From Ferrimonas lipolytica (lineage in GTDB: Bacteria; Pseudomonadota; Gammaproteobacteria; Enterobacterales; Shewanellaceae), in contig NZ_CP051180.1 of the NCBI RefSeq assembly GCF_012295575.1, positions 496,001 to 560,000 of the forward strand: DNA of 64,000 nucleotides, given 5' to 3'. Numbering within the stretch: the first letter of the stretch is position 1; each line of letters opens with the position of its first letter. This document shows, piece by piece, positions 1 through 64,000 of the stretch. The translations under genes and the position numbers were made by a program. The notes below the pieces were generated by a model. The model searched no databases. It was not told the origin of the DNA and saw only the letters and a program-made list of their open reading frames with translations.

Positions 1-15
1 CGCGTAGCTCCACCA
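1..15 (+). tRNA. tRNA-Ala(GGC), 3' end only
   Basis: The first 15 bases match exactly the 3' end (T-stem end, acceptor stem and encoded CCA) of the two complete tRNA-Ala(GGC) genes further along. The gene is cut by the window edge, so the array continues upstream. Confidence 0.85.
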
Positions 16-29
16 AGTTTTTAATAAGA

Positions 30-52
30 GGCCGCTTATTGAGCGGCCTTTT
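30..52 (+). terminator. Terminator-like hairpin inside the tRNA array
   Basis: A 7-bp perfect stem (GGCCGCT/AGCGGCC) with a 5-nt loop is followed by TTTTAT. It lies between the cut tRNA-Ala and a tRNA-Glu that begins only about 10 bp later. There is no room for a promoter between them, so it must act as a partial terminator or processing hairpin unless a promoter overlaps it. Confidence 0.6.
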
Positions 53-61
53 ATATCCGGG

Positions 62-137
62 GTCCCCTTCGTCTAGAGGCCTAGGACACCGCCCTTTCAC
101 GGCGGTAACAGGGGTTCGAATCCCCTAGGGGACGCCA
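62..137 (+). tRNA. tRNA-Glu(TTC) copy 1
   Basis: 76-nt cloverleaf with anticodon TTC in loop CTTTCAC, T-loop GTTCGAATC and encoded CCA. It is followed by a longer variant spacer (about 80 bp) before the next tRNA-Val. Confidence 0.97.
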
Positions 138-218
138 CTTATTTTGTGGCTCATCCAAAATGGATGAACACTGATATTTTTGATATTGCCTAGGCCGGCG
201 GTATCAAATCAAAGAATT

Positions 219-294
219 GGGCGATTAGCTCAGTTGGGAGAGCACCTGCCTTACAAGCAGGGGGTCACTGGTTCAAGCCCAGTATCGCCCACCA
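219..294 (+). tRNA. tRNA-Val(TAC) copy 1
   Basis: 76-nt cloverleaf beginning GGGCGAT, anticodon TAC in loop CTTACAA, encoded CCA. All nine Val copies in the array read the same. Confidence 0.97.
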
Positions 295-336
295 ATTCTT
301 ATACTCTTGTCGTCGGAGTTTAAACGATGGTCCGGG

Positions 337-412
337 GTCCCCTTCGTCTAGAGGCCTAGGACACCGCCCTTTCACGGCGGTAACAGGGGTTCGAATCCCC
401 TAGGGGACGCCA
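337..412 (+). tRNA. tRNA-Glu(TTC) copy 2
   Basis: Same 76-nt sequence as copy 1, with encoded CCA. Confidence 0.97.
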
Positions 413-447
413 CTTTTTCAAATGATGTGTTGTTTAACATGTTGTTT

Positions 448-523
448 GGGCGATTAGCTCAGTTGGGAGAGCACCTGCCTTACAAGCAGGGGGTCACTGG
501 TTCAAGCCCAGTATCGCCCACCA
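448..523 (+). tRNA. tRNA-Val(TAC) copy 2
   Basis: Same 76-nt sequence as Val copy 1. It is followed by the spacer with inverted repeat AGTTCG/CGAACT (532-552) that recurs between several Val-Glu pairs. Confidence 0.97.
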
Positions 524-559
524 TTTTCTTTAGTTCGGAATTAAAACGAACTGTCCGGG

Positions 560-635
560 GTCCCCTTCGTCTAGAGGCCTAGGACACCGCCCTTTCACGG
601 CGGTAACAGGGGTTCGAATCCCCTAGGGGACGCCA
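560..635 (+). tRNA. tRNA-Glu(TTC) copy 3
   Basis: Same 76-nt sequence as copy 1. It opens the first of the two ~792-bp tandem units. Confidence 0.97.
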
Positions 636-670
636 CTTTTTCAAATGATGTGTTGATTAACATATTGTTT

Positions 671-746
671 GGGCGATTAGCTCAGTTGGGAGAGCACCTG
701 CCTTACAAGCAGGGGGTCACTGGTTCAAGCCCAGTATCGCCCACCA
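671..746 (+). tRNA. tRNA-Val(TAC) copy 3
   Basis: Same 76-nt sequence as Val copy 1, encoded CCA. Confidence 0.97.
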
Positions 747-782
747 CTTTCTTTAGTTCGGAATTAAAACGAACTGTCCGGG

Positions 783-858
783 GTCCCCTTCGTCTAGAGG
801 CCTAGGACACCGCCCTTTCACGGCGGTAACAGGGGTTCGAATCCCCTAGGGGACGCCA
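783..858 (+). tRNA. tRNA-Glu(TTC) copy 4
   Basis: Same 76-nt sequence as Glu copy 1; it lies 223 bp after copy 3. Confidence 0.97.
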
Positions 859-893
859 CTTTTTCAAATGATGTGTTGATTAACATATTGTTT

Positions 894-969
894 GGGCGAT
901 TAGCTCAGTTGGGAGAGCACCTGCCTTACAAGCAGGGGGTCACTGGTTCAAGCCCAGTATCGCCCACCA
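894..969 (+). tRNA. tRNA-Val(TAC) copy 4
   Basis: Same 76-nt sequence as Val copy 1; it lies 223 bp after copy 3. Confidence 0.97.
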
Positions 970-1005
970 TTTTCTTTAGTTCGGAATTAAAACGAACTGT
1001 CCGGG

Positions 1006-1081
1006 GTCCCCTTCGTCTAGAGGCCTAGGACACCGCCCTTTCACGGCGGTAACAGGGGTTCGAATCCCCTAGGGGACGCCA
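1006..1081 (+). tRNA. tRNA-Glu(TTC) copy 5
   Basis: Same 76-nt sequence as Glu copy 1, followed by the long spacer type that precedes a Val-Ala pair. Confidence 0.97.
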
Positions 1082-1158
1082 CTTATTTTGTGGCTCATCT
1101 ATTGCAGATGAACACATTGAGTTAAGTCATTAGGCCGACTTGATTCAACCGTAGATTT

Positions 1159-1234
1159 GGGCGATTAGCTCAGTTGGGAGAGCACCTGCCTTACAAGCAG
1201 GGGGTCACTGGTTCAAGCCCAGTATCGCCCACCA
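1159..1234 (+). tRNA. tRNA-Val(TAC) copy 5
   Basis: Same 76-nt sequence as Val copy 1; tRNA-Ala follows after 7 bp. Confidence 0.97.
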
Positions 1235-1241
1235 AATCTAT

Positions 1242-1317
<76 letters not shown>

Positions 1318-1351
1318 ACTCTTTTCATCGGAGTTTAAACGATGGTCCGGG

Positions 1352-1427
1352 GTCCCCTTCGTCTAGAGGCCTAGGACACCGCCCTTTCACGGCGGTAACA
1401 GGGGTTCGAATCCCCTAGGGGACGCCA
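1352..1427 (+). tRNA. tRNA-Glu(TTC) copy 6
   Basis: Same 76-nt sequence as Glu copy 1. It opens the second ~792-bp unit, exactly 792 bp after copy 3. Confidence 0.97.
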
Positions 1428-1463
1428 CTTTTTTCAAATGATGTGTTGATTAACATATTGTTT

Positions 1464-1539
1464 GGGCGATTAGCTCAGTTGGGAGAGCACCTGCCTTACA
1501 AGCAGGGGGTCACTGGTTCAAGCCCAGTATCGCCCACCA
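1464..1539 (+). tRNA. tRNA-Val(TAC) copy 6
   Basis: Same 76-nt sequence as Val copy 1. Confidence 0.97.
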
Positions 1540-1575
1540 TTTTCTTTAGTTCGGAATTAAAACGAACTGTCCGGG

Positions 1576-1651
1576 GTCCCCTTCGTCTAGAGGCCTAGGA
1601 CACCGCCCTTTCACGGCGGTAACAGGGGTTCGAATCCCCTAGGGGACGCCA
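1576..1651 (+). tRNA. tRNA-Glu(TTC) copy 7
   Basis: Same 76-nt sequence as Glu copy 1. Confidence 0.97.
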
Positions 1652-1686
1652 CTTTTTCAAATGATGTGTTGATTAACATATTGTTT

Positions 1687-1762
1687 GGGCGATTAGCTCA
1701 GTTGGGAGAGCACCTGCCTTACAAGCAGGGGGTCACTGGTTCAAGCCCAGTATCGCCCACCA
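1687..1762 (+). tRNA. tRNA-Val(TAC) copy 7
   Basis: Same 76-nt sequence as Val copy 1. Confidence 0.97.
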
Positions 1763-1798
1763 TTTTCTTTAGTTCGGAATTAAAACGAACTGTCCGGG

Positions 1799-1874
1799 GT
1801 CCCCTTCGTCTAGAGGCCTAGGACACCGCCCTTTCACGGCGGTAACAGGGGTTCGAATCCCCTAGGGGACGCCA
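1799..1874 (+). tRNA. tRNA-Glu(TTC) copy 8
   Basis: Same 76-nt sequence as Glu copy 1, with the same long downstream spacer as copy 5, 793 bp later. Confidence 0.97.
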
Positions 1875-1951
1875 CTTATTTTGTGGCTCATCTATTGCAG
1901 ATGAACACATTGAGTTAAGTCATTAGGCCGACTTGATTCAACCGTAGATTT

Positions 1952-2027
1952 GGGCGATTAGCTCAGTTGGGAGAGCACCTGCCTTACAAGCAGGGGGTCA
2001 CTGGTTCAAGCCCAGTATCGCCCACCA
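1952..2027 (+). tRNA. tRNA-Val(TAC) copy 8
   Basis: Same 76-nt sequence as Val copy 1; it precedes the second complete tRNA-Ala. Confidence 0.97.
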
Positions 2028-2034
2028 AATCTAT

Positions 2035-2110
<76 letters not shown>

Positions 2111-2144
2111 ACTCTTTTCATCGGAGTTTAAACGATGGTCCGGG

Positions 2145-2220
2145 GTCCCCTTCGTCTAGAGGCCTAGGACACCGCCCTTTCACGGCGGTAACAGGGGTTC
2201 GAATCCCCTAGGGGACGCCA
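2145..2220 (+). tRNA. tRNA-Glu(TTC) copy 9
   Basis: Same 76-nt sequence as Glu copy 1. It opens a third, incomplete unit. Confidence 0.97.
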
Positions 2221-2255
2221 CTTTTTCAAATGATGTGTTGATTAACATGTTGTTT

Positions 2256-2331
2256 GGGCGATTAGCTCAGTTGGGAGAGCACCTGCCTTACAAGCAGGGG
2301 GTCACTGGTTCAAGCCCAGTATCGCCCACCA
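2256..2331 (+). tRNA. tRNA-Val(TAC) copy 9
   Basis: Same 76-nt sequence as Val copy 1. Confidence 0.97.
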
Positions 2332-2367
2332 CTTTCTTTAGTTCGGAATTAAAACGAACTGTCCGGG

Positions 2368-2443
2368 GTCCCCTTCGTCTAGAGGCCTAGGACACCGCCC
2401 TTTCACGGCGGTAACAGGGGTTCGAATCCCCTAGGGGACGCCA
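2368..2443 (+). tRNA. tRNA-Glu(TTC) copy 10
   Basis: Same 76-nt sequence as Glu copy 1. It is the last gene of the array, followed by about 100 bp and a terminator. Confidence 0.97.
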
Positions 2444-2550
2444 CTTATTTTTAGTGATTTATCCATTATGGATGAGTACTTAGCTTCGTTACCATTGTTG
2501 TTAATAGGTAACGTGCTGGCTTGATACTATGTTATCGACGCTGACACCTA

Positions 2551-2575
2551 AACCACCTTTACTGGTGGTTTTTTT
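2551..2575 (+). terminator. Terminator of the tRNA array
   Basis: Stem AACCACC/GGTGGTT with a 6-nt loop, followed directly by five or more T. It lies about 107 bp after the last tRNA-Glu. Confidence 0.85.
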
Positions 2576-2773
2576 GTGTCTGCTATTTGGCATTGTTTCG
2601 TCGTGGTCGTCTGATACGGCATGGCAATATTTAGTAATATTGCAACTGTTTCGCCAGCTTTAATGCGGTGGAATAATCAAGGCGCTAGTGGTTTTGCTCC
2701 TGTTATATTGGCATGTCCCAGCTGTGCTTTAGATTGAGAAACAGCAGTTAATTGGCCAATAAGCAAAAACAAA

Positions 2774-2983
2774 GGCTGTGTACCCACTAAGTGTTGTTCT
2801 TCTGTCGCATAGGAGCAGTTCAGCGAAGCATTTTTGACAGCGACCTAAGGCAGGCGAGATTCCAAAGGGGGGCGAAGCACCGCTTTGGTTGCCGTCACCA
2901 TCGCGACATACCCCTTAAGAGTACTGCAATCGTTAGAGCCGAAGGATTGATATAAACCTCAACACTTAAACTGTAACACAGCC
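2774..2983 (+). repeat. GGCTGTGT terminal-inverted-repeat element, copy A (internally deleted, 210 bp)
   Basis: It begins GGCTGTGTACCCACTAAG and ends TAACACAGCC. The interior matches the element at 29635 (for example GGAGCAGTTCAGCGAAGC and GCGACCTAAGGCA), with about 75 bp missing near the left end. A 9-bp direct duplication AAAAACAAA flanks it (2765-2773 and 2984-2992). The right-hand copy of the duplication is the T-tract of the tesA terminator read on the minus strand. No credible gene lies inside. Confidence 0.88.
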
Positions 2984-3013
2984 AAAAACAAAGCCACCGT
3001 TATGGTGGCTTTG
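2984..3013 (-). terminator. Terminator of tesA
   Basis: Stem CAAAGCCACC/GGTGGCTTTG with a 5-nt loop. Read on the minus strand it is followed by TTTGTTTTT, which runs straight into repeat copy A. Confidence 0.88.
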
Positions 3014-3033
3014 TTGTATCAGCAATACCAAGA

Positions 3034-3630
3034 CTAACCTGCAACTTGCAGGAACCACTGCTCCATAAAGTCGGCGATCAGCGGTTGAGCTTGTTTATTT
3101 GGGTGAATACCGTCCGCTTGCATCAAATTTGGCTTTGGAGCTATTGGCTCCATGAAAAATGGCACTAGGGTTAATTGATGCTGTTCATTAAGAGTTTGAA
3201 ACACTTGATCGAACTGATCGGTGTAACGGCGACCGTAGTTCGGTGGTAGCATCACTTGTGACAGTAATATTTGGCTGCCGCTGGCGTGTGCCAATTGGAT
3301 TATTTGATCGAGGTTACGCTGTGTGATGGTTGGCGGAAAGCCTCGTAATCCATCGTTACCGCCCAATTCGATAAAGATCCACTGTGGTTGGTGCCGCGTA
3401 AGCAGGCTCGGTAGACGACGTAATGCCCCTCCGCTGGTTTCCCCACTAACGGAGGCATTGATAAGTTCATAGCTATCATTGCGTTGGCGGAGAATATTAA
3501 CCCAGCCATCGGCTTCGTCCATGCCATAGCTGGCACTCAAGCTGTCACCCAAAATAAGAATTGAAACTGGCTTTGCCCAAGCGTTGCCAACGGTTAACGC
3601 TAATAACAGTAGTAATAAGGATTTTCGCAC
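3034..3630 (-). CDS. tesA: TesA-type periplasmic esterase (thioesterase I / lysophospholipase L1)
   Basis: 198-residue SGNH hydrolase that cleaves acyl thioesters and lysophospholipids in the periplasm in known TesA proteins. Residues 1-19 form a signal peptide (RK, then six Leu, cleavage after AWA). The GDSL block is at 28-31 with Ser30 as nucleophile. The block with GGND follows, and the C-terminal DGIHPN carries the Asp/His pair. I chose GTG at 3630 because an AGAGG ribosome site lies 5 bases upstream; the upstream in-frame extension adds an acidic stretch before the signal peptide. It is divergent from ybbA, with start codons 1 bp apart, the same arrangement as in E. coli. Confidence 0.93.
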   Translation of the reverse strand: MRKSLLLLLLALTVGNAWAKPVSILILGDSLSASYGMDEADGWVNILRQRNDSYELINASVSGETSGGALRRLPSLLTRHQPQWIFIELGGNDGLRGFPPTITQRNLDQIIQLAHASGSQILLSQVMLPPNYGRRYTDQFDQVFQTLNEQHQLTLVPFFMEPIAPKPNLMQADGIHPNKQAQPLIADFMEQWFLQVAG

Positions 3631-3631
3631 T

Positions 3632-4315
3632 ATGACCTCTTCGCAATCCGCTCCCGCCATTGTTGTACGGGCTCTGAGTCAAAAGGTATCAACCTTAGAC
3701 GGTACTCTGTCAATCCTTGATGGCGTTAACCTGGAAATTTTACAGGGGCAAAGCGTAGCGATTATTGGATCCTCCGGTGCCGGTAAATCGACATTGCTGT
3801 CGTTATTGGCTGGCTTGGATCGTGCCAGTGAGGGTGAGATCTGGCTAGCTGGAGAGCCGTTACATCAATTAGATGAAGAGCAGCGGGCGGCACTGCGTGG
3901 ACGTAGTGTAGGCTTTATTTTTCAGTCTTTTATGTTAGTTGATAGTCTGACGGCACTAGAAAACGTGATGCTGCCATTGGAGTTAAGCGGTGGCGATGAC
4001 CCCCATAAACAAGCCAGCCAATTACTGGAACGGGTTGGTTTATCGCAGCGGCTCGATCATTTCCCTAATCAGTTATCTGGCGGGGAGCAACAACGGGTAG
4101 CGATTGCCCGAGCCTTTGCCAGCAAACCCCAAATTCTGTTCGCCGATGAGCCAACCGGTAATCTCGATCATCAAAATAGTGAGACGGTGGAGGAGCTACT
4201 GTTTAGCCTCAACCGCGAGCTGGGCACTACCTTGGTATTGGTAACTCACGATCTGGAACTTGCCAAGCGCTGTCAACGACAGGTGCGGATGCACGCTGGC
4301 CAGCTGGAGGAGTGA
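3632..4315 (+). CDS. ybbA: ABC transporter ATP-binding protein YbbA
   Basis: 227-residue ATPase of the LolD/MacB-like group, normally paired with the permease YbbP. Walker [10 protein letters not shown] spans residues 46-54, the signature LSGGEQQR lies near residue 150, and Walker [10 protein letters not shown] follows. I chose ATG at 3632 because TAAGGA lies 10 bases upstream; a start at 3584 would add 16 residues not typical of the family. The stop lies 2 bp before the ybbP ATG, so the two are cotranscribed. The exported substrate of YbbAP is not firmly known; the pairing with tesA suggests a cell-envelope or lipid-related role, which is inference. Confidence 0.92.
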
Positions 4316-4317
4316 GC

Positions 4318-6789
4318 ATGAATCATCGCACCTTAGCGTGGCGCCTATTTCGACGCGAATTAATGCGCGGACAGCTGCGGCTGATCGTGGCAGCACTGGT
4401 GCTTGCAGTATTGTCGGTTACCAGCTTAGCGTTGGTGAGCGAGCGATTGCAGCAAGGATTATCGAGTGAGGCCAGCAAGTTTCTCGCCGCAGATCGCGTT
4501 CTGCGCAGCCCCAGCAAGATCGATGAAGCGATTATCATCAAGGCAGCCAGCGCCGATCTGCAAGTCGCCCAAGTACTTGAGTTCCAGTCAATGCTGTTTG
4601 TTGGCGAACAGCTGCAATTAGTATCGGTTAAGGCGGTAACAGAAAACTATCCGCTGAAGGGCAGCGTCGAAGCGTTAACCACTTTACCTAGCAAGCTGCC
4701 TCAGCGTGGCGAGGTATGGTTCGATAGCCGCTTGAATCAACTGCTGCAAGGGCAGGGGAGTCTTGCCGAGCTTGGTGATGCCAACTTTGATGTCAGTGCC
4801 AGTTTTGCCCGTTTACCAGATGGTGGCTTTAACGTGTTTGCATCAGCACCGACGGTACTGATGAACCTGAGCGACGTTGAACAAACTGGGGTGATTCAAC
4901 CGGGCAGTCGTCTTACTTGGCAATATCAATTCAGTGGCGGTGAAGCGGAGCTGGAAACCTTTAGCGAGTGGGTCAAACCTCAGTTAACGACCAGTCAGCG
5001 CTGGGTTGATGTAAAGAGCCAAGATTCACCGCTATCCCGAGCGTTAGAACGAGCTGAGCAATTTATGTTGCTGGCGACCTTATTGGGGATCGCTTTGGCT
5101 TGTACCGCTGTTGGTGTTGCTGCTCGTCGTTACTGCCAACGCCATTACGATGCCGTTGCCATGTTCAAGACGCTGGGGGCAAGCCATCGCCAGATCCGTG
5201 AAATTTTTGCGCTGCATCTTGGCTTAACTACCGCGGTAGGCATCGTCATTGGCCTAGTGTTGGGGTATGCCTCAGCATTCTTGATGATGACGCTGCTGCC
5301 GCAAGAGCTCCAACTTGGAGGCTTTACCCCAAGCTTGCGACCACTCTATCTTGGAATCGCTACCGGTGTAATTGCCGCTGCAGGCTTCACCCTTTATCCG
5401 ATGTTGCGGTTACTGTCGGTGCCGCCGATGCGGGTATTACGTAAAGACGTCGGTCCAATTGGTTTAGCTGGTTGGTTGAATGGCCTTGCTGCAGTGCTGG
5501 CCTTGGCGGCGTTAGCGTACATCTACAGCGGTAATTTCACCCTAACTTGGGTGTTGTTGCTTGGTGTTGCAGTGCTAGCGCTGGTTCTCGCGATCCTTGG
5601 CTTTGCCATGCTGTCTTGGGGGCGCCAACTGGGTGTTCGTACCGGTTCATCGTTGCAGCTCGCTCTGGCGGGATTGCGTCGTCGTGCAGGGGACAACATC
5701 GTCCAGTTGGTTGGCTTCAGCGTTGCATTAATGTTGTTGCTGACGGTGTTAGCCCTGCGGCAGGACCTGCTACAAGATTGGCAACAGCAACTGCCTGAGG
5801 GTACTCCGGATCACTTCCTTATCAATATCGCTGATTATCAGCGTGATGAGATGCAGCAGTTTCTGAATGACAATCATGTTAAAGCCACCGATCTGTACCC
5901 AGTGATCCGCGGCCGTTTAGGTTCAATTAATGGTGAAACGGTTCGGCGATCCGTGACTAAAGAGGATGAACCAGAGCAGGCACCGCGAGGCATAGGCCGA
6001 GAGCTTAATCTAACCTTTAGAACGGAGCTGCCACCAAATAACCCGTTGACTGCTGGGCAATGGTTCGCTGCCGATGCGACCGATGAGGTATCGTTGGAAA
6101 GCTCCGTTGCTGATCGGCTAGAGGTGGGCTTAGGGGATAGGTTAAGTTTTGTCATCGATGGTAAAGAGTTCAGCGTTACGGTCACCAGCTTACGTCAAGT
6201 GAACTGGGAAACGATGCAACCGAACTTCTTTATGATCTTTCCTCCGGCGGTTCTTGCAGAGTTTGTGCCTACTTACATCGCCAGCTTTCATCACCCAGTG
6301 GGGCAACCAGAGTTGGTGGGTACCCTAGTGCGACAATTCCCTACGGTATCGGTGATCGATGTCGGCACAATGATCGCTCAGCTACGTCAGGTGGTGAATC
6401 AGGTTTCACTGGCACTGGCGTGGGTAATTGCTGTTGTTGCAGCTGCATCGGCGTTACTGTTGATGGCGCAAACCGAAGCTGGAATGGCGGCAAGACAACA
6501 AGAATTGGCGATTATGAGGACCTTGGGTGCAAGTGGTCGCTTACTTCGCGGGGCGGTAACCTGGGAGTTTGTGTTGTTGGGCGCAGTTGCAGGCGTGCTC
6601 GCAACACTGGTGGCTGAATTGCTGCTGTGGTTAATTAAAACTCAGCTGTTTGAGTTGGTAGTAACGCCGCATTGGTCATGGTGGTGGTCAATTCCACTGG
6701 CCGGTGCGCTGTTTATCGGCACTTTAGGGCGACTGGCCTGCCGCAGGCTGCTAGCAAACAACTGCGCTGTGCTGTTGTCACAGCGCTAA
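4318..6789 (+). CDS. ybbP: ABC transporter permease YbbP (FtsX-like, two permease domains)
   Basis: 823-residue inner-membrane permease (E. coli YbbP about 804). There is an N-terminal TM helix (residues ~17-40), then a large periplasmic region. A first FtsX domain has helices at roughly 250-275, 300-325 and 345-370. A central TM pair follows, then a second periplasmic region, and a C-terminal FtsX domain from about 700 on (MAQTEAGMAARQQELAIMRTLGA is typical, shown here only by its core RQQELAIMRTLGA). ATG at 4318 is preferred to GTG at 4312 because GGAGG lies 8 bases upstream of the ATG. It is the partner of ybbA. Confidence 0.92.
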   Translation: MNHRTLAWRLFRRELMRGQLRLIVAALVLAVLSVTSLALVSERLQQGLSSEASKFLAADRVLRSPSKIDEAIIIKAASADLQVAQVLEFQSMLFVGEQLQLVSVKAVTENYPLKGSVEALTTLPSKLPQRGEVWFDSRLNQLLQGQGSLAELGDANFDVSASFARLPDGGFNVFASAPTVLMNLSDVEQTGVIQPGSRLTWQYQFSGGEAELETFSEWVKPQLTTSQRWVDVKSQDSPLSRALERAEQFMLLATLLGIALACTAVGVAARRYCQRHYDAVAMFKTLGASHRQIREIFALHLGLTTAVGIVIGLVLGYASAFLMMTLLPQELQLGGFTPSLRPLYLGIATGVIAAAGFTLYPMLRLLSVPPMRVLRKDVGPIGLAGWLNGLAAVLALAALAYIYSGNFTLTWVLLLGVAVLALVLAILGFAMLSWGRQLGVRTGSSLQLALAGLRRRAGDNIVQLVGFSVALMLLLTVLALRQDLLQDWQQQLPEGTPDHFLINIADYQRDEMQQFLNDNHVKATDLYPVIRGRLGSINGETVRRSVTKEDEPEQAPRGIGRELNLTFRTELPPNNPLTAGQWFAADATDEVSLESSVADRLEVGLGDRLSFVIDGKEFSVTVTSLRQVNWETMQPNFFMIFPPAVLAEFVPTYIASFHHPVGQPELVGTLVRQFPTVSVIDVGTMIAQLRQVVNQVSLALAWVIAVVAAASALLLMAQTEAGMAARQQELAIMRTLGASGRLLRGAVTWEFVLLGAVAGVLATLVAELLLWLIKTQLFELVVTPHWSWWWSIPLAGALFIGTLGRLACRRLLANNCAVLLSQR

Positions 6790-6811
6790 TGGATCAATAA
6801 AAAGCAAGTGC

Positions 6812-7702
6812 TCACTTCCGGAATAGGTCGCTAAAACACTGTTCTATTGTGGGAAAGCTAAATTGAAAGCCGACGTGCTGTGTTGCCCGTGGTAACACAG
6901 CCTGTCCAGTCAGTAGTAACGTACTCATTTCGCCAAACATTAGCTTCATCGCAGCAGCAGGAATTGGGATAACGCTTGGGCGATGCAGCGCATGGCCTAA
7001 AGCCTGCACAAATTGCTTGTTGCTCACCGGTGTAGGTGCTGTCGCATTGAACAGGCCATCGGCTTCTTTGTTGCCCAATAGATAGATCACCAGATCAATC
7101 ATATCTTGGCGATGGATCCAGCTCATCATCTGGCTGCCGCTGCCTATTTGACCACCTCCGCCCATTTTAAATGGCGGTAACATTTTCGCTAAGGCACCGC
7201 CGTCTGGGTGCATCACCAAGCCAATGCGAACAATGCATAGCCGGGTATGCTGCGCTACTTTGCTGGCAATCGCTTCCCATCGAGTACATACCGACGCCGC
7301 AAAATCGTTGCCGGTTGGCCCACTTTCATCGACAGGGCTTGAATCTCGCGGGCCGTAAACCCCAATTGCTGAGGCGTTAATCCAAGTCGTTGGACGTTGT
7401 TGTGCTGCAAAAAACAGTTTTGTTAGCCTCGTTGTTAGCTGCCAACGACTTGTCTCTATTGCTTGTTTTCGTTGCGGTGTCCAGCGACCGTCACCAATTG
7501 GTTCGCCGGCTAAGTTGATGATGGCGTCAAAGTCAGCCAATGATTCAAGCTGTTCTAAGTTACCAAGATAGTGATGTTGCCCCCCGAGCTTTTGCTTGGC
7601 TTTAACGGGGTCGCGGCTCAACACCGTGAGTTGGTGATCTGCCAGCGCCGATACCAGCGCCGTACCAATGAAACCTGTGGCCCCAGTAAGGAGAATTCGC
7701 AT
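6812..7702 (-). CDS. yfcH: NAD(P)-dependent epimerase-like protein YfcH (TIGR01777 family)
   Basis: 296-residue extended short-chain dehydrogenase/reductase-like protein. The nucleotide-binding motif GATGFIG is at residues 7-13, followed by INLAGEPI, INASAIGVYG and a C-terminal DUF1731-type segment ending in VGFQFSFPTIEQ. The length fits the family. The enzymatic reaction is not established for this family. It lies 10 bp downstream of folX in the same orientation, as in E. coli, and the pair is probably cotranscribed. Confidence 0.9.
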   Translation of the reverse strand: MRILLTGATGFIGTALVSALADHQLTVLSRDPVKAKQKLGGQHHYLGNLEQLESLADFDAIINLAGEPIGDGRWTPQRKQAIETSRWQLTTRLTKLFFAAQQRPTTWINASAIGVYGPRDSSPVDESGPTGNDFAASVCTRWEAIASKVAQHTRLCIVRIGLVMHPDGGALAKMLPPFKMGGGGQIGSGSQMMSWIHRQDMIDLVIYLLGNKEADGLFNATAPTPVSNKQFVQALGHALHRPSVIPIPAAAMKLMFGEMSTLLLTGQAVLPRATQHVGFQFSFPTIEQCFSDLFRK

Positions 7703-7712
7703 GGCTAAGTCC

Positions 7713-8087
7713 TTATTCTAATTCGTTTTTAGTCCAGCTGAGTTGCATCGACACCGAATCGGCAAAACGCAAAGCATGGGGCTTATCGATCTCTACCGTC
7801 GCGGTTTCGACCCACGCATGCTGACAACACAGCGATAAAACGTCTGCGGTGAGCTTTTCGAGTAGACTGAAGCGTTGATGTTCGACGTGGGCGATGATGC
7901 TTTTGCAAATGGTGCGGTAGTTCAATGCATCGTCAATATCTTCACTATTGCGTGCTTTATCAGCGCAGTAGGAGATAGTGGCATTGATGATTACGTCTTG
8001 TTTATTGCGGATTTCATCGTCATTGATGCCGATAAAGGTGCGTAATCGTAAATTTTTAATTCGAATAACCGCTTCATTTTGCTTCAT
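7713..8087 (-). CDS. folX: Dihydroneopterin triphosphate 2'-epimerase
   Basis: 124-residue protein of the FolB/FolX fold. It epimerises dihydroneopterin triphosphate to the monapterin form, the first committed step toward tetrahydromonapterin. The N-terminal [14 protein letters not shown], the central [12 protein letters not shown] and the C-terminal [16 protein letters not shown] match FolX rather than FolB. Start ATG at 8087 has AAGGGA upstream. It is divergent from the AI-2E transporter gene with 38 bp between them and is the first gene of folX-yfcH. Confidence 0.92.
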
Positions 8088-8111
8088 AATATCTGCAATT
8101 CCCTTTTAGTT

Positions 8112-8126
8112 ATGGATCCAAAGTAA
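8112..8126 (+). promoter_or_regulatory. Four-codon mini-ORF (MDPK) overlapping the AI-2E transporter start
   Basis: ATG GAT CCA AAG TAA ends in the A of the transporter ATG. The 15-mer GGATCCAAAGTAATG recurs at 9208-9222, where the transporter ends and the methyltransferase begins. This may be a translational-coupling leader or chance; no strong ribosome site precedes the mini-ORF. Confidence 0.35.
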
Positions 8127-9220
8127 TGGCATTGAACCGTATTGATCAAGGCTCAGTTGCGTGGCGTTCGGTTGTATTTCTGGCTTGCATGGTAATTATC
8201 TTGGCTGCCATCAAGGCGGCCGGAGATATTCTGGTGCCTTTTCTGTTAGCACTGTTTCTCGCTATCATCTGTAACCCAATGGTGTTGCTGTTGATGAAGG
8301 CTAAGCTGCCGCGGTGGTTAGCTATCTTCTCGGTCATGGCCATCGTGATTATGCTTAGCGTGTGGCTCGGCTCATTGGTTGGGGTGTCGATAACTGATTT
8401 TCGCAGTCAGTTGCCGATGTACAAAGAACAGCTAACCGAACAGTTGCAGCCGCTGGCCGAATACCTATCGCAATTTAATATTCACCTCTCTACGTCGGAA
8501 CTAAAGGAACAGTTTGATCCCAGTCGGATCATGGGTTTAGCAACCGACATACTTTCCAGTTTAGGTGGTTTGTTGGCGAATACGCTGTTGATTGTGTTGG
8601 CGATGGTATTCATGTTGTTTGAAGCGTCAGGGATCAGCCGCAAATTGCACTTTGCTCTGGATGATCCTCAGATGCGCTTGCAGCAGATCGACCGATTCTT
8701 GGAGTCGGTTAACCGTTATCTTGCAATTAAGACCTTAGTGAGCTTCGCCACCGGTATTGTTGTTGGGGTTGGCTTGTATATCATTGGTGTCGACTACTTC
8801 CTGCTGTGGGCGCTAGTCGCATTCCTGTTTAACTACATTCCCAATATCGGTTCGATTATTGCGGCAGTTCCTGCGGTGGCATTGGCTTTTCTACAGTTTG
8901 GCGTCGGTGGTGCTGCGGCAACTGGAGCGGTGTACGTTGGTTCCAATATGTTTATGGGAAACGTGGTTGAGCCTCGATTGATGGGTAGAACCTTAGGTTT
9001 ATCAACGTTGGTGGTATTCCTATCATTGATTTTCTGGGGTTGGTTGCTTGGTTCCGTCGGTATGTTGTTGTCTGTGCCGCTGACAATGATTGTTAAAATA
9101 GCCTTGGAATCATCCGAAGATGGCCGTTGGCTTGCGGTATTATTAGAGGGTGAGCCACAGATCGTGTCTCAACCTATGCAAGGCGAAGCACTTGCGTCTA
9201 TTGATAAGGATCCAAAGTAA
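8126..9220 (+). CDS. AI-2E family transporter (TqsA/YdiK/PerM-like)
   Basis: 364-residue polytopic membrane protein. Helices lie at roughly 15-35, 38-55, 67-88, 152-172 and a C-terminal cluster from 210 to 335, with the family pattern LFNYIPNIGSIIAAVP. Members include the E. coli autoinducer-2 exporter TqsA and sodium/proton antiporters, so the substrate cannot be set from sequence. ATG at 8126 overlaps the stop of a four-codon mini-ORF (8112-8126). Its own stop overlaps the next ATG as TAATG, so the following methyltransferase is translationally coupled. Confidence 0.88.
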   Translation: MALNRIDQGSVAWRSVVFLACMVIILAAIKAAGDILVPFLLALFLAIICNPMVLLLMKAKLPRWLAIFSVMAIVIMLSVWLGSLVGVSITDFRSQLPMYKEQLTEQLQPLAEYLSQFNIHLSTSELKEQFDPSRIMGLATDILSSLGGLLANTLLIVLAMVFMLFEASGISRKLHFALDDPQMRLQQIDRFLESVNRYLAIKTLVSFATGIVVGVGLYIIGVDYFLLWALVAFLFNYIPNIGSIIAAVPAVALAFLQFGVGGAAATGAVYVGSNMFMGNVVEPRLMGRTLGLSTLVVFLSLIFWGWLLGSVGMLLSVPLTMIVKIALESSEDGRWLAVLLEGEPQIVSQPMQGEALASIDKDPK

Positions 9221-10125
9221 TGCTGTTGTTGCCCCATCTGCCAAAACAATTACCGGCAGAGGAATGTGGACGTCTGTTCCATGGTCGTGGTCACTGTTTT
9301 CCTGGACTGGAGGGGATCACCTTAGATTGGTTACCACCGAGCTTATTGTTGACCCAATTTAGGCCGTTAGAGGATGAGCAACGGCAGCAGTTACAACAAC
9401 AGGTTGAGCAGTGGTGGCAACAGGTCGCTGACTTACCCCTGAGTTTGGTTTGGCAAAATCGCAGCGTTAGCCCTGCCCAAACGGAGGCCTACGGGGTAGA
9501 ACCTCCGGCTCCACATTGGGCGCAGGAATCTGGATTATGGTTTGAACTGAACCTGCTGCGGGGGCAAAATCATGGTTTGTTCTTGGATATGCTAAACGGC
9601 CGTAAATGGGTAAAACAACAGGCGCAGGGGAAGAAGGTATTGAACCTATTCTCCTATACCTGTGGCTTTTCCGTGTATGCCTGCGCCGGTGGTGCCAAAG
9701 AAGTGGTTAATCTTGATATGAGCAAGCCAGCGTTAGCTCAAGGCAAGCGTAATCACAGTCGTAATGGCTTTGATAAAGGCGTGCGCTACCTTGGTCATGA
9801 CCTGTTTAAGACCTTTGGTAAGCTCAAACGTTTGGGGCCTTTCGATCTGGTTGTAGTGGATCCGCCAAGTTTCCAACAAGGCAGTTTTATCGCGACTAAG
9901 GATTATCCTAGGCTGTTGCGGCGCTTGGCTGAGATGTTGGCTGTCGATGGTGAGGCGCTGTTATGCTTGAACGCTCCGGAGCTAAGCCGTGCCCACTTGC
10001 AGAGTCAGGTAGCGGAATTTGCTCCAGAGTTGGAATTGGTAGAACAGCTTAGCAATCCCGATACCTTTCCTGAAGCCGATCCCGATAAAGGTTTGAAGGT
10101 ACTACGTTATCGCTTAGCGCAGTAA
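9220..10125 (+). CDS. Class I SAM-dependent methyltransferase, RlmI/RlmK-like (COG1092)
   Basis: 301-residue putative rRNA methyltransferase. The N-terminal ~90 residues are a short accessory region. The SAM-binding motif VLNLFSYTCGFSVYA and GGAKEVVNLDMS follow, then the catalytic motif VVVDPPSF. It resembles the C-terminal m5C/m7G-type domains of RlmI and RlmK but lacks a recognisable PUA domain. Its start is TAATG-coupled to the upstream transporter. The exact base modified is unknown. Confidence 0.8.
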   Translation: MLLLPHLPKQLPAEECGRLFHGRGHCFPGLEGITLDWLPPSLLLTQFRPLEDEQRQQLQQQVEQWWQQVADLPLSLVWQNRSVSPAQTEAYGVEPPAPHWAQESGLWFELNLLRGQNHGLFLDMLNGRKWVKQQAQGKKVLNLFSYTCGFSVYACAGGAKEVVNLDMSKPALAQGKRNHSRNGFDKGVRYLGHDLFKTFGKLKRLGPFDLVVVDPPSFQQGSFIATKDYPRLLRRLAEMLAVDGEALLCLNAPELSRAHLQSQVAEFAPELELVEQLSNPDTFPEADPDKGLKVLRYRLAQ

Positions 10126-10335
10126 CTGGTTATCCGCCGTACCACCATAATAGCGTTCGATAACCTTACTCAGTTCGGCGGTGTCACTTTCTGGCATCGC
10201 CGCGGCTACTGCTAGGATCTCATCTTGAGCGTCAAGCGGTACGCCCATCCCTTCTAGTAGCATTCTGCTGGCCAACGGGTCTTCATCTCGCAACGACATC
10301 ATCGCCGCTGCTTCATACTCTACAACGCTATTCAT
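10114..10335 (-). CDS. Small hypothetical protein (73 aa)
   Basis: Starts MNSVVEYEAAAMMSLRD and ends GGTADNQLLR. I chose ATG at 10335 because AGGAGAG lies 6 bases upstream; the longer reading adds 16 residues with no ribosome site. It is mostly helical by composition and acidic, with no membrane segment and no motif I recognise. Its 3' end overlaps the end of the convergent methyltransferase gene by 12 bp. Confidence 0.65.
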   Translation of the reverse strand: MNSVVEYEAAAMMSLRDEDPLASRMLLEGMGVPLDAQDEILAVAAAMPESDTAELSKVIERYYGGTADNQLLR

Positions 10336-10696
10336 AATAGGCTCTCCTCGTTGATACCAGCCTGCGTATATTGTTGGCTTCATCAGAAGAGTTTCTGTTT
10401 CAGCTGAATGAGCAAATACGTATTTAGGGCGGCATCTCCTAATCTCAGCATATTGGGGAGACGTTATAGGAGTATTTTGTTCTAAGTGGGGCCTGCTTAG
10501 AGCGAGTAGTCATAAAAAACTGTTGTTTAATTACATAGTTTTTTGATTGGACACTCAGTAAAACAATGGCTTGGGTGATTCCTGTTGAAACAAAACCTCA
10601 ATGGTCAATAAAAACAAAGAGATAGTGGAATTGGTTGTTTTTGCGGCTTATACTTCGGTCGTGATTTTGAAAGGATTGTCCAAAAGAGGTGACCAA
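10336..10696. other. Intergenic region between two divergent small genes
   Basis: About 360 bp with no convincing gene. An A/T-rich inverted repeat (AAAAAACT at 10514-10521 with AGTTTTTT at 10537-10544) is terminator-like on either strand. Promoters for the flanking small genes are expected here, but I cannot place them with confidence. Confidence 0.5.
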
Positions 10697-10792
10697 ATGG
10701 AATCGAACGAATATCAAGATGCGTATTATCAAGTTCAAGATGAAGTAGCGGAAGAGTTACCGATTGAGCTGGAAGATGATGTCTTCCTAGAT
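10697..10792 (+). CDS. Very small acidic protein (about 32 aa)
   Basis: ATG at 10697 is preceded by AGAGGTGA at good spacing; the reading frame continues to a TAA near 10795. The peptide starts MESNEYQDAYYQVQDE and ends DDVFLD, with 12 Asp/Glu and no Lys or Arg. The gene is followed by its own terminator. The longer frame from 10601 has no ribosome site. I do not recognise the family. The acidic composition could suit a protein that binds basic partners, which is speculation. Confidence 0.6.
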
Positions 10793-10813
10793 TAAGAGAT
10801 AAGCGATACAGCA

Positions 10814-10843
10814 AACAGCGGCCTTTGGGTCGCTGTTTTTGTT
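10814..10843 (+). terminator. Terminator after the small acidic protein gene
   Basis: Stem AACAGCG/CGCTGTT with a 10-nt loop, followed by TTTGTTTG. Confidence 0.75.
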
Positions 10844-10904
10844 TGTGCTTGCTAAAAATAGGTTCATCTTCGACACTAGCTCAAAGTGATAATTAGAGAA
10901 CATA

Positions 10905-12626
10905 ATGAAGTATTTACTGCTTGTTGGTGCACTATGGAGTAGTTGCGCAATGGCCGCGGAAGCGGAGCCTGAGCCCGAGGCGGCAACTGGATTCCAGCAA
11001 CAAGGCATCGCCTTTGGCAGCGAGTTTATGGCGGCCACTGCCAACCCACTAGCAAGCACTGCTGCGCAGTCTATTTTGGCCAAAGGCGGCAGTGCCGTAG
11101 ATGCGGCCATTGCAGCGCAAATGGTGCTGACCTTAACCGAACCACAGTCCAGCGGCATTGGTGGCGGTTTTTTCATGCTCTATTGGGATGCTGACAAATC
11201 GGAGTTGGTAAGCCTTGATGCGCGTGAGTCGGCGCCAGCAAAGGCCACGCCGGAACTGTTTATGGAAAACGGTAAACCACTTCGTTGGATTGATGCGGTT
11301 GTTGGTGGCCGCTCTGTCGGGGTACCAGGGGTAGTCGCTGGGCTCTACGAAGCCCATCTACGCTATGGTACTTTGCCGTGGTCGCAGTTGTTTACCGATG
11401 CGATTGAGCTAGCACAGCAGGGGTTTGTTGTGTCGCCACGTTTGGCCAAGCTGTTAGCCAAGGAGTTTAATCCTGGCCTCAAACGTGCAGGAACTGCCAA
11501 TGATTACTTTGCCCCTAACGGCAAGTGGCTCAACGCTGGCGATAAGCGCACCAACCCTGAGTTGGCTCGCACCCTTAGCAATATTGCTAAACACGGACCC
11601 GCAGCGTTTTATCAAGGGCCATTGGCCCAACAGATGGTTGATGCGGTTAATAGCGATGCGGATCGACCGGGTTTATTGGCGCTTACTGATTTGAATCAAT
11701 TCGCACCAGTGTGGCGCAAACCCTTGTGCCAACCATATCGCCAATATCAGATTTGTGGCATGGGGCCGCCAAGCTCTGGTGCGGTCGCAGTTGGCCAAAT
11801 ACTGTCAATTCTCGAACCCTTTGCTATCGATAAGATGGCAGTGAACGGCGCTGATTTTGTCCATCATTACGCTCAGGCCTCTCGTGTTGCCTATGCTGAT
11901 CGCGCCCATTATATTGCCGATCCTGCCTTTGTTGAGGTACCGCTTGAGTCGATGTTGGCACCGTCATATTTGCAGCAGCGCAGTACTAACATCCTGCCAA
12001 ATAAAGACTTAGGCAAAGTAAATCATGGGATATTTGCACCAGTTCATGGCGCTGATGCCACTGCAGCGCTGCCATCTACCAGCCATATGGTTATTGCTGA
12101 TAAGGCCGGTAACTTGCTATCGCTGACCTCGTCGATTGAGATGGGCTTTGGCTCGAGTGTGATGGTAGGCGGTTTCTTACTCAACAATCAGCTGACCGAT
12201 TTCTCGCTGTACCCAGGTGCGGGTAAGCAGTTAGCGGCGAACCGGGTGGAAGCGGGTAAGCGACCACGTTCCTCAATGGCACCAACCATTATTCTGGATA
12301 AGCAGGGGCAACCGGAATACGCCCTTGGTTCCCCAGGTGGCAGCAGGATCATCAATTACGTTAGTCAGGTTTCAGTAGCGCTGCTTGATTGGAAGTTGCC
12401 GCTGGATGAAGCAATGGCGCTGCCTCGGGTAAGTCATCGTAATGATTATCTGCTTTTAGAGGCCGATACCGCGGTGGCGCAATTGCTGCCAGAGTTTGAA
12501 CAACGGGGCTATAAGGTACGGATTGCACCACTTAATAGTGGCGTACAGGTGATTCAGCGAACGGGCAGTGGTTGGCTGGGCGCGGCAGATCCGCGCCGAG
12601 AAGGGGTAGCACTAGGTAACGACTAG
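10905..12626 (+). CDS. ggt: Gamma-glutamyltransferase
   Basis: 573-residue periplasmic Ntn hydrolase precursor that cleaves or transfers the gamma-glutamyl group of glutathione and related compounds. The signal peptide ends near AMA (residues 1-18), followed by an acidic linker. The conserved GSAVDAAIAA and GIGGGFFMLY stretches lie in the large subunit. Autoprocessing occurs before Thr392 in PSTSHMVI, giving the small-subunit N-terminus; the second conserved site is PRSSMAPTI. The length matches E. coli Ggt (about 580). It is a single gene with ATG at 10905. Confidence 0.94.
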   Translation: MKYLLLVGALWSSCAMAAEAEPEPEAATGFQQQGIAFGSEFMAATANPLASTAAQSILAKGGSAVDAAIAAQMVLTLTEPQSSGIGGGFFMLYWDADKSELVSLDARESAPAKATPELFMENGKPLRWIDAVVGGRSVGVPGVVAGLYEAHLRYGTLPWSQLFTDAIELAQQGFVVSPRLAKLLAKEFNPGLKRAGTANDYFAPNGKWLNAGDKRTNPELARTLSNIAKHGPAAFYQGPLAQQMVDAVNSDADRPGLLALTDLNQFAPVWRKPLCQPYRQYQICGMGPPSSGAVAVGQILSILEPFAIDKMAVNGADFVHHYAQASRVAYADRAHYIADPAFVEVPLESMLAPSYLQQRSTNILPNKDLGKVNHGIFAPVHGADATAALPSTSHMVIADKAGNLLSLTSSIEMGFGSSVMVGGFLLNNQLTDFSLYPGAGKQLAANRVEAGKRPRSSMAPTIILDKQGQPEYALGSPGGSRIINYVSQVSVALLDWKLPLDEAMALPRVSHRNDYLLLEADTAVAQLLPEFEQRGYKVRIAPLNSGVQVIQRTGSGWLGAADPRREGVALGND

Positions 12627-12654
12627 TCGCCAGAGCAGTCACTCAGCTGATGGG

Positions 12655-13083
12655 TTAGCCATTGTTGCTGAAAGGGTCATCGTACAGTTTGTCGATGATC
12701 CAACCATCAGCTGAGTGAGTGAGTCGTAACAATCGATCTTCCCTGACCAACTGTTGTCCTCGATAACCTTCTAACTGGATCAACACTTTAACCGCATCGG
12801 AGCTACGGCGGAAAAAGTCGGCATCGACATCGCCGAGCCAGACCTTAGTGTCTGATAATGCCAGCCCGAGCATGTTGCGTTGGATCTGACTGGCGAGCTG
12901 GTAGTGCACCATAACCTCTTTGAGCTCAGGACTCACCAATGCCATAGCCTGTTGCGGTTGATTATCGACGTAGATGGCGCTAAAAAACGCTAGCGCCACA
13001 TCTTCTGGAGCAGCGTGTCGTTCCTCTGAAAAACAGCCGGTGAGTGCGCATACTGTTATCAGAGCTATGATAAATCTGTTCAC
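12655..13083 (-). CDS. Putative lipoprotein
   Basis: 142 residues with a lipoprotein signal: a hydrophobic stretch FIIALITVCALTGC with lipobox LTGC at about residues 14-17. The mature part (helix-rich, then a strand-rich segment ending SADGWIIDKLYDDPF) resembles the NTF2-like or DUF4878-type fold by pattern, so a small envelope lipoprotein is likely. No function can be given. It is convergent with ggt. Confidence 0.75.
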   Translation of the reverse strand: MNRFIIALITVCALTGCFSEERHAAPEDVALAFFSAIYVDNQPQQAMALVSPELKEVMVHYQLASQIQRNMLGLALSDTKVWLGDVDADFFRRSSDAVKVLIQLEGYRGQQLVREDRLLRLTHSADGWIIDKLYDDPFSNNG

Positions 13084-13232
13084 GGCATTAATTCCTTTAA
13101 GTATTGAGAGCAGTATGCCGTCCTATTGACGCAGTGCAAGCCGAACATTCTTGATTTTGATCAATCTTAAAAGAAACTCACCTGTGGTTTAATGTTGAAC
13201 AGGATTTGATATGGCGACAGGGCAGGGAATAG

Positions 13233-13973
13233 TTGAAGTCGTTAAATATCTTCAAAATTTTTAGGGACAGTTGCCGCGATTTGATGCCAATTGTTATGGT
13301 GGTGGCATTTTTTCAGTTTGTGGTGTTAGGCCAACCATTGCCAGGTGTGAGTAACATATTGCTTGGCATGGTATTGGTGGTGTTGGGATTAACGCTGTTT
13401 ATCTTTGGCTTGGAACTGGCGCTGTTTCCGTTGGGAGAAACCTTAGCTAAGGCCTTTGCTAAGAAAGGCTCGCTGTTTTGGCTATTGAGCTTTGCCTTTC
13501 TACTTGGATTTGGCACCACTGTTGCAGAGCCAGCGTTAATCGCCGTTGCCGCTGAAGCCGCTGAGGTAGCGGCCGGTGCTGGCGCCATCGTTGCAACTGA
13601 ACTAGCACAGCAAGTCTATGCGGATGATCTGCGTATGGTGGTGGCGCTGTCTGTTGGCTGTGCCATCGTACTTGGGGTGCTGCGCATTCTTTTTGGCTGG
13701 CCCATCGCCTACATCATTATTGCCGGCTATATCATCGTGATGGTACTCACCGTCTTCGCTCCTGCGGAGATCATCGGTATCGCCTATGACTCCGGTGGCG
13801 TGACTACTTCAACCATTACCGTTCCGCTTGTTACTGCATTAGGTGTGGGCCTTGCATCCAGTATTGCCGGTCGTAATCCGATGTTGGATGGTTTTGGCCT
13901 CATCGCATTTGCGTCGCTTATGCCAATTATCTTTGTATTACTGTTTGGAATTGTAACTACATGGAATGGCTGA
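13233..13973 (+). CDS. DUF1538 membrane protein, first of a pair (UmpA/UmpB-like)
   Basis: 246 residues with about seven hydrophobic segments and the DUF1538 marks [12 protein letters not shown] (residues ~90-101) and [19 protein letters not shown]1538 pairs have been described as a two-component sodium/proton antiporter (UmpAB of Halomonas); whether this pair does that is inference. The start appears to be TTG at 13233 with AGGGA 5-8 bases upstream; no ATG in frame gives a better N-terminus. It overlaps the next DUF1538 gene by 13 bp. Confidence 0.85.
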
Positions 13974-14713
13974 CGGATCTGTTTCAAACCCTTATCGCTA
14001 CCGTTGCTGATGTCATTCCTATTATTGGCGTGCTGTTTGGTTTTCAATATCTGGTGTTACGCCAGCGCTTGCCGGCACTATCGCAGAAACTGCTTGGCTT
14101 AGGTTGTGTCATTGTTGGCTTAAGCCTGTTTTTGGTTGGCTTGGAAAAAGCGCTATTTCCCTTGGGGGAGATGATGGCCAGCCAATTAACGGCGCCAGAG
14201 TTTTTAGGTATTGGGGCGAACCCATTCTGGTGGCAGTACTACTGGGTATATCTGTTTGCCTTTGCCATTGGCTTTGCTACCACCATTGCTGAGCCTTCGT
14301 TGATTGCGGTGGCTATCAAAGCGGAGGAGGTCAGTGGTGGCACCATCAAACCTTGGGGTTTACGCATAGCTGTAGCGCTAGGGGTGGCTTCTGGAATCGC
14401 CCTTGGTGCCTATCGAATTGTTGTTGGCGATCCACTTCATTGGTACATCCTTTCGGGCTACTTTGTCGTAGTAGTGCAAACCCAATTTGCGCCAAAGATG
14501 ATCATCCCTTTGGCTTACGATTCCGGTGGCGTTACCACCTCAACTGTGACGGTTCCTTTGGTTGCGGCGTTGGGGCTTGGATTAGCTTCGGTGATCCCTG
14601 GACGTAGCCCACTTCTGGATGGTTTTGGCCTTATCGCCTTTGCCAGCCTGTTCCCAATTATAACTGTGATGGGCTATGCCCAACTGTCGGCGTGGCAACA
14701 GCGCCGAGAATAA
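13961..14713 (+). CDS. DUF1538 membrane protein, second of the pair
   Basis: 250 residues, homologous to the preceding protein: [14 protein letters not shown] near residue 105 and [16 protein letters not shown] near residue 190. Both halves end in a similar [12 protein letters not shown] segment. ATG at 13961 overlaps the first gene, which suggests translational coupling and a heteromeric transporter. A PII-like gene follows after 15 bp. Confidence 0.87.
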
Positions 14714-14728
14714 CAATAGAGGTGCGCA

Positions 14729-15079
14729 ATGCGTTTCAAACTGATTATTGCTTTTGTGGATGAGGAGAAGTCGCAAGACTTAGTGCATGCGGCCCGGCAA
14801 GTAGGTGCTACCGGTGTTACGCTGATTAACCATGCTCAAGGGGAAGGATTGAAGCCGAAGAAAACCTTTTTCGGACTGACATTAGAGAGCCAACGGGATG
14901 TGCTGTTGTTTGTGGTAGAGGAACATATGGCTCGTGAAGTGTTGGAGAATTTAGCCAAGGTTGGTGAGTTTGACGACAGCCCAGGTACCGGTATTGCGTT
15001 GCAGATAGACGTAGAAGATGCGGTAGGGGTTGCTCACCAGATCGAGTCTATTAGCGATAGAGTGGAGCAGCAGCTATGA
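14729..15079 (+). CDS. PII-like signalling protein
   Basis: 116 residues with a ferredoxin-like PII fold pattern: MRFKLIIAFVDEEKS at the start, GATGVTLINHAQGEG in the T-loop region, and a C-terminal GTGIALQIDVEDAVGV resembling PII B/C loops. It lacks the tyrosine-containing uridylylation loop of GlnB. AGAGGTGCGC precedes the ATG. PII proteins bind nucleotides and regulate transporters; here it probably controls the DUF1538 pair. It overlaps the next gene by 4 bp. Confidence 0.82.
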   Translation: MRFKLIIAFVDEEKSQDLVHAARQVGATGVTLINHAQGEGLKPKKTFFGLTLESQRDVLLFVVEEHMAREVLENLAKVGEFDDSPGTGIALQIDVEDAVGVAHQIESISDRVEQQL

Positions 15080-15480
15080 CCAAGGAACGAGTGTCTGTAA
15101 AGGATGTGATGACCCAGCATTGGATTGCAGTCGATGGTATCAAAACCATTGCCGAAGGGTTGGGGGAAATTCAGAGTGAGCGGATTGATGCATTCATTAT
15201 CAATAAGCGTGATCAACATGATGAATATGGCCTAGTGCTGCTCTCCGACATCGGTAAACAAGTGTTGGCCAAAGGACGTGCGCCTGAGCGGGTTAACCTT
15301 TATGAAATTATGTCGAAGCCGCTTATTTCAGTGCAGTCCGATATGGACATTCGTTACTGCACTCGCTTGTTTGAGCGATTTGGGTTGCATGTGGTGCCAG
15401 TGGTTGATGATGGACAGGTCGTTGGTGTCGTGACCTATCGTGAATTGGTGGTGCAAGGGTTGAAAAGTGCCATTCATTAA
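15076..15480 (+). CDS. CBS-domain protein
   Basis: 134 residues made of two CBS domains (about 8-62 and 75-132, the second with GLHVVPVVDDGQVVGVVTYREL). CBS pairs bind adenosyl ligands. It is the last gene of the DUF1538-DUF1538-PII-CBS operon, starting in ATGA overlap with the PII-like gene. This context suggests a second energy- or nucleotide-sensing input to the transporter. Confidence 0.88.
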   Translation: MTKERVSVKDVMTQHWIAVDGIKTIAEGLGEIQSERIDAFIINKRDQHDEYGLVLLSDIGKQVLAKGRAPERVNLYEIMSKPLISVQSDMDIRYCTRLFERFGLHVVPVVDDGQVVGVVTYRELVVQGLKSAIH

Positions 15481-15497
15481 TCGTAACCATACCAAGG

Positions 15498-15520
15498 TTA
15501 TCCACAGAATCTGTGGACAA
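15498..15520. promoter_or_regulatory. Inverted pair of DnaA-box-like sequences / hairpin
   Basis: TTATCCACA (15498-15506) is a consensus DnaA box. TGTGGACAA (15512-15520) is its inverse with one departure (TTGTCCACA). Together they also form a 7-bp hairpin TCCACAG/CTGTGGA without a T-tract. It lies 17 bp after the CBS gene. It may be only a hairpin at the transcript end. Confidence 0.35.
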
Positions 15521-15716
15521 GGTTGTTGAAAGAATGGGATTGTTACCCTAAGTTAATGATTTGAATCGTTATATTTTTCGGTTTGAAAAGCGCACTAAGG
15601 CGTTAAATTGCCAACAAATATGCACATTTAGAGTAAATTAACTGCTCCGCGGTAGATGATTGTTAATAAATGTCGCTATTTAGCTAGCAATTTGTGTCAT
15701 TCAGTAGCCATAAAAA

Positions 15717-15821
15717 GGCTGTGTCGTAGTTAGCTGTTGAAGTTTATCTTAAGCCTTCGGCTCTGCCGATTTTGGTGCTTTAACAGCATTGGGAAGAGCA
15801 ACACTTAGTTGGTACACAGCC
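15717..15821 (-). repeat. GGCTGTGT terminal-inverted-repeat element, copy C (105 bp, internally deleted)
   Basis: Both ends are intact: GGCTGTGTCGTAGTTAGC at the left and TTGGTACACAGCC at the right, which is reverse orientation relative to copy E. About 185 bp of interior is missing. A 7-bp duplication ATAAAAA flanks it (15710-15716, 15822-15828). The right flank is the T-tract of the pta terminator. Confidence 0.88.
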
Positions 15822-15823
15822 AT

Positions 15824-15852
15824 AAAAAAACCGGACATTAAGTCCGGTTTTG
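15824..15852 (-). terminator. Terminator of pta
   Basis: Stem CCGGAC/GTCCGG extended by flanking A/T pairs, loop 5 nt, followed on the minus strand by seven T. Confidence 0.9.
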
Positions 15853-15876
15853 TTGATGCGTATAAACGAGCGTTGA

Positions 15877-18021
15877 TTATACCGCGTCAGAACCCGCTTG
15901 GATTGCGGTTAGAGCGATGGTGTAGACAATGTCTTCAACCAATGCGCCGCGAGACAGATCGTTTACTGGCTTTCGCATACCTTGCAGCATTGGACCAATA
16001 GAGATCAAGTCAGCGGAGCGCTGTACCGCTTTGTAGGTGGTGTTACCGGTATTCAAATCAGGGAAGATGAATACGGTAGCTTGGCCAGCTACTTTACTGT
16101 TGGGTGCTTTAGATGCAGCTACGTTTGGCATAACCGCAGCATCGTACTGCAGAGGACCGTCGATCAGCAGATCAGGACGTTTCTCTTGAGCGATGCGAGT
16201 GGCTTCACGTACTTTTTCAACGTCGGCACCGGCACCAGATGAACCAGTAGAGTAAGAGATCATCGCTACTTTTGGTTCGATACCAAAGGCTTTGGCAGAA
16301 TCGGCAGATTGAATTGCAATCTCAGCCAGCTGCTCAGCGTTTGGATCTGGGTTAATCGCACAGTCACCGTATACCAATACTTGATCAGGCAGCAGCATGA
16401 AGAAGATTGACGAAACCAGGGAGGAGCCCGGTGCGGTTTTGATCAACTGCAGCGGTGGACGGATAGTGTTGGCTGTGGTGTGAACCGCGCCAGAGACCAA
16501 GCCATCTACTTCGTCTTGAGCCAACATCATGGTACCCAGTACCACAGTGTCTTGTAATTGCTCGCGAGCAACGACTTCGGTTAGACCCTTGTTGCGACGA
16601 AGCTCGCACATTGGTGCTACGTAACGTTCAAGTGCAGCGTTAGGATCGACGATGGTTACGCCGTCACCCAGAGTCACACCCTGTTGCTCTGCAACACGAC
16701 GGATCTCTTCAGGGTTACCTAGCAATATACATTCAGCAATACCACGTTCAGCACAGATAGCTGCAGCTTGAACGGTGCGAGGTTCATCACCTTCAGGCAG
16801 TACTACACGCTTCTTCGCTTGGCGTGCAAGTTCAGTCAGCTGGTAGCGGAATGCGGCAGGAGATAAACGGTTCTCACGAGTAGAGTTGTCGGTCAGACCT
16901 TCGATGAATTTACGATCGATATGAGAGGCAACGTAGTTTTGCACTTCTTCGATACGTTCCATGTCATCCAGTGGTACTTCGTGGTTGAAGTTTTGGATGT
17001 TTAGGGCAGTCTGCCAAGTGTTGGTATCAGCAACCATTACAGGCAGGCCGGTATCAAACGCTTGCTGACATAGGCGGGTAACCTCTTCGTCCAGCTCGTA
17101 GCCGCCGGTTAATAGCAGGGCGCCAAGCTTCATGCCATTCATTGCCGCCAAACATACAGATACTACAATATCAGTACGGTCAGCAGAAGTTACTAGCAGC
17201 GAGTCAGCTTGTAGGTGACCGATCATGTTCGGGATAGAGCGAGCACAGAAAGATACACGACGCAGGCGACGAGTGTGCATATCACCAGCACTGAGTAAGC
17301 GTGCACCTAAGTGCTTAGCCAGATCAGATGCACGAGGTGAAACTAGGCCCAAGTTGTATGGGATAGCGCCTAAGATCGGCACTGGGCTAGCAGCAGACAG
17401 CTGGAACATTTCAGCTTGGGAACCGCGGATAACGCCTTCCAAGTCAAATGCTTCAGATAGGTCTGGGCGAGCACGACCGCGCTCATCAACTGGTGCACCG
17501 ATCTTATTTACTACGGCACCTAAGATACGTTGGTTGCTCTTACCACCGAAGTTATCAACAGCAACCTCTAAACGGCTTTGAACCTGAGTAGCAGAGTCGG
17601 AACCTGGGTTAATAACCAATACGATGTCAGCATCCATCGCTTTAGCGATGCGAGCGTTTAAGGTGTTAGCGAATGGGTGAGAACGTGTAGGAACCAAGCC
17701 CTCAACAACCATTACTTCAGAATCGCTATCAACAGATTTAGCTGCACCAACAATCTCTTCTAGTAGCGAATCGGTATCGCCGGTAGAAACAAGCTTTTCA
17801 GCAAACTCAATCGCCATTGGCTCAGGCGGGTTGATGTTCGGGAAGGTGCTCATGATGGTGGTAGAACGTTCTGGGCCTAGGTCGCCAGGACGTTGTTGGG
17901 CAATCGGCTTAAAGAAGTTAACTTTAACGCCTTGACGCTCTAAAGCACGAACCATACCCATGCTTACTGAGGTCAAGCCAACTCCGGTACCTACCGGAAT
18001 CAACATAATAGAACGAGACAT
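15877..18021 (-). CDS. pta: Phosphate acetyltransferase
   Basis: 714-residue long-form Pta that interconverts acetyl-CoA and acetyl phosphate. There is an N-terminal P-loop-like cobalamin-synthesis type domain (residues 1-~210, beginning [16 protein letters not shown]), a central DRTGG domain (~225-340), and the C-terminal catalytic PTA/PTB domain (~390-710, with [26 protein letters not shown] and [19 protein letters not shown], the last given as its core). The length matches E. coli Pta (714). It follows ackA with an intervening terminator-like hairpin. Confidence 0.96.
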
Positions 18022-18041
18022 CGAATACCTCTTGTATTAAT

Positions 18042-18066
18042 AAAAACGGGCTCCAAGAGCCCGTTT
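18042..18066 (-). terminator. Terminator-like hairpin between ackA and pta
   Basis: Stem AAACGGGCT/AGCCCGTTT with a 4-nt loop, followed on the minus strand by TTTTTATTA. It lies inside the 57-bp ackA-pta gap, so it may reduce pta expression relative to ackA. Confidence 0.75.
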
Positions 18067-18078
18067 ATCAAAAGCGGT

Positions 18079-19263
18079 TTAGATAAGCGCTAATGCATCT
18101 GAAGCGATAACATACTCTTCGTTGGTTGGGATCACCATGGCTACAGGAGAGCCTTCTTTAGTGATGATACCTTCGTTACCGAAACGAGCAGCAGTGTTCT
18201 TAGCGTCATCAACGTCGTAACCGAAGATAGCCAAGTGCTCAAGCACCAGCTTACGGATCAGGTCAGAGTTTTCGCCGATGCCACCGGTGAAGATGATTGC
18301 ATCAACGCGCTTCAGCGGTACGGTGTAAGAAGCAACGTACTTAGCCAGACGGTAGCAGAACACTTCCATTGCTAAGGTAGCGCCAGCGTGACCGTCAGCG
18401 AAGCCTTCTTCGATGCCACGACAGTCGTTGGTCAGCTCAGACAGACCCAACAGACCAGATTGCTTGTTCAGCATATTGTTTACTTCATCTAGGGTGTAAC
18501 CTAGGTTGTCTACCAAGTGGAAGATGATCGCAGGGTCCATATCGCCAGAGCGGGTACCCATTACGATGCCTTCCAGTGGGGTAAGACCCATAGAAGTATC
18601 AACAGACTTACCACCGCGTACAGCAGTTACAGAACCGCCGTTACCTAGGTGACAAGTAATTACGTTAGTGTCTTCTTTCTCTTTACCCAGTACTTTTGCT
18701 GCTTCTGCAGAAACGTACAGGTGAGAAGTACCGTGCATGCCGTAGCGACGGATGCCGTGCTCGCGGTACAGCTTCTGTGGAATAGCGTAGCTGTATGCTT
18801 CTTTAGGCATAGACTGGTGGAACGCGGTGTCGAATACAGCAACTTGTGGCAGGTTGCCAAAAGAAGCTTGAGCGCTACGAATACCGATCAGGGCTGCAGG
18901 GTTGTGCAGTGGTGCTAGAGAAGCACACTCTTCGATACCAGCAACTACTTCATCAGTGATGAGCATTGACTTGGTGTACTTTTCGCCGCCGTGTACAACA
19001 CGGTGACCAACTGCTACCAGCTGTTCAGCCAGCTCTGCAGGCAAGATTTTGTCAACGATGTAAGCCAATGCTTCACGGTGTGCTGCGCCAGCACCCAGAT
19101 CCGCTTGACCCTTCTCACCATTCAGTTTCCACTTGGTACGAGCATCAACTAAGTTGAAACACTCAGCCAGACCAGACAACTTCTCGTCGCCAGTTAACGC
19201 ATCGATCACGGCGAACTTCAGAGAAGAACTACCACAGTTAAGAACCAGAACAAGTTTGCTCAT
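18079..19263 (-). CDS. ackA: Acetate kinase
   Basis: 394-residue ASKHA kinase that makes ATP and acetate from acetyl phosphate. The N-terminal [15 protein letters not shown] is the phosphate-binding block. HRVVHGG, DTAFHQ, HLGNGGS and the C-terminal [10 protein letters not shown] are all present. I chose ATG at 19263 (reading [10 protein letters not shown]) with AGGTG upstream; the frame is open 68 codons further but that part is not conserved. It is first of ackA-pta and divergent from yfbV, as in enterics. Confidence 0.96.
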
Positions 19264-19536
19264 TATTTCAACACCTAATGTAAGATTTCGCTGACTAATA
19301 GCCGCTGGGGTAGCGCCATTCGACAGGCAAAGATGGCAGAAAATACCATTATAGTCGCGACCGATTCGTTCGCGGGTGGAGTTTAGCAGTAATGCGATAC
19401 TGATCAACTCGACAGCAGAACGACAAGTCACCAACCGGTAAGACCATTTTACCCAATTCCAGAGCAACAGATATTATGCTATCGTCAGTAGGTGGTAGAT
19501 CTGTGATAGAAGTCACTAGTAAGGGGTAATTTGTCG

Positions 19537-19971
19537 ATGTCACTGCTTCGTCGGATCCGAATGGGATATGACTACATGCAAAAGTGGCCGCTCAACAAAA
19601 TGTTGGCGAACCGCTTCCCTGAATACCGTGTAGTGAAAAGCACGCGCTTTGCGATAGCATGGATGCCGGTATTGGCAATGGTTGCCGCTGCAGTGCAAAT
19701 AAAGTTAGGTGGAGAGATCTCGCCACAGTTCGCTGTGCAATATTTATTTATTCTCAGCATTCCGTTACAGGGTCTATACTGGTTAGGGTGGAGAGCGGTA
19801 CAACCGTTACCACTTCCGGTATTAAACTGGTGTAAGGAGGTACGGCAACGGCTTATTGAAGCCGGTTGTGAAGAGGCGCCGAACGCGTCTTTGTCTCAGT
19901 ACCAGCACATGGCATGCCTGTTAAACCGAGCGTTCAAACGCCTCGACAACGCCTTTTGGTGTGATAATTAA
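19537..19971 (+). CDS. yfbV: UPF0208 membrane protein YfbV
   Basis: 144 residues with two TM segments (about 40-57 and 64-82) and the family patterns WPLNKMLA, STRFAIAWMPVLA and LPLQGLYWLG. Homologues sit beside ackA in many gammaproteobacteria and have been linked to chromosome terminus organisation. The start is ATG 19537 or TTG 19531; AAGGGG lies 11 or 5 bases upstream respectively, so TTG remains possible. It is divergent from ackA. Confidence 0.88.
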   Translation: MSLLRRIRMGYDYMQKWPLNKMLANRFPEYRVVKSTRFAIAWMPVLAMVAAAVQIKLGGEISPQFAVQYLFILSIPLQGLYWLGWRAVQPLPLPVLNWCKEVRQRLIEAGCEEAPNASLSQYQHMACLLNRAFKRLDNAFWCDN

Positions 19972-19993
19972 GACTGCCGTGCTGCCCCCGACG

Positions 19994-20026
19994 CCGCCCC
20001 TTTCATGGGGCGGTGTTCATATTTTT
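19994..20026 (+). terminator. Probable terminator of yfbV
   Basis: Stem CCGCCCC/GGGGCGG with a 6-nt loop, followed after TGTTCATA by five T, so the T-tract is displaced. Confidence 0.6.
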
Positions 20027-20125
20027 AGCGTCCGCTAAAGTCACTCTTAAAGCACTGTTGCAGCATTCATTTACGACATTAAGTGTTCGGTGAGTGCGAA
20101 AATCAGCCTCAACAAGTTACTCAAA

Positions 20126-20138
20126 TTGGTCTGACCAA
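20126..20138. promoter_or_regulatory. PdhR/FCD-GntR-type operator-like palindrome
   Basis: TTGGTCTGACCAA, a perfect 6-1-6 palindrome, fits the half-sites TTGGT/ACCAA recognised by PdhR and LldR-type regulators. An identical site lies at 24225 and a near match at 24014. This copy sits between two convergent genes, where an operator is unexpected. Confidence 0.45.
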
Positions 20139-20216
20139 CTGCAATTCCCCATCAATGTGAGTTTTTACTTGTATTTATCGTGCTGCGTATGGGCTAGCCA
20201 TATGGGGGCAGCGGTG

Positions 20217-20421
20217 GTGTCGCAGTGGCGACGGCACATTCTTGTATGCATTAGGGGGGAGCTTCGCCCCCTTTGCCATAGGTCGCAGTCCAAAACGCTT
20301 CGCTGAACTGATCCAATGCGGCAGAAGATCAACGGCGGTAGTGCTTTCCCCTTGTATCAAAACTCGCCTAGCCGGTGCTTTAACAGTATTGGTTAGAACA
20401 ACACTTAATTGGTACACAGCC
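20217..20421 (-). repeat. GGCTGTGT element, copy D (one end missing)
   Basis: The interior matches copy E in reverse orientation (CGACGGCACATTCTTGTATGC, given here by its core GGCACATTCTTGTATGC, and the hairpin GGGGGGAGCTTCGCCCCC). The right end TTGGTACACAGCC abuts the T-tract of the pflA terminator. The other end, expected near 20170, is replaced by unrelated sequence, so no target duplication can be scored. Confidence 0.82.
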
Positions 20422-20422
20422 C

Positions 20423-20450
20423 AAAAAAAACGCCGAGTGAAAACTCAGCG
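20423..20450 (-). terminator. Terminator of pflA
   Basis: Stem CGCTGAGT/ACTCGGCG (one G-U pair), loop 4 nt, followed on the minus strand by eight T and then repeat copy D. Confidence 0.85.
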
Positions 20451-20473
20451 CTTAATAGGCAGTTAGGGGGTGA

Positions 20474-21214
20474 TCAGAATTTGGCGTTGAGACCGTGACG
20501 AACGAAGATCGCTTTGATCTGCTCCATGGTTTCCGTTTTCGGTGGTTTAACCCCAGTTAATGGGTATTCGAGCCCAAGGGTTTCCCACTTGTGTGCACCC
20601 AGCTCGTGGTAGGGCAGTAGCTCGACCTTTTCGATGTTTTGCATCGGCGCGATAAACTCGGCCAACCTCTCGGCAGACTCTAAGTCATCGGTGAAGCCCG
20701 GCACCACGACATAACGGATCCAAGTTGGTTGGTTACGCTCGGCTAAGTACTTAGCAAACTCCAGCGGACGCTTGTTAGATACGCCAACCAAGTTCTGATG
20801 AACGTCGTCGTCAATCTGCTTTAGATCGAGCATCACCAGATCACTTACGTCGAGCAGCTGATCCAGCAGCTCAGTGTGCTGCTTAACGTAGCCGTTGGTA
20901 TCGAGACAGGTGTGGATGCCCATCTGATTAGAGGCTCGGAATAGATCTCGAACAAACTCCATCTGCAACAGGGCTTCACCACCGGAAGCTGTGATACCAC
21001 CACCACTGGCTTCAAAGAAATGGCGATAGCTATCTAACTGGCTGGTGATCTCTTCAACCGTTACCTCTTTGCCACCGCGCATGTCCCATGTATCGCGATT
21101 ATGGCAATACTGGCAGCGCATTTTGCAGCCTTGGGTAAAGACGATAAAGCGGATCCCTGGGCCATCTACGGTGCCGCAGGTTTCCCAAGAGTGGATGCGT
21201 CCAGTGACGCTCAT
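20474..21214 (-). CDS. pflA: Pyruvate formate-lyase 1-activating enzyme
   Basis: 246-residue radical SAM enzyme that installs the glycyl radical on PflB. The iron-sulfur ligands are Cys30, Cys34 and Cys37 in [11 protein letters not shown] (CX3CX2C). The GGE-like SAM motif is ASGGEALLQ. The N-terminal [20 protein letters not shown] is typical. It lies 186 bp downstream of pflB in the same orientation; a hairpin and a terminator in the gap suggest partial readthrough or separate control. Confidence 0.95.
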
Positions 21215-21285
21215 AAGCTTACTCCAGATCAGTTACTTACTACTTTAGCTTGTCGTAAAGAGCTAAAGAGGGGAAGAATTAGTTT

Positions 21286-21332
21286 CAATCTGTATAGGCC
21301 ATTACGCCAATCGACAATTCCTATACAGATTG
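21286..21332. repeat. 13-bp perfect inverted repeat between pflB and pflA
   Basis: CAATCTGTATAGG (21286-21298) and its exact inverse CCTATACAGATTG (21320-21332) enclose 21 bases. They lie between the pflB terminator and pflA, about 72 bp upstream of the pflA start. It could be an RNA hairpin or a double operator. Confidence 0.7.
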
Positions 21333-21339
21333 TTCCAAT

Positions 21340-21372
21340 AAAAAAGGCCTCACCACTGGGGCAAGGCCTTTG
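21340..21372 (-). terminator. Terminator of pflB
   Basis: Stem AAAGGCCTTGCCCC with pairing arm GTGAGGCCTTT around a short loop. T6 on the minus strand follows. Confidence 0.8.
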
Positions 21373-21400
21373 TCACTAGCGCTTTACTCGTTCTGAAATA

Positions 21401-23680
21401 TTACAGAGAAGAGGTAAAGGTACGAGTGATTACGTCTTGCTGCTGTTCAGGAGTCAAGGCGTTGAAACGCACCGCGTAGCCTGACACACGAATGGTCAGC
21501 TGTGGGTATTTTTCAGGGTGCTTAACTGCATCTTCCAGCATTTCGCGGTTCATCACGTTTACGTTCAAGTGTTGGCCGCCTTCGCGAGAAGGGGTGTGCT
21601 TGAAGTAACCGTCCATCAGTGCAGCCAAGTTAGCACGACGACCTTCATCATCTTTACCTAGGGCGCCAGGTACGATGGAGAAAGTGTAGGAGATACCGTC
21701 TTTTGCGTGAGCAAACGGCAGTTTACCTACAGAAGTCAGTGATGCAACAGCACCAGACTCATCGCGACCGTGCATTGGGTTAGCACCTGGAGCGAAAGGC
21801 TGACCAGCGCGACGACCGTCAGGGGTGTTACCAGTTTTCTTACCGTATACCACGTTAGAGGTGATAGTCAGGATAGACTGGGTAGGGGTTGAGTTGCGGT
21901 AGGTCTTCAAAGAACGGATCTTGTTCATGAACGACTCAACCATCTCAACTGCGATGTCATCTACGCGAGAATCGTTGTTACCGAATTTAGGGTAATCGCC
22001 TTCGATATCGTAATCGACAGCCAAACCGTTTTCGTCACGAATAACTTTAACTTTAGCGTACTTAATAGCAGCCAAAGAGTCAGCAGTGATAGACAGACCA
22101 GCGATACCACAAGCCATGGTACGCTCAACGTCACGATCCATCAGAGCCAGCAAAGAGGCTTCGTAAGAGTACTTATCGTGCATGAAGTGGATGGAGTTCA
22201 GTGCGGTAACGTACTGCTTAGCCAACCAATCAGTGAACACGTTAAGCTTCTTCATTACGTCGTCGTAATCCAGGTAGTCACCGTTGAAGGCTTCCATTAC
22301 TGGACCGATCTGCTGACCGTCTTTCTCGTCTTTACCGCCGTTAATTGCCAGCAGTAGAGTCTTAGCCAAGTTAGCGCGAGCACCGAAGAACTGCATGTGC
22401 TTACCTAGAACCTGAGGAGATACACAACAAGCAATGGCGTAATCGTCAGAGTTGAAGTCTGGACGCATCAGATCATCGTTTTCGTACTGGATAGAAGAAG
22501 TATCGATAGATACTTTGGCACAGTACTTCTTAAAGCCTTCTGGCAGAGACTCAGACCACAATACAGTGATGTTTGGCTCTGGAGATGCACCCATGGTGTA
22601 CTGGGTGTTCAAGAAACGGAAACAGTTCTTAGAAACCAAAGAGCGGCCGTCTAAAGACATACCAGCCATAGACTCGGTTGCCCAGATAGGGTCGCCAGAG
22701 AACAACTGATCGTATTCAGGAGTACGCAGGAAGCGAACCATACGCAGCTTCATTACGAAGTGGTCAACCATTTCCTGTGCTTGCTCTTCGGTGATCAAAC
22801 CAGCTTGCATGTCACGCTCGATGTAAGCGTCCAAGAAGGTAGATACGCGGCCCAGAGACATAGCAGCGCCGTTTTGAGACTTAATCGCAGCCAAGTAACC
22901 GAAGTAGGTCCACTGGATAGCTTCTTGAGCGTTGGTCGCAGGAACAGAGATGTCAAAGCCGTATTTAGCTGCCATCACTTTCATTTGACCCAAAGAGCGG
23001 TGCTGTTCAGCGATCTCTTCACGCAGACGCAGCATATCTTCAACGTCACCGTTCTCCAGCGCTTCTTGAGTGCTGTGGAACTGGTTCAGTTTGTCTTGCA
23101 TCAGGAAGTCGATACCGTACAGAGCAACACGACGGTAATCGCCGATGATACGGCCACGGCCGTATGCATCTGGCAAACCAGTCAGTACGCCAGACTTACG
23201 GCAGCGTAGGATATCAGGAGTGTATACGTCGAAAACACCAGCGTTGTGGGTTTTACGGTAGTCGGAGTAGATCTCTTTGATGGTTGGATCCAGTTCGCGG
23301 CCGTAAACCTTGCAAGAACCTTCAACCATACGGATACCACCGTTAGGGATGATGGCGCGCTTCAACGGCGCTTCCGTTTGCAAACCAACGATGGTTTCTA
23401 GATCTTTGTTGATGTAACCAGCATCGTGAGCAGTGATGGTTGAGATCACGTCAGTATCAAAATCCACTGGAGCGTGAGTAGAGTTCTCCTGACGGATACC
23501 CTCCATCACTTTGGCCCAAAGGGTGTCTGTGGATTCAGTAGAACCGGCTAGGAAAGATTCGTCGCCTTTGTACTCAGTGAAGTTTTGCTGGATGAAGTCA
23601 CGAACGTTAACTTCAGTTTTCCACTCACCGCCGTTAAAGCCTTGCCAAGCTTTAGCAAACAGTTCGGTTTTATCAGTCAT
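21401..23680 (-). CDS. pflB: Formate acetyltransferase (pyruvate formate-lyase)
   Basis: 759-residue glycyl-radical enzyme that splits pyruvate with CoA into acetyl-CoA and formate under anaerobiosis. The active-site pair of cysteines is in [10 protein letters not shown]. The radical Gly734 is in RVSGYAVRF, 25 residues from the C-terminus, as in E. coli. I chose ATG at 23680 ([15 protein letters not shown]) with GAAGG upstream; the frame is open for 30 more codons that are not family-like. It feeds ackA-pta, encoded 3 kb away. Confidence 0.97.
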
Positions 23681-23977
23681 AAGATCTACCTTCTCGTATA
23701 TTCCGAGGGATAATCGGATTATTGAACCGTTGATACGGTCCGGAAAAAACGCAACAGGATGTTGTTGCAACCACCAATGCTAACTTCGAAAACGAACGTT
23801 GCAGTAATGGTAGGAAATCTGTGTCATTTGAGTAATCAATTCTCTGACGGCATCGTCACTGTGGTGAGTTGCGGTCAAAGCAAGCGAGTCGAGATGAATG
23901 CTGCTCGACTGATGTTGTCAGTGGCCAGCATTGATGCTCGGTAACTCAAGCTTAGATGACTTTTTAAGCTTACATTT

Positions 23978-23993
23978 CTATGTAGTTACATAG
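23978..23993. promoter_or_regulatory. Perfect palindrome CTATGTA-GT-TACATAG
   Basis: 7-2-7 inverted repeat about 300 bp upstream of pflB. It is operator-like, but I cannot assign the regulator. Confidence 0.45.
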
Positions 23994-24013
23994 TGTGAAG
24001 TAGCTCAAAGCCA

Positions 24014-24026
24014 TTGGTCTTACCAA
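24014..24026. promoter_or_regulatory. PdhR-like operator
   Basis: TTGGTCTTACCAA matches the TTGGT-N3-ACCAA pattern and lies about 335 bp upstream of pflB. Confidence 0.5.
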
Positions 24027-24224
24027 ATTACAACGCGGAGACTAGCATAGCGATTTTGTGGCTGCATAGACTCAAACCTCGTAAAACGCGCTAGCGGAAG
24101 CTATTTTGAAAAAATGTGAGCTGCACCACTATCCACCCATCGCCAACGTGATTTTGCTCGCAATCATTGTCTGCTTTCTCAACGAATTTATCTAATTTTA
24201 GACATCTAGGTGTCTGTCTTGGAA

Positions 24225-24237
24225 TTGGTCTGACCAA
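24225..24237. promoter_or_regulatory. PdhR-like operator
   Basis: TTGGTCTGACCAA is identical to the site at 20126 and lies about 100 bp upstream of yhdT. Confidence 0.5.
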
Positions 24238-24337
24238 AGGGCAAGTTGTCGAGTTTATTAATTTCTATCTGTCAGTTTGGCAGATGCCGTGGCAATTGCT
24301 TACCATAGCGCCATCAATCACTCTTTAAAGCTGTTCT

Positions 24338-24541
24338 ATGAAGGGAATCGACTCAAAATATCTTGCTAAGGGAGCAATTATGCTCACCTTAGGCTATCTG
24401 GCGCTATGGTTTATCGGCCCAGCACTGCTTGCTGAAGCTGAGGCCATCATTGGTTTACCGCTGTGGTTTTGGTGGTCGTGCATTGTGGCACCACTGCTTC
24501 TTTGTGTCGCTGCTGCTGTATGGTTACGTGCTGATGACTGA
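24338..24541 (+). CDS. yhdT: YhdT family membrane protein (DUF997)
   Basis: 67 residues with two TM segments (about 12-32 and 40-62, with the pattern LPLWFWWSCIVAPLL). It is nearly always found immediately before panF and may help the symporter; its role is unproven. Its stop overlaps the panF start by 8 bp. The start ATG at 24338 has no strong ribosome site; a start at the internal MLTLGY would be too short for the first helix. Confidence 0.85.
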   Translation: MKGIDSKYLAKGAIMLTLGYLALWFIGPALLAEAEAIIGLPLWFWWSCIVAPLLLCVAAAVWLRADD

Positions 24542-25970
24542 TTATTCACTGTTAATACCAATCATGGCTTACCTGGTTGTTACTCTGGTGCTGGCACGTA
24601 TGGTCGCTGCTCGGGGCAGCAATAGCGGTTCCTTTAGCGAGCGCTACTTCCTTGGTGGCCAGTTTATGGGGGGGACGCTGCTTGCTCTCGCTTTAGTAAC
24701 TACCTATACCAGCGCTTCCTCTTTTATGGGGGGACCTGGCGCGGCCTATAAGTTTGGCCTGGGGTGGGTGCTGCTAGCGATCATTCAAGTGCCGGTCGCA
24801 ATGCTCACTCTTGGGGTGGTTGGCCCCAAGCTGTGGCGCATCGCCAAACAGTATAATGCGGTGACCATTTTGGATGTGTTGCAGCAGCGCTATCAAAGTC
24901 GTGCATTATTGTGGCTGGCAGGGATCTCGCTGATCGGTGCATTTCTTGGCATGGTAGTAGTGCAGTTTACCGGTGGTGCCCGGTTATTGTCGGTGATGAC
25001 TGGAGTCGATTACAACGTTGGCCTAGCGATGTTTGTTGGTACGGTAATGCTGTATACCCTGTGGGGCGGCTTTCGGGCAGTTTCCTATACCGATGCCCTG
25101 CAAGGTATTGTGATGGTACTGGGGATGTTAGCGTTGTTCATTGGTATTTTGTACCAAGGTGGCGGCCTTACTAATCTAACCTCACAGTTAGCGCAGATCG
25201 ATCCGGCGCTGTTAACGCCTAAAGGCCCTAACGAATTCTTATCTTGGCCGTTTCTAATGTCATTTTGGATACTGGTGTGTTTTGGTGCCATTGGTTTGCC
25301 GCATACTGCTATCCGTGCGATGGCGGTAAAAGATGGACGAGCGTTAAAGCAAGCAATGGTGTTTGGTACCGCCGTATCGTTCGTCGTCATCCTGTTACCT
25401 CACCTCAGTGGCGTGCTAGGCCGAGTCATGATCCCAGAGCTAACTAGCCCCGACGAGATCATTCCGCGGTTGATGGTAAGTCTGTTTCCACCGTTGGTCG
25501 GAGGTTTGTTGTTAGCCGCGCCAATGGCGGCAATTATGTCCTCAGTTGATTCGATGCTGTTGCAAAGCGCCAGCACCTTGGTGCGCGACTTAGTGATGCG
25601 GAATAAACCACTGACGGACAAACAGCAGCAGCGCTTTAGTTACGCATCAGTGCTGTTATTGGCACTTGGTTGTGGCTTGTTGGCGTTGGATCCACCAGAG
25701 ATGATTGTTTGGCTCAATCTTACTGCGTTTGGGCTGTTGCAGGCAGTATTCCTATGGCCGGTTATCTTGGGATTATTCTGGCGAGGCGCGACAGCATCTG
25801 GCGCCATCTGCAGCATTGTTTGTGGTGGTGGCAGCTTCCTCTATTGGACGACCATGAAGATTAAACCTCTGGGTGTGCACGCCATCGTGCCTGCCTTGAT
25901 CCTTTCGGGGATTAGCTTTGTGATTGCTAGCTTAGTAACCAAGCGACAGAGTGTCTTGAGCAATGGCTAA
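24534..25970 (+). CDS. panF: Sodium/pantothenate symporter
   Basis: 478-residue sodium:solute symporter (E. coli PanF 483) for uptake of pantothenate, the CoA precursor. About 12-13 TM helices; family marks are RYFLGGQFMGG, TTYTSASSFMGGPGAAYKFGLGW (core TSASSFMGGPGAAY) and AAPMAAIMSSVDSMLLQ. ATG at 24534 overlaps yhdT and gives the normal N-terminus TDYSLLIPIMAYL. A frame open to 24429 only duplicates yhdT DNA in another frame. A bidirectional terminator follows. Confidence 0.94.
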   Translation: MTDYSLLIPIMAYLVVTLVLARMVAARGSNSGSFSERYFLGGQFMGGTLLALALVTTYTSASSFMGGPGAAYKFGLGWVLLAIIQVPVAMLTLGVVGPKLWRIAKQYNAVTILDVLQQRYQSRALLWLAGISLIGAFLGMVVVQFTGGARLLSVMTGVDYNVGLAMFVGTVMLYTLWGGFRAVSYTDALQGIVMVLGMLALFIGILYQGGGLTNLTSQLAQIDPALLTPKGPNEFLSWPFLMSFWILVCFGAIGLPHTAIRAMAVKDGRALKQAMVFGTAVSFVVILLPHLSGVLGRVMIPELTSPDEIIPRLMVSLFPPLVGGLLLAAPMAAIMSSVDSMLLQSASTLVRDLVMRNKPLTDKQQQRFSYASVLLLALGCGLLALDPPEMIVWLNLTAFGLLQAVFLWPVILGLFWRGATASGAICSIVCGGGSFLYWTTMKIKPLGVHAIVPALILSGISFVIASLVTKRQSVLSNG

Positions 25971-26005
25971 GCAGTAAGTTAATTTGGCAGCCGCTGTACA
26001 GATAC

Positions 26006-26037
26006 AAAAAAGGCTAACCCTAGGGTTAGCCTTTTTT
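26006..26037. terminator. Bidirectional terminator between panF and the MarR-like gene
   Basis: Perfect stem AGGCTAACCC/GGGTTAGCCT flanked by A6 and T6, serving both convergent genes. Confidence 0.93.
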
Positions 26038-26052
26038 AGTGGTACGTGAAAC

Positions 26053-26382
26053 TTAGTGCATTAGCGTTTCTAAGCGGTCACGGATCTCTTTGCCACGTTC
26101 GGTCAAGAATGCACGCTTGATGCGGTAATCCTGCTCGTCTACGCGCAGTTCTACTAGGCCTAAACCGTTGCGTCCAGAGTGGACACGCTCAGACAGCAGC
26201 CGAGCGTTACGGCTTGCACTGGCTTGAGACATCTCAAAGCGTTCTTGTAGCTCTTTAATAGAGCAACCTTCTTCCTGGCATACTTGCATAAACATCAGGC
26301 AGGTTTGTGGTGGGATCTCGCTGTACACTTCACGAAAGATTTCAACACAGTCCATCAGTTTGTTTAATTGAGCTTGACTCAT
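26053..26382 (-). CDS. MarR-like winged-helix regulator
   Basis: 109 residues with a winged helix at about 25-100: IKELQERFEMSQASASRNARLL is the recognition region (core EMSQASASRNARLL), followed by a wing with VDEQDYRIKRAFLTERG. ATG at 26382 (MSQAQLNKLMD) is chosen because the 28 upstream codons are not conserved in type. The regulated genes are unknown. It is convergent with panF and preceded by a long region with inverted repeats, so it may control itself. Confidence 0.8.
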   Translation of the reverse strand: MSQAQLNKLMDCVEIFREVYSEIPPQTCLMFMQVCQEEGCSIKELQERFEMSQASASRNARLLSERVHSGRNGLGLVELRVDEQDYRIKRAFLTERGKEIRDRLETLMH

Positions 26383-26700
26383 TTTAGTTTTTTTCCTCTG
26401 CTCAACAGCAATTGATACATCTGCGATAACCCGCCGCAATGTGCAGGCGCGGTTACCACTCCTCAAGCAGGGTTATTGATAACAGTCACCGCTGACTTAA
26501 ACCATAGAGTCATTACAAAACCTTGAGCGAGAGCACATGAATGCAACTATATAATCTGATTATGATCAGAAACTTACAGAAATAATTGATTGATACGCAA
26601 TCAGATTAGAAAAAAAGCTCACTTGTAACCCAAATGGGTGATTTTGTTTTGTTAAAATGATTATTTTGTTTGCGACAGTGTGTTTTTAACGATGTGAGTG
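26383..26700. promoter_or_regulatory. Region upstream of the MarR-like gene with operator-like inverted repeats
   Basis: No gene seen. TCTGAT-TATG-ATCAGA (26555-26570) and TGATTG-ATACG-CAATCA (26587-26603) are perfect inverted repeats sharing the core TGAT/ATCA, about 175-220 bp upstream of the MarR-like start. They may be binding sites for its product. The rest is A/T-rich. Confidence 0.4.
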
Positions 26701-26703
26701 CAT

Positions 26704-26730
26704 AAAAAACGGCGCCTAAGCGCCGTAATT
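26704..26730 (-). terminator. Terminator of xthA
   Basis: Stem CGGCGC/GCGCCG with a 4-nt loop; on the minus strand it is followed by TTTTTTATG. Confidence 0.85.
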
Positions 26731-26750
26731 TTATTACAGTTTGCCAATTT

Positions 26751-27557
26751 TTATTTCAAAACTGTATAGATCGGGGCGTGGTCTGAAGGCTTTTCAATAC
26801 CTCTTAGTGGATAATCAATGTCGGCTTCTATGACTTTTTTAGTCAAACTTGATGTGGTTAAGATCACATCGATACGCAAACCACGGTTATCAGCAAAGCC
26901 TTTAGAGCGGTAATCAAACCAGCTGTATTTTTCACCTAAGTCCGGGTGAAGATAACGGAAACTATCGGTAAAGCCCCAATCTAATAGTGTGGCCAACCAC
27001 TCACGCTCCTCTGGTAAAAATGAACACTTACCGTCACGCAGCCAACGCTTGCGGTTAGGTTCGCCGATACCGATATCGAGTTCAGCAGGACTGATGTTGA
27101 TGTCCCCCATTACAACTACCTGTTCGTCGCTGCTGCGATGCTGGTTGAGGTAGTTCATCAGATCTTGGTAGAACTTCTGCTTTGCGGGAAATTTGGTTTC
27201 ATGCTTCCGGTTTTCCCCTTGCGGGAAATAACCGTTCAGTATTTGAACTGGTGTGCCCGCTGCATCAGTGACGGTGGTCATGATCATCCGTTTCTGGGCG
27301 TCATCTTTATCCGTTGGGAAGCCTTTTTGTACTGCAATTGGCTTCTGCTTAGTGAGCATGGCAACACCGTAATGGCCTTTCTGACCATGATGCTCAACGT
27401 GATAGCCCAAGGCTTCAACGGCTGCTAACGGAAACTGACTATCGTCTACCTTTATCTCCTGCAACCCGATTACGTCAGGTTGGTGCTTGTCAATCAACGC
27501 TTCAAGTTGATGTAACCGTGCTCTCAATCCATTGATATTAAAGGAGACGATCTTCAT
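26751..27557 (-). CDS. xthA: Exodeoxyribonuclease III
   Basis: 268-residue Mg-dependent AP endonuclease and 3' to 5' exonuclease for base excision repair. Marks: [37 protein letters not shown], and the C-terminal [10 protein letters not shown] and [11 protein letters not shown] with the catalytic Asp-His pair. The length matches E. coli XthA (268). Its ATG overlaps the yciI stop as TAATG, so both are in one operon. Confidence 0.95.
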
Positions 27558-27853
27558 TAGAACACCTGCTTGAATGGCTTAATAACGGTACTTTTGTATA
27601 CGCCAGCAGGGATGTAAGGATCGGCGTCAGCCCAAGCTTGAGCATCTTCAATGCTATTGAACTCTGCAACGACGAGCGAGCCAGTGAAGCCAGCAGCGCC
27701 GGGGTCATTGCTGTCGATAGCTGGCAATGGACCGGCGGTCAGCAAGCGGCCTTGATCGCGCAGTTCCTGCAAGCGGGCTAGGTGGGCAGCACGTACAGGC
27801 GTACGCAACGGCAGGCTATTGTCGACATCTTCAGAGCAGATCATGTACCACAT
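27557..27853 (-). CDS. yciI: YciI family protein
   Basis: 98 residues, the same length as E. coli YciI, with the signature [19 protein letters not shown] (core [16 protein letters not shown]) and GAAGFTGS followed by [10 protein letters not shown]. It is a ferredoxin-like fold with a conserved His-Asp pair, of uncertain enzymatic role. ATG at 27853 has AGGA 8 bases upstream; the frame is open a further 82 codons through the neighbouring transporter terminator, which is not credible. It is coupled to xthA. Confidence 0.9.
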
Positions 27854-27956
27854 AAATTCATCCTGTTTCGAGGGACTAAGTTTGAGTGGGCACGATAGCA
27901 TGAGCTCAGCTGGAAATTGAAGGGGCAGGGTGTGGAAGTAAAAATGGAGGAGCAGA

Positions 27957-27990
27957 AAACAAACAAGCCGCCTAATAAGGCGGCTTGTTT
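27957..27990 (-). terminator. Terminator of the OFA transporter gene
   Basis: 12-bp stem AACAAGCCGCCT/AGGCGGCTTGTT with a 4-nt loop and T-rich tail on the minus strand. Confidence 0.85.
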
Positions 27991-28007
27991 TCCAGTCGAG
28001 CGAGCGG

Positions 28008-29240
28008 TTATGCCTTAGCAGGTTCCGCTTCAACAGCACTGTTAGCTTGAGTTTTGACAACCGGCTTAATGGTGAGCGCCAGTACCACAGCAATAGCAAG
28101 CATTACTGCTGACATGGTGTACGCAATCGCGTAAGAACCATAGGCTGATGAAACGTAACCAGCTACGACTGGGCCGATGAAACCACTTACGCCCCATGCG
28201 GTGTATAGCACGCCAAAGTTGGTGCCGTAGTTTTTCAGGCCGTAGTAGTCAGCAGTTAATGATGGGAATACTGACAGCAATGCACCGTAACCGATACCAG
28301 CTAAAGCCGCGCCCAGCATAAAGCCCATTTCCGTTTGGTACATAGGGAACAGCACCATGTTTACTCCCTGCAGTAAGAATACCAACAGCAGAGTACGGAT
28401 TGCGCCGATCTTGTCAGACAGCATGCCCATGACAACACGGCCGCCCGAGTTAAATACTGCCAATGCCGATACCAAGAACGCAGCGTTGCTTAAACCGCCC
28501 TGCAAAGAAGCGATGGAGGTGATGTTACCGATCAACATCAGGCCAGCAGAAGCAGCAAAACAGAACATTACCCACAGCATGTAGAACTGCTTGGTTTTCA
28601 GCATCTCACGCCAAGTGAAATCGTTACCAGCGCCTTTACCAACAGGGGCTACAAAGCCAGCTGGAGCTGCAGCAACATAGCCTGCTGGTGGGTTAACGAT
28701 GGTAAATGCCAGAGGTACGGCAATCAGCACTGCGCCAGCACCAAGGTATAAGAAGGTATTGTTGATACCTTGGGTGTCGATAAGGAAGTTAGTCAATGGT
28801 GCCAAGTACAATGGAGCAATACCAAAGCCGCCAGCGATTAGGCCACAAACTAAACCTTTTTTAGAGGAGTGGAACCACTTCATAGCCGCTGGAGATAAAC
28901 ATGCGTAAGCGAAGCCAATACCGGCGCCAACAAGTACACCAAAACAGATGGCCAGCATCAGTGGGGTTGTAGCGAAAGATGATGCGATTAAGCCCAAGCC
29001 AACCATGGAAGTACCGAGGATAACCATCTTACGAGGACCCATGCGGTCTTGAAGGATGCCGGAGATTAACAAGCAAGAAGCAAATACCATTACCGCAACG
29101 CTGTATGGCATACCAGCATCAACGCTGGACCAACCTAGTTCAGACTGCAACGCCTTAGAAAATACACTCCAAGCGTATAACACGCCCATACATAGGTTGA
29201 TTGCAATGCCAGCAATCAAGATCTTAACGGCTCGATTCAT
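28008..29240 (-). CDS. MFS transporter, OFA (oxalate/formate antiporter) family
   Basis: 410 residues, about 12 TM helices. N-terminal [23 protein letters not shown] is typical of the OFA family (core [13 protein letters not shown]), as are [12 protein letters not shown] in loop 2-3, [12 protein letters not shown] and GGFGIAPL. Members carry small carboxylates; formate export is plausible given pflB nearby, but that is inference. It is a single gene with its own terminator; yciI-xthA lies downstream. Confidence 0.88.
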
Positions 29241-29634
29241 CTTTAGCTTCTACTCGATAGAGGGGACACGCCCCAGTACTAGAAATTGGTTGGTTTAAGG
29301 TTGTGTATAAATTATTCACCCTAAACTCAGGCGGCGTAATATACGGGCAAGGGCGCAGCTAAACCAGCGCTTGGAGGTGTAATTGGCAGTGATTTTTACG
29401 CTTTGTGTAGTTGATTGGTATTGGGGGAGAGTAGGGTGGTCGTGAGTCTTGTTTTTGCTCAAATTGAGGCATTGGTTTGGTTTGGGGGCAATTTAAGGCA
29501 ACAAAAGGATGCGATGGTGATAAGAAAACGCTAAATCCGATAGCTTGATAACATTCTTTTAGCATGGCTCCGCGGGGAAATGAGCGGTTCATTGCGCCGT
29601 TTTATGTAGTCAATCTGAACAATAGATAGAAAAA
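29241..29634. other. Intergenic region upstream of the OFA transporter and repeat E
   Basis: About 390 bp without a credible gene. It should contain the promoter of the OFA transporter. A 77-codon minus frame (29359-29592) has no ribosome site, is rich in Pro/Gln and was rejected. Confidence 0.5.
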
Positions 29635-29924
29635 GGCTGTGTACCAATTAAGTGTTGTTCTTTCCAATGCAGTTAAAGCACCGGCTAGGCGAGTGTTGAT
29701 ACAAAGGGAAGCACTACCGCTATTGATCTTCTGCCGCATTGGAGCAGTTCAGCGAAGCGTTTTGGACTGCGACCTAAGGCAAAGGGGGATTCCAAAGAGG
29801 GCGGAGCTCCCCCCTAATGCATACAAGAATGTGCCGTCGCCACCGCGACATAACCCATAAGAGTAGTGCAATCAGTAGCGCCGAAGGCTGGATATAAACC
29901 TCAACAGCTAACTACGACACAGCC
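29635..29924 (+). repeat. GGCTGTGT terminal-inverted-repeat element, copy E (290 bp, full length)
   Basis: Left end GGCTGTGTACCAATTAAGTG; right end TAACTACGACACAGCC, whose inverse GGCTGTGTCGTAGTTA shares the first 8 bases and further matches through TGTTG. The interior holds a GC hairpin (GAGGGCGGAGCTCCCCCC) and GTCGCCACCGCGAC. Flanked by A5 on the left and A8 on the right; the right flank is the T-tract of the yciB terminator. Confidence 0.9.
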
Positions 29925-29952
29925 AAAAAAAACGCCGCAATGTGCGGCGTTG
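29925..29952 (-). terminator. Terminator of yciB
   Basis: Stem CGCCGCA/TGCGGCG with a 3-nt loop, followed on the minus strand by eight T. Confidence 0.9.
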
Positions 29953-29972
29953 GAATCAACTGCGGTGCTGCT

Positions 29973-30506
29973 TTACTTCTGCTCTTTAGGTAGGTGCTTA
30001 AACAGGTAGACGAAGGTCAATACTGTGAAAGTTAGGGTAAGACCCGTTAAACCAAATACCTTGAAGTTAACCCAAGTTTCTTGCGGCAAGCTGAAAGCAA
30101 CATACACGTTAGCAGCGGCACAAGCAGCGAAGAAACCACTCCAAGCGTAACCAACCTTCATCCAGATAGGGGTCGGCAGTTTCATCTCTTTGCCAAGCAT
30201 CGCCTTCATTACCGGTTTTCCCATCAGGTTACCGCCAATCAAGATGGCACAGAATAAACTGTAGACAATGGTGACCTTCCACTTAATAAAAGCATCGTTT
30301 TGAAAGAATACTGTGGCGCCACCAAAAACCAATAAAATGGCGAAGGTAAATAGGTGCATCTTTTCGACTTTTTTGTACAGGGTGTACATCAATGTAAGCT
30401 GAATAGCAGAGGCGACGATGATGGCACCGGTAGCAGCAATAATGCCGTAAAACTTATAGACCCCAAAGAAGACCAATAGGGGCAGAAAATCGAGCAGTTG
30501 TTTCAT
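29973..30506 (-). CDS. yciB: Inner membrane-spanning protein YciB (septation protein A family)
   Basis: 177 residues with about five TM helices, N-terminal MKQLLDFLPLLVFFGVYK and the family marks GGATVFFQNDAFIKWK, GKPVMK and TWVNFKVFG. E. coli YciB (179 aa) affects cell-envelope synthesis and septation. It lies downstream of trpA in the same direction, 76 bp apart. No strong terminator is seen in this gap, so some trp-operon readthrough is possible. Confidence 0.92.
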   Translation of the reverse strand: MKQLLDFLPLLVFFGVYKFYGIIAATGAIIVASAIQLTLMYTLYKKVEKMHLFTFAILLVFGGATVFFQNDAFIKWKVTIVYSLFCAILIGGNLMGKPVMKAMLGKEMKLPTPIWMKVGYAWSGFFAACAAANVYVAFSLPQETWVNFKVFGLTGLTLTFTVLTFVYLFKHLPKEQK

Positions 30507-30582
30507 TCAGCGTCTCACAAAGTTACACAACGGATTCAGGCTTGAACGCATAAGCATACTCAAGCCCAATCCGCTTGTCAGC

Positions 30583-31395
30583 CTAGCTAGCGTGAATCGT
30601 TGCTGCCTTCATGTTTTTAACGAACTCAGTGAGTTCGTTGGCCCGTACGGTTGAATCATCTAGATTATTTTCGATTATTTTTACCACAGCAGAGCCAGAA
30701 ATCGCACCGGCGGCGCCAGCTGCAATGGCATCCTTAACCTGCTGCGGCTCAGCAATACCAAAGCCTAAAATAGCCGGTGGAGCATTGTACTTGGCTAAAT
30801 CGGCTAGTAGGTGGTCGACTGGCATACCGGCAGCAGTCTCCGTGCCGGTTACGCCAGCGCGGGACAGCAGGTAGGTGTAACCTTCACCAAGTTCTGCCAC
30901 TTGTTGCAGCTGTTTGCTGTCAGCATTCGGCGGAGCAATAAAGATCGGTGCTATGCCTGCGGCCTTAGCGGCAGCGGTGAACGGTGTCGATTCATGGGTT
31001 GGTACATCGGCAATTAACACCGAATCGACTCCAGCGGCAGCGCAGCGTTGGTAGAAGTTATCCACCCCTGGCGCAAACACCAGATTTGCGTAGGTTAATA
31101 AACCGATAGGCAGATCTGGGTAACGGGCCCGGATCTCAGTTAATAGCTCAAAACAGATGGTTGGGGTTACACCAGCCTCTAATGCTCGCAAGTTAGCGTT
31201 TTGAATGGTTGGGCCGTCGGCGGCGGGATCAGAAAACGGAATACCCAGCTCCAACGCATCAGCACCACCTGCGACCAAAGCATCAATGATGGCTAAGCTG
31301 TCTTCGGCGCTTGGATCGCCAATGGTAACGAACGGGACAAAGGCGCTTTCAGCACGCGCTTGTAAGCGAGCGAACAGGGATTGGTAACGGCTCAC
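30583..31395 (-). CDS. trpA: Tryptophan synthase alpha chain
   Basis: 270-residue TIM barrel that releases indole from indole-3-glycerol phosphate and passes it to TrpB. The catalytic Glu49 ([10 protein letters not shown]) and Asp60 (PAADGP) are both in place. Its ATG overlaps the trpB stop by 4 bp (ATGA). It is the last gene of the trp operon. Confidence 0.96.
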
Positions 31396-32579
31396 AACGA
31401 ACCCTCCTTCTCAAGAATGTCGTAAACGGTAAAGATGTCTTTGTCGCCGCGGCCAGATAGATTAACCAGTAATACCGTCTCTTCGGTGGCTTGCTCGGCC
31501 ATTTTGTATGCATGAGCAAGTGCGTGGGCAGATTCCAGCGCAGGGATAATGCCTTCGCTTTTTGCCAGCATTTGGAACGCTTCCAGCGCTTCTGCATCGG
31601 TAATAGATGGGTATTGGGCTCGTCCGGTAGCAGCCAAGTGTGCGTGTTGTGGCCCAACCGATGGAAAGTCCAAACCGGCAGAAACTGAATATGACTCCTC
31701 AATCTGGTTGTTTTGATCCTGCATTAACGGCGCTTTCATGCCGAAGAAGATCCCCATGGTGCCGTGGGTTAATGGCGCGCCATGCTTGCCTGAGTCAATA
31801 CCAAGGCCTGCGGGTTCAACTCCGATAAGTTGCACCTCTTGCTCGTCAATAAAGTCAGCGAACATGCCAATGGCGTTAGAGCCTCCACCCACACAGGCGA
31901 TAACCGCATCTGGCAAGCGACCTTCCTGTTGCAGGATCTGCTGCTTCGCTTCTTCACCAATCATCTTTTGGAATTCACGGACGATGGTTGGGAATGGGTG
32001 CGGGCCAGCTGCGGTACCCAGCAGGTAATGGGCGCTGTCGTAGTTGGCACTCCAGTCACGTAACGCTTCGTTACAAGCGTCTTTTAGGGTGGCGGAGCCG
32101 GCGGTCACTGATATTACCTCAGCGCCCATCAACTTCATTCTAAATACGTTCGGGCTTTGTCGCTCAACATCTTTAGCCCCCATGTATACTCGGCACTTCA
32201 AGCCTAATAGGGCACAGGCCAATGCCGTTGCTACGCCGTGTTGACCAGCACCGGTTTCGGCGATGATCTCTTTCTTGCCCATGCGTTTAGCCAGAAGCGC
32301 TTGGCCAAGAACCTGGTTGGTCTTGTGCGCCCCCCCGTGGAGCAGGTCTTCTCGCTTGAGGTATATCTTTACCAGCGGGTTGGGGCTGAAATTTTTGGTC
32401 AGGGTTAATGCAGTCGGACGGCCCGCGTAGTTTTGCAGCAGCTCAATAAACTCTGCCTGAAACGCAGGGTCTTGCTGTGAATCGATAAAGGCTTGTTCCA
32501 GTTGGTCCAATGCCGGCACCAGCACCTGGGCAACGTATTGGCCACCAAATTCACCAAAATAGGGATCTAATTTACTCAT
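31392..32579 (-). CDS. trpB: Tryptophan synthase beta chain
   Basis: 395-residue PLP enzyme that joins indole and serine. Lys86 in [12 protein letters not shown] (core GGAHKTNQ) binds [13 protein letters not shown] binds its phosphate; the N-terminal [13 protein letters not shown] is typical. I chose ATG at 32579 ([11 protein letters not shown]); the 29 codons upstream are antisense to nothing conserved and overlap trpCF. About 10 bp separate it from trpCF. Confidence 0.96.
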
Positions 32580-32589
32580 GATGTTTTCT

Positions 32590-33966
32590 CTATTGATTCT
32601 TGCCGTAGGCACGCATGCGGTCGAAGCAGTGGCGCAACTTAGTGTGATTTTTCTGTCCCGGTGCATCTTCGAGCGCCGAGTTTAGGTCGAGGCCGAAGCA
32701 ACCGGCTTCGACTGCCTGCTCAATGTTGTCAGGGCCGATCCCGCCGGCGAGTAAGGCGTCGCGTCGATCGTTACCCAACAAGCTCCAATCGAAGCTCTCG
32801 CCAGTGCCACCAAACTGTCCCGCTTTGGCACTGTCGTACAGGGAGCGATCGGCGTTGGAGACCCGGTTGCTGCCATCGGGTTTGACCGCTTTCCAGATTT
32901 GGCACTGCACTGACTGACGTAGACGGTCTACGTCGGCGGCGGTTTCGCTGCCATGCAGTTGCACGGCATGTAACCCTAACGTGTTGGCGACGTAGGCTAT
33001 TTCTTGCACCGGCTGGTTAACAAAAACGCCGACGAAGTTAAGTGGGGCTGCCGTTACCAACTCCCGTGCTTGGCTCAGGCTGATGCGGCGGGGAGACTTC
33101 TCGGCGAAGATCAAGCCGCCGTAAACGGCGCCAGCAGCGGCGACGGCTAGCACGTCTTCGGTGCGCGTTAAGCCGCATACCTTGTTATTTCCGTAGATAA
33201 GTGCGCGACAGGCGAGATCGATATCTTCTTGCTCCGTTAGGCTGCTGCCAACCAAGAAGCCGTTGACTAACGGCGCGAGGTGACGCACTTGTTGATTGTT
33301 GTAGATTCCCGACTCGCTGATCACCACAGTTCCGGCTGGAACCAGAGGTGCCAAACGCTCGGTGGTAGCTAAATCTACGCTGAGATCGCGCAGATCGCGG
33401 TTGTTAATGCCAATGATGTTGGCCTTAAGAGCTATCGCCCGTGCCATTTCTGCTTCGTTGCTGACTTCGGTCAGAATATCTAAACCGAGCAGGTTAGCTT
33501 CAGCGGCCAGCTCGAGGTAGAGATCGTCTGATAGTACCGACAACATCAACAGGGCCGCATCGGCACCGAGGTTGCGGGCTAAGCGAAGCTGACGAGGATC
33601 GATAACAAAATCTTTGCACAGCACGGGAATAGAAACCGCTGCGCGAACCGCTTTAAGGTACTCAAAATCCCCTTGGAAAAACTGTTCATCGGTCAACACC
33701 GAGATAGCTGCGGCGTAATTATCGTAGACGCGGCCAATGGCAACGGGGTCGAAATCAGCGCGGATCAACCCTTTGGATGGGCTGGCTTTTTTACACTCGA
33801 GAATAAAACCTGCGTTAGGTTGGTTTAAACGCTCATATAAGCTGCGATCCGATGGCGCAGCACGGCGATCGAGCAGATCACCGTATTTGGCCGCCAACGC
33901 TTCAATTTGCGCGGGCTTGGTGGCGACAATTTTATCCAGCACGGTATCGGTAGTGAGGATGCTCAT
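32590..33966 (-). CDS. trpCF: Bifunctional indole-3-glycerol phosphate synthase / phosphoribosylanthranilate isomerase
   Basis: 458 residues with two fused TIM barrels: TrpC (about 1-255, with [18 protein letters not shown], core CKKASPSKG, and VISESGIYN) and TrpF (about 256-458, beginning [19 protein letters not shown], core KVCGLTR, and ending [15 protein letters not shown]). It carries out steps 3 and 4 of the Trp branch. The fusion is the enterobacterial arrangement. It overlaps trpD by 4 bp. Confidence 0.95.
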
Positions 33967-34973
33967 TGGCTGGCCTCGGCGAATTGGTTAATAAGTTCAA
34001 GAGCTTTACCGCTGTCCATGGTTGCTAGTGCGAGTTTAGTACCGGCAGCAATGGTGTCGACTTTGCCGGCGAGGTATAGGCCAGCTCCGGCGTTAACCGC
34101 CACCGCCGCACGTTGCGCTGCAGTACCGCCGCCGCCAAGCAATTCAGTGCTGATAGCCATGTTGTGCTCAGGTTCGCCACCTTCAAGCTCAGTCAAATCG
34201 AATTGGTCTACACCCAACTCTTCAGGGGTGTAAACACGTGGGTAGAGTTGACCGTCCTTTAACTCGATAACATGGCTATCACCATGTACCGCGAGCTCAT
34301 CCAAACCCAAACCATGTACTACTAGTGCACGTTCTACCCCAAGGCCTTGCAGCACTTTGGCAATCGGCTCAACTAACTCAGCGGCATAAACTCCTAACAA
34401 CATCTGATTTGGACGCGCTGGGTTGATCAGCGGCCCCATGATGTTGAACAGGGTGCGCGTTTTCAGTTGTTGACGGACTGGGGCGGCGTATTTCATGCCT
34501 GCATGGTAATGCGGCGCAAACAGGAAGGTAACACCGAGCTGGTTAAGACACTGAGCCGACTGCTCCGGTGTCATGGTTAAGTTGATGCCGAACTTGGTGA
34601 GCAGATCAGAAGATCCAGACTTGGACGATACCGAACGACTGCCGTGTTTAGCTACACGGGCGCCAGCTGCGGCAGCGATAAAAGTTGCAGTGGTTGATAT
34701 GTTGATGGTGTTCGCGCCATCGCCACCGGTACCAACGATATCCAATAGATCGCCCTGTGGGCGGGGAAAGGGAGTGGCCGCTTGACGCAACGCTTCCGCC
34801 GCGCCGGTGATTTCATCAATGGTTTCGCCTTTGATCTTCAACGCGGTTAAGGCGCTCGCTAATTGTGCTTCGGTAACCTCACCTTTGACCACTTGGCCAA
34901 ACAGAAACTTACTTTGTTCGCGGCTTAAGGATTGCCCAGCGATCAGTTGGGCGAGAAGATCAGTGATCAACAT
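33963..34973 (-). CDS. trpD: Anthranilate phosphoribosyltransferase
   Basis: 336 residues that transfer phosphoribose from PRPP to anthranilate. Marks: DIVGTGGDGANTINIST (PRPP loop, core GTGGDGANTINIS), KHGSRSVSSKSGSSD and NIMGPLINPARP. It is separate from trpG here, unlike the E. coli fusion. Its start overlaps the trpG stop by 7 bp, and its stop overlaps trpCF. Confidence 0.95.
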   Translation of the reverse strand: MLITDLLAQLIAGQSLSREQSKFLFGQVVKGEVTEAQLASALTALKIKGETIDEITGAAEALRQAATPFPRPQGDLLDIVGTGGDGANTINISTTATFIAAAAGARVAKHGSRSVSSKSGSSDLLTKFGINLTMTPEQSAQCLNQLGVTFLFAPHYHAGMKYAAPVRQQLKTRTLFNIMGPLINPARPNQMLLGVYAAELVEPIAKVLQGLGVERALVVHGLGLDELAVHGDSHVIELKDGQLYPRVYTPEELGVDQFDLTELEGGEPEHNMAISTELLGGGGTAAQRAAVAVNAGAGLYLAGKVDTIAAGTKLALATMDSGKALELINQFAEASQ

Positions 34974-35593
34974 AGTGGCTCTTCCTTGGTCAAAATGGTT
35001 AGGGTTTGGCGCAGTAACTGGGCGCCATGTTCAGTCAAAATAGATTCTGGGTGGAACTGGAAACCCACCGCCCGGTCCTGAGGTTGGACTATAGCCATCG
35101 CCATGCCATCCACTTCGGCAGTAACGGTTAGCGCGGTTGGGATCTCTAGCCCTACCAAGGAGTGGTAACGGGCGATCTGCAGTGGGTTAGGCAAGCCAGC
35201 AAATAGGGCACTGTTGTTGTGCTGCATCGGGCTCGACTTACCGTGCATCAACTGTGCTGCACGGCCAACTTTACCGCCATAGTGTTCAATCATCGCTTGG
35301 TGACCAAGACAGATCCCTAGCATTGGTAACTTGCCAGCGCATAAGCTGATAAGTTCCATCAAGCAACCAGCTTCGTGCGGCGCTCCAGGCCCCGGAGACA
35401 ACACCAGTACGCCGGGATTGACCTGGGCCAATAGCTTATCCGCCAGTACTTTAGCGTCGATGTCGTTACGGTAAACCGTAACTGGGTAGCCGAGACTACG
35501 GAATTGATCAACTAGGTTCCAGGTAAAGGAATCGAAGTTATCCAGTAAGGTAATGTGGGTTTTACTGCTTGCGTCAGTCGCATTGATGCTCAT
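34967..35593 (-). CDS. trpG: Anthranilate synthase component II (glutamine amidotransferase)
   Basis: 208-residue class I amidotransferase that supplies ammonia to TrpE. Nucleophile Cys is in MLGICLGHQAMIE (core GICLGHQ), oxyanion region LSPGPGAPHEAG, and His-Glu in FQFHPESILTEHG. Overlaps trpE by 4 bp. Confidence 0.94.
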   Translation of the reverse strand: MSINATDASSKTHITLLDNFDSFTWNLVDQFRSLGYPVTVYRNDIDAKVLADKLLAQVNPGVLVLSPGPGAPHEAGCLMELISLCAGKLPMLGICLGHQAMIEHYGGKVGRAAQLMHGKSSPMQHNNSALFAGLPNPLQIARYHSLVGLEIPTALTVTAEVDGMAMAIVQPQDRAVGFQFHPESILTEHGAQLLRQTLTILTKEEPLC

Positions 35594-37146
35594 GCTGCAC
35601 CCCCGATGGCGCGTAGTACCGCTTGGGCTTTATTGCGGGTTTCGTCGGCTTCGCTTTGCGGATCGGAGTCAAAGACCACCCCGGCACCAGCTTGCACATG
35701 GGCGATGCCGTTATTAACTAGAGCCGAACGAATAACGATACAGGTATCCATGTCACCGCGGCCATTGATATAACCAACAGCACCCCCGTAGCTGCCACGA
35801 CGCTCGCCTTCGGCTTGTCGCAGTAATTGTGCGGCACGAACCTTCGGCGCACCGGTTAGTGTGCCCATATTCATGCAGGCCTGATAGGCATGTAGGGCGT
35901 CAAGATCGGTTCGCAACTGGCCGGTAACGCGGGACACTAAGTGCATCACGTGGCTGTAGCGATCGACCTTCAGCAACTCTGCGACTTTACGGGTACCCGG
36001 TTGGCTAATGCGAGCGACGTCGTTACGAGCCAAGTCGACCAGCATCAGGTGCTCAGACAGTTCTTTTTGATCTTGGCGGAGGCCGAGCTCAATGCGGCCG
36101 TCAAGATCGTGATCAATGCTGCCATCACTGTGCTTACCACGTTGGCGGGTACCGGCAATTGGATAGATCTCCACTTGATTGCTGTCCACTTCATATTTCA
36201 ACGCACTTTCTGGCGACGCGCCAAAGAGGGCGAAATCATCAGCCTGCATAAAGAACATATATGGGCTTGGATTCAACACCCGAAGGCGTTGGTAAGCGGC
36301 AATAGGATCAGGGCAAGGCAGCGAGAAACGACGTGCTGGGACTACTTGGAAAATATCGCCGGCGCGAACATGTTCCTTCAATTCATCAACGGTCTGCTTA
36401 AATTGCGCGTCGCTTTGATTCACTTCTACCTGAGTTGCGGCAACCGGGTTGCTTGGCAGCTCATCAAGCGGTTGCTTTAGCCTATCGGCAATGGCACCTA
36501 AGCGCAGGCGCTTGTCGTTTCGTACCGCTTCGGTCTGGGCGCCGCCAAATAGGGTGCCGATAAGGCGAGCGGTACGAGCTTGGTGATCCAGTACTAATGT
36601 GGTTTCAGCTAAGTAAAACAGGTAATCCGGGCAGTTGTTAGCGCTGTCAGCAACCGTGGGTAGCGGCTCTACACTGGCCACTAAATCGAATGCAAAGCTA
36701 CCGGCCAGCATGATCGATTCTGGCAGTGCATCGTCAGAGTCGATGTTTTGTTGCAGTAGTCGCAACACCGTGAGCGGCGAGTCCGCTTTCAAACGGCTGT
36801 CTTCGTCGAGACCGGAGGCAACCTCAGGGGTGGTAACCACTAGGCTATCCCCTTGCTGAGTCGGCGCAAACTGCGCCAGTTGCTCGGCGATAAACGGCAT
36901 GATGTTGTGGCCGTTGGCAGACAACGGCGTTACCGTCACCGTCCGTCCCATGCAGCGCAGTGATACCGCCGCATCAAGCATTAATAGACTTTTTAGCCCC
37001 GCCTTCGATTCAATCTCGGCGGACTCCAACAGCATGGTGTTGGCTTTATCGTGGCACAGGTTGTAATACACCTGCGCTGGTTGGGCGTGATATTGCACGC
37101 TGGTGGTCAAGGTTTGGGCTTGCCCACTAGATAGAGACGAGATCAT
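35590..37146 (-). CDS. trpE: Anthranilate synthase component I
   Basis: 518 residues; makes anthranilate from chorismate with TrpG. The N-terminal MLLESAEIESK contains the LLES motif used for tryptophan feedback binding, so allosteric control is likely. The C-terminal chorismate-binding block shows AGDIFQVVPARRFSLPC (core GDIFQVVPARR), PIAGTRQRG, and TLTGAPKVRA. Its start overlaps the stop of the DAHP synthase gene as TAATG. Confidence 0.95.
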   Translation of the reverse strand: MISSLSSGQAQTLTTSVQYHAQPAQVYYNLCHDKANTMLLESAEIESKAGLKSLLMLDAAVSLRCMGRTVTVTPLSANGHNIMPFIAEQLAQFAPTQQGDSLVVTTPEVASGLDEDSRLKADSPLTVLRLLQQNIDSDDALPESIMLAGSFAFDLVASVEPLPTVADSANNCPDYLFYLAETTLVLDHQARTARLIGTLFGGAQTEAVRNDKRLRLGAIADRLKQPLDELPSNPVAATQVEVNQSDAQFKQTVDELKEHVRAGDIFQVVPARRFSLPCPDPIAAYQRLRVLNPSPYMFFMQADDFALFGASPESALKYEVDSNQVEIYPIAGTRQRGKHSDGSIDHDLDGRIELGLRQDQKELSEHLMLVDLARNDVARISQPGTRKVAELLKVDRYSHVMHLVSRVTGQLRTDLDALHAYQACMNMGTLTGAPKVRAAQLLRQAEGERRGSYGGAVGYINGRGDMDTCIVIRSALVNNGIAHVQAGAGVVFDSDPQSEADETRNKAQAVLRAIGGAA

Positions 37147-38162
37147 TACAGCAGCTTCCCGGCGGCATGAACAAAGGGTCTTAAGCCATCAAGCAGTGCC
37201 GCATACTGTTCTGCGTCTAACGCTTGATGGCCATCTGATAGAGCTTCACACGGATTGAGGTGAGATTCCACGATAATGCCATCTGCACCGACTGCAGCTG
37301 CTGCATAACTGAGCGGAGCGATCAATTCTCGAACGCCTGTGCCGTGGCTTGGGTCAACCAGTACTGGCAGATGAGTTTTCTGCTTTAAGTAGGCTACCGC
37401 ATTAAGGTCGAGGGTGTTGCGGGTAGCGGTTTCAAAGGTGCGAATTCCACGCTCGCATAAGATCACATTCGGATTACCTGAATTGACGATGTACTCCGCT
37501 GCCAGCAACAGCTCTTCGATGGTGGCACTCATGCCGCGTTTAAGTAACACTGGGATCTGCTGCTTGCCGACTGCTTCTAATAAACGATAATTCTGCATGT
37601 TACGAGTACCAATCTGGAAGCAATCAACGTATTGCGCCATTAGCTCAACGTCGTTGGCGTCGATTACTTCAGAGACAATTGGTAGGCCCGTGCGCTGCTT
37701 TGCTTGCTGCAGCAGCTTTAAGCCCTCTTCACCCAAACCTTGGAATGAGTATGGGCTGGTTCGTGGTTTAAAGGCACCGCCACGAAGGGCAACCGCTTCA
37801 CCTTGCTGTTTGATCATATCGGCAACGCTGAACAGTTGCTCTTTACTCTCGACGCCACACGGGCCAGCAATAACGGTAAAGCGCTCGCCGCCAACGGCGT
37901 GGTTGCCGAGCATCACATGGCTATCGATAGGGTTTAGTTCACGAGAAACCAGCTTGTAGCTGGAAAGTATCGGTTTTAGCTCATCTACACGGGGGTCACT
38001 ATCAAGGTGGAGCGAGGCCAAGATGCGTTCGTCACCGATGGCACCGAGCACCGTGCGCTCAACGCCCGGCATGTATAGCGGCTTCAGTCCTAGCCCTTCA
38101 ATTTTCTCAAGAAGCTGTTTTGCATCGGCTTCGGCTACGCCCGCTTTTAGAATGATGATCAT
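37146..38162 (-). CDS. aroF: 3-deoxy-7-phosphoheptulonate synthase, type I-beta
   Basis: 338 residues; condenses PEP and erythrose 4-phosphate, the entry to the shikimate pathway. An N-terminal ferredoxin-like (FL) domain (about 1-70) precedes the barrel; barrel marks are [30 protein letters not shown] (core [14 protein letters not shown]), [12 protein letters not shown] and [11 protein letters not shown]. It is not the AroF/G/H (type I-alpha) form of E. coli. It is the first structural gene of the trp operon, directly behind the attenuator, and coupled to trpE by TAATG, so its expression should follow tryptophan. Feedback ligand unknown. Confidence 0.93.
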
Positions 38163-38182
38163 GTTGAAACCCTATAAATACG

Positions 38183-38216
38183 AAAAAGCCCGCTTTCAAT
38201 ATGTTGAAAGCGGGCT
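38183..38216 (-). terminator. trp operon attenuator terminator
   Basis: 13-bp perfect stem AGCCCGCTTTCAA/TTGAAAGCGGGCT with a 4-nt loop, followed on the minus strand by TTTTTCG. It lies 48 bp after the trpL stop and about 21 bp before the first gene. Confidence 0.95.
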
Positions 38217-38263
38217 GAAGAAATTGTTTTCTGGTCAGTCAGGCACAGTTAATTGCACCCCCG

Positions 38264-38314
38264 CTATGTCGGAGAGCGCCACCACCAATGTGTGTGTTTA
38301 ACTGGGTTAGTCAT
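38264..38314 (-). CDS. trpL: trp operon leader peptide
   Basis: A 16-residue peptide, MTNPVKHTHWWWRSPT, with three consecutive TGG codons, upstream of a strong attenuator hairpin. This is the classic ribosome-stalling leader: low charged tRNA-Trp would stall the ribosome and favour antitermination. Confidence 0.93.
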   Translation of the reverse strand: MTNPVKHTHWWWRSPT

Positions 38315-38374
38315 CTGAAACTGCCTATGGTTTGCTTCGCGTCATAGCGTAAGCGAAATTATGGTTGCAATGCT

Positions 38375-38392
38375 GTACTAGGTCAGCAGTAC
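38375..38392 (-). promoter_or_regulatory. TrpR-like operator
   Basis: GTACTAGGTCAGCAGTAC (plus strand) has half-sites GTACTA and AGTAC, close to the E. coli consensus GTACTAGTTAACTAGTAC. It lies 61 bp upstream of trpL. A possible promoter (TTGCAA, then CTATGA after 17 bp) lies between it and trpL, so repression plus attenuation is expected. Confidence 0.75.
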
Positions 38393-38498
38393 GTTGAGAC
38401 TAACGGCTCAATTGCGGGGCTGTCAAGAACCAATAGTCGAATACGCGGACATTGCCCGCTTGCTGACGTACAATGTGGCTAACTGCTTAAGGATATTT

Positions 38499-39338
38499 AT
38501 GAAAATCGATCTTCACTGCCATAGCCGAGCATCAGATGGCAGCCTGACACCAACCGAATTGGTGCAACGAGCTATCAACCAACAGGTGTCGATCTTAGCG
38601 TTGACCGATCACGACACCATCGCCGGCCTCGCGGAGGCAAAAGTGGCCGCTAACGGCAGTTCACTTAAGGTGATTGACGGGGTGGAGATCTCAACCTCAT
38701 GGCGTAACTGGGAGATCCATATTGTTGGCCTCAATTTCGACATCGATAATGAGCCACTACAACAGTTATTGATGCGCCAATCGCACTGGCGTCAGCAACG
38801 GGCAGAGTTGATTGAGCAAAAGCTGGTTAAACGTGGTTTCGATGGGGTGTTGGCGCAAGCGCGAGTTTACGCAGACGGTGGCAATATTGGTCGTAGTCAT
38901 TTTGCCAAAGCAATGGTTGATATGGGCTTGGTTGCCACCCCACAACTGGCGTTTGACAAGTATCTAGGTAAAGGTGAAAGCGCCTACGTTGGTAACCAAT
39001 GGTGTCCATTAGCTGAAGCGGTAGCACATATTAATAATGCTGGTGGCATGGCGGTTTTGGCTCACCCAGCTAAATATCAACTATCTAATAAGTGGTTGCG
39101 GATGTTGACGGCGGATTTTGTTGAAGCTGGTGGCGAAGCGATTGAAACCATCCATTGTCAGCAAAACCAACAGCAGCAACAGTTTTTACAACTACTGGCC
39201 AAAGAGCAGAACCTATTGTTATCCGCCGGCAGTGATTTTCATGGCCCCAGCCGTTGGCTGGAACTAGGCCGAGGGCTGCATCGTCCCGACCAACCCGGGG
39301 TGTGGCATCATTTTGGTTGGATTGAGGAGGGCCAATGA
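38499..39338 (+). CDS. rnm: RNase AM (PHP-domain 5'-3' exoribonuclease, YciV)
   Basis: 279-residue PHP phosphoesterase. Metal-ligand motifs are DLHCHSRASDG near the N-terminus, ALTDHDTIAGL, LAHPAKY and the C-terminal GSDFHGPS. E. coli Rnm (YciV) removes short RNA ends, including 5S rRNA maturation. ATG at 38499 has AAGGATATTT upstream; the longer frame from 38394 adds a non-conserved leader. It is divergent from the trp operon and followed by yciO with 4-bp overlap. Confidence 0.92.
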   Translation: MKIDLHCHSRASDGSLTPTELVQRAINQQVSILALTDHDTIAGLAEAKVAANGSSLKVIDGVEISTSWRNWEIHIVGLNFDIDNEPLQQLLMRQSHWRQQRAELIEQKLVKRGFDGVLAQARVYADGGNIGRSHFAKAMVDMGLVATPQLAFDKYLGKGESAYVGNQWCPLAEAVAHINNAGGMAVLAHPAKYQLSNKWLRMLTADFVEAGGEAIETIHCQQNQQQQQFLQLLAKEQNLLLSAGSDFHGPSRWLELGRGLHRPDQPGVWHHFGWIEEGQ

Positions 39339-39955
39339 GCCAGTTTTTTCAGATCCACCCAGAAACCCCGCAGGTGAGGCTAGTTAAGCAAGCGGTGGAG
39401 ATCCTGCAAAAAGGTGGGGTGATTGTTTATCCAACCGATTCCGGCTATGCGTTAGGTTGTACCATTGGTGATAAGAAGGCGATGGAGCTTATTTGTCGTA
39501 TTCGCCAAATTAACGACGATCACAACTTCAGTTTGATGTGCCGCGACCACTCTGAGTTGGCTAACTATGCCCGTGTCGATAATGCCGCGTTCCGTTTGCT
39601 GCGTAACAATACCCCCGGGCCATATACTTTTATCTTCAAAGGCACTAAAGAGGTGCCGAAGCGGCTGCTTAACCCGAAGCGTAAAACTATCGGTATCCGT
39701 ATTCCTAACGACCGCATTGCGTTAGCGTTGTTGGAAGCCTTGGGTGAACCTATGATGTCGACCAGTCTGATTTTGCCTGGCGAACAAGATAGTGAGTCCG
39801 ATCCTTATGAGATCCGTATGACCCTAGAGCACGCAGTAGCATTGATTATCGACGCTGGTTACCTGATGTCAGAGCCTACTACGGTGGTAGATTTGTCTGA
39901 GGATAACCCTGAGATTGTTCGGGTCGGTGCTGGCGATCCATCCCCATTTGAATAA
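39335..39955 (+). CDS. yciO: YciO family protein (Sua5/YciO/YrdC fold)
   Basis: 206 residues, the same length as E. coli YciO. The marks are GGVIVYPTDSGYALGC, PGPYTFIFKGTK, GIRIPND and MSTSL. It is related to threonylcarbamoyl-AMP synthases, but the YciO subgroup has weaker activity than TsaC/Sua5. Its ATG overlaps the rnm stop. Confidence 0.92.
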   Translation: MSQFFQIHPETPQVRLVKQAVEILQKGGVIVYPTDSGYALGCTIGDKKAMELICRIRQINDDHNFSLMCRDHSELANYARVDNAAFRLLRNNTPGPYTFIFKGTKEVPKRLLNPKRKTIGIRIPNDRIALALLEALGEPMMSTSLILPGEQDSESDPYEIRMTLEHAVALIIDAGYLMSEPTTVVDLSEDNPEIVRVGAGDPSPFE

Positions 39956-39959
39956 GGCA

Positions 39960-39988
39960 CTGACAACGGGCGTCAGTATCTATATAAT
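39960..39988 (+). promoter_or_regulatory. Sigma-70 promoter for scpA-scpB-rluB
   Basis: -35 CTGACA (39960-39965) and -10 TATAAT (39983-39988), 17-bp spacer. Transcription would begin near 39995, only ~8 bases before ATG 40003, so translation may start at ATG 40024 or be nearly leaderless. Confidence 0.7.
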
Positions 39989-40002
39989 GGCGCGTTTTTT
40001 TA

Positions 40003-40812
40003 ATGGCGACGAATCAACCAATCATGACTGAGCAACGTGCGTTACCGCTGGCGATTGTCCAGGGGAAGCCGATGTTGCAGGCGCCTCAGGATCTGTTTAT
40101 CCCGCCGGACGCCTTGGAAGTTATCTTGGAATCGTTCGAAGGGCCATTGGATCTGCTGCTCTATCTTATTCGTAAGCAGAAGTTGGATATCCTTGATCTG
40201 CCGATAGTGGCCATTACTGCACAGTATATGGAATACATTGGTTTGATGGAGGCAATGAAATTCGAGCTTGCAGCGGAATATTTGGTGATGGCGGCGATGC
40301 TGGCGGAGATTAAATCTCGGCTATTGCTGCCAAAAGCGCCCGTTGCTGACGAAGATGAGATCGACCCACGGACGTTACTGATTCAGCAGCTGCAAGCTTA
40401 TGAAGTCGTTAAGCAAGCGGCGGAACGGTTAGATGAGCTGCCTCGGCATGAACGAGATCTCTGGCGGGCTCGAGCAGCGCAGGCGGCCAATTTAGTGCCG
40501 CAGGTACAGGAAACAACGGTATCGATGAGCGAGATCATTGGTGCTTTGCAGCAGGTTATTGCCCGTGCCGATCATTTTGAACACCATCACATTGCGCGGG
40601 AAGCGCTATCGACACGAGAGCGAATGAGCCAGATTTTGGCACAGCTCAGCAGTGTCGACTTCACCCCTTTTGAACAACTATTTACGGTTGAAGAGGGGCG
40701 AGCTGGTGTCGTGGTAAGCTTGTTGGCGTTACTTGAACTGTGTAAAGAGCAACTGATTGAACTGCAGCAAGCGCAACTCGCTGGACCAATTCAGGTAAGG
40801 GCCCGTACATGA
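40003..40812 (+). CDS. scpA: Segregation and condensation protein A
   Basis: 269-residue kleisin subunit bridging the SMC-type condensin heads. The conserved region starts at ESFEGPLDLLLYLIRKQKLDILDLP (core FEGPLDLLLYLIRKQK), then AAEYLVMAAMLAEIKSRLLLP (core LAEIKSRLLLP); the C-terminal winged helix has EEGRAGVVVSLLALLEL (core VVSLLALLEL). No ribosome site precedes ATG 40003; ATG 40024 is the alternative. scpB overlaps by 4 bp. Confidence 0.92.
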   Translation: MATNQPIMTEQRALPLAIVQGKPMLQAPQDLFIPPDALEVILESFEGPLDLLLYLIRKQKLDILDLPIVAITAQYMEYIGLMEAMKFELAAEYLVMAAMLAEIKSRLLLPKAPVADEDEIDPRTLLIQQLQAYEVVKQAAERLDELPRHERDLWRARAAQAANLVPQVQETTVSMSEIIGALQQVIARADHFEHHHIAREALSTRERMSQILAQLSSVDFTPFEQLFTVEEGRAGVVVSLLALLELCKEQLIELQQAQLAGPIQVRART

Positions 40813-41393
40813 GCCAACTGGATGAAAAACAACTAAGTCAGTTGATTGAAGCGGCACTGTTTATTGCAGATACACCGCTGACAATTAACCAGCTTAAACA
40901 AACGGTGCTAGAAACTTATGGTATCGGCAGCGTGCAGATCCGCTCGGTGTTGTTACAGTTAGAGTTGGATTATCGAGAACGTGGCATTGTATTGGTGAAA
41001 AGCGGTGGCGCTTACCAATTTCAAAGTCGCGAGGATTTAAGTCAGCCCTTGAGTGCCTTATGGCCACAAAAGGCACCAAAATTCTCTCGGGCATTGTTGG
41101 AAACTTTAGCACTTATCGCCTACCGTCAACCGATAACTCGGGGCGAAATCGAACAAGTGCGTGGTGTCGCCATCGGTGCTGCCATCATCCGCACCTTAAC
41201 CGAACGTGGTTGGGTAACGGTTGTTGGCCATAAAGAGCTGCCTGGTAGACCAGCGCTCTATGCCACCACAGAACAGTTTTTACAGTATTTTTGTTTGCAG
41301 AGTTTGGCTGATTTGCCTGCTCTGGACGATGAACAGGCGTTAGCGGCGATGTTTAACCGCGCGCCAGCGGATTCCGATCCGCACGTACACTAA
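40809..41393 (+). CDS. scpB: Segregation and condensation protein B
   Basis: 194-residue tandem winged-helix protein that dimerises and binds ScpA. The core [21 protein letters not shown] (core [14 protein letters not shown]) and [13 protein letters not shown], then [15 protein letters not shown], identify it. Its GTG/ATG start overlaps scpA (ATGA); 10 bp separate it from rluB. Confidence 0.94.
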
Positions 41394-41403
41394 GAAGAGA
41401 TTA

Positions 41404-42288
41404 ATGAGCGAAAAGTTACAGAAAGTATTAGCTCGAGCAGGTCACGGTTCCCGTCGGGAGATGGAAACCGTGATCGCCGCTGGACGCGTCAGCATTGATG
41501 GCCAAGTTGCCAAGCTGGGTGATCGTATTGAAGGTGGTTCTGATCTGAAGGTGCGCATCGATGGCAACCTGATCTCCTTAAAGTCGGAAGACGAGGTGAT
41601 CTGCCGGGTTTTGGCGTACTACAAACCAGAAGGTGAGTTATGTACTCGCACCGATCCGCAGGGTCGTCCAACCGTATTTGATCGTTTGCCAAAGATTAAG
41701 GACAGCCGTTGGGTTGCCGTAGGTCGTTTGGACATCAATACCTCAGGCTTATTGCTGTTTACCACTGACGGTGAACTAGCGAATCGTCTGATGCACCCAT
41801 CTCACGAAGTCGAGCGTGAGTACGCTATTCGTGTCTTTGGTGAAGTAGATGATGCCATGCTTAACCGTTTGCGCACCGGTGTTGACTTAGAAGATGGCAA
41901 AGCCAGCTTCCGTCGCCTCGGTCGTGCTGGCGGCGAAGGCTTGAATACTTGGTATCATGGTGTTCTGACCGAAGGCCGTAATCGCGAAGTGCGTCGCATG
42001 TGGGAGAGCCAAGAGGTTCAGGTAAGCCGTTTGATGCGTATTCGCTACGGCGAGATCCCGTTGCCTAAAGGCTTGCCTCGCGGTGGTTGGATTGAGCTGC
42101 CGATGGAGCAGGTTAACTACTTGCGTGCGATGGTCGAGATGGATCCGGAAACGCGGACCTTGTTGGCGCAAGACAAAGCTGGTGCTCGTCGTCAGAAGAC
42201 CCTGAAGACCAATAAGATCCGCCGTGCGGTTAGTAAACACCGTAGTCGCGGCGCTGGCGGTAATGCTCCAGCAAAACGCAGCCGTTAA
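41404..42288 (+). CDS. rluB: 23S rRNA pseudouridine(2605) synthase
   Basis: 294 residues: S4 RNA-binding domain (about 1-60, [21 protein letters not shown], core [13 protein letters not shown]) and a pseudouridylase domain with catalytic Asp in [14 protein letters not shown]. The C-terminal tail is very basic ([17 protein letters not shown]), as in RluB. It ends the scpA-scpB-rluB transcript, with a strong terminator behind. Confidence 0.94.
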
Positions 42289-42307
42289 TTACGACGCTGT
42301 AGATACC

Positions 42308-42337
42308 ACAGGGGAGCCCATTGGGCTCCCCTGTTTT
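42308..42337 (+). terminator. Terminator of rluB
   Basis: 12-bp stem ACAGGGGAGCCC/GGGCTCCCCTGT with a 3-nt loop, followed by TTTTAT. Confidence 0.9.
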
Positions 42338-42519
42338 ATATGTGTGCTGTGGTCGAGTTTCAAGCAACGTCACTAAGTGTTTGAGCGCTCTTATTGCTCT
42401 AATTCCCCTCAAACCGTGTTACCGAGTTGCTGTTAAAGCAACTACCCATGACACTCAATGCTTTGTTTGAGGCCATGTGGCTGTCGCAATAATAGGGTAA
42501 ATACCTAGCGGCATTGCTA

Positions 42520-42741
42520 TTAGCGCTGATTTACCGTCTTGATGTACAGCTGCTCTACCTTTTCTCGAGCCCATGGGGTTTTACGTAAGAACTTTAGGCT
42601 CGATTTGACTGAAGGATCGTGGGTAAAACAGCGGATATTGATCAGGTAACCCAGATCGTCCCAGCCGTACCACTGCTCCAGCTCGGTAACGATCTTCTCT
42701 AAGGTGATTCCGTGTAACGGATTTTTAGGTTGTTGATCCAT
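42520..42741 (-). CDS. VF530 family protein (DUF2132)
   Basis: 73 residues. The pattern [26 protein letters not shown] (core [12 protein letters not shown]) and [22 protein letters not shown] (core [16 protein letters not shown]) identifies the VF530 family, a small DNA-binding fold. ATG at 42741 is preferred; the TTG extension at 42765 adds eight residues and is not family-like. It is downstream of yciK on the same strand. Confidence 0.82.
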
Positions 42742-42785
42742 ATCTAAGGGCCTAGCTAACTGCAATTGGTGGCGATTATAACAGT

Positions 42786-42810
42786 AAAAAGCCGAGACAA
42801 AGCTCGGCTG
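42786..42810 (-). terminator. Terminator of yciK
   Basis: Stem AGCCGAG/CTCGGCT, loop 6 nt, followed on the minus strand by TTTTTACTG. Confidence 0.85.
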
Positions 42811-42842
42811 TATTTAATTAACGTTGCTGGCGCCATTAAGTG

Positions 42843-43589
42843 TTAACGCTTTGGCTGAGCATCGAGGCTCTGGCCACTAACATCCTTACTGTCATCACTC
42901 ATTAGATAGAGGTATACCGGCATGATGTCGTCAGCCGTTTTAAGCGATTGTGGATCTTCCGCTGGAAATGCTGTGGCGCGCATTTTGGTGCGAGTGGCGC
43001 CTGGGTTGATGCAGTTGGCGCGAATGCTGCTGTCACTCAGTTCGTCTGCCAAGGTTTGCATCATCCCTTCGGTGGCAAACTTAGAAATGGCATAAGGCCC
43101 CCAAAACGCTCGGCCCTTGCGACCAACGCCGGAAGAGGTGAAGACGATCGATGCCTGTGGTGCCTTGCGCAGCACCGGCAACAGCGCCTTGGTCAAAAAC
43201 AGCTGTGAAGTGACGTTTATTTGCATCACCTTGGTAAAGGTGTCCAAGTCGATCTGTTCAAATGGCGTTAGCGTGCCTAACTCTGAAGCGTTGTGCAGCA
43301 CCCCATCTAATTGACCAAATTGTTCGTCAATGGTCTCACCAAAATCAATAAAATTTTGTTCGGTGGCACCGCCCATATCCAGCGGCACAATGGCCGGCTC
43401 TGGGTAGCCAGCAGCGACGATTTCGTCATAGACCGTTTCCAGCTTTTTGGTAGTACGGCCCAGCAGAATAACGGTTGCGCCGTGCTTGGCATAACTTATT
43501 GCTGCACTACGGCCAATACCTGCGCCAGCGCCGGTTACTAAGATTGTTTTGCCTGTGAATGCGTTGGCGTCACATTGGAATTCCAACAT
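42843..43589 (-). CDS. yciK: YciK family short-chain oxidoreductase
   Basis: 248-residue SDR with the cofactor motif ILVTGAGAGIGRSAA (TGxxxGxG), NASELG, the catalytic Ser in VFTSSGVG and YxxxK in YAISKF. The length and N-terminal LEFQCDANAFTGKTI match YciK. Natural substrate unknown. It is divergent from the VolA-like lipase. Confidence 0.9.
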   Translation of the reverse strand: MLEFQCDANAFTGKTILVTGAGAGIGRSAAISYAKHGATVILLGRTTKKLETVYDEIVAAGYPEPAIVPLDMGGATEQNFIDFGETIDEQFGQLDGVLHNASELGTLTPFEQIDLDTFTKVMQINVTSQLFLTKALLPVLRKAPQASIVFTSSGVGRKGRAFWGPYAISKFATEGMMQTLADELSDSSIRANCINPGATRTKMRATAFPAEDPQSLKTADDIMPVYLYLMSDDSKDVSGQSLDAQPKR

Positions 43590-43846
43590 TAAGTTTCCTT
43601 ACTACTTACTCAACTGCATGAAAAATAGGGCCTTGTAGGCCCATTATGCCACCGTTTTAAACAATCCCTGACTTGATTACTCAGAATGAAAGTTATTTTA
43701 CCGTAATTTTTGTTGTAAAAATGTAGTAAGTGGCTGGCTTATAGGTTAATTTTTGAAACAAGTGGTCTTAGAAGTACCTCTTTGCCAGCCACCATTGTGC
43801 CAATGGAAGGCAGAAAAATAAAAGTAAAGATAATTGGGGAGAAACA

Positions 43847-46354
43847 ATGAAACGATTGATGTTAACGGTGGCCATTGGGTCAGCGCTCGGTCTCAGTGGT
43901 TGTGACGGCGATAGCCAATCTGACTTCCTTGAGGAAGATGGCGTACCAATTGAAGCCTCGGATGGTGCTTCTACTCGAATTCAATTCGACCCGACCAACG
44001 GGTTATTGCCGCTGCCGAATGATCTTCTGTTCTCCGGTACCTTAGACGGCACCCTCGAGATCCCTGGTGAAGAAAGTGGTGACTACCTCGACCCACAGAT
44101 TGCCCTTGGTGCTCTGGATGGTTGGTCAACCAATATGCCAATCAACATTAGCTTGGACCTATTTGGTGGTAAAGAGCTCGACCCCACATCGGCTCAAGCC
44201 GCTGGTGCGGTTCGTTTATTTGAGGTGACGCTAGGTGGTCCGTTATCACCAGACCCAGCAAATTGTGGCGCGTACCCTAGCCTGAGCATCTGTGCTGTGG
44301 GCGACGAACTGGTTAATGGCGAAGACTTTGTCATTAGCGCTACCGGCAGTAGCATTGCCATCGTGCCGATCAAACCGCTTAAGCCGACCTCAGGCTATGC
44401 CTATGTAACCACCGACCTATTAACGGATGTTGAAGGTGAGCCGGTTCTTGGTTCTTCAACTTACGATACGTTGCAGCTCGATATTCAGCTAAGCGAAGCG
44501 CAAGCAGGCCTGAAAGCGTTGCTCGACAACTACAATGACTCACTGGCAGCGGCGCACTCCCTCGACAGCGAAAGTGTTACCTATGCGGGTGTATTCAGCA
44601 CTCAGTCTATCCAAGACTCGGTTTCTACCATTACCCAACTGATGGCTGATGGCCTGCAGGCTACACCAACTCAAGCGGTATCGCCGCTGTTTGCTCCAGC
44701 TTGGACTGTAGCACCGACTTCGGCGGGCTACACGGTAGCACAAGCCCTGCAGTTAACACCGAGTATGGAAACCTCGTACTTATTGGCTGATGCGACTGAT
44801 GTATATACCGCTGAGCTTGCTCTGCCTTACTACCTAACGATTCCGACTGCTACGAACCCTGAAGTAAATAGCCGCTGGACTGCATTAGGCGATAGCCCGT
44901 TAGCAGTATTGCAGCAGATCGATAATGGCATGGTGTTAGAAAACTTTGCCGCTCAGGCGATTGCCCAAGGTATCGATCCAACCATGGTGGAAACCAACCC
45001 AAGTTCGTTGGTGGGTGCCAGCTTTACCTTAGATAACGGTGAGCCAGCGGATGCGCTGCGTCACATTACCCGTTTCAATCCAGTGCCTGATCCATGTGGT
45101 GGCGTCGATCTAATGACCTGTATGAGCGGTGGGCAAAATCGCGTTACTGTTCCAGTACAGATCACTATGCCTAACCCTGCCAAGTTTGCTGCGTTGGGTA
45201 TGACAATAGAAAAACCAGCGACCGGTTGGCCGGTGGCCATGACTCTGCATGGTATCGGTGGCACCAAGGGAACTACCTTGCCGTTGGCTGGCGCCTATAG
45301 CTCAGCCGGTATTGCTACTGCGACCATTGATATGCCGCTGCACGGTGAGCGTGGTTTTGATCTGACTGGCGACGGTAACTATGAGATCACTGCAACCAAC
45401 CCATCCTTTGGTGAGGAGTTTGCAGCAGGTAACGTGTTGCTGTTTGCTAAGCTTGATAGCAGCCTAACTAATCGCGATAACTTCCGTCAGGCAATTGTTG
45501 ACCACTTGGCCCTGCGTCTAAGCCTGTCGGCATTTACGGTTGCTGAAGTAACCGCACAAGTCGGCGCTGGCGCAGCACCTGCTCCAACCTTTGATATGGC
45601 GAAGGTGAGCTTGCAAGGCTTAAGTCTTGGCGGTATTACCGGCACTACTACGACCGCGTACGCCAACAGCTGGCCGGCGGAGTTAGGGGATAACCCATAC
45701 GCGATTACCAATGCATCATTGGTTGCTCCTGCTGGCGGCTTGGCTGGTTCATTCGTTGGGTCCGCTTCATTTGGTCCTGTCTTGTACGCCACCTTGGTTG
45801 CTGAGTTAGCGCCAGAGTGTATCGATCCTGCAACCGGTGGTGTGGCAGATAGCCCAGCTTGTGATGCGGTTGTCGACCAAATTACTGCGGAAGTTATTCC
45901 ACCGTTTGGTTTTGCCTCACAAACCGCAATTGATGCCATGGATCCTCTTAACCACGCCGAGATGCTGGCTGCGACCGGTACTCCAATCCACCTGATTGAA
46001 GTGGTTGGCGACGATATGCAACCAGGAGACTTAGTATTGCCTAATACCGTGGCTGGCTTCCCTCTGTCTGGTACTGAGCCACTAATTGCTACCATGGGCC
46101 TAGATGCAGTTACAGCGACCACGATGAGTGCTGATGGCGTTAGTGGTGCGGTGCGCTTTACCAAAGGCCACCACAGCTCTGTAGCAAGCCCATTTGTACC
46201 AGCCGAACTTGAGGGAGCTCTGAGCCCTGAAGATGCTGCTGCGGCGACGGCAGAGATGCAAACCCAGATCGTTAGCCATGCAGCCAGCCAAGGTGCTGCT
46301 TTGCAAGTGACTAACGGTTGTGTGGTTTTAGGTGGCGAATGCGCTGCTGAGTAA
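43847..46354 (+). CDS. VolA/Pla-1/Cef-family surface-exposed lipase, lipoprotein
   Basis: 835 residues. Signal ends in a lipobox: MKRLMLTVAIGSALGLSGC with acylated Cys near residue 19, then an acidic DGDSQSDFLEED stretch that can favour surface exposure. An N-terminal family domain (about 45-250, FDPTNGLLPLPNDLLF) precedes the alpha/beta hydrolase core; the nucleophile elbow is GLSLGG in LQGLSLGGITG, and the oxyanion region has MTLHGIGGTKG. VolA of Vibrio cholerae cleaves lysophosphatidylcholine for lipid scavenging; this role is inferred. ATG has GGGGAGAAACA upstream. Confidence 0.88.
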   Translation: MKRLMLTVAIGSALGLSGCDGDSQSDFLEEDGVPIEASDGASTRIQFDPTNGLLPLPNDLLFSGTLDGTLEIPGEESGDYLDPQIALGALDGWSTNMPINISLDLFGGKELDPTSAQAAGAVRLFEVTLGGPLSPDPANCGAYPSLSICAVGDELVNGEDFVISATGSSIAIVPIKPLKPTSGYAYVTTDLLTDVEGEPVLGSSTYDTLQLDIQLSEAQAGLKALLDNYNDSLAAAHSLDSESVTYAGVFSTQSIQDSVSTITQLMADGLQATPTQAVSPLFAPAWTVAPTSAGYTVAQALQLTPSMETSYLLADATDVYTAELALPYYLTIPTATNPEVNSRWTALGDSPLAVLQQIDNGMVLENFAAQAIAQGIDPTMVETNPSSLVGASFTLDNGEPADALRHITRFNPVPDPCGGVDLMTCMSGGQNRVTVPVQITMPNPAKFAALGMTIEKPATGWPVAMTLHGIGGTKGTTLPLAGAYSSAGIATATIDMPLHGERGFDLTGDGNYEITATNPSFGEEFAAGNVLLFAKLDSSLTNRDNFRQAIVDHLALRLSLSAFTVAEVTAQVGAGAAPAPTFDMAKVSLQGLSLGGITGTTTTAYANSWPAELGDNPYAITNASLVAPAGGLAGSFVGSASFGPVLYATLVAELAPECIDPATGGVADSPACDAVVDQITAEVIPPFGFASQTAIDAMDPLNHAEMLAATGTPIHLIEVVGDDMQPGDLVLPNTVAGFPLSGTEPLIATMGLDAVTATTMSADGVSGAVRFTKGHHSSVASPFVPAELEGALSPEDAAAATAEMQTQIVSHAASQGAALQVTNGCVVLGGECAAE

Positions 46355-46386
46355 CCAATTCAGTCGCAAACCGTTACCTTTGATTG

Positions 46387-46412
46387 AAGCCCGGCGTTTG
46401 CCGGGCTTTTTT
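46387..46412 (+). terminator. Terminator of the VolA-like lipase gene
   Basis: Stem AAGCCCGGC/GCCGGGCTT with a 4-nt loop, followed by T6. Confidence 0.9.
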
Positions 46413-46451
46413 GATCCTATACACTACGTCTGAATTCACTTTTGGGAGAAT

Positions 46452-47474
46452 ATGTTGGAATTCCTATTTGAGTACGGCTTGTTTTTAGCCAAGGCCGTCA
46501 CTTTTGTGGTGGCTATTGCAGCCATTATTATTGTTGCCGCCGCCAGTAGTAAGAACGTTAAGAGTGGTAAGGGTAGTCTGCATATCCATGACCTTAGCGA
46601 TACCTTGGAGCATTATGAAGATCAGCTACAGCATCAATTGCTCAGTGATGATCAACTTAAAGCCAGAAGCAAAGCTGCTAAAGCGGAAGCCAAGACCAAG
46701 GCCAAGCAAGAAAAAGACAAAGAGCGCGATGGCCGTTTGTTTGTTATCGACTTTAAAGCGGGCATTGATGCGGCGGAAGTGAGCAACTTACGTGAAGAGA
46801 TCAGTGCACTGTTGACGGTTGCAGAAGCAAAAGATGAGTTGTTGGTTCGGGTTGAAAGTGGCGGAGGCATGGTCCACGCATATGGTTTGGCTGCCAGTCA
46901 GTTGGACCGAGTGCGCCAAGCTGAGATCCCGATGACGATTGCGGTTGATAAAGTCGCGGCCAGTGGTGGTTACATGATGGCTTGTGTTGCTAATAAGGTC
47001 ATTGCAGCCCCATTTGCGATTGTTGGCTCTATCGGTGTGATTGCACAGCTCCCTAACTTCAATAAAGTATTGAAGAAGAATGACATCGACTTTGAGATGC
47101 ATACTGCCGGTGAGTTCAAGCGCACCATCACTATGTTTGGTGAGAATAGCGATGAAGCCCGCGCCAAATTTAAAGAGGAGCTGGAGCAAACCCACGGTTT
47201 GTTTAAACAGTTTGTCAGTAAATATCGCCCGGAGATGGAGATCAGTAAGGTGGCCACTGGTGAACACTGGTTTGGTCAGCAGGCTTTAGAGCTAGGCCTT
47301 ATTGATGCGATTCAAACCTCTGACGATTACCTGATGCAGAGCGATAAGCAGATCCTGCAGCTGCAGTACAAGGTTAAGCAAAACATCGCCCAGCGCTTTG
47401 GTAAAGGCGCAGAGAGTGTAATTGAGCGCGGCATGATCAAGCTGGCGGAGTTGGGGCAGTTAGGTTCACGTTAA
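46452..47474 (+). CDS. sohB: Inner-membrane protease SohB
   Basis: 340-residue S49 (signal-peptide-peptidase A type) protease. One N-terminal TM helix (about 10-33), a basic linker rich in Lys-Ala (72-98), then the protease domain with RVESGGGMVHAYG, the catalytic Ser in DKVAASGGYMMACVAN (core VAASGGYMMA) and the general-base Lys in AGEFKRTITMFG. The gene order yciK, sohB, topA recalls enterics. The stop codon TAA is part of the 8-bp target duplication of the repeat inserted behind it. Confidence 0.94.
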   Translation: MLEFLFEYGLFLAKAVTFVVAIAAIIIVAAASSKNVKSGKGSLHIHDLSDTLEHYEDQLQHQLLSDDQLKARSKAAKAEAKTKAKQEKDKERDGRLFVIDFKAGIDAAEVSNLREEISALLTVAEAKDELLVRVESGGGMVHAYGLAASQLDRVRQAEIPMTIAVDKVAASGGYMMACVANKVIAAPFAIVGSIGVIAQLPNFNKVLKKNDIDFEMHTAGEFKRTITMFGENSDEARAKFKEELEQTHGLFKQFVSKYRPEMEISKVATGEHWFGQQALELGLIDAIQTSDDYLMQSDKQILQLQYKVKQNIAQRFGKGAESVIERGMIKLAELGQLGSR

Positions 47475-47479
47475 TATTG

Positions 47480-47779
47480 GGCTGTTTACCAATTAAGTGT
47501 TGTTCTTTCTAATACAGTTAAAGCACCGGCTAGGCGAGGCCCGAGACAAAGGGTTAAGCACTGCCGTCGTTGAGCTTTTGCCGTATTGGAGCAGTCCAGC
47601 AAAGCGTTTTGGAGTGCGACCTAAGGCAAAGGGGGGGGATTCCAAAGGGGGCGAAGCTCCCCCCCCCCTAATGCATACGAGAATGTGCCGTCGCCACCGC
47701 GACATAGTCCTCTAAAAGCACCGCAATCGGTGAAGCCGAAGGCTTAAGATAAACTTCAACAGCTAACTACCACACAGCC
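47480..47779 (+). repeat. GGCTGTGT terminal-inverted-repeat element, copy F (300 bp, full length)
   Basis: Left end GGCTGTTTACCAATTAAG and right end TAACTACCACACAGCC. Flanked by a perfect 8-bp duplication TAATATTG (47472-47479, 47780-47787) that begins with the sohB stop codon. The interior has a long GC hairpin GGGGGGGATTCC...GGGGGCGAAGCTCCCCCCCCC. Frames within it have no credible coding features. Confidence 0.93.
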
Positions 47780-47837
47780 TAATATTGCTAGCATTCGCAT
47801 ATCGTTAGCGCCTCGCTCTAGCTAAGGCAGCATTGCT

Positions 47838-47880
47838 AAAACAAAAGAGGCCAAGCAGTTATCTGCTTGGCCTCTTTTTT
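47838..47880 (-). terminator. Terminator of the symporter gene
   Basis: 16-bp stem AAAAGAGGCCAAGCAG/CTGCTTGGCCTCTTTT with a 4-nt loop; T-rich on both sides, so it may act on both strands. Confidence 0.9.
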
Positions 47881-47895
47881 ATCTCAACTAATCGT

Positions 47896-49182
47896 TTAGC
47901 TGATTACTTTTTCAAGTGCATCAGGGTCTTTAAACGTTTCTTTGTTCAAGTCCTTTTCGCTGTTAGCAACGATAAGGGATACCGCGGTATCACCGGTAAC
48001 GTTTACTGCGGTACGTACCATATCAAGCAGACGGTCAACACCTAGAATCAAGGCAATACCTTCAACTGGCAGGTTCACCTGTTGCAGTACCATGGCCAAC
48101 ATAATTAGACCAACACCAGGAACACCAGCGGTACCGATAGACGCTAAGGTTGCAGTCAGAATTACCATCAACATATCCATTGCGCTTAAATCAACGCTGA
48201 ATACCTGGGCGATAAATACCGTAGCAACACCTTGCATGATGGCGGTGCCATCCATGTTTACGGTTGCACCCAAAGGTAAGGTAAACGAGCTTACGCGGTT
48301 ACCAATACCTAAGTTGTCTTTGGCGTTTTCCATGGTTACCGGAAGGGTCGCTGCAGAGCTGGCGGTTGAGAACGCAAACATCTGTACGTTGCCCATCTTC
48401 TTTAAGAAGGTGATTGGGTTGAGGCCACTTAGTGTGGTCAACAACATTGGGTAAACAACCAGTGCATGTACGAACAGTACGCCCAACACCAAGAAGAAGT
48501 ACTTAATTACCGAACCGAATGCTGCCAAGTCTAAGGTCAGTGCCATTTTGGCAATCAAACCGAATACACCGTATGGAGCAAACCACATAACCACGTTAAC
48601 TAGGTTCATCATCACGTTGTCCATTTCAGTGAAGAAACGACGAACGGTGGATGCTTTGTCACCCAGTTGTGCGATGCAGTAACCAAACAGGATTGAGAAC
48701 ACGATGATCTGCAGCATGTTGCCTTCGCTCATAGCCGCCATTGGGTTACGAGGGATAAGGCCAATAACTACATCGGCAAGACTTGGTGCGGTTTTGGCTT
48801 CGAAGCCAGCCGCTGCCGCTTGCATGATCGGGTCACCTGGTTGGAACAGGGTTGCGGCACCTAAAGCCAATGAGATGGCAATGGCGGTTGTCAGTAAGTA
48901 CAACGCCAAGGTTTTACCACCGATGCGGCCCAAGGTTGATGGATCGGCCAAGCTGGCAGTACCACACACCAGTGACACAAAGACCAATGGCACAACCAGC
49001 ATGCGCAGCGCGGATACAAATAATCCGCCGATGACATCAAAGATGCCGTGAGTGAAATACTCGCTGACCCATTGCGCTTCACCTGCAGTGAATCGGAGTA
49101 CAAAACCAAGCAACGCACCCAGACACATGCCGAGTAGAATCTTGGTTGTTAACCCTAACTTTCCTGGATTAATATTCGTCAT
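47896..49182 (-). CDS. Dicarboxylate/amino acid:cation symporter (DAACS family)
   Basis: 428 residues, eight TM helices and two re-entrant loops. Family marks: the serine-rich loop FSTASSAATLPVT (about 268-280) and the TM7 motif GATVNMDGTAIMQG. It resembles GltP/GltT-type glutamate-aspartate or C4-dicarboxylate carriers; the substrate cannot be fixed. It is a single gene with its own terminator and a long upstream region. Confidence 0.9.
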   Translation of the reverse strand: MTNINPGKLGLTTKILLGMCLGALLGFVLRFTAGEAQWVSEYFTHGIFDVIGGLFVSALRMLVVPLVFVSLVCGTASLADPSTLGRIGGKTLALYLLTTAIAISLALGAATLFQPGDPIMQAAAAGFEAKTAPSLADVVIGLIPRNPMAAMSEGNMLQIIVFSILFGYCIAQLGDKASTVRRFFTEMDNVMMNLVNVVMWFAPYGVFGLIAKMALTLDLAAFGSVIKYFFLVLGVLFVHALVVYPMLLTTLSGLNPITFLKKMGNVQMFAFSTASSAATLPVTMENAKDNLGIGNRVSSFTLPLGATVNMDGTAIMQGVATVFIAQVFSVDLSAMDMLMVILTATLASIGTAGVPGVGLIMLAMVLQQVNLPVEGIALILGVDRLLDMVRTAVNVTGDTAVSLIVANSEKDLNKETFKDPDALEKVIS

Positions 49183-49716
49183 TCAACTTCCTTCGTAGTC
49201 ATTATCTTTTTTTTAGTGCGGTAAGCCTAGCAAGAACGCTGCCCAACAAAAAAGGGGGTAAACGTATAATCTTCGAGTTAATCTTTGCGTTTTTGTTGCG
49301 GTTACTGCTGGCTTGCTGCGACTGCTGGTTCATTTTGTTTTGATTTGCCATTGATTTTGTCTTGCTCGCTTTGGTGTTTTGTTATTTTTAACTGGCGAGA
49401 CCGATTACCTAAAACGGAAAAATGCGTCAAATTTTTGCGATTAGCGACCGATTTTTGACAGTGAAATTGTCCCCATCCCACGCTCTGAAAATATCAATTT
49501 TTAGCTTAGTCAGCGCAGCTCAAAAAACGTGGTTAATTACTGGCAAATGTTTGCCTGAAAATTATACGTGACGCTCATTTTGTAATTAATTACTTTAATT
49601 TGATTTGTTTTTGGGGGTTGATGTTGGCAAGCGGGCGAGTTAGCGAGCGATGTACTATTCAGCTGTTGTTGAAGTTTTCGTCTCCACCGCCGTTAACGAC
49701 AGCAGAGACGACGAGG
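49183..49716. other. Intergenic region between the symporter and astB
   Basis: About 530 bp, A/T-rich, with no credible gene. It contains the palindrome GGCAAATGTTTGCC (49542-49555), similar to LacI/PurR-type operators, and probably the symporter promoter. Confidence 0.45.
49542..49555. promoter_or_regulatory. LacI/PurR-type operator-like palindrome
   Basis: GGCAAATGTTTGCC, a 6-2-6 inverted repeat about 360 bp upstream of the symporter start. It resembles the GCAAACGTTTGC core of PurR sites but lacks the central CG. The far distance weakens the case. Confidence 0.3.
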
Positions 49717-51051
49717 TTAGCGTTGGAAAGGGTAGATTGAGCCAAGTCCCAATAATTGGGTTAATTCGTCGAGAGCGGTTTGGCTTTGATCGAGCAAGGC
49801 AACGTCGCGCAGATCATTAAAACTCAGTTGATCACGGTAGTGGCGTTCAACCCAACCGCTTAGCTGGCGGTGTTTATTTTGATTGATTAAACAGTCAGGG
49901 TTTACCGCTGCTAACTCTTGGGCTGATAAATTCACACGCAAGCGCAAACACGCCGGTCCACCACCGTTTTGCATACTTTGTTTTACGTCGTAAAAGTGGA
50001 CATGATTAATTGGTTGGTTCCGCTGTGGTAGTTCAGCAAGGAAAGCGGCGACCTGCGGCTGCTGTTGGCATTCGGTTGGCGCAATCAATGCCATTTCACC
50101 GTTAGGCAGGGTAAGGATCTGGGTATTAAAGAGGTAACTCTTCACCGCTTGTTCAATGCTCACCTCGTCAGTTTTTACTTCTACTATATATAGAGGACTG
50201 TTGCCGAACTTTGCTTTTATCTGTTCCAGCGCATTTGGCTGATCTAAAAAGGCCTGTTGGTGGCAAAGCAACAGGTTGTGATTGCCGACGGCAATCACGT
50301 CGTTATGGAACACGCCCTGATCGATCACCTCTGGGTTTTGCTGGATAAATATCGTGTTCTCTGGGTTTAATTGATGTGAGCGTGCGATGGCTTGGCTGGC
50401 TTCTAGGGTTTGTCGAGCAGGAAAGCGCTGCGGCTGTGGTTTAGTTTGATCGTATGCTGATTTGCCATACACAAACAGTTGCAGCCCTTGTTCGCCATAG
50501 CTTGAACACAAGCGGGTGTGGTTTGCTGCACCTTCATCACCTAAGGCATCGTGACTTGGTAAAGCACGGTGGTGAGTAAAGTGACTGTCGTCGTTGAACA
50601 CTGCCGCTAAAGTTCGGCCAGTCTGCTCATGCTCAATGGCCCGATGTAGCTTATTTACTAAGTTAGCCGGGGTGAAGTGCACTTTACCATCTTGGCTGTC
50701 TGCACTGGGGGAGACAGTCGCCGCGTTAGCGCTCCACATGCTACTGGCAGAGTAACAAGCAGTAAGCAGGTGTGGTGCTTGGGTGAAGGCTTTTTCGATT
50801 ACTTGAGCGTTGCTGCCGCTAAACCCAAGTTGGCGGAGCGTGGTGATGTCTGGACGTGATTGCGGTGCTAGCACACCTTGCACCATTCCCAGATTATGCA
50901 GGGCGAGCATTTTATCTAATCCCTGCAGTGCGGCGGCTTTGGGGTTTGAACTGGCCTTGGCGTGATTTTGGGAGGCTAGGTTGCCAACCGACAGGCCCGC
51001 GTAGTTATGAGTAGGGCCAACTAAACCGTCAAAGTTTGCTTCTAAGTGCAT
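49717..51051 (-). CDS. astB: N-succinylarginine dihydrolase
   Basis: 444 residues; second step of the arginine succinyltransferase (AST) catabolic pathway, releasing ammonia and CO2. N-terminal [18 protein letters not shown] (core [11 protein letters not shown]), central [28 protein letters not shown], and the catalytic Cys in [14 protein letters not shown] are all present. No other ast gene lies in the window, so the pathway is dispersed. ATG at 51051; upstream spacing to topA 329 bp. Confidence 0.93.
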
Positions 51052-51380
51052 TCAGTCACTCCTGTGGACATGAATTGGAGGGCAATTTTATCTATTTGTC
51101 CCTAAATTTGAATGAGCTCAGTATACGGCCTGATTTTGCGCACTCAAGCGTGGTAATTTGTGTGTCACAGCAATAAATGCATAACTATTACTTGCAACTC
51201 GGCCTCTGATGCATTAGTAGTTTCAGCAATTGCGTATTCAGTCGCTAAATTAAAATGGGTTGACCAAAAATCAGCTAAGTGATTGGTTCATTGAACGACA
51301 GAGCTTGAAAGTCGTCCTCAGTATCTCTATATATGGAGCCAATTCCTCCCCAACGCGTTTAATAAGGTTCAAACCACCCC
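51052..51380. other. Intergenic region between divergent astB and topA
   Basis: About 330 bp. It must hold the promoters of both genes; I can see no gene and no clear operator. Confidence 0.4.
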
Positions 51381-54038
51381 ATGGGAAAATCTTTGGTAAT
51401 TGTGGAGTCGCCAGCTAAGGCGAAGACCATTAACAAATATCTCGGCAAAGATTTTGTCGTTAAATCTTCCGTGGGTCATATTCGTGACTTGCCGACTTCG
51501 GCGAGTCAATCAACTTCCCGCGCTGCTCCGGCAAAAACCGCGGCTGAAGTTCGAAAGATGGCCCCTGAAGAGAAAGCCAAGTATAAAGCCAAGCGCGACT
51601 ATCAGGCTTTGATCACCCGTATGGGGATTAACCCGAAAAGCGATTGGGATGCTAACTACCAGATCTTGCCAGGCAAAGAGAAGGTCGTTAAAGAGTTGCA
51701 AACCTTGGCTGAAAAAGCCGATACCATCTATCTCGCAACGGATTTGGACCGCGAAGGGGAAGCCATCGCGTGGCACTTGCAAGAAGTGATTGGTGGTGAG
51801 CCAGAGCGCTACCGTCGAGTGGTGTTTAACGAAATCACCAAAACCGCGATTCAAGAAGCGTTTGCTGAGCCACTGCATCTAAATATCGATCGTGTAAATG
51901 CTCAGCAGACCCGACGTTTCCTCGACCGAGTGGTTGGCTTTACCGTATCGCCGCTGCTTTGGAAGAAACTAGCCCGTGGTTTGTCTGCTGGTCGAGTGCA
52001 ATCGGTTGCGGTTCGCCTAGTGGTTGAACGTGAGCGTGAGATCCGTGCCTTTGTACCGGAAGAGTTCTGGGATATTCACGCAGATTTGAACGCTACGACC
52101 GCGGCATTGCGAATGGAAGTGACTAACTTCCAAGGCAAAACGCTGAAGCTGACCAATAAAGAACAAACCGATGTTGTGCTCAAGGCACTGCAGGGGGCGC
52201 CGTTTAGTATCACTAAACGTGAAGATAAGCCTACTTCAAGTAAACCTTCAGCCCCTTACATCACTTCCACCTTGCAACAAGCCGCAAGCACACGTTTGGG
52301 CTTTGGGGTGAAGAAAACCATGACCTTGGCTCAGCGTTTGTATGAAGCCGGTCACATCACCTATATGCGTACCGACTCCACCAATCTGAGTAAAGAGGCA
52401 GTAGAGACGCTACGAGGCTTTATCGGCGAAGAGTATGGCAGCAACTATCTGCCAGAAACCCCGCTACGTTACGGCTCGAAAGAGGGCGCTCAAGAGGCGC
52501 ACGAAGCTATCCGTCCATCCGATGTGAACGTAAAGGCTTCCACCTTGTCGAGCATGGAGCGCGATGCGCAACGTTTGTATGAGCTGATTTGGCGTCAATT
52601 TGTCGCTTGTCAGATGGTACCGGCGAAGTACGATGCCACCACCATCACTGCGACCGCTGGTGATTACGATCTAAAAGCCAAAGGCCGCATCATGGTGTTT
52701 GACGGTTGGACTCGTGCTCAGCCGCCGGTTGGCCGTAAAGGCGAAGAAGATAAGACTCTGCCAGCAGTTAAAGTGGGTGATAGCCTTGAACTGAAGCAGC
52801 TGGATCCGAAGCAGCACTTCACCAAACCGGTTGCTCGTTTCAACGAAGCGTCGTTGGTAAAAGAGCTTGAGAAACGGGGTATTGGCCGTCCTTCAACCTA
52901 CGCTGCCATTATCGGCACCATTCAGGATCGTGGTTACGTCCGGGTAGAGAACCGTCGTTTCTTCACTGAGAAGATGGGTGAGATCGTCACCGATCGTTTG
53001 GTTGAAAACTTCGACGAGTTGATGAGCTACGATTTCACTGCTGGTATGGAAGCGACGCTGGATAAGATTGCTCAAGGCACATTAAGCTGGAAAGGTGTGC
53101 TAGACGAGTTCTATGAAGACCTTACCGGTAACATCACCAAAGCGGAGCTGGACGAACTGGAAGGCGGCATGCGTCCAAACCAGATGGTTGAGACCGACAT
53201 CCCTTGTCCTACCTGCGAACGGCCGATGGGCATTCGTACCGCCACCACTGGGGTGTTCTTAGGTTGTAGTGGTTACTCGTTGCCACCAAAGGAACGCTGT
53301 AAGACCACCATCAACCTAACCGCTGGTGATGAAGCTGAAGCCGTTACCGATGATCAAGAAGCGAAAGCGTTGATCACCATGCGTCGTTGTGGCAAATGTG
53401 GCAGCACCATGGATAGCTACTTGGTTGACGAAACTCGCAAGCTGTATGTTTGTGGTAACAACCCAAGCTGTGATGGTTACGAGGTAGAGCAGGGTACCTT
53501 CAAGATTAAGGGCTATGACGGTCCGCTAATTGAGTGCGACCGCTGTGGTTCCGATATGGAGCTGAAAGACGGTCGCTTTGGTAAGTACTTTGCCTGTACT
53601 GATACCAATGGTGCTGATTGTAAAAACACTCGTAAGTTGCTGAAAAGCGGTGAAGTAGCACCTCCGAAGGAAGATCCGGTACCGCTGCCTGAATTGCCAT
53701 GTGAGAAATCCGACGCGCACTTTATTTTACGCGACGGTGCTGCGGGTCTGTTTATGGCTGCAAGCACCTTCCCAAAAAGCCGTGAAACCCGTGCCCCTAA
53801 AGTGGCAGAGCTGAAGCGTTTCCGTGATCGCATCTCGTCTAAGTTCTACTATCTGGCCGATGCGCCGGAGAAGGATGAAGATGGCAACCTTTACCAAGTA
53901 AAGTTTAGCCGTAAGACTAAAGAGCAATACGTTGCGACTGAGGTTGACGGTAAGGCTACGGGTTGGATAGCGAAGTTCGACGGTAAGCAGTGGCTCGAAG
54001 AGCAAACCAAGAAGAGCAAGGTTAAAGCGAAGAAATAA
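51381..54038 (+). CDS. topA: DNA topoisomerase I
   Basis: 885-residue type IA topoisomerase that relaxes negative supercoils. Toprim domain (about 1-150, [22 protein letters not shown], core [12 protein letters not shown], and [14 protein letters not shown]). The catalytic Tyr lies in [31 protein letters not shown] follows. Three or four C-terminal zinc ribbons start at [18 protein letters not shown] and CDRCGSDME. The C-terminal tail is basic (KKSKVKAKK). Length matches E. coli TopA (865). Confidence 0.97.
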
Positions 54039-54070
54039 GCTGAGCGTGTTGCAACATTAGCTCTGATTAA

Positions 54071-54096
54071 ACAGCCCGCATCTGCGGGCTGTTTTT
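54071..54096 (+). terminator. Terminator of topA
   Basis: Stem ACAGCCCGCA/TGCGGGCTGT with a 2-nt loop, followed by TTTTTG. Confidence 0.9.
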
Positions 54097-54146
54097 GTTT
54101 GGGGGCTACAGCCCAGATTAATGTGCTGTAACACGTTATTTTTGAT

Positions 54147-54502
54147 GGTGTCACAGTTAAGTGCTGAGATTGATATCAAGCCTTCGGCTTTACCGGTTGC
54201 CGTACTCTTAAGGGCAGTGTAGTAGTTAGCTGTTGAAGTTTATCTTAAGTCTTCGGCTTCACCGATTTCGGTGCTTTTAGAGGGTTATATCGCGGTGGCG
54301 ACGGCAACATTCTTGTATGTATTAGGGGGAGCTTCGCCCCCTTTGGAATCCCCCTCGGCCATAGAGCTCAGTCTAAAACGCTTCGCTGGACCGCTCCAAT
54401 GCGGCAGAAGATAAATAGCGATAGTGCTTTACCCTTTGTATCGCGACTCGGCTAGCCGGTGCTTTAACAGCATTGGAAACAACAACACTTAGTTGGTACA
54501 CA
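54147..54502 (-). repeat. GGCTGTGT element, copy B (one copy next to a fragment of another)
   Basis: 54147-54212 matches the right end of copy A in reverse (TCACAGTTAAGTGCTGAG, then GCCGTACTCTTAAGGG). At 54213 a second end begins (GGCAGTGTAGTAGTTAGCTG) and an almost full-length copy runs to 54502. The final GCC of its last end is missing, and it abuts the A-tract of a terminator. This suggests one element inserted into or beside another. Confidence 0.85.
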
Positions 54503-54534
54503 AAAAAAGCCACAATCGACGATTATGGCTTTTC
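54503..54534 (-). terminator. Probable terminator of the coiled-coil protein gene
   Basis: On the minus strand AAGCCATAATCG/CGATTGTGGCTT (one G-U pair, 1-nt loop) is followed by T6-7. It lies 110 bp after the stop of the gene at 54647. Confidence 0.7.
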
Positions 54535-54646
54535 TTAGCTGCGAATTTATAGCAATTACATTAGGTGCTTGAGCTATCTGTTACGACGGCGAATTACACC
54601 AAACAGGGCATTGAGTGCAGTCATTCGTTGCGCCAATATTATCCTG

Positions 54647-55417
54647 TCACCATTTCTTTTTCGGTGAGAATAACTCGTCGAGATCGTCGATTGCATTCTC
54701 AGCAACGCCTTCAACATGCTCTTGTAAACTGGACTGTTGACGTTCGGTTAACTCATCTAACAGTTCTTTCGCTTTTTGTTGCATTAGTTGTTGATACTGT
54801 TCGTCATTGGTCGCTTGCGATAACACTTTAGCCAGTTGCCCTAAGTGCTGGCGAGCGGAGCCATTTTGCAGCTGCGCAGCAGCTAGTTTGGCGCGATCAA
54901 GTAACACAGTTGCATTGATACGCAACTGCAGTTGGTTGATGCGTTGAGCTTCAGTCACAAACTCATCGTGGTTTAGGCTACCTCGGGTTTGTTCCTGCTT
55001 AATAAAATCTTTGAGGCGCTTAAGTGCTTTAATCAGAGCAACAATCTTCTTGTGCTCAGAAGGAACCTTGAAGCTATCGACGCTGCGTTCGGTAGCGGGT
55101 GAGGTTTTTAGTTCAGAAAGCAGATTGTTGATGTCGATCTGGCGTTGCAACATATCAGCATTGCGCGGCTCTATTGCTAAGAATTGTTTTACGGCGTCAA
55201 GCTGGCGGGTTTTTAACGAGCGCACTAACGCATTGGTGTATGGCAGCAATGCCCCTGCTGCCTGCAGTTGTTCTATCTCAGTTAAGATTGCTTTTTGCTT
55301 AGCGAGTTCTTGGCGGCGGGCTCTTTCTAGTTTTACTTTGTGTTGCTGCAGCATGTTAATGCCGACAATAACCAACAACAGGGCGCCTAATAAGACGACG
55401 ACAATAGTTACGGACAT
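54647..55417 (-). CDS. Membrane-anchored coiled-coil protein of unknown function
   Basis: 256 residues: one N-terminal TM helix (about 5-22, IVVVLLGALLLVIVGINM), then an almost wholly helical, Gln/Lys/Leu-rich region with coiled-coil heptads through residue ~235, and a basic tail SPKKKW. I do not recognise a domain. It lies between topA and cysB in opposite orientation, where related bacteria also carry an uncharacterised gene. A structural or cell-division-related role would be guesswork. Confidence 0.75.
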   Translation of the reverse strand: MSVTIVVVLLGALLLVIVGINMLQQHKVKLERARRQELAKQKAILTEIEQLQAAGALLPYTNALVRSLKTRQLDAVKQFLAIEPRNADMLQRQIDINNLLSELKTSPATERSVDSFKVPSEHKKIVALIKALKRLKDFIKQEQTRGSLNHDEFVTEAQRINQLQLRINATVLLDRAKLAAAQLQNGSARQHLGQLAKVLSQATNDEQYQQLMQQKAKELLDELTERQQSSLQEHVEGVAENAIDDLDELFSPKKKW

Positions 55418-55555
55418 TTCGATTTTTCTAACGTTCTTAAAGTAGCACTAATCGTACACTAAAGCGGAGCCTCGGTGACAGCCACTGTCATCGCATCAAA
55501 CACTTTGCTTATTCCAATTTGCTCAATTTATTGCTATCAATATAACTAAATCTAA

Positions 55556-56548
<993 letters not shown>

Positions 56549-56579
56549 GCACTGGCAGCTCGATTTTAGCTACTTAGGG

Positions 56580-57953
56580 TTAGCACTCAACAATGTTAAC
56601 CGCGAGGCCGCCTTTGGCGGTCTCTTTGTATTTACTGCGCATGTCCATGCCGGTATCCCACATGGTCTTAATGACTTTATCAAGGGACACCTTATGCATG
56701 CCATCGCCACGCATGGCCAAACGGGAAGCATTGATCGCCTTTACTGCGCCCATGGCATTGCGCTCGATACAAGGTACCTGTACCAAGCCGCCAACCGGAT
56801 CGCAGGTAAGCCCGAGATTGTGCTCCATGCCGATCTCTGCGGCGTTTTCAACATTGGCTACAGTGCCACCGATGATCTCGGTTAGTGCGCCTGCTGCCAT
56901 TGAACAGGCCACGCCGACTTCGCCTTGGCAACCTACCTCAGCCCCAGAGATGGAGGCGTTTTTCTTGTAGAGAATGCCAATCGCTGCCGCGGTTAATAGA
57001 TAGCGGCAGGCGATATCCTTATTAACCGGTTGGATAAAGCGATCGTAATAACACAATACCGCAGGGATGATCCCCGCGGCGCCATTGGTTGGTGCGGTAA
57101 CGACCCGGCCACCGGCGGCATTCTCTTCGTTGACTGCCATGGCAAACAGGTTGACCCAGTCCATGGCATTGAGCGGGTCTTGATTGGTGCTCCCTTCAGC
57201 TTGCAAACGACGGTGCAATGCTGGTGCTCGACGGCGCAATTTGAGGCCACCAGATAGTATGCCTTCGATGCGACAGCCTCTATCGACACAGGCAATCATG
57301 GTTTGCCAGATGTGCCACAGTTTATCCTGCACTTCATTTTCGCTGCGTAATACCTTCTCGTTAGCCATCATCAACGAGGCGATAGATAAGCCATGCTCAG
57401 TGCACAGCTCAACCAACTCGTGGGCACTGCTGAAGGAGTAGGGCTGGGTTTGGGCGACTTGGTTGATCTCATCTTTACGCTCTATCTCAACTTCATCTAG
57501 TACAAAGCCGCCGCCAATGGAGAAGTAGGTGCGTTGATAGATGATGCTGTCATCTTTAAGCGCTTTAATGGTCATGGCGTTGGCGTGCTGTGGCAGGCTT
57601 TTGCGACGATGATAGGTGATGCCGTTGGAACGGGTAAATTTAACTTGATGCTCACCGTTCAGGCTTAACTGTTGTGATTCAGCCACTGCCTTTAACTTTG
57701 TTTCTACTGAATCCGGATCGCATCGCTCCGGTTGCTCACCTAGGAGGCCAAGCACAACCGCTTTACCACTGCCGTGGCCTTTGCCGGTTTGACCGAGTGA
57801 ACCAAACAGTTCCACTTGCAGTTCGTTAGTTTGAGTGAGTTGATTGTTGTCGCTGAGATCGCTGAGGAAACGATTTGCGGCACGCATTGGGCCCACGGTA
57901 TGGGAGCTGGATGGGCCGATACCAATGCTGAACATATCGAACACGCTGATCAT
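56580..57953 (-). CDS. sdaA: L-serine ammonia-lyase (L-serine deaminase), iron-sulfur type
   Basis: 457-residue enzyme converting L-serine to pyruvate and ammonia with a [4Fe-4S] cluster. N-terminal [21 protein letters not shown] (core [13 protein letters not shown]) and the C-terminal cluster Cys residues in [32 protein letters not shown] (core [12 protein letters not shown]). ATG at 57953 has AAGGATATTTT upstream; the longer frame adds 13 non-conserved residues. It is a single-chain (SdaA/SdaB/TdcG) type. It is convergent with cysB. Confidence 0.95.
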
Positions 57954-58192
57954 AAAATATCCTTGTACTGAGAGACGTTCTATCCGGAACATGGAGCGAT
58001 GTTACCTCAGTCGCCGATGTGCCCCAACCAGCAATCAGCCTAACCAGCACAGGTTAGACTTGATTCTGCCACCGGACAGCGACACTCTATTGAGGTAGGG
58101 TCACTACTGTGGCCAAAGCGTAGTGACGATCACTACGGTTCGCTTCACCACAACCATACTAGAAGCAGTCGATTGAATATGGAGAGTAAGGG

Positions 58193-58732
58193 ATGATTCT
58201 TTATTTGCACGGGTTTGATGCCACCAGTCCAGGTAATCACCAAAAGGTGCTGCAGTTAAAGATGATTGATGACGACGTCAGGATGATCAACTACTCGACT
58301 GTACACCCCCGTCATGACATGCAGCATCTGCTCAATGAAGTAACCAAACAGCTCAACTATAGCGATGATAAGAACCCAATTATTGTAGGTGTTGGTCTTG
58401 GCGGTTATTGGGCTGAGCGCATCGGCTTTTTATGTAAGCTCCGTTCAGTGCAGTTCAACCCTAACCTGTGGCCACACACCAATATGGTCGGCAAAATTGA
58501 CCGTCCAGAAGAGTACGAAGACATTGCTGATAAGTGCGCTAAGGACTTCCGCAAGCTGAACCAATCACGCTCGTTGGTTATCTTGTCCAGAAACGATGAG
58601 GTGCTTGATATCACCGAAATCGCCGCCACGCTTGCGCCGTTCTATGACGTCGTTTGGGATGAGCAGCAACCACACAAATTCCCTAAGATCAGTGCTCACT
58701 TGTCACGCATAGACGCTTTTCGAAACGCCTAA
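58193..58732 (+). CDS. ycfP: YcfP family alpha/beta-hydrolase-like protein (UPF0227)
   Basis: 179 residues; N-terminal [22 protein letters not shown] (core [15 protein letters not shown]), [27 protein letters not shown] and the C-terminal [13 protein letters not shown]. The usual nucleophile serine of the GxSxG elbow is Gly here (GVGLGG), as in E. coli YcfP, so a hydrolase activity is doubtful. Role unknown. ATG has GGAGAGTAAGG upstream. Confidence 0.9.
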
Positions 58733-58856
58733 CGCGAGATAACCATGCGACCAAGGAAGGTTGCAAATCGCAGTAACAATTACCAATGATGCAATATGAT
58801 GTTTGTATCGTGTTGATTTTATTGTTACTTTGCGAAAAATTTCATCAAGGAAGATC

Positions 58857-59366
58857 ATGGAACGGTTATTTGAATCACTACTGTGGAAAAGTCGACTTAC
58901 GTTGTTGTTGGCCGTTGTTAGCTGTGTAATTGCTGGCATTGCGCTGATCGTGTTGGGAATCTCAGAGGTGTGGCATCTACTGCATATGTTGTGGCAGTAC
59001 TTACTTGATGCCAATGCCGGTGTAAGTCGCGATCAGCTGGTACTGGTGGTGATCGAAGTGCTTGATACCTTCTTACTGTCCTCGGTGCTGTTCATCTTTT
59101 CGTTTGGCTTATACGAGCTGTTTGTTAGCCGGATTGAACAAGCACAAGACCATGGCTCTAAGGCGTTTGCCATCAACAGCATCGACCAACTTAAAGCTAA
59201 GCTTGGCAAAGTGGTGCTGATGCTGTTGGTTATTAAGGTGTTTGCCTTATTGGTGGAGATCCGCCCCAACAGTATGTTGGAGCTACTCTACATGGCGCTG
59301 ATCGTCTTGTTGATTGCGTTAAGCTTATGGCTCAGTAACGGTGGGCCGAAATCCGAGCCAAAGTAA
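58857..59366 (+). CDS. YqhA family membrane protein (UPF0114)
   Basis: 169 residues; three to four TM helices (about 14-35, 57-78 combined with 70-90, 110-132, 136-155). Pattern IEVLDTFLLSSVLFIFSFGLYELFVSRI (core DTFLLSSVLFIFSFGLYELF) is the UPF0114 signature. ATG at 58857 has AAGGAAGATC upstream; the frame is open 18 codons before it. Function unknown. Its stop touches the end of dusC, which is convergent. Confidence 0.85.
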   Translation: MERLFESLLWKSRLTLLLAVVSCVIAGIALIVLGISEVWHLLHMLWQYLLDANAGVSRDQLVLVVIEVLDTFLLSSVLFIFSFGLYELFVSRIEQAQDHGSKAFAINSIDQLKAKLGKVVLMLLVIKVFALLVEIRPNSMLELLYMALIVLLIALSLWLSNGGPKSEPK

Positions 59367-60320
59367 TCAAGCTTGGGTTTTGATTAGATGCGTTGCCCCT
59401 AGCGCGGTAACAATCTCGTTAGGGCTACGTAAGCGTCGGATCACTTCAAAGTCTGCCTGCGCCTCAGGATATTGACGGATCAGATAGCGAAACCACTGCT
59501 TGATGCGGTTGGGATAGTAGATCCCCTTATCGCCGTAGAGCTCGAAACCGGAGTAGTCGATAAGTACTTGTTTCATCTCTTGCCAGCTGAGCGGGGCAGC
59601 GTCGGTTTTAATGCACTCCGCCAGATTGGGTAGAGCTAAGGCGCCACGACCGATCATCAGATCTTTGCTGCCAGTAATTTCACGACAACGCTTGGCATCT
59701 GCTGCCGACCAGATCTCGCCGTTAGCAATTACTGGAATAGACAGGGCATTGTTGATGGCGCCGATCGACTCCCAATCAATCTTATCGGCTTTGTAGCCGT
59801 CATCCTTAGTACGCCCGTGTACACATAATTCGGCAGCGCCGGCATCCTGTGCCGCGAAGGCGTTATCCATCATTAAGTCTTTGTCGTTAAACCCTAAGCG
59901 GATCTTAGCGGTTACCGGTTTATCGCTCGGTACTGCATCGCGAACCGCTTTGATGATGTCATGGAGCGCTTGTGGCTCTTTGAGCAGCACAGCCCCCCCT
60001 TTCGATTGGTTAACCTGCTTTGCCGGGCAACCAAAGTTGAGATCAACCCCGTCTGAGCCAAGCTCAACCGCACGGGCTGCATTGAGTGCCATCCAATCTG
60101 GGTTCTGTCCCAATAATTGTACCCGCACCGGTACACCCGCTGGGGTTTTACCGCCATTGTTCAGTTCCGGGCACAAACGTCGGTAGGTACGCTCTGGTAG
60201 TAGCTGGTCCACAACGCGAACGAACTCTGAGACGCACATGTCTACCCCGAACTGTCGGGTCAACATATCACGCATTAAAGCGTCCATTACGCCTTCCATT
60301 GGGGCCAGAATTACTCTCAT
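59367..60320 (-). CDS. dusC: tRNA-dihydrouridine(16) synthase
   Basis: 317-residue FMN-dependent Dus enzyme that reduces uridine in tRNA (U16 for DusC in E. coli). Marks: ILAPMEGVMDALMRDMLTR (core APMEGVMDALMRD), catalytic Cys in DLNFGCPAKQVNQSKGG (core NFGCPAKQVN), and GDKGIYYPNRIKQWFRYL (core NRIKQWFRYL) typical of DusC. ATG at 60320. It is convergent with the YqhA-like gene. Confidence 0.92.
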   Translation of the reverse strand: MRVILAPMEGVMDALMRDMLTRQFGVDMCVSEFVRVVDQLLPERTYRRLCPELNNGGKTPAGVPVRVQLLGQNPDWMALNAARAVELGSDGVDLNFGCPAKQVNQSKGGAVLLKEPQALHDIIKAVRDAVPSDKPVTAKIRLGFNDKDLMMDNAFAAQDAGAAELCVHGRTKDDGYKADKIDWESIGAINNALSIPVIANGEIWSAADAKRCREITGSKDLMIGRGALALPNLAECIKTDAAPLSWQEMKQVLIDYSGFELYGDKGIYYPNRIKQWFRYLIRQYPEAQADFEVIRRLRSPNEIVTALGATHLIKTQA

Positions 60321-60501
60321 AGGGTTTGGGATCTCATGCTGAAGCGAAAATAACGGTGAAAATTTTAGCGGCGAAGTTTACCAGCAAACCACAGAAACGC
60401 CACTAACGAAGGACTGAGTGATCTTCAAAAAACCAACTAAAGTAAGAAATGTTGAAATAATGTGAAATAAGATCGTAATAGCTAAGGTCTTCTTGATTGA
60501 G

Positions 60502-60520
60502 CCAGCGCATAGGCCGCTGG
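60502..60520 (+). promoter_or_regulatory. Hairpin in the leader of the HvfA-like precursor gene
   Basis: CCAGCG/CGCTGG with a 7-nt loop, about 35 bp before the ATG. It could stabilise the leader or regulate translation; there is no T-tract. Confidence 0.35.
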
Positions 60521-60554
60521 ATAACACAGGTTTAGACCAAAAGGATAAAATATC

Positions 60555-60977
60555 ATGACGAATGTAAAGAAAACCTCTGTTGCTGCTGCCTTGGGTGCGC
60601 TGGTTGTTGGTGGCACTTTAGTTACGGCTCAAGCAAACCCATTCTCTGCGACTGAACTGGCTCAAGGCTATGAAATTTCGACCCTTACTGGTGACAAGGG
60701 GGCAGAAGGCAAATGCGGCGAAGGCAAGTGTGGTGGTGAAAATAAAGGCAAAGAGGGTAAGTGCGGCGAAGGTAAATGTGGCGGCGAGAAAGCCAAAGAG
60801 GGCAAGTGCGGCGAAGGTAAATGTGGTGGCGAGAAAGCCAAAGAGGGCAAGTGCGGCGAAGGTAAGTGTGGCGGCGAGAAAGCCAAAGAGGGTAAGTGTG
60901 GCGAAGGTAAGTGCGGCGGCGATAAGAAAGCCAAAGAGGGTAAGTGTGGTGAAGGCAAGTGCGGTGGTGACAAGTAA
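60555..60977 (+). CDS. hvfA: HvfA/bufferin-type RiPP precursor with 12 EGKCG motifs
   Basis: 140 residues: signal peptide 1-27 (hydrophobic VAAALGALVVGGTLV, cleavage after TAQA), a short leader (28-50), then six blocks each containing EGKCGEGKCGG from residue 51 to the end. There are 12 EGKCG motifs and 12 Cys, no other Cys. In known HvfA and bufferin peptides an MNIO enzyme converts such cysteines to oxazolone/thioamide or thiooxazole groups that bind copper in the periplasm. The DNA repeats with a ~45-bp period. ATG has AAGGATAAAATATC upstream. MNIO and partner genes follow. The antisense frame is a composition artefact. Confidence 0.93.
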   Translation: MTNVKKTSVAAALGALVVGGTLVTAQANPFSATELAQGYEISTLTGDKGAEGKCGEGKCGGENKGKEGKCGEGKCGGEKAKEGKCGEGKCGGEKAKEGKCGEGKCGGEKAKEGKCGEGKCGGDKKAKEGKCGEGKCGGDK

Positions 60978-61074
60978 CCACCTCGATAACTCTCTTAATG
61001 GTAAGCCGATTGACTGAACTGCGTTTGAGTGAAACGGTTTAACTATTAGGTTAAATTATCGTTAATAAGCCAAC

Positions 61075-61097
61075 AAGGCTGGCCTCGGTCAGCCTTT
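61075..61097 (+). terminator. Hairpin between precursor and MNIO genes (possible partial terminator)
   Basis: Stem AAGGCTG/CAGCCTT with an 8-nt loop, weak T-tract (TTTGCT). It lies in the 153-bp gap and could keep the maturase level below the precursor level. Confidence 0.5.
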
Positions 61098-61129
61098 GCT
61101 ATATTTAGGGTAACGCAAGGAGTAGCAAC

Positions 61130-61975
61130 ATGACCCAACTGAGTGGTGCGGGTGTAGGATTGCGGCGTGAAATGGTACAGCAGCTTAGCCAAGGGGCAAT
61201 ACCGGACCCAATTCATTTTATGGAAGTGGCGCCGGAAAACTGGTTGCGGGTAAACCCTAAGTTAGCGCGTCAGTTTCGAGCGCTAACAGAGCGGGTACCA
61301 TTTGTATGTCACGGTTTGTCACTCTCCATTGGTGCGCCAGCGCCACTGGACGAATCGTTTGTTCGTCAGCTGAGAATCTTCCTCGACCAGCACAATATTG
61401 AGATCTATTCCGAACATCTGTCCTATTGCTCTGGCAACGCTCATCTATACGATCTGATGCCGATTCCATTCACCGAGGCTGCGGTTAATCATGTTGCTGA
61501 GCGGGTCAGTCGCGTTCAGGATATTCTCGGTCGTCGACTGGTGTTGGAGAATGTCTCCTATTACGCCGAACCCGGTGCCGAAATGAGCGAGTTGGAGTTT
61601 GTTAATGCGGTGCTTGAACGTGCCGACTGTGAGCTCTTACTAGACGTAAACAACATCTATGTAAACAGCGTTAACCATCGTTACGACCCCTATCAATTTT
61701 TGCAAGGGTTGCCATCTGAGCGGGTGCGCTACATGCATATCGCAGGGCATTACAACGAGGCCGACGATCTCATTGTGGATACCCACGGAGCGGACGTGAT
61801 TGAACCGGTGTGGGATCTATTGCAACAAAGCTATCGTTTGCATGGCATTCACCCAACCTTGCTAGAGCGAGATTTCAATCTGCCTGAGATGGATCAGTTA
61901 ATAACTGAGGTTAGCCGCATTAACGACATCCAAGCAAAAGTGCTTAACTGTGCCACGGAGGTGCAAACAGCATGA
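61130..61975 (+). CDS. hvfB: MNIO-type RiPP maturase (DUF692), HvfB-like
   Basis: 281-residue TIM-barrel multinuclear non-heme iron oxidase. Marks: PIHFMEVAPENWL, YSEHLSYCSGNAHLYDLMPIPF (core SEHLSYCSG), LVLENVSYYAEPG (core LENVSYY), LLLDVNNIYVNSVNH and YMHIAGHYN, with His, Glu, Asp and Asn metal ligands in these blocks. It would modify the EGKCG cysteines of the adjacent precursor. AAGGAGTAGCAAC lies ahead of the ATG. The partner gene overlaps by 4 bp. Confidence 0.95.
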   Translation: MTQLSGAGVGLRREMVQQLSQGAIPDPIHFMEVAPENWLRVNPKLARQFRALTERVPFVCHGLSLSIGAPAPLDESFVRQLRIFLDQHNIEIYSEHLSYCSGNAHLYDLMPIPFTEAAVNHVAERVSRVQDILGRRLVLENVSYYAEPGAEMSELEFVNAVLERADCELLLDVNNIYVNSVNHRYDPYQFLQGLPSERVRYMHIAGHYNEADDLIVDTHGADVIEPVWDLLQQSYRLHGIHPTLLERDFNLPEMDQLITEVSRINDIQAKVLNCATEVQTA

Positions 61976-62703
61976 GCGATTTTAGTCAAATTCAGCAGCA
62001 GTTTATGGATCACATCCGTGCCCCAGAACCTGGCTCACCACCGTTGCAGTTGGAAGCACGACGGATGGACATATACCGCGAGCTGATGTTTAACAACGTG
62101 TGTGGCTTTATCAACAGTGGTTATCCAGTGTTGAAATCGATTACTGACGAGTTGGTTTGGCAACAGCGGCTACGAACGTTTTTTGCTGAATACGACTGCC
62201 ATTCCCCCCTGTTTGTCGACATTTCGGCGGCTTTTCTTCACTTTTTGCAGCAGCAACCGGATCTGCTCCTGTGGGAGGTGGAACTGGCACACTATGAGCA
62301 ATTAGAGTTGAAAATAGACATCTTAGCGGAAGTTACCGACCAAACCGCGATAACTGAAGCTGAGCAGTTGCTTAGTGCTAGCTTATGCCTCTATCGAGCC
62401 GCCGAGATAGGTAAGTATGGCTACCCAGTACATCAGATAGGCGTTGACAACCCACAGGTTGAAGCGCAGCCAACCTACCTGTTGGTCTATCGCAATGCTG
62501 AAGATGATGTCGCCTTTATGGAACTCAACCCAATGACGGCGCAGCTGGTGGGTTACGTTCAGCAGCATCCCGGCTGTAGTGCCCAGCAAGTGGCCGAAGC
62601 GATGATTACCGCCATGCCAGAGCTAGAACCTGAGGTTGTTGCCCAAGGGGCCGGACAGCTGATGTTACAAATGGCTGGGCAAGGAATAATTCGACAGCAG
62701 TAA
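61972..62703 (+). CDS. hvfC: RiPP maturation partner protein, HvfC-like (DUF2063)
   Basis: 243 residues: N-terminal DUF2063 helical domain (about 1-95, QQQFMDHIRAPEPGS and IYRELMFNNVCGFINSGYPVL, core NNVCGFINSGYPVL) and a C-terminal domain (about 150-243) with YLLVYRNAEDDVAFMELNP (core VYRNAEDDVAFMEL) and a winged-helix-like end. Such proteins bind the precursor and the MNIO enzyme as one complex. ATGA overlap with the MNIO gene. No DoxX-type hvfD is seen downstream. Confidence 0.92.
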   Translation: MSDFSQIQQQFMDHIRAPEPGSPPLQLEARRMDIYRELMFNNVCGFINSGYPVLKSITDELVWQQRLRTFFAEYDCHSPLFVDISAAFLHFLQQQPDLLLWEVELAHYEQLELKIDILAEVTDQTAITEAEQLLSASLCLYRAAEIGKYGYPVHQIGVDNPQVEAQPTYLLVYRNAEDDVAFMELNPMTAQLVGYVQQHPGCSAQQVAEAMITAMPELEPEVVAQGAGQLMLQMAGQGIIRQQ

Positions 62704-62829
62704 ACTTCTTTTTTATTGGTTTGGGCTAATAAGTTGATAAATCAGCGTAAAACCCTACGTTTTATCGGTGTTTGTGTGACCAAGATCAACTTATACTGCC
62801 GCCAACAAAATACATGGGAGTTTGTCGTC

Positions 62830-62949
62830 ATGGAACACACGGAATTTAAAGAACCTTATAATATTCTTCACTTTTTAGGCTTTTTGTTAGTGTTGGCTAT
62901 TCCTACTTTACCGGCATCATTAACCTGGATAAGTATCCTTAGTCGTTAA
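62830..62949 (+). CDS. Small single-span membrane protein (39 aa)
   Basis: MEHTEFKEPYNILHFLGFLLV begins it (core MEHTEFKEPYN): one TM segment at about 13-36, ending TWISILSR. GGGAG lies 8 bases before the ATG. It lies 126 bp after the HvfC-like gene on the same strand, so it may belong to the operon, but this is uncertain. No known family recognised. Confidence 0.55.
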   Translation: MEHTEFKEPYNILHFLGFLLVLAIPTLPASLTWISILSR

Positions 62950-63076
62950 CGGATAGCCTTGTATAGCAACGGTTTTAGTGAAATTGACGCAATTTATTGC
63001 CGTAGAGCCCGTTGCGCAACATTGTAGTTGCATCTCGCAATTAAGGTGCTTAAGCTTAGCCAGCAATACGGTTGAT

Positions 63077-63113
63077 AAGTCCAGATTGTAAATTTACAAG
63101 CTGGACTTTTTTA
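63077..63113 (+). terminator. Terminator immediately upstream of apt
   Basis: Stem AAGTCCAG/CTGGACTT enclosing a second palindrome TTGTAAATTTACAA, followed by T6. It ends 36 bp before the apt ATG. It may end the MNIO operon transcript or attenuate apt. Confidence 0.8.
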
Positions 63114-63148
63114 TTGTGGCTAGGCCACCTGTAGAAAAAGACGACATC

Positions 63149-63694
63149 ATGAATCAAGCTTCATTGGCTGTGCTGAAAGACAGCATCAAAACCATCCCTG
63201 GCTACCCTAAGCCGGGCATCATGTTCCGCGACGTAACTTCTTTGTTGGAAGACGGCAAAGCATTTCGTCTGAGCATTGAGCTGCTGGCACAGCAGTTCAA
63301 AGATCACGGGTTCACCAAGATTGTTGGTACCGAAGCTCGCGGCTTTCTGTTTGGCGCTCCGTTAGCGTACGAATTGGGTCTGGGTTTTGTGCCGGTTCGT
63401 AAGCCAGGCAAGTTGCCTCGCCCAACTAATGCTGAATCCTACGAGTTGGAATACGGTACCGATACGTTAGAGATCCACAAAGACGCTATCGTTCCTGGCG
63501 ACAAAGTGTTGCTGGTCGATGATCTTCTTGCTACCGGTGGCACCATCGAAGCAACCGCTAAACTGGTTCGTGATTTAGGCGGTATCGTAACCGACGCAGC
63601 CTTTGTGATTAACTTGCCAGATCTGGGCGGCGCTAAGCGCTTGGATGCAATTGATCTGAACGTATTGTCACTGTGTGAGTTTGAAGGCGACTGA
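63149..63694 (+). CDS. apt: Adenine phosphoribosyltransferase
   Basis: 181 residues (E. coli 183); makes AMP from adenine and PRPP. Marks: [21 protein letters not shown] (core [12 protein letters not shown]), [22 protein letters not shown] and the PRPP loop [16 protein letters not shown] at 63149 ([11 protein letters not shown]) is the family-like start; the 11-codon extension has no support. dnaX follows, as in enterics. Confidence 0.95.
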
Positions 63695-63713
63695 TCGCGA
63701 TTCAACCTCATTC

Positions 63714-63742
63714 TAAAGCCGAGCACATGCTCGGCTTTTTGC
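63714..63742 (+). terminator. Terminator of apt
   Basis: Stem AAAGCCGAGCA/TGCTCGGCTTT with a 2-nt loop and T-rich tail. Confidence 0.88.
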
Positions 63743-63800
63743 TTTCTGAAATGTGATACATTGATCCCAAAGTGTCCCCTTTAATCGTTATTGGATAATC

Positions 63801-64000
63801 ATGTCTTATCAGGTTCTGGCGCGAAAATGGCGGCCAGCCACATTTGATCAAGTCGTCGGCCAAGAGCATGTCCTCAAAGCGCTGACCCACGCATTGCAAC
63901 ATAACCGCTTGCATCATGCCTATCTGTTCACCGGTACCCGTGGTGTTGGTAAAACCTCGATAGCGCGGTTGCTGGCCAAAGGTTTGAACTGCGAACAGGG
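63801..64000 (+). CDS. dnaX: DNA polymerase III subunits tau/gamma, N-terminal part
   Basis: The visible 66 codons read [20 protein letters not shown] and continue to the Walker A region [18 protein letters not shown] (core GTRGVGKTS). This is the start of the clamp-loader ATPase. The gene is cut by the window end. ATG at 63801 follows TTATTGGATAATC; the GGA is a weak ribosome site. Confidence 0.93.

Follow-up and report, generated by a model that had tools for sequence, protein, structure and literature searches.

Does a short gene packed with EGKCG repeats, found in a stretch of 64,000 nucleotides of Ferrimonas lipolytica DNA (the window), belong to an unusual copper-binding system or to an already known one, and what governs its expression? 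The preliminary description took it for the precursor gene of a RiPP operon, contiguous with the genes of a DUF692 MNIO enzyme and a DUF2063 partner, and this assignment was borne out by profile scores above the curated cut-offs (Table 1). The enzyme reached 440.5 bits with the HvfB-family model NF003818 (cut-off 360), the partner reached 257.2 bits with the HvfC-family model NF050145 (cut-off 142), and comparison with PDB entries 3bww and 3dee gave E-values of 1.3e-74 and 3.2e-10, respectively. The stretches HGLSLS, HLS, EN.SYY, LDVNNIYVN, HIAGH, VDTHG and LLERDFN are common to the enzyme and 3bww, and some of them are presumably metal binders. The enzyme and partner genes overlap by 4 nt, and the enzyme gene is separated from the precursor gene by 152 nt. 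All three genes stay together in 14 out of 14 Ferrimonas genomes, and a precursor with at least three xxKCG motifs lies 5' of the enzyme gene in 64 of 80 contig loci fetched by the enzyme, the 16 loci without such a precursor including some at contig ends.

Table 1. Features of the operon and its upstream region, in window positions
Feature	Position	Strand	Properties and basis
Promoter-like element TGAAAT-N17-GGTCT, probable ECF sigma -35/-10	60463..60490	+	conservation
Stem-loop GCCAGCG...CGCTGG, probably at the RNA 5' end	60501..60520	+	folding, 72 loci
hvfA-type precursor	60555..60977	+	140 aa, 12 EGKCG motifs, NF050137 110.2 bits
Putative Sec signal peptide, residues 1-27 (AQA|NPF)	60555..60635	+	by-eye sequence reading
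Segment NPFxxxELxxGY following the signal, residues 28-39, candidate docking site for the enzyme	60636..60671	+	conservation
Core with six EGKCGEGKCG pairs and 12 candidate Cys	60705..60965	+	motif count, tandem array
Terminator-like hairpin between precursor and MNIO genes, AAGGCTGGCC-TCGG-TCAGCCTT	61075..61096	+	conservation in gaps
HvfB-type MNIO maturase (DUF692), 281 aa	61130..61975	+	NF003818, PF05114 349.3 bits, PDB 3bww
HvfC-type partner (DUF2063), 243 aa	61972..62703	+	NF050145, PF09836, PF22106, PDB 3dee

The six near-identical blocks and the Sec-type start ascribed earlier to the precursor were both recovered, the former by counting and the latter by eye. EGKCG motifs start at residues 51, 56, 67, 72, 82, 87, 97, 102, 112, 117, 128 and 133, so that the pairs follow each other with periods of 16, 15, 15, 15 and 16 residues, and since the protein contains 12 cysteines in total, each of them lies inside a motif. 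At the DNA level Tandem Repeats Finder reported a 45-nt unit in 5.4 copies with 89% matches (60714-60961). The N-terminus, composed of MTNVKK, a hydrophobic stretch and AQA/NPF, resembles a Sec signal, which is consistent with the alignment of 22 precursors (A1). In that alignment F30, G38 and Y39 of the segment after the signal are invariant. The score with the NCBIfam HvfA-family domain NF050137 exceeds the cut-off of 19.5, whereas that with the HvfA equivalog NF050188 (76.1 bits) falls under the cut-off of 95, and by this model the protein is therefore a family member rather than an HvfA orthologue. No Pfam match was obtained for the precursor, and AlphaFold2 run with 22 sequences gave a mean pLDDT of 42.4 with no beta-helix seen.

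Judging by its sequence, the operon is a member of the Buf_EGKCG/oxazolin (captophorin) family, which has already been published. Its repeat number, initially thought to be unusually high, turned out to be the commonest one: 95 distinct precursors, including the present one, carry from 4 to 16 motifs each, and 12 motifs were counted in 28 of them, both with any xxKCG accepted, as in the whole set, and with EGKCG only. The search required at least three motifs, and two precursors, masked or cut (L083, L126), were left out of the count. The family genome G115 has a precursor with two motifs only; there, as in G127, both an HvfB gene and the upstream element considered below are present. Precursors with EGKCG described so far comprise 31-506 residues and a variable number of 17-residue repeats with two EGKCG each, up to 58 Cys (PMC12452194), and the idea of an undescribed variant is not supported either. 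The expected variability of the repeat number was, in turn, evident across the relatives, where the commonest periods are 17 and 16 residues, and the near identity of the six DNA units is consistent with recombination as its source. The name "bufferin" has to be qualified, since by the BufB and Pfam models compared it fails in the strict sense (Buf1 DUF2282 or Buf2): the enzyme scored 267.1 bits with the BufB model NF050167, below the cut-off of 310, and the precursor is the one without a Pfam match. A separate DUF2282 bufferin (Buf1) operon exists elsewhere in the same genome (L007). The DoxX (HvfX) gene, frequent but not universal in clusters of the HvfA/EGKCG family, is not in this cluster, and the only PF07681 match of the genome is at C1:853386, about 295 kb away.

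A scan of 60300-63200 for the sigma-70 consensus found no promoter, and no RNA families were detected at gathering thresholds in 56000-64000. What drives this operon can be approached from the region upstream of the precursor. The element located there begins 92 nt 5' of the ATG and is unremarkable if taken alone: a match occurs in 20 of 100 shuffled windows, and exact matches over the whole own genome (7) show no excess over the reversed-pattern control (17). Across the 99 distinct precursor genes compared, TGAAA-N17/18-GGTC was registered upstream in 69, with 0.14 expected from mononucleotide shuffles, and it stands 5' of the operon in all 14 Ferrimonas genomes. Two of the 69 matches are farther upstream, at 172 and 203 nt; among the other 67 the spacer is N18 in all but six, which have N17 (61 against 6). 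The consensus of 57 aligned sequences is TGAAATaaA...GGTCTNNT, and the half-sites are preceded by an AT-rich stretch. Paraferrimonas locus L044 was scored as lacking the element, its start codon being probably misplaced by the script. In six loci of the Shewanella family (L025, L075, L089, L110, L274, L277) the strict element is absent, and by eye the -35 at similar spacing reads TGCAA or TGTAA or has diverged further. The conserved layout suggests an ECF-type promoter as the probable origin of transcription.

Of the 14 Ferrimonas genomes, 10 have the same element 5' of msrP. For a peroxiredoxin-like gene the script found it in 9 of 11 cases, or 10 of 11 with G013, whose locus (L233) has its flank cut at a contig end and was counted positive from the genome-wide match list. 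This sharing is a genus-level one, as in the own genome the element is absent from msrP, and only a TGCAA variant precedes the peroxiredoxin-like gene. The peroxiredoxin-like protein reached no NCBIfam cut-off, the best score being 43.5 bits against 120. In total 123 matches were registered over the 14 Ferrimonas genomes (45 in the control), and 20 of them were read, namely 12 of genome G012 besides that of the operon itself and eight chosen by hand. Downstream of the matches read, in addition to msrPQ and the peroxiredoxin-like gene, chemotaxis receptors, TlpA-like, TonB-receptor-like and other genes were recognized by eye, along with an RclC-like protein below its cut-off; some matches are inside ORFs. 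An element common to the operon, msrP and the peroxiredoxin-like gene seems to place the peptide in a regulon of envelope oxidative/metal stress. Such grouping with methionine-sulfoxide repair has precedents in the sigmaF regulon of Caulobacter, containing msrP and two DUF2282-DUF692-DUF2063 operons (PMC3511200), in the RpoE2 response of Haemophilus to HOCl, which includes msrAB and a DoxX/COG3220/DUF2063 cluster (PMC7907618), and in the sigmaE regulon of Neisseria with msrAB and NMB2140-2145 (PMC2893595).

Two hairpins accompany this putative promoter. Folding of a 40-nt piece with the 5' stem-loop gave -10.0 kcal/mol (z -1.6), and in 72 loci, the present one included, 66 such pieces are at -4 or lower, with a mean z of -1.6 and 37 values below -1.5. 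A terminator-like hairpin was found in 70 of 81 distinct precursor-enzyme gaps of at least 40 nt, with 2.8 expected; in two gaps exceeding 400 nt (L092, L106) the first 400 nt were scanned, both being positive. In 60300-63200 taken alone terminator-like sites are in no excess (2 versus 3.1 in shuffles), the T-tract of the hairpin at 61075 is weak, and if folding energy is the only measure, it is surpassed by another stem of this gap, which is longer but imperfect. Based on its position between the precursor and the enzymes, one can assume that the precursor is probably made in excess. Similar hairpins, however, are present in four of seven other co-directional gaps of the window, so this one may simply end the transcript, with the enzyme gene under a separate promoter.

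A candidate for the sigma factor is of the PRK12517 type, encoded in the own genome at C1:2231817-2232371. Among 152 genomes it is absent from the four that are without EGKCG and HvfB (the latter was searched in 14 + 15 of the 152) and from three more with element-less operons; Fisher's test for this distribution gives 1.6e-6, or 9e-4 with the two genomes of the fifth genus left out, kinship being ignored in both values. The precursors of genomes G031, G073 and G148, which are devoid of both the sigma factor and the element, look alike, and these genomes may form a single clade. Operons of ECF factors are commonly autoregulated. In the own genome none of five ECF-like sigma genes is preceded by the element (13 sigma loci scanned), and neither is any of the 30 best-scoring PRK12517-type loci in the family. 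Element-driven autoregulation was not found at the sigma loci scanned, and this speaks for a binding site of some activator or repressor in place of -35/-10 boxes. A loose TGAA match precedes one non-ECF sigma gene of the own genome. An imperfect inverted repeat AGATCC/GGGTCT, noticed by eye inside the spacer in Ferrimonas, points to a regulator site too, but the Shewanella sequences compared have not retained it. The rigid half-sites, near-fixed spacing and preceding AT-rich stretch are more in line with a promoter, and the stem-loop begins just at the expected RNA 5' end. In addition, the -10 region of E. coli sigmaE-type promoters resembles GGTCT. In Neisseria the corresponding sequence is CGTCTAA (PMC2893595). 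We hold the regulator site to be not very probable. Returning to the promoter, we suggest tentatively, and with the balance of expectation against the proposal as a whole, that in Ferrimonas, Shewanella and their neighbours the EGKCG peptide may be a core target of an undescribed ECF circuit (TGAAAT-N17-GGTCTNNT), served perhaps by the PRK12517-type sigma factor with its DUF3379 neighbour as anti-sigma, coupled in Ferrimonas to MsrPQ and the secreted peroxiredoxin-like protein, and biased strongly to the precursor by the 5' stem-loop and intercistronic terminator. A hairpin, promoter or sigma link for such operons was not found in the literature, which is a weak absence, as subscription journals were thinly covered.

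For the operon as a whole we consider it likely that an HvfA/HvfB/HvfC-type system yields a thiooxazole Cu(I) peptide, with precursor in excess, under an ECF promoter responding to oxidative/metal stress of the envelope. By analogy with relatives, HvfC would recognize the precursor by its signal/leader part, and in the cytoplasm HvfB together with HvfC would turn as many as 12 Lys-Cys-Gly cysteines into 5-thiooxazoles, with 4 H lost each. The mature peptide of 113 residues would then be exported by Sec and serve as a periplasmic carrier of several Cu(I) ions. Its calculated average mass is 11147.4 Da, or 11099.0 Da with 12 thiooxazoles. Relatives absorb near 302 nm, and since fontiphorin, with seven sites, was seen with up to four Cu, some 6-7 would be expected here. 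Partial read-through of the precursor's own terminator-like hairpin would keep the enzymes below the precursor, and the ECF-type promoter, common in the genus with genes of periplasmic oxidation repair, would tie synthesis to the stress. A peptide acting mainly as a periplasmic redox or hypochlorite scavenger, a thiol/thiooxazole sink with copper binding secondary, agrees with the element shared with MsrP and the peroxiredoxin-like protein in Ferrimonas, with HOCl induction of the homologous H. influenzae cluster through RpoE2 (PMC7907618) and with Microbulbifer, where the related MmrA-C proteins escaped detection even after copper had been added (PMC12538549), so that copper induction is not general. 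Nevertheless, modified relatives bind Cu(I) (PMC13097082), bufferins improve growth under copper stress (PMC12452194), and msrP of E. coli is copper-induced (PMC9302797), due to which the grouping fits copper too; the scavenger is rather improbable. A secreted chalkophore for copper acquisition, similar to methanobactin in having an MNIO enzyme and copper-binding heterocycles, is very improbable in view of the Sec-type signal, the score with MbnB (TIGR04159, 52.6 bits against a cut-off of 325), no exporter or receptor recognized by eye among ORFs of 56000-64000, and family evidence, which indicates excess copper and oxidative stress rather than starvation (PMC13097082). Cysteine repeats alone are able to bind Cu(I), and modification of the present peptide is deduced from homologues; an unmodified metallothionein-like peptide beside unrelated enzymes is, however, scarcely credible given the association of xxKCG precursors with the enzyme in most fetched loci, the constancy of the trio in Ferrimonas and the modification of Cys by homologous trios (PMC13097082, PMC13419390).

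The thiooxazole peptide would be one ordinary member more in a copper-binding family that is large and was described recently, and its regulatory context outweighs it in importance. In three bacterial groups ECF sigma factors are already known to control clusters of this kind jointly with genes for the repair of methionine sulfoxide. If the reading is true, a further promoter class in Ferrimonas and its relatives would argue for repair of oxidised envelope proteins and copper trapping being one response. A few genes and a single sequence element are now available to test this.

Comparison with known systems places the operon closest in features to several described types. With the first type of Buf_EGKCG/oxazolin precursors (Antoine et al. 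2025, PMC12452194), which are mostly from Pseudomonadota, it has in common a signal peptide (a probable one here), EGKCG pairs, neighbouring MNIO and DUF2063 genes and variable repeats; the period is 15-16 residues here versus 17 quoted there, the cluster is without DoxX, and the beta-helix reported for a mid-size Pseudoalteromonas protein has no counterpart in our AlphaFold2 model (no fold, pLDDT 42). Oxazolin HvfABC(X) of Haemophilus influenzae (PMC13419390) is alike in AEGKCGEGKCG pairs and in HvfB and HvfC families over the cut-off, but it has six modifiable cysteines against 12 candidate ones, and the present locus lacks HvfX and has a precursor that scores below the HvfA equivalog cut-off. 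Fontiphorin/captophorins (PMC13097082) and bulbicupramide MmrA-C (PMC12538549) also combine EGKCG repeats with MNIO and a PME1/DUF2063 partner, with seven sites in FonA and five to eight in MmrA against 12. Oxazolin, fontiphorin and gonophorin contain 5-thiooxazoles, bulbicupramide has been assigned them tentatively, and reports of copper binding exist (PMC13097082, PMC13419390, PMC12538549). The Buf1 operons in the sigmaF regulon of Caulobacter (PMC3511200) differ in the DUF2282 precursor and in the promoter, GTAACC-N16-CGAA instead of TGAAAT-N17-GGTCT, as well as in msrP, which in the own genome is without the element; what they share with the Ferrimonas operon is the MNIO and DUF2063 cluster with an ECF promoter, a probable one in Ferrimonas, common with msrP.

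The EGKCG precursor operon pointed out in the preliminary description is real, since twelve motifs are present and both the enzyme and its partner exceed curated cut-offs. The precursor itself passed the family domain model and missed the HvfA equivalog model; its motif pairs follow each other with periods of 16, 15, 15, 15 and 16 residues, and no cysteine was found outside of them. As judged from its relatives, the host belongs to a Ferrimonas species: by E-value, the closest enzyme among 80 loci compared belongs to F. balearica (74% identity), and identity to another close relative is 76%. Within the genome (G000), a single contig of 4.13 Mb in which the window spans C1:496001-560000, the operon is flanked by a dusC-like gene on the opposite strand upstream and by apt-like and dnaX-like genes downstream (all named by eye from translations). 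No protease or exporter was recognised adjoining its genes, and no DoxX gene lies nearby, the sole DoxX match of the genome being about 295 kb off. The interval from hvfC to the apt-like gene encodes a membrane peptide of 39 residues, FKEPYNILHFLGFLLVLAIPTLPASLTW; peptides of FK(D/E)PFN...PTLPA type were registered at this position in 23 of 40 loci checked, including 15 of 15 Shewanella loci and 6 of 14 Ferrimonas genomes.

Features of the operon, its surroundings and the second operon (L007, in coordinates of that locus)
Feature	Position	Remarks
TGAAAT-N17-GGTCT element	60463-60490	upstream of precursor
Precursor	60555-60977	140 residues; 12 EGKCG motifs in six pairs
Intercistronic stem	61075-61096	33 nt before enzyme ATG; T-tract weak
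HvfB-type MNIO enzyme	61130-61975	score above curated cut-off
HvfC-type DUF2063 partner	61972-62703	score above curated cut-off
Membrane peptide	62830-62949 (+)	39 residues
ORFs of L007 operon	1157-1456, 1456-2304, 2301-3074	

The repeat number was initially taken as a rarity. Compared across 95 distinct precursors (enzyme-fetched loci and further genomes, window included) it ranged from 4 to 16 motifs, and 12 was the commonest count (28 of 95); at least three xxKCG motifs were detected in the upstream precursor at 64 of 80 loci fetched via the enzyme. Nor is the variant undescribed: some 2,000 Buf_EGKCG/oxazolin proteins of 31 to 506 residues are covered in PMC12452194; in their first type each unit spans 17 residues and holds two EGKCG motifs, the number of units being variable, and the longest member has 58 cysteines. 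Thus the sighting stands and the judgement of rarity was wrong: what was rightly picked out is an ordinary operon of a copper-peptide family that was already known. The HvfA-family domain was matched in 146 of 152 genomes of the host's family, and two of the six others have an HvfB gene, so that four genomes are left without the system. In one genome of this family, G115, the precursor (65 aa; locus L270, 1155-1352) has only two EGKCG motifs, probably due to repeat contraction; the upstream element and the HvfB gene are present there.

The mode of action may be proposed from characterised relatives. In oxazolin HvfB and HvfC convert repeat cysteines to 5-thiooxazoles with 4 H lost per Cys, and the modification favours the full-length precursor (PMC13419390), so the Sec signal there acts leader-like; in the case of fontiphorin, a fusion protein offering seven sites was seen to bind as many as four Cu (PMC13097082). 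By analogy, HvfB and HvfC would convert the repeat cysteines of our precursor to 5-thiooxazoles, its Sec signal may serve in the same leader-like role, and the modified peptide might bind Cu as fontiphorin does. Residues F30, G38 and Y39, located directly after the signal and invariant in 22 precursors, mark a candidate docking stretch. AlphaFold2 predicted no confident fold for the precursor (mean pLDDT 42.4), which is neither for nor against the published beta-helix.

Precursor and enzyme genes are separated by at least 40 nt in 81 of 101 distinct gaps. Of these 81, 70 contain a terminator-like hairpin, where 2.8 would be expected, and a strong stem was detected in 76 (expectation 5.7). The 20 gaps shorter than 40 nt have neither, and no Ferrimonas, Shewanella or Pseudoalteromonas stands among the titles of their loci; in Ferrimonas the terminator-like form was found in 11 of 14 gaps and the stem in all 14. 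In the window's own gap a longer imperfect stem folds better than the tabulated one, and terminator-like sites in this stretch alone were not above shuffles. Because 4 of 7 other co-directional gaps of the window (genes approximated by ORFs) carry similar structures, the simplest interpretation is that the precursor gene ends in a terminator with some read-through, which would leave the precursor in excess. A second stem-loop starts at the expected RNA start (mean z of -1.6 in 72 loci; -4 kcal/mol or lower in 66 of them).

It is the regulatory setting of the operon, not the peptide itself, that is worth pursuing. Within the window alone the TGAAAT-N17-GGTCT element is unremarkable, being matched in 20 of 100 shuffles; its weight rests on conservation. 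Of 99 distinct precursor genes, 69 have TGAAA-N17/18-GGTC in the 220 nt before them, against 0.14 predicted by mononucleotide shuffles; the distance is 60-130 nt in 67 of the 69, with N18 in 61 and N17 in 6 of these 67 cases. The consensus of 57 aligned cases is TGAAATaaA...GGTCTNNT then CAAGCCAGC, and all 14 Ferrimonas genomes have the element before the operon. It is unlike the promoters given for RpoE (GAACTT) and RpoE2/ChrR (TGATCC...CGTATT) of Shewanella oneidensis in PMC4336711. A second, separate operon of the window's genome (locus L007, G000:C1:2073468-2077241) combines a DUF2282 bufferin (Buf1) precursor with MNIO and a DUF2063 partner; no TGAA/GGTC element was found there on the scanned strand.

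As a candidate sigma factor we considered the PRK12517-type ECF (NF009170), whose copy in this genome (C1:2231817-2232371) is followed by a DUF3379-family protein. It is present in 145 of 152 family genomes and missing from all four without EGKCG and HvfB, as well as from G031, G073 and G148, whose operons all lack the element. Against this candidate, no element was found upstream of the 30 best-scoring PRK12517-type loci or of the window genome's own sigma gene, and the three genomes G031, G073 and G148 may be one lineage.

Across 14 Ferrimonas genomes the element gave 123 matches versus 45 for the reversed pattern; 20 of them were fetched and read, and msrPQ and a secreted peroxiredoxin-like gene were then tested further. 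The element precedes msrP in 10 of 14 genomes; for the peroxiredoxin-like gene the script located it in 9 of 11, or 10 of 11 counting one further genome-scan match. In the window's own genome msrP is without it, the peroxiredoxin-like gene has a TGCAA variant at correct spacing and the exact pattern shows no enrichment (7 matches versus 17 for the reversed-pattern control), so the regulon is a genus-level statement, weaker for this strain. The element was also noticed upstream of a cutA-dsbD-like pair (named by eye) at locus L210 of genome G002; such genes are tied to copper tolerance in other bacteria. The form it takes there, TGAAACTCTAATGGGG, is met again in three more genomes of Ferrimonas.

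Similar groupings have been described for Caulobacter sigmaF (msrP and two DUF2282-DUF692-DUF2063 operons, promoter GTAACC-N16-CGAA; PMC3511200), for Neisseria sigmaE, whose targets include msrAB and the NMB2140-2145 cluster (PMC2893595), and for Haemophilus RpoE2 under hypochlorite, with msrAB and a homologous DoxX/COG3220/DUF2063 cluster (PMC7907618). These precedents make the grouping of the peptide operon with repair genes credible, and in comparison with them the element would be a further promoter class obeying the same logic.
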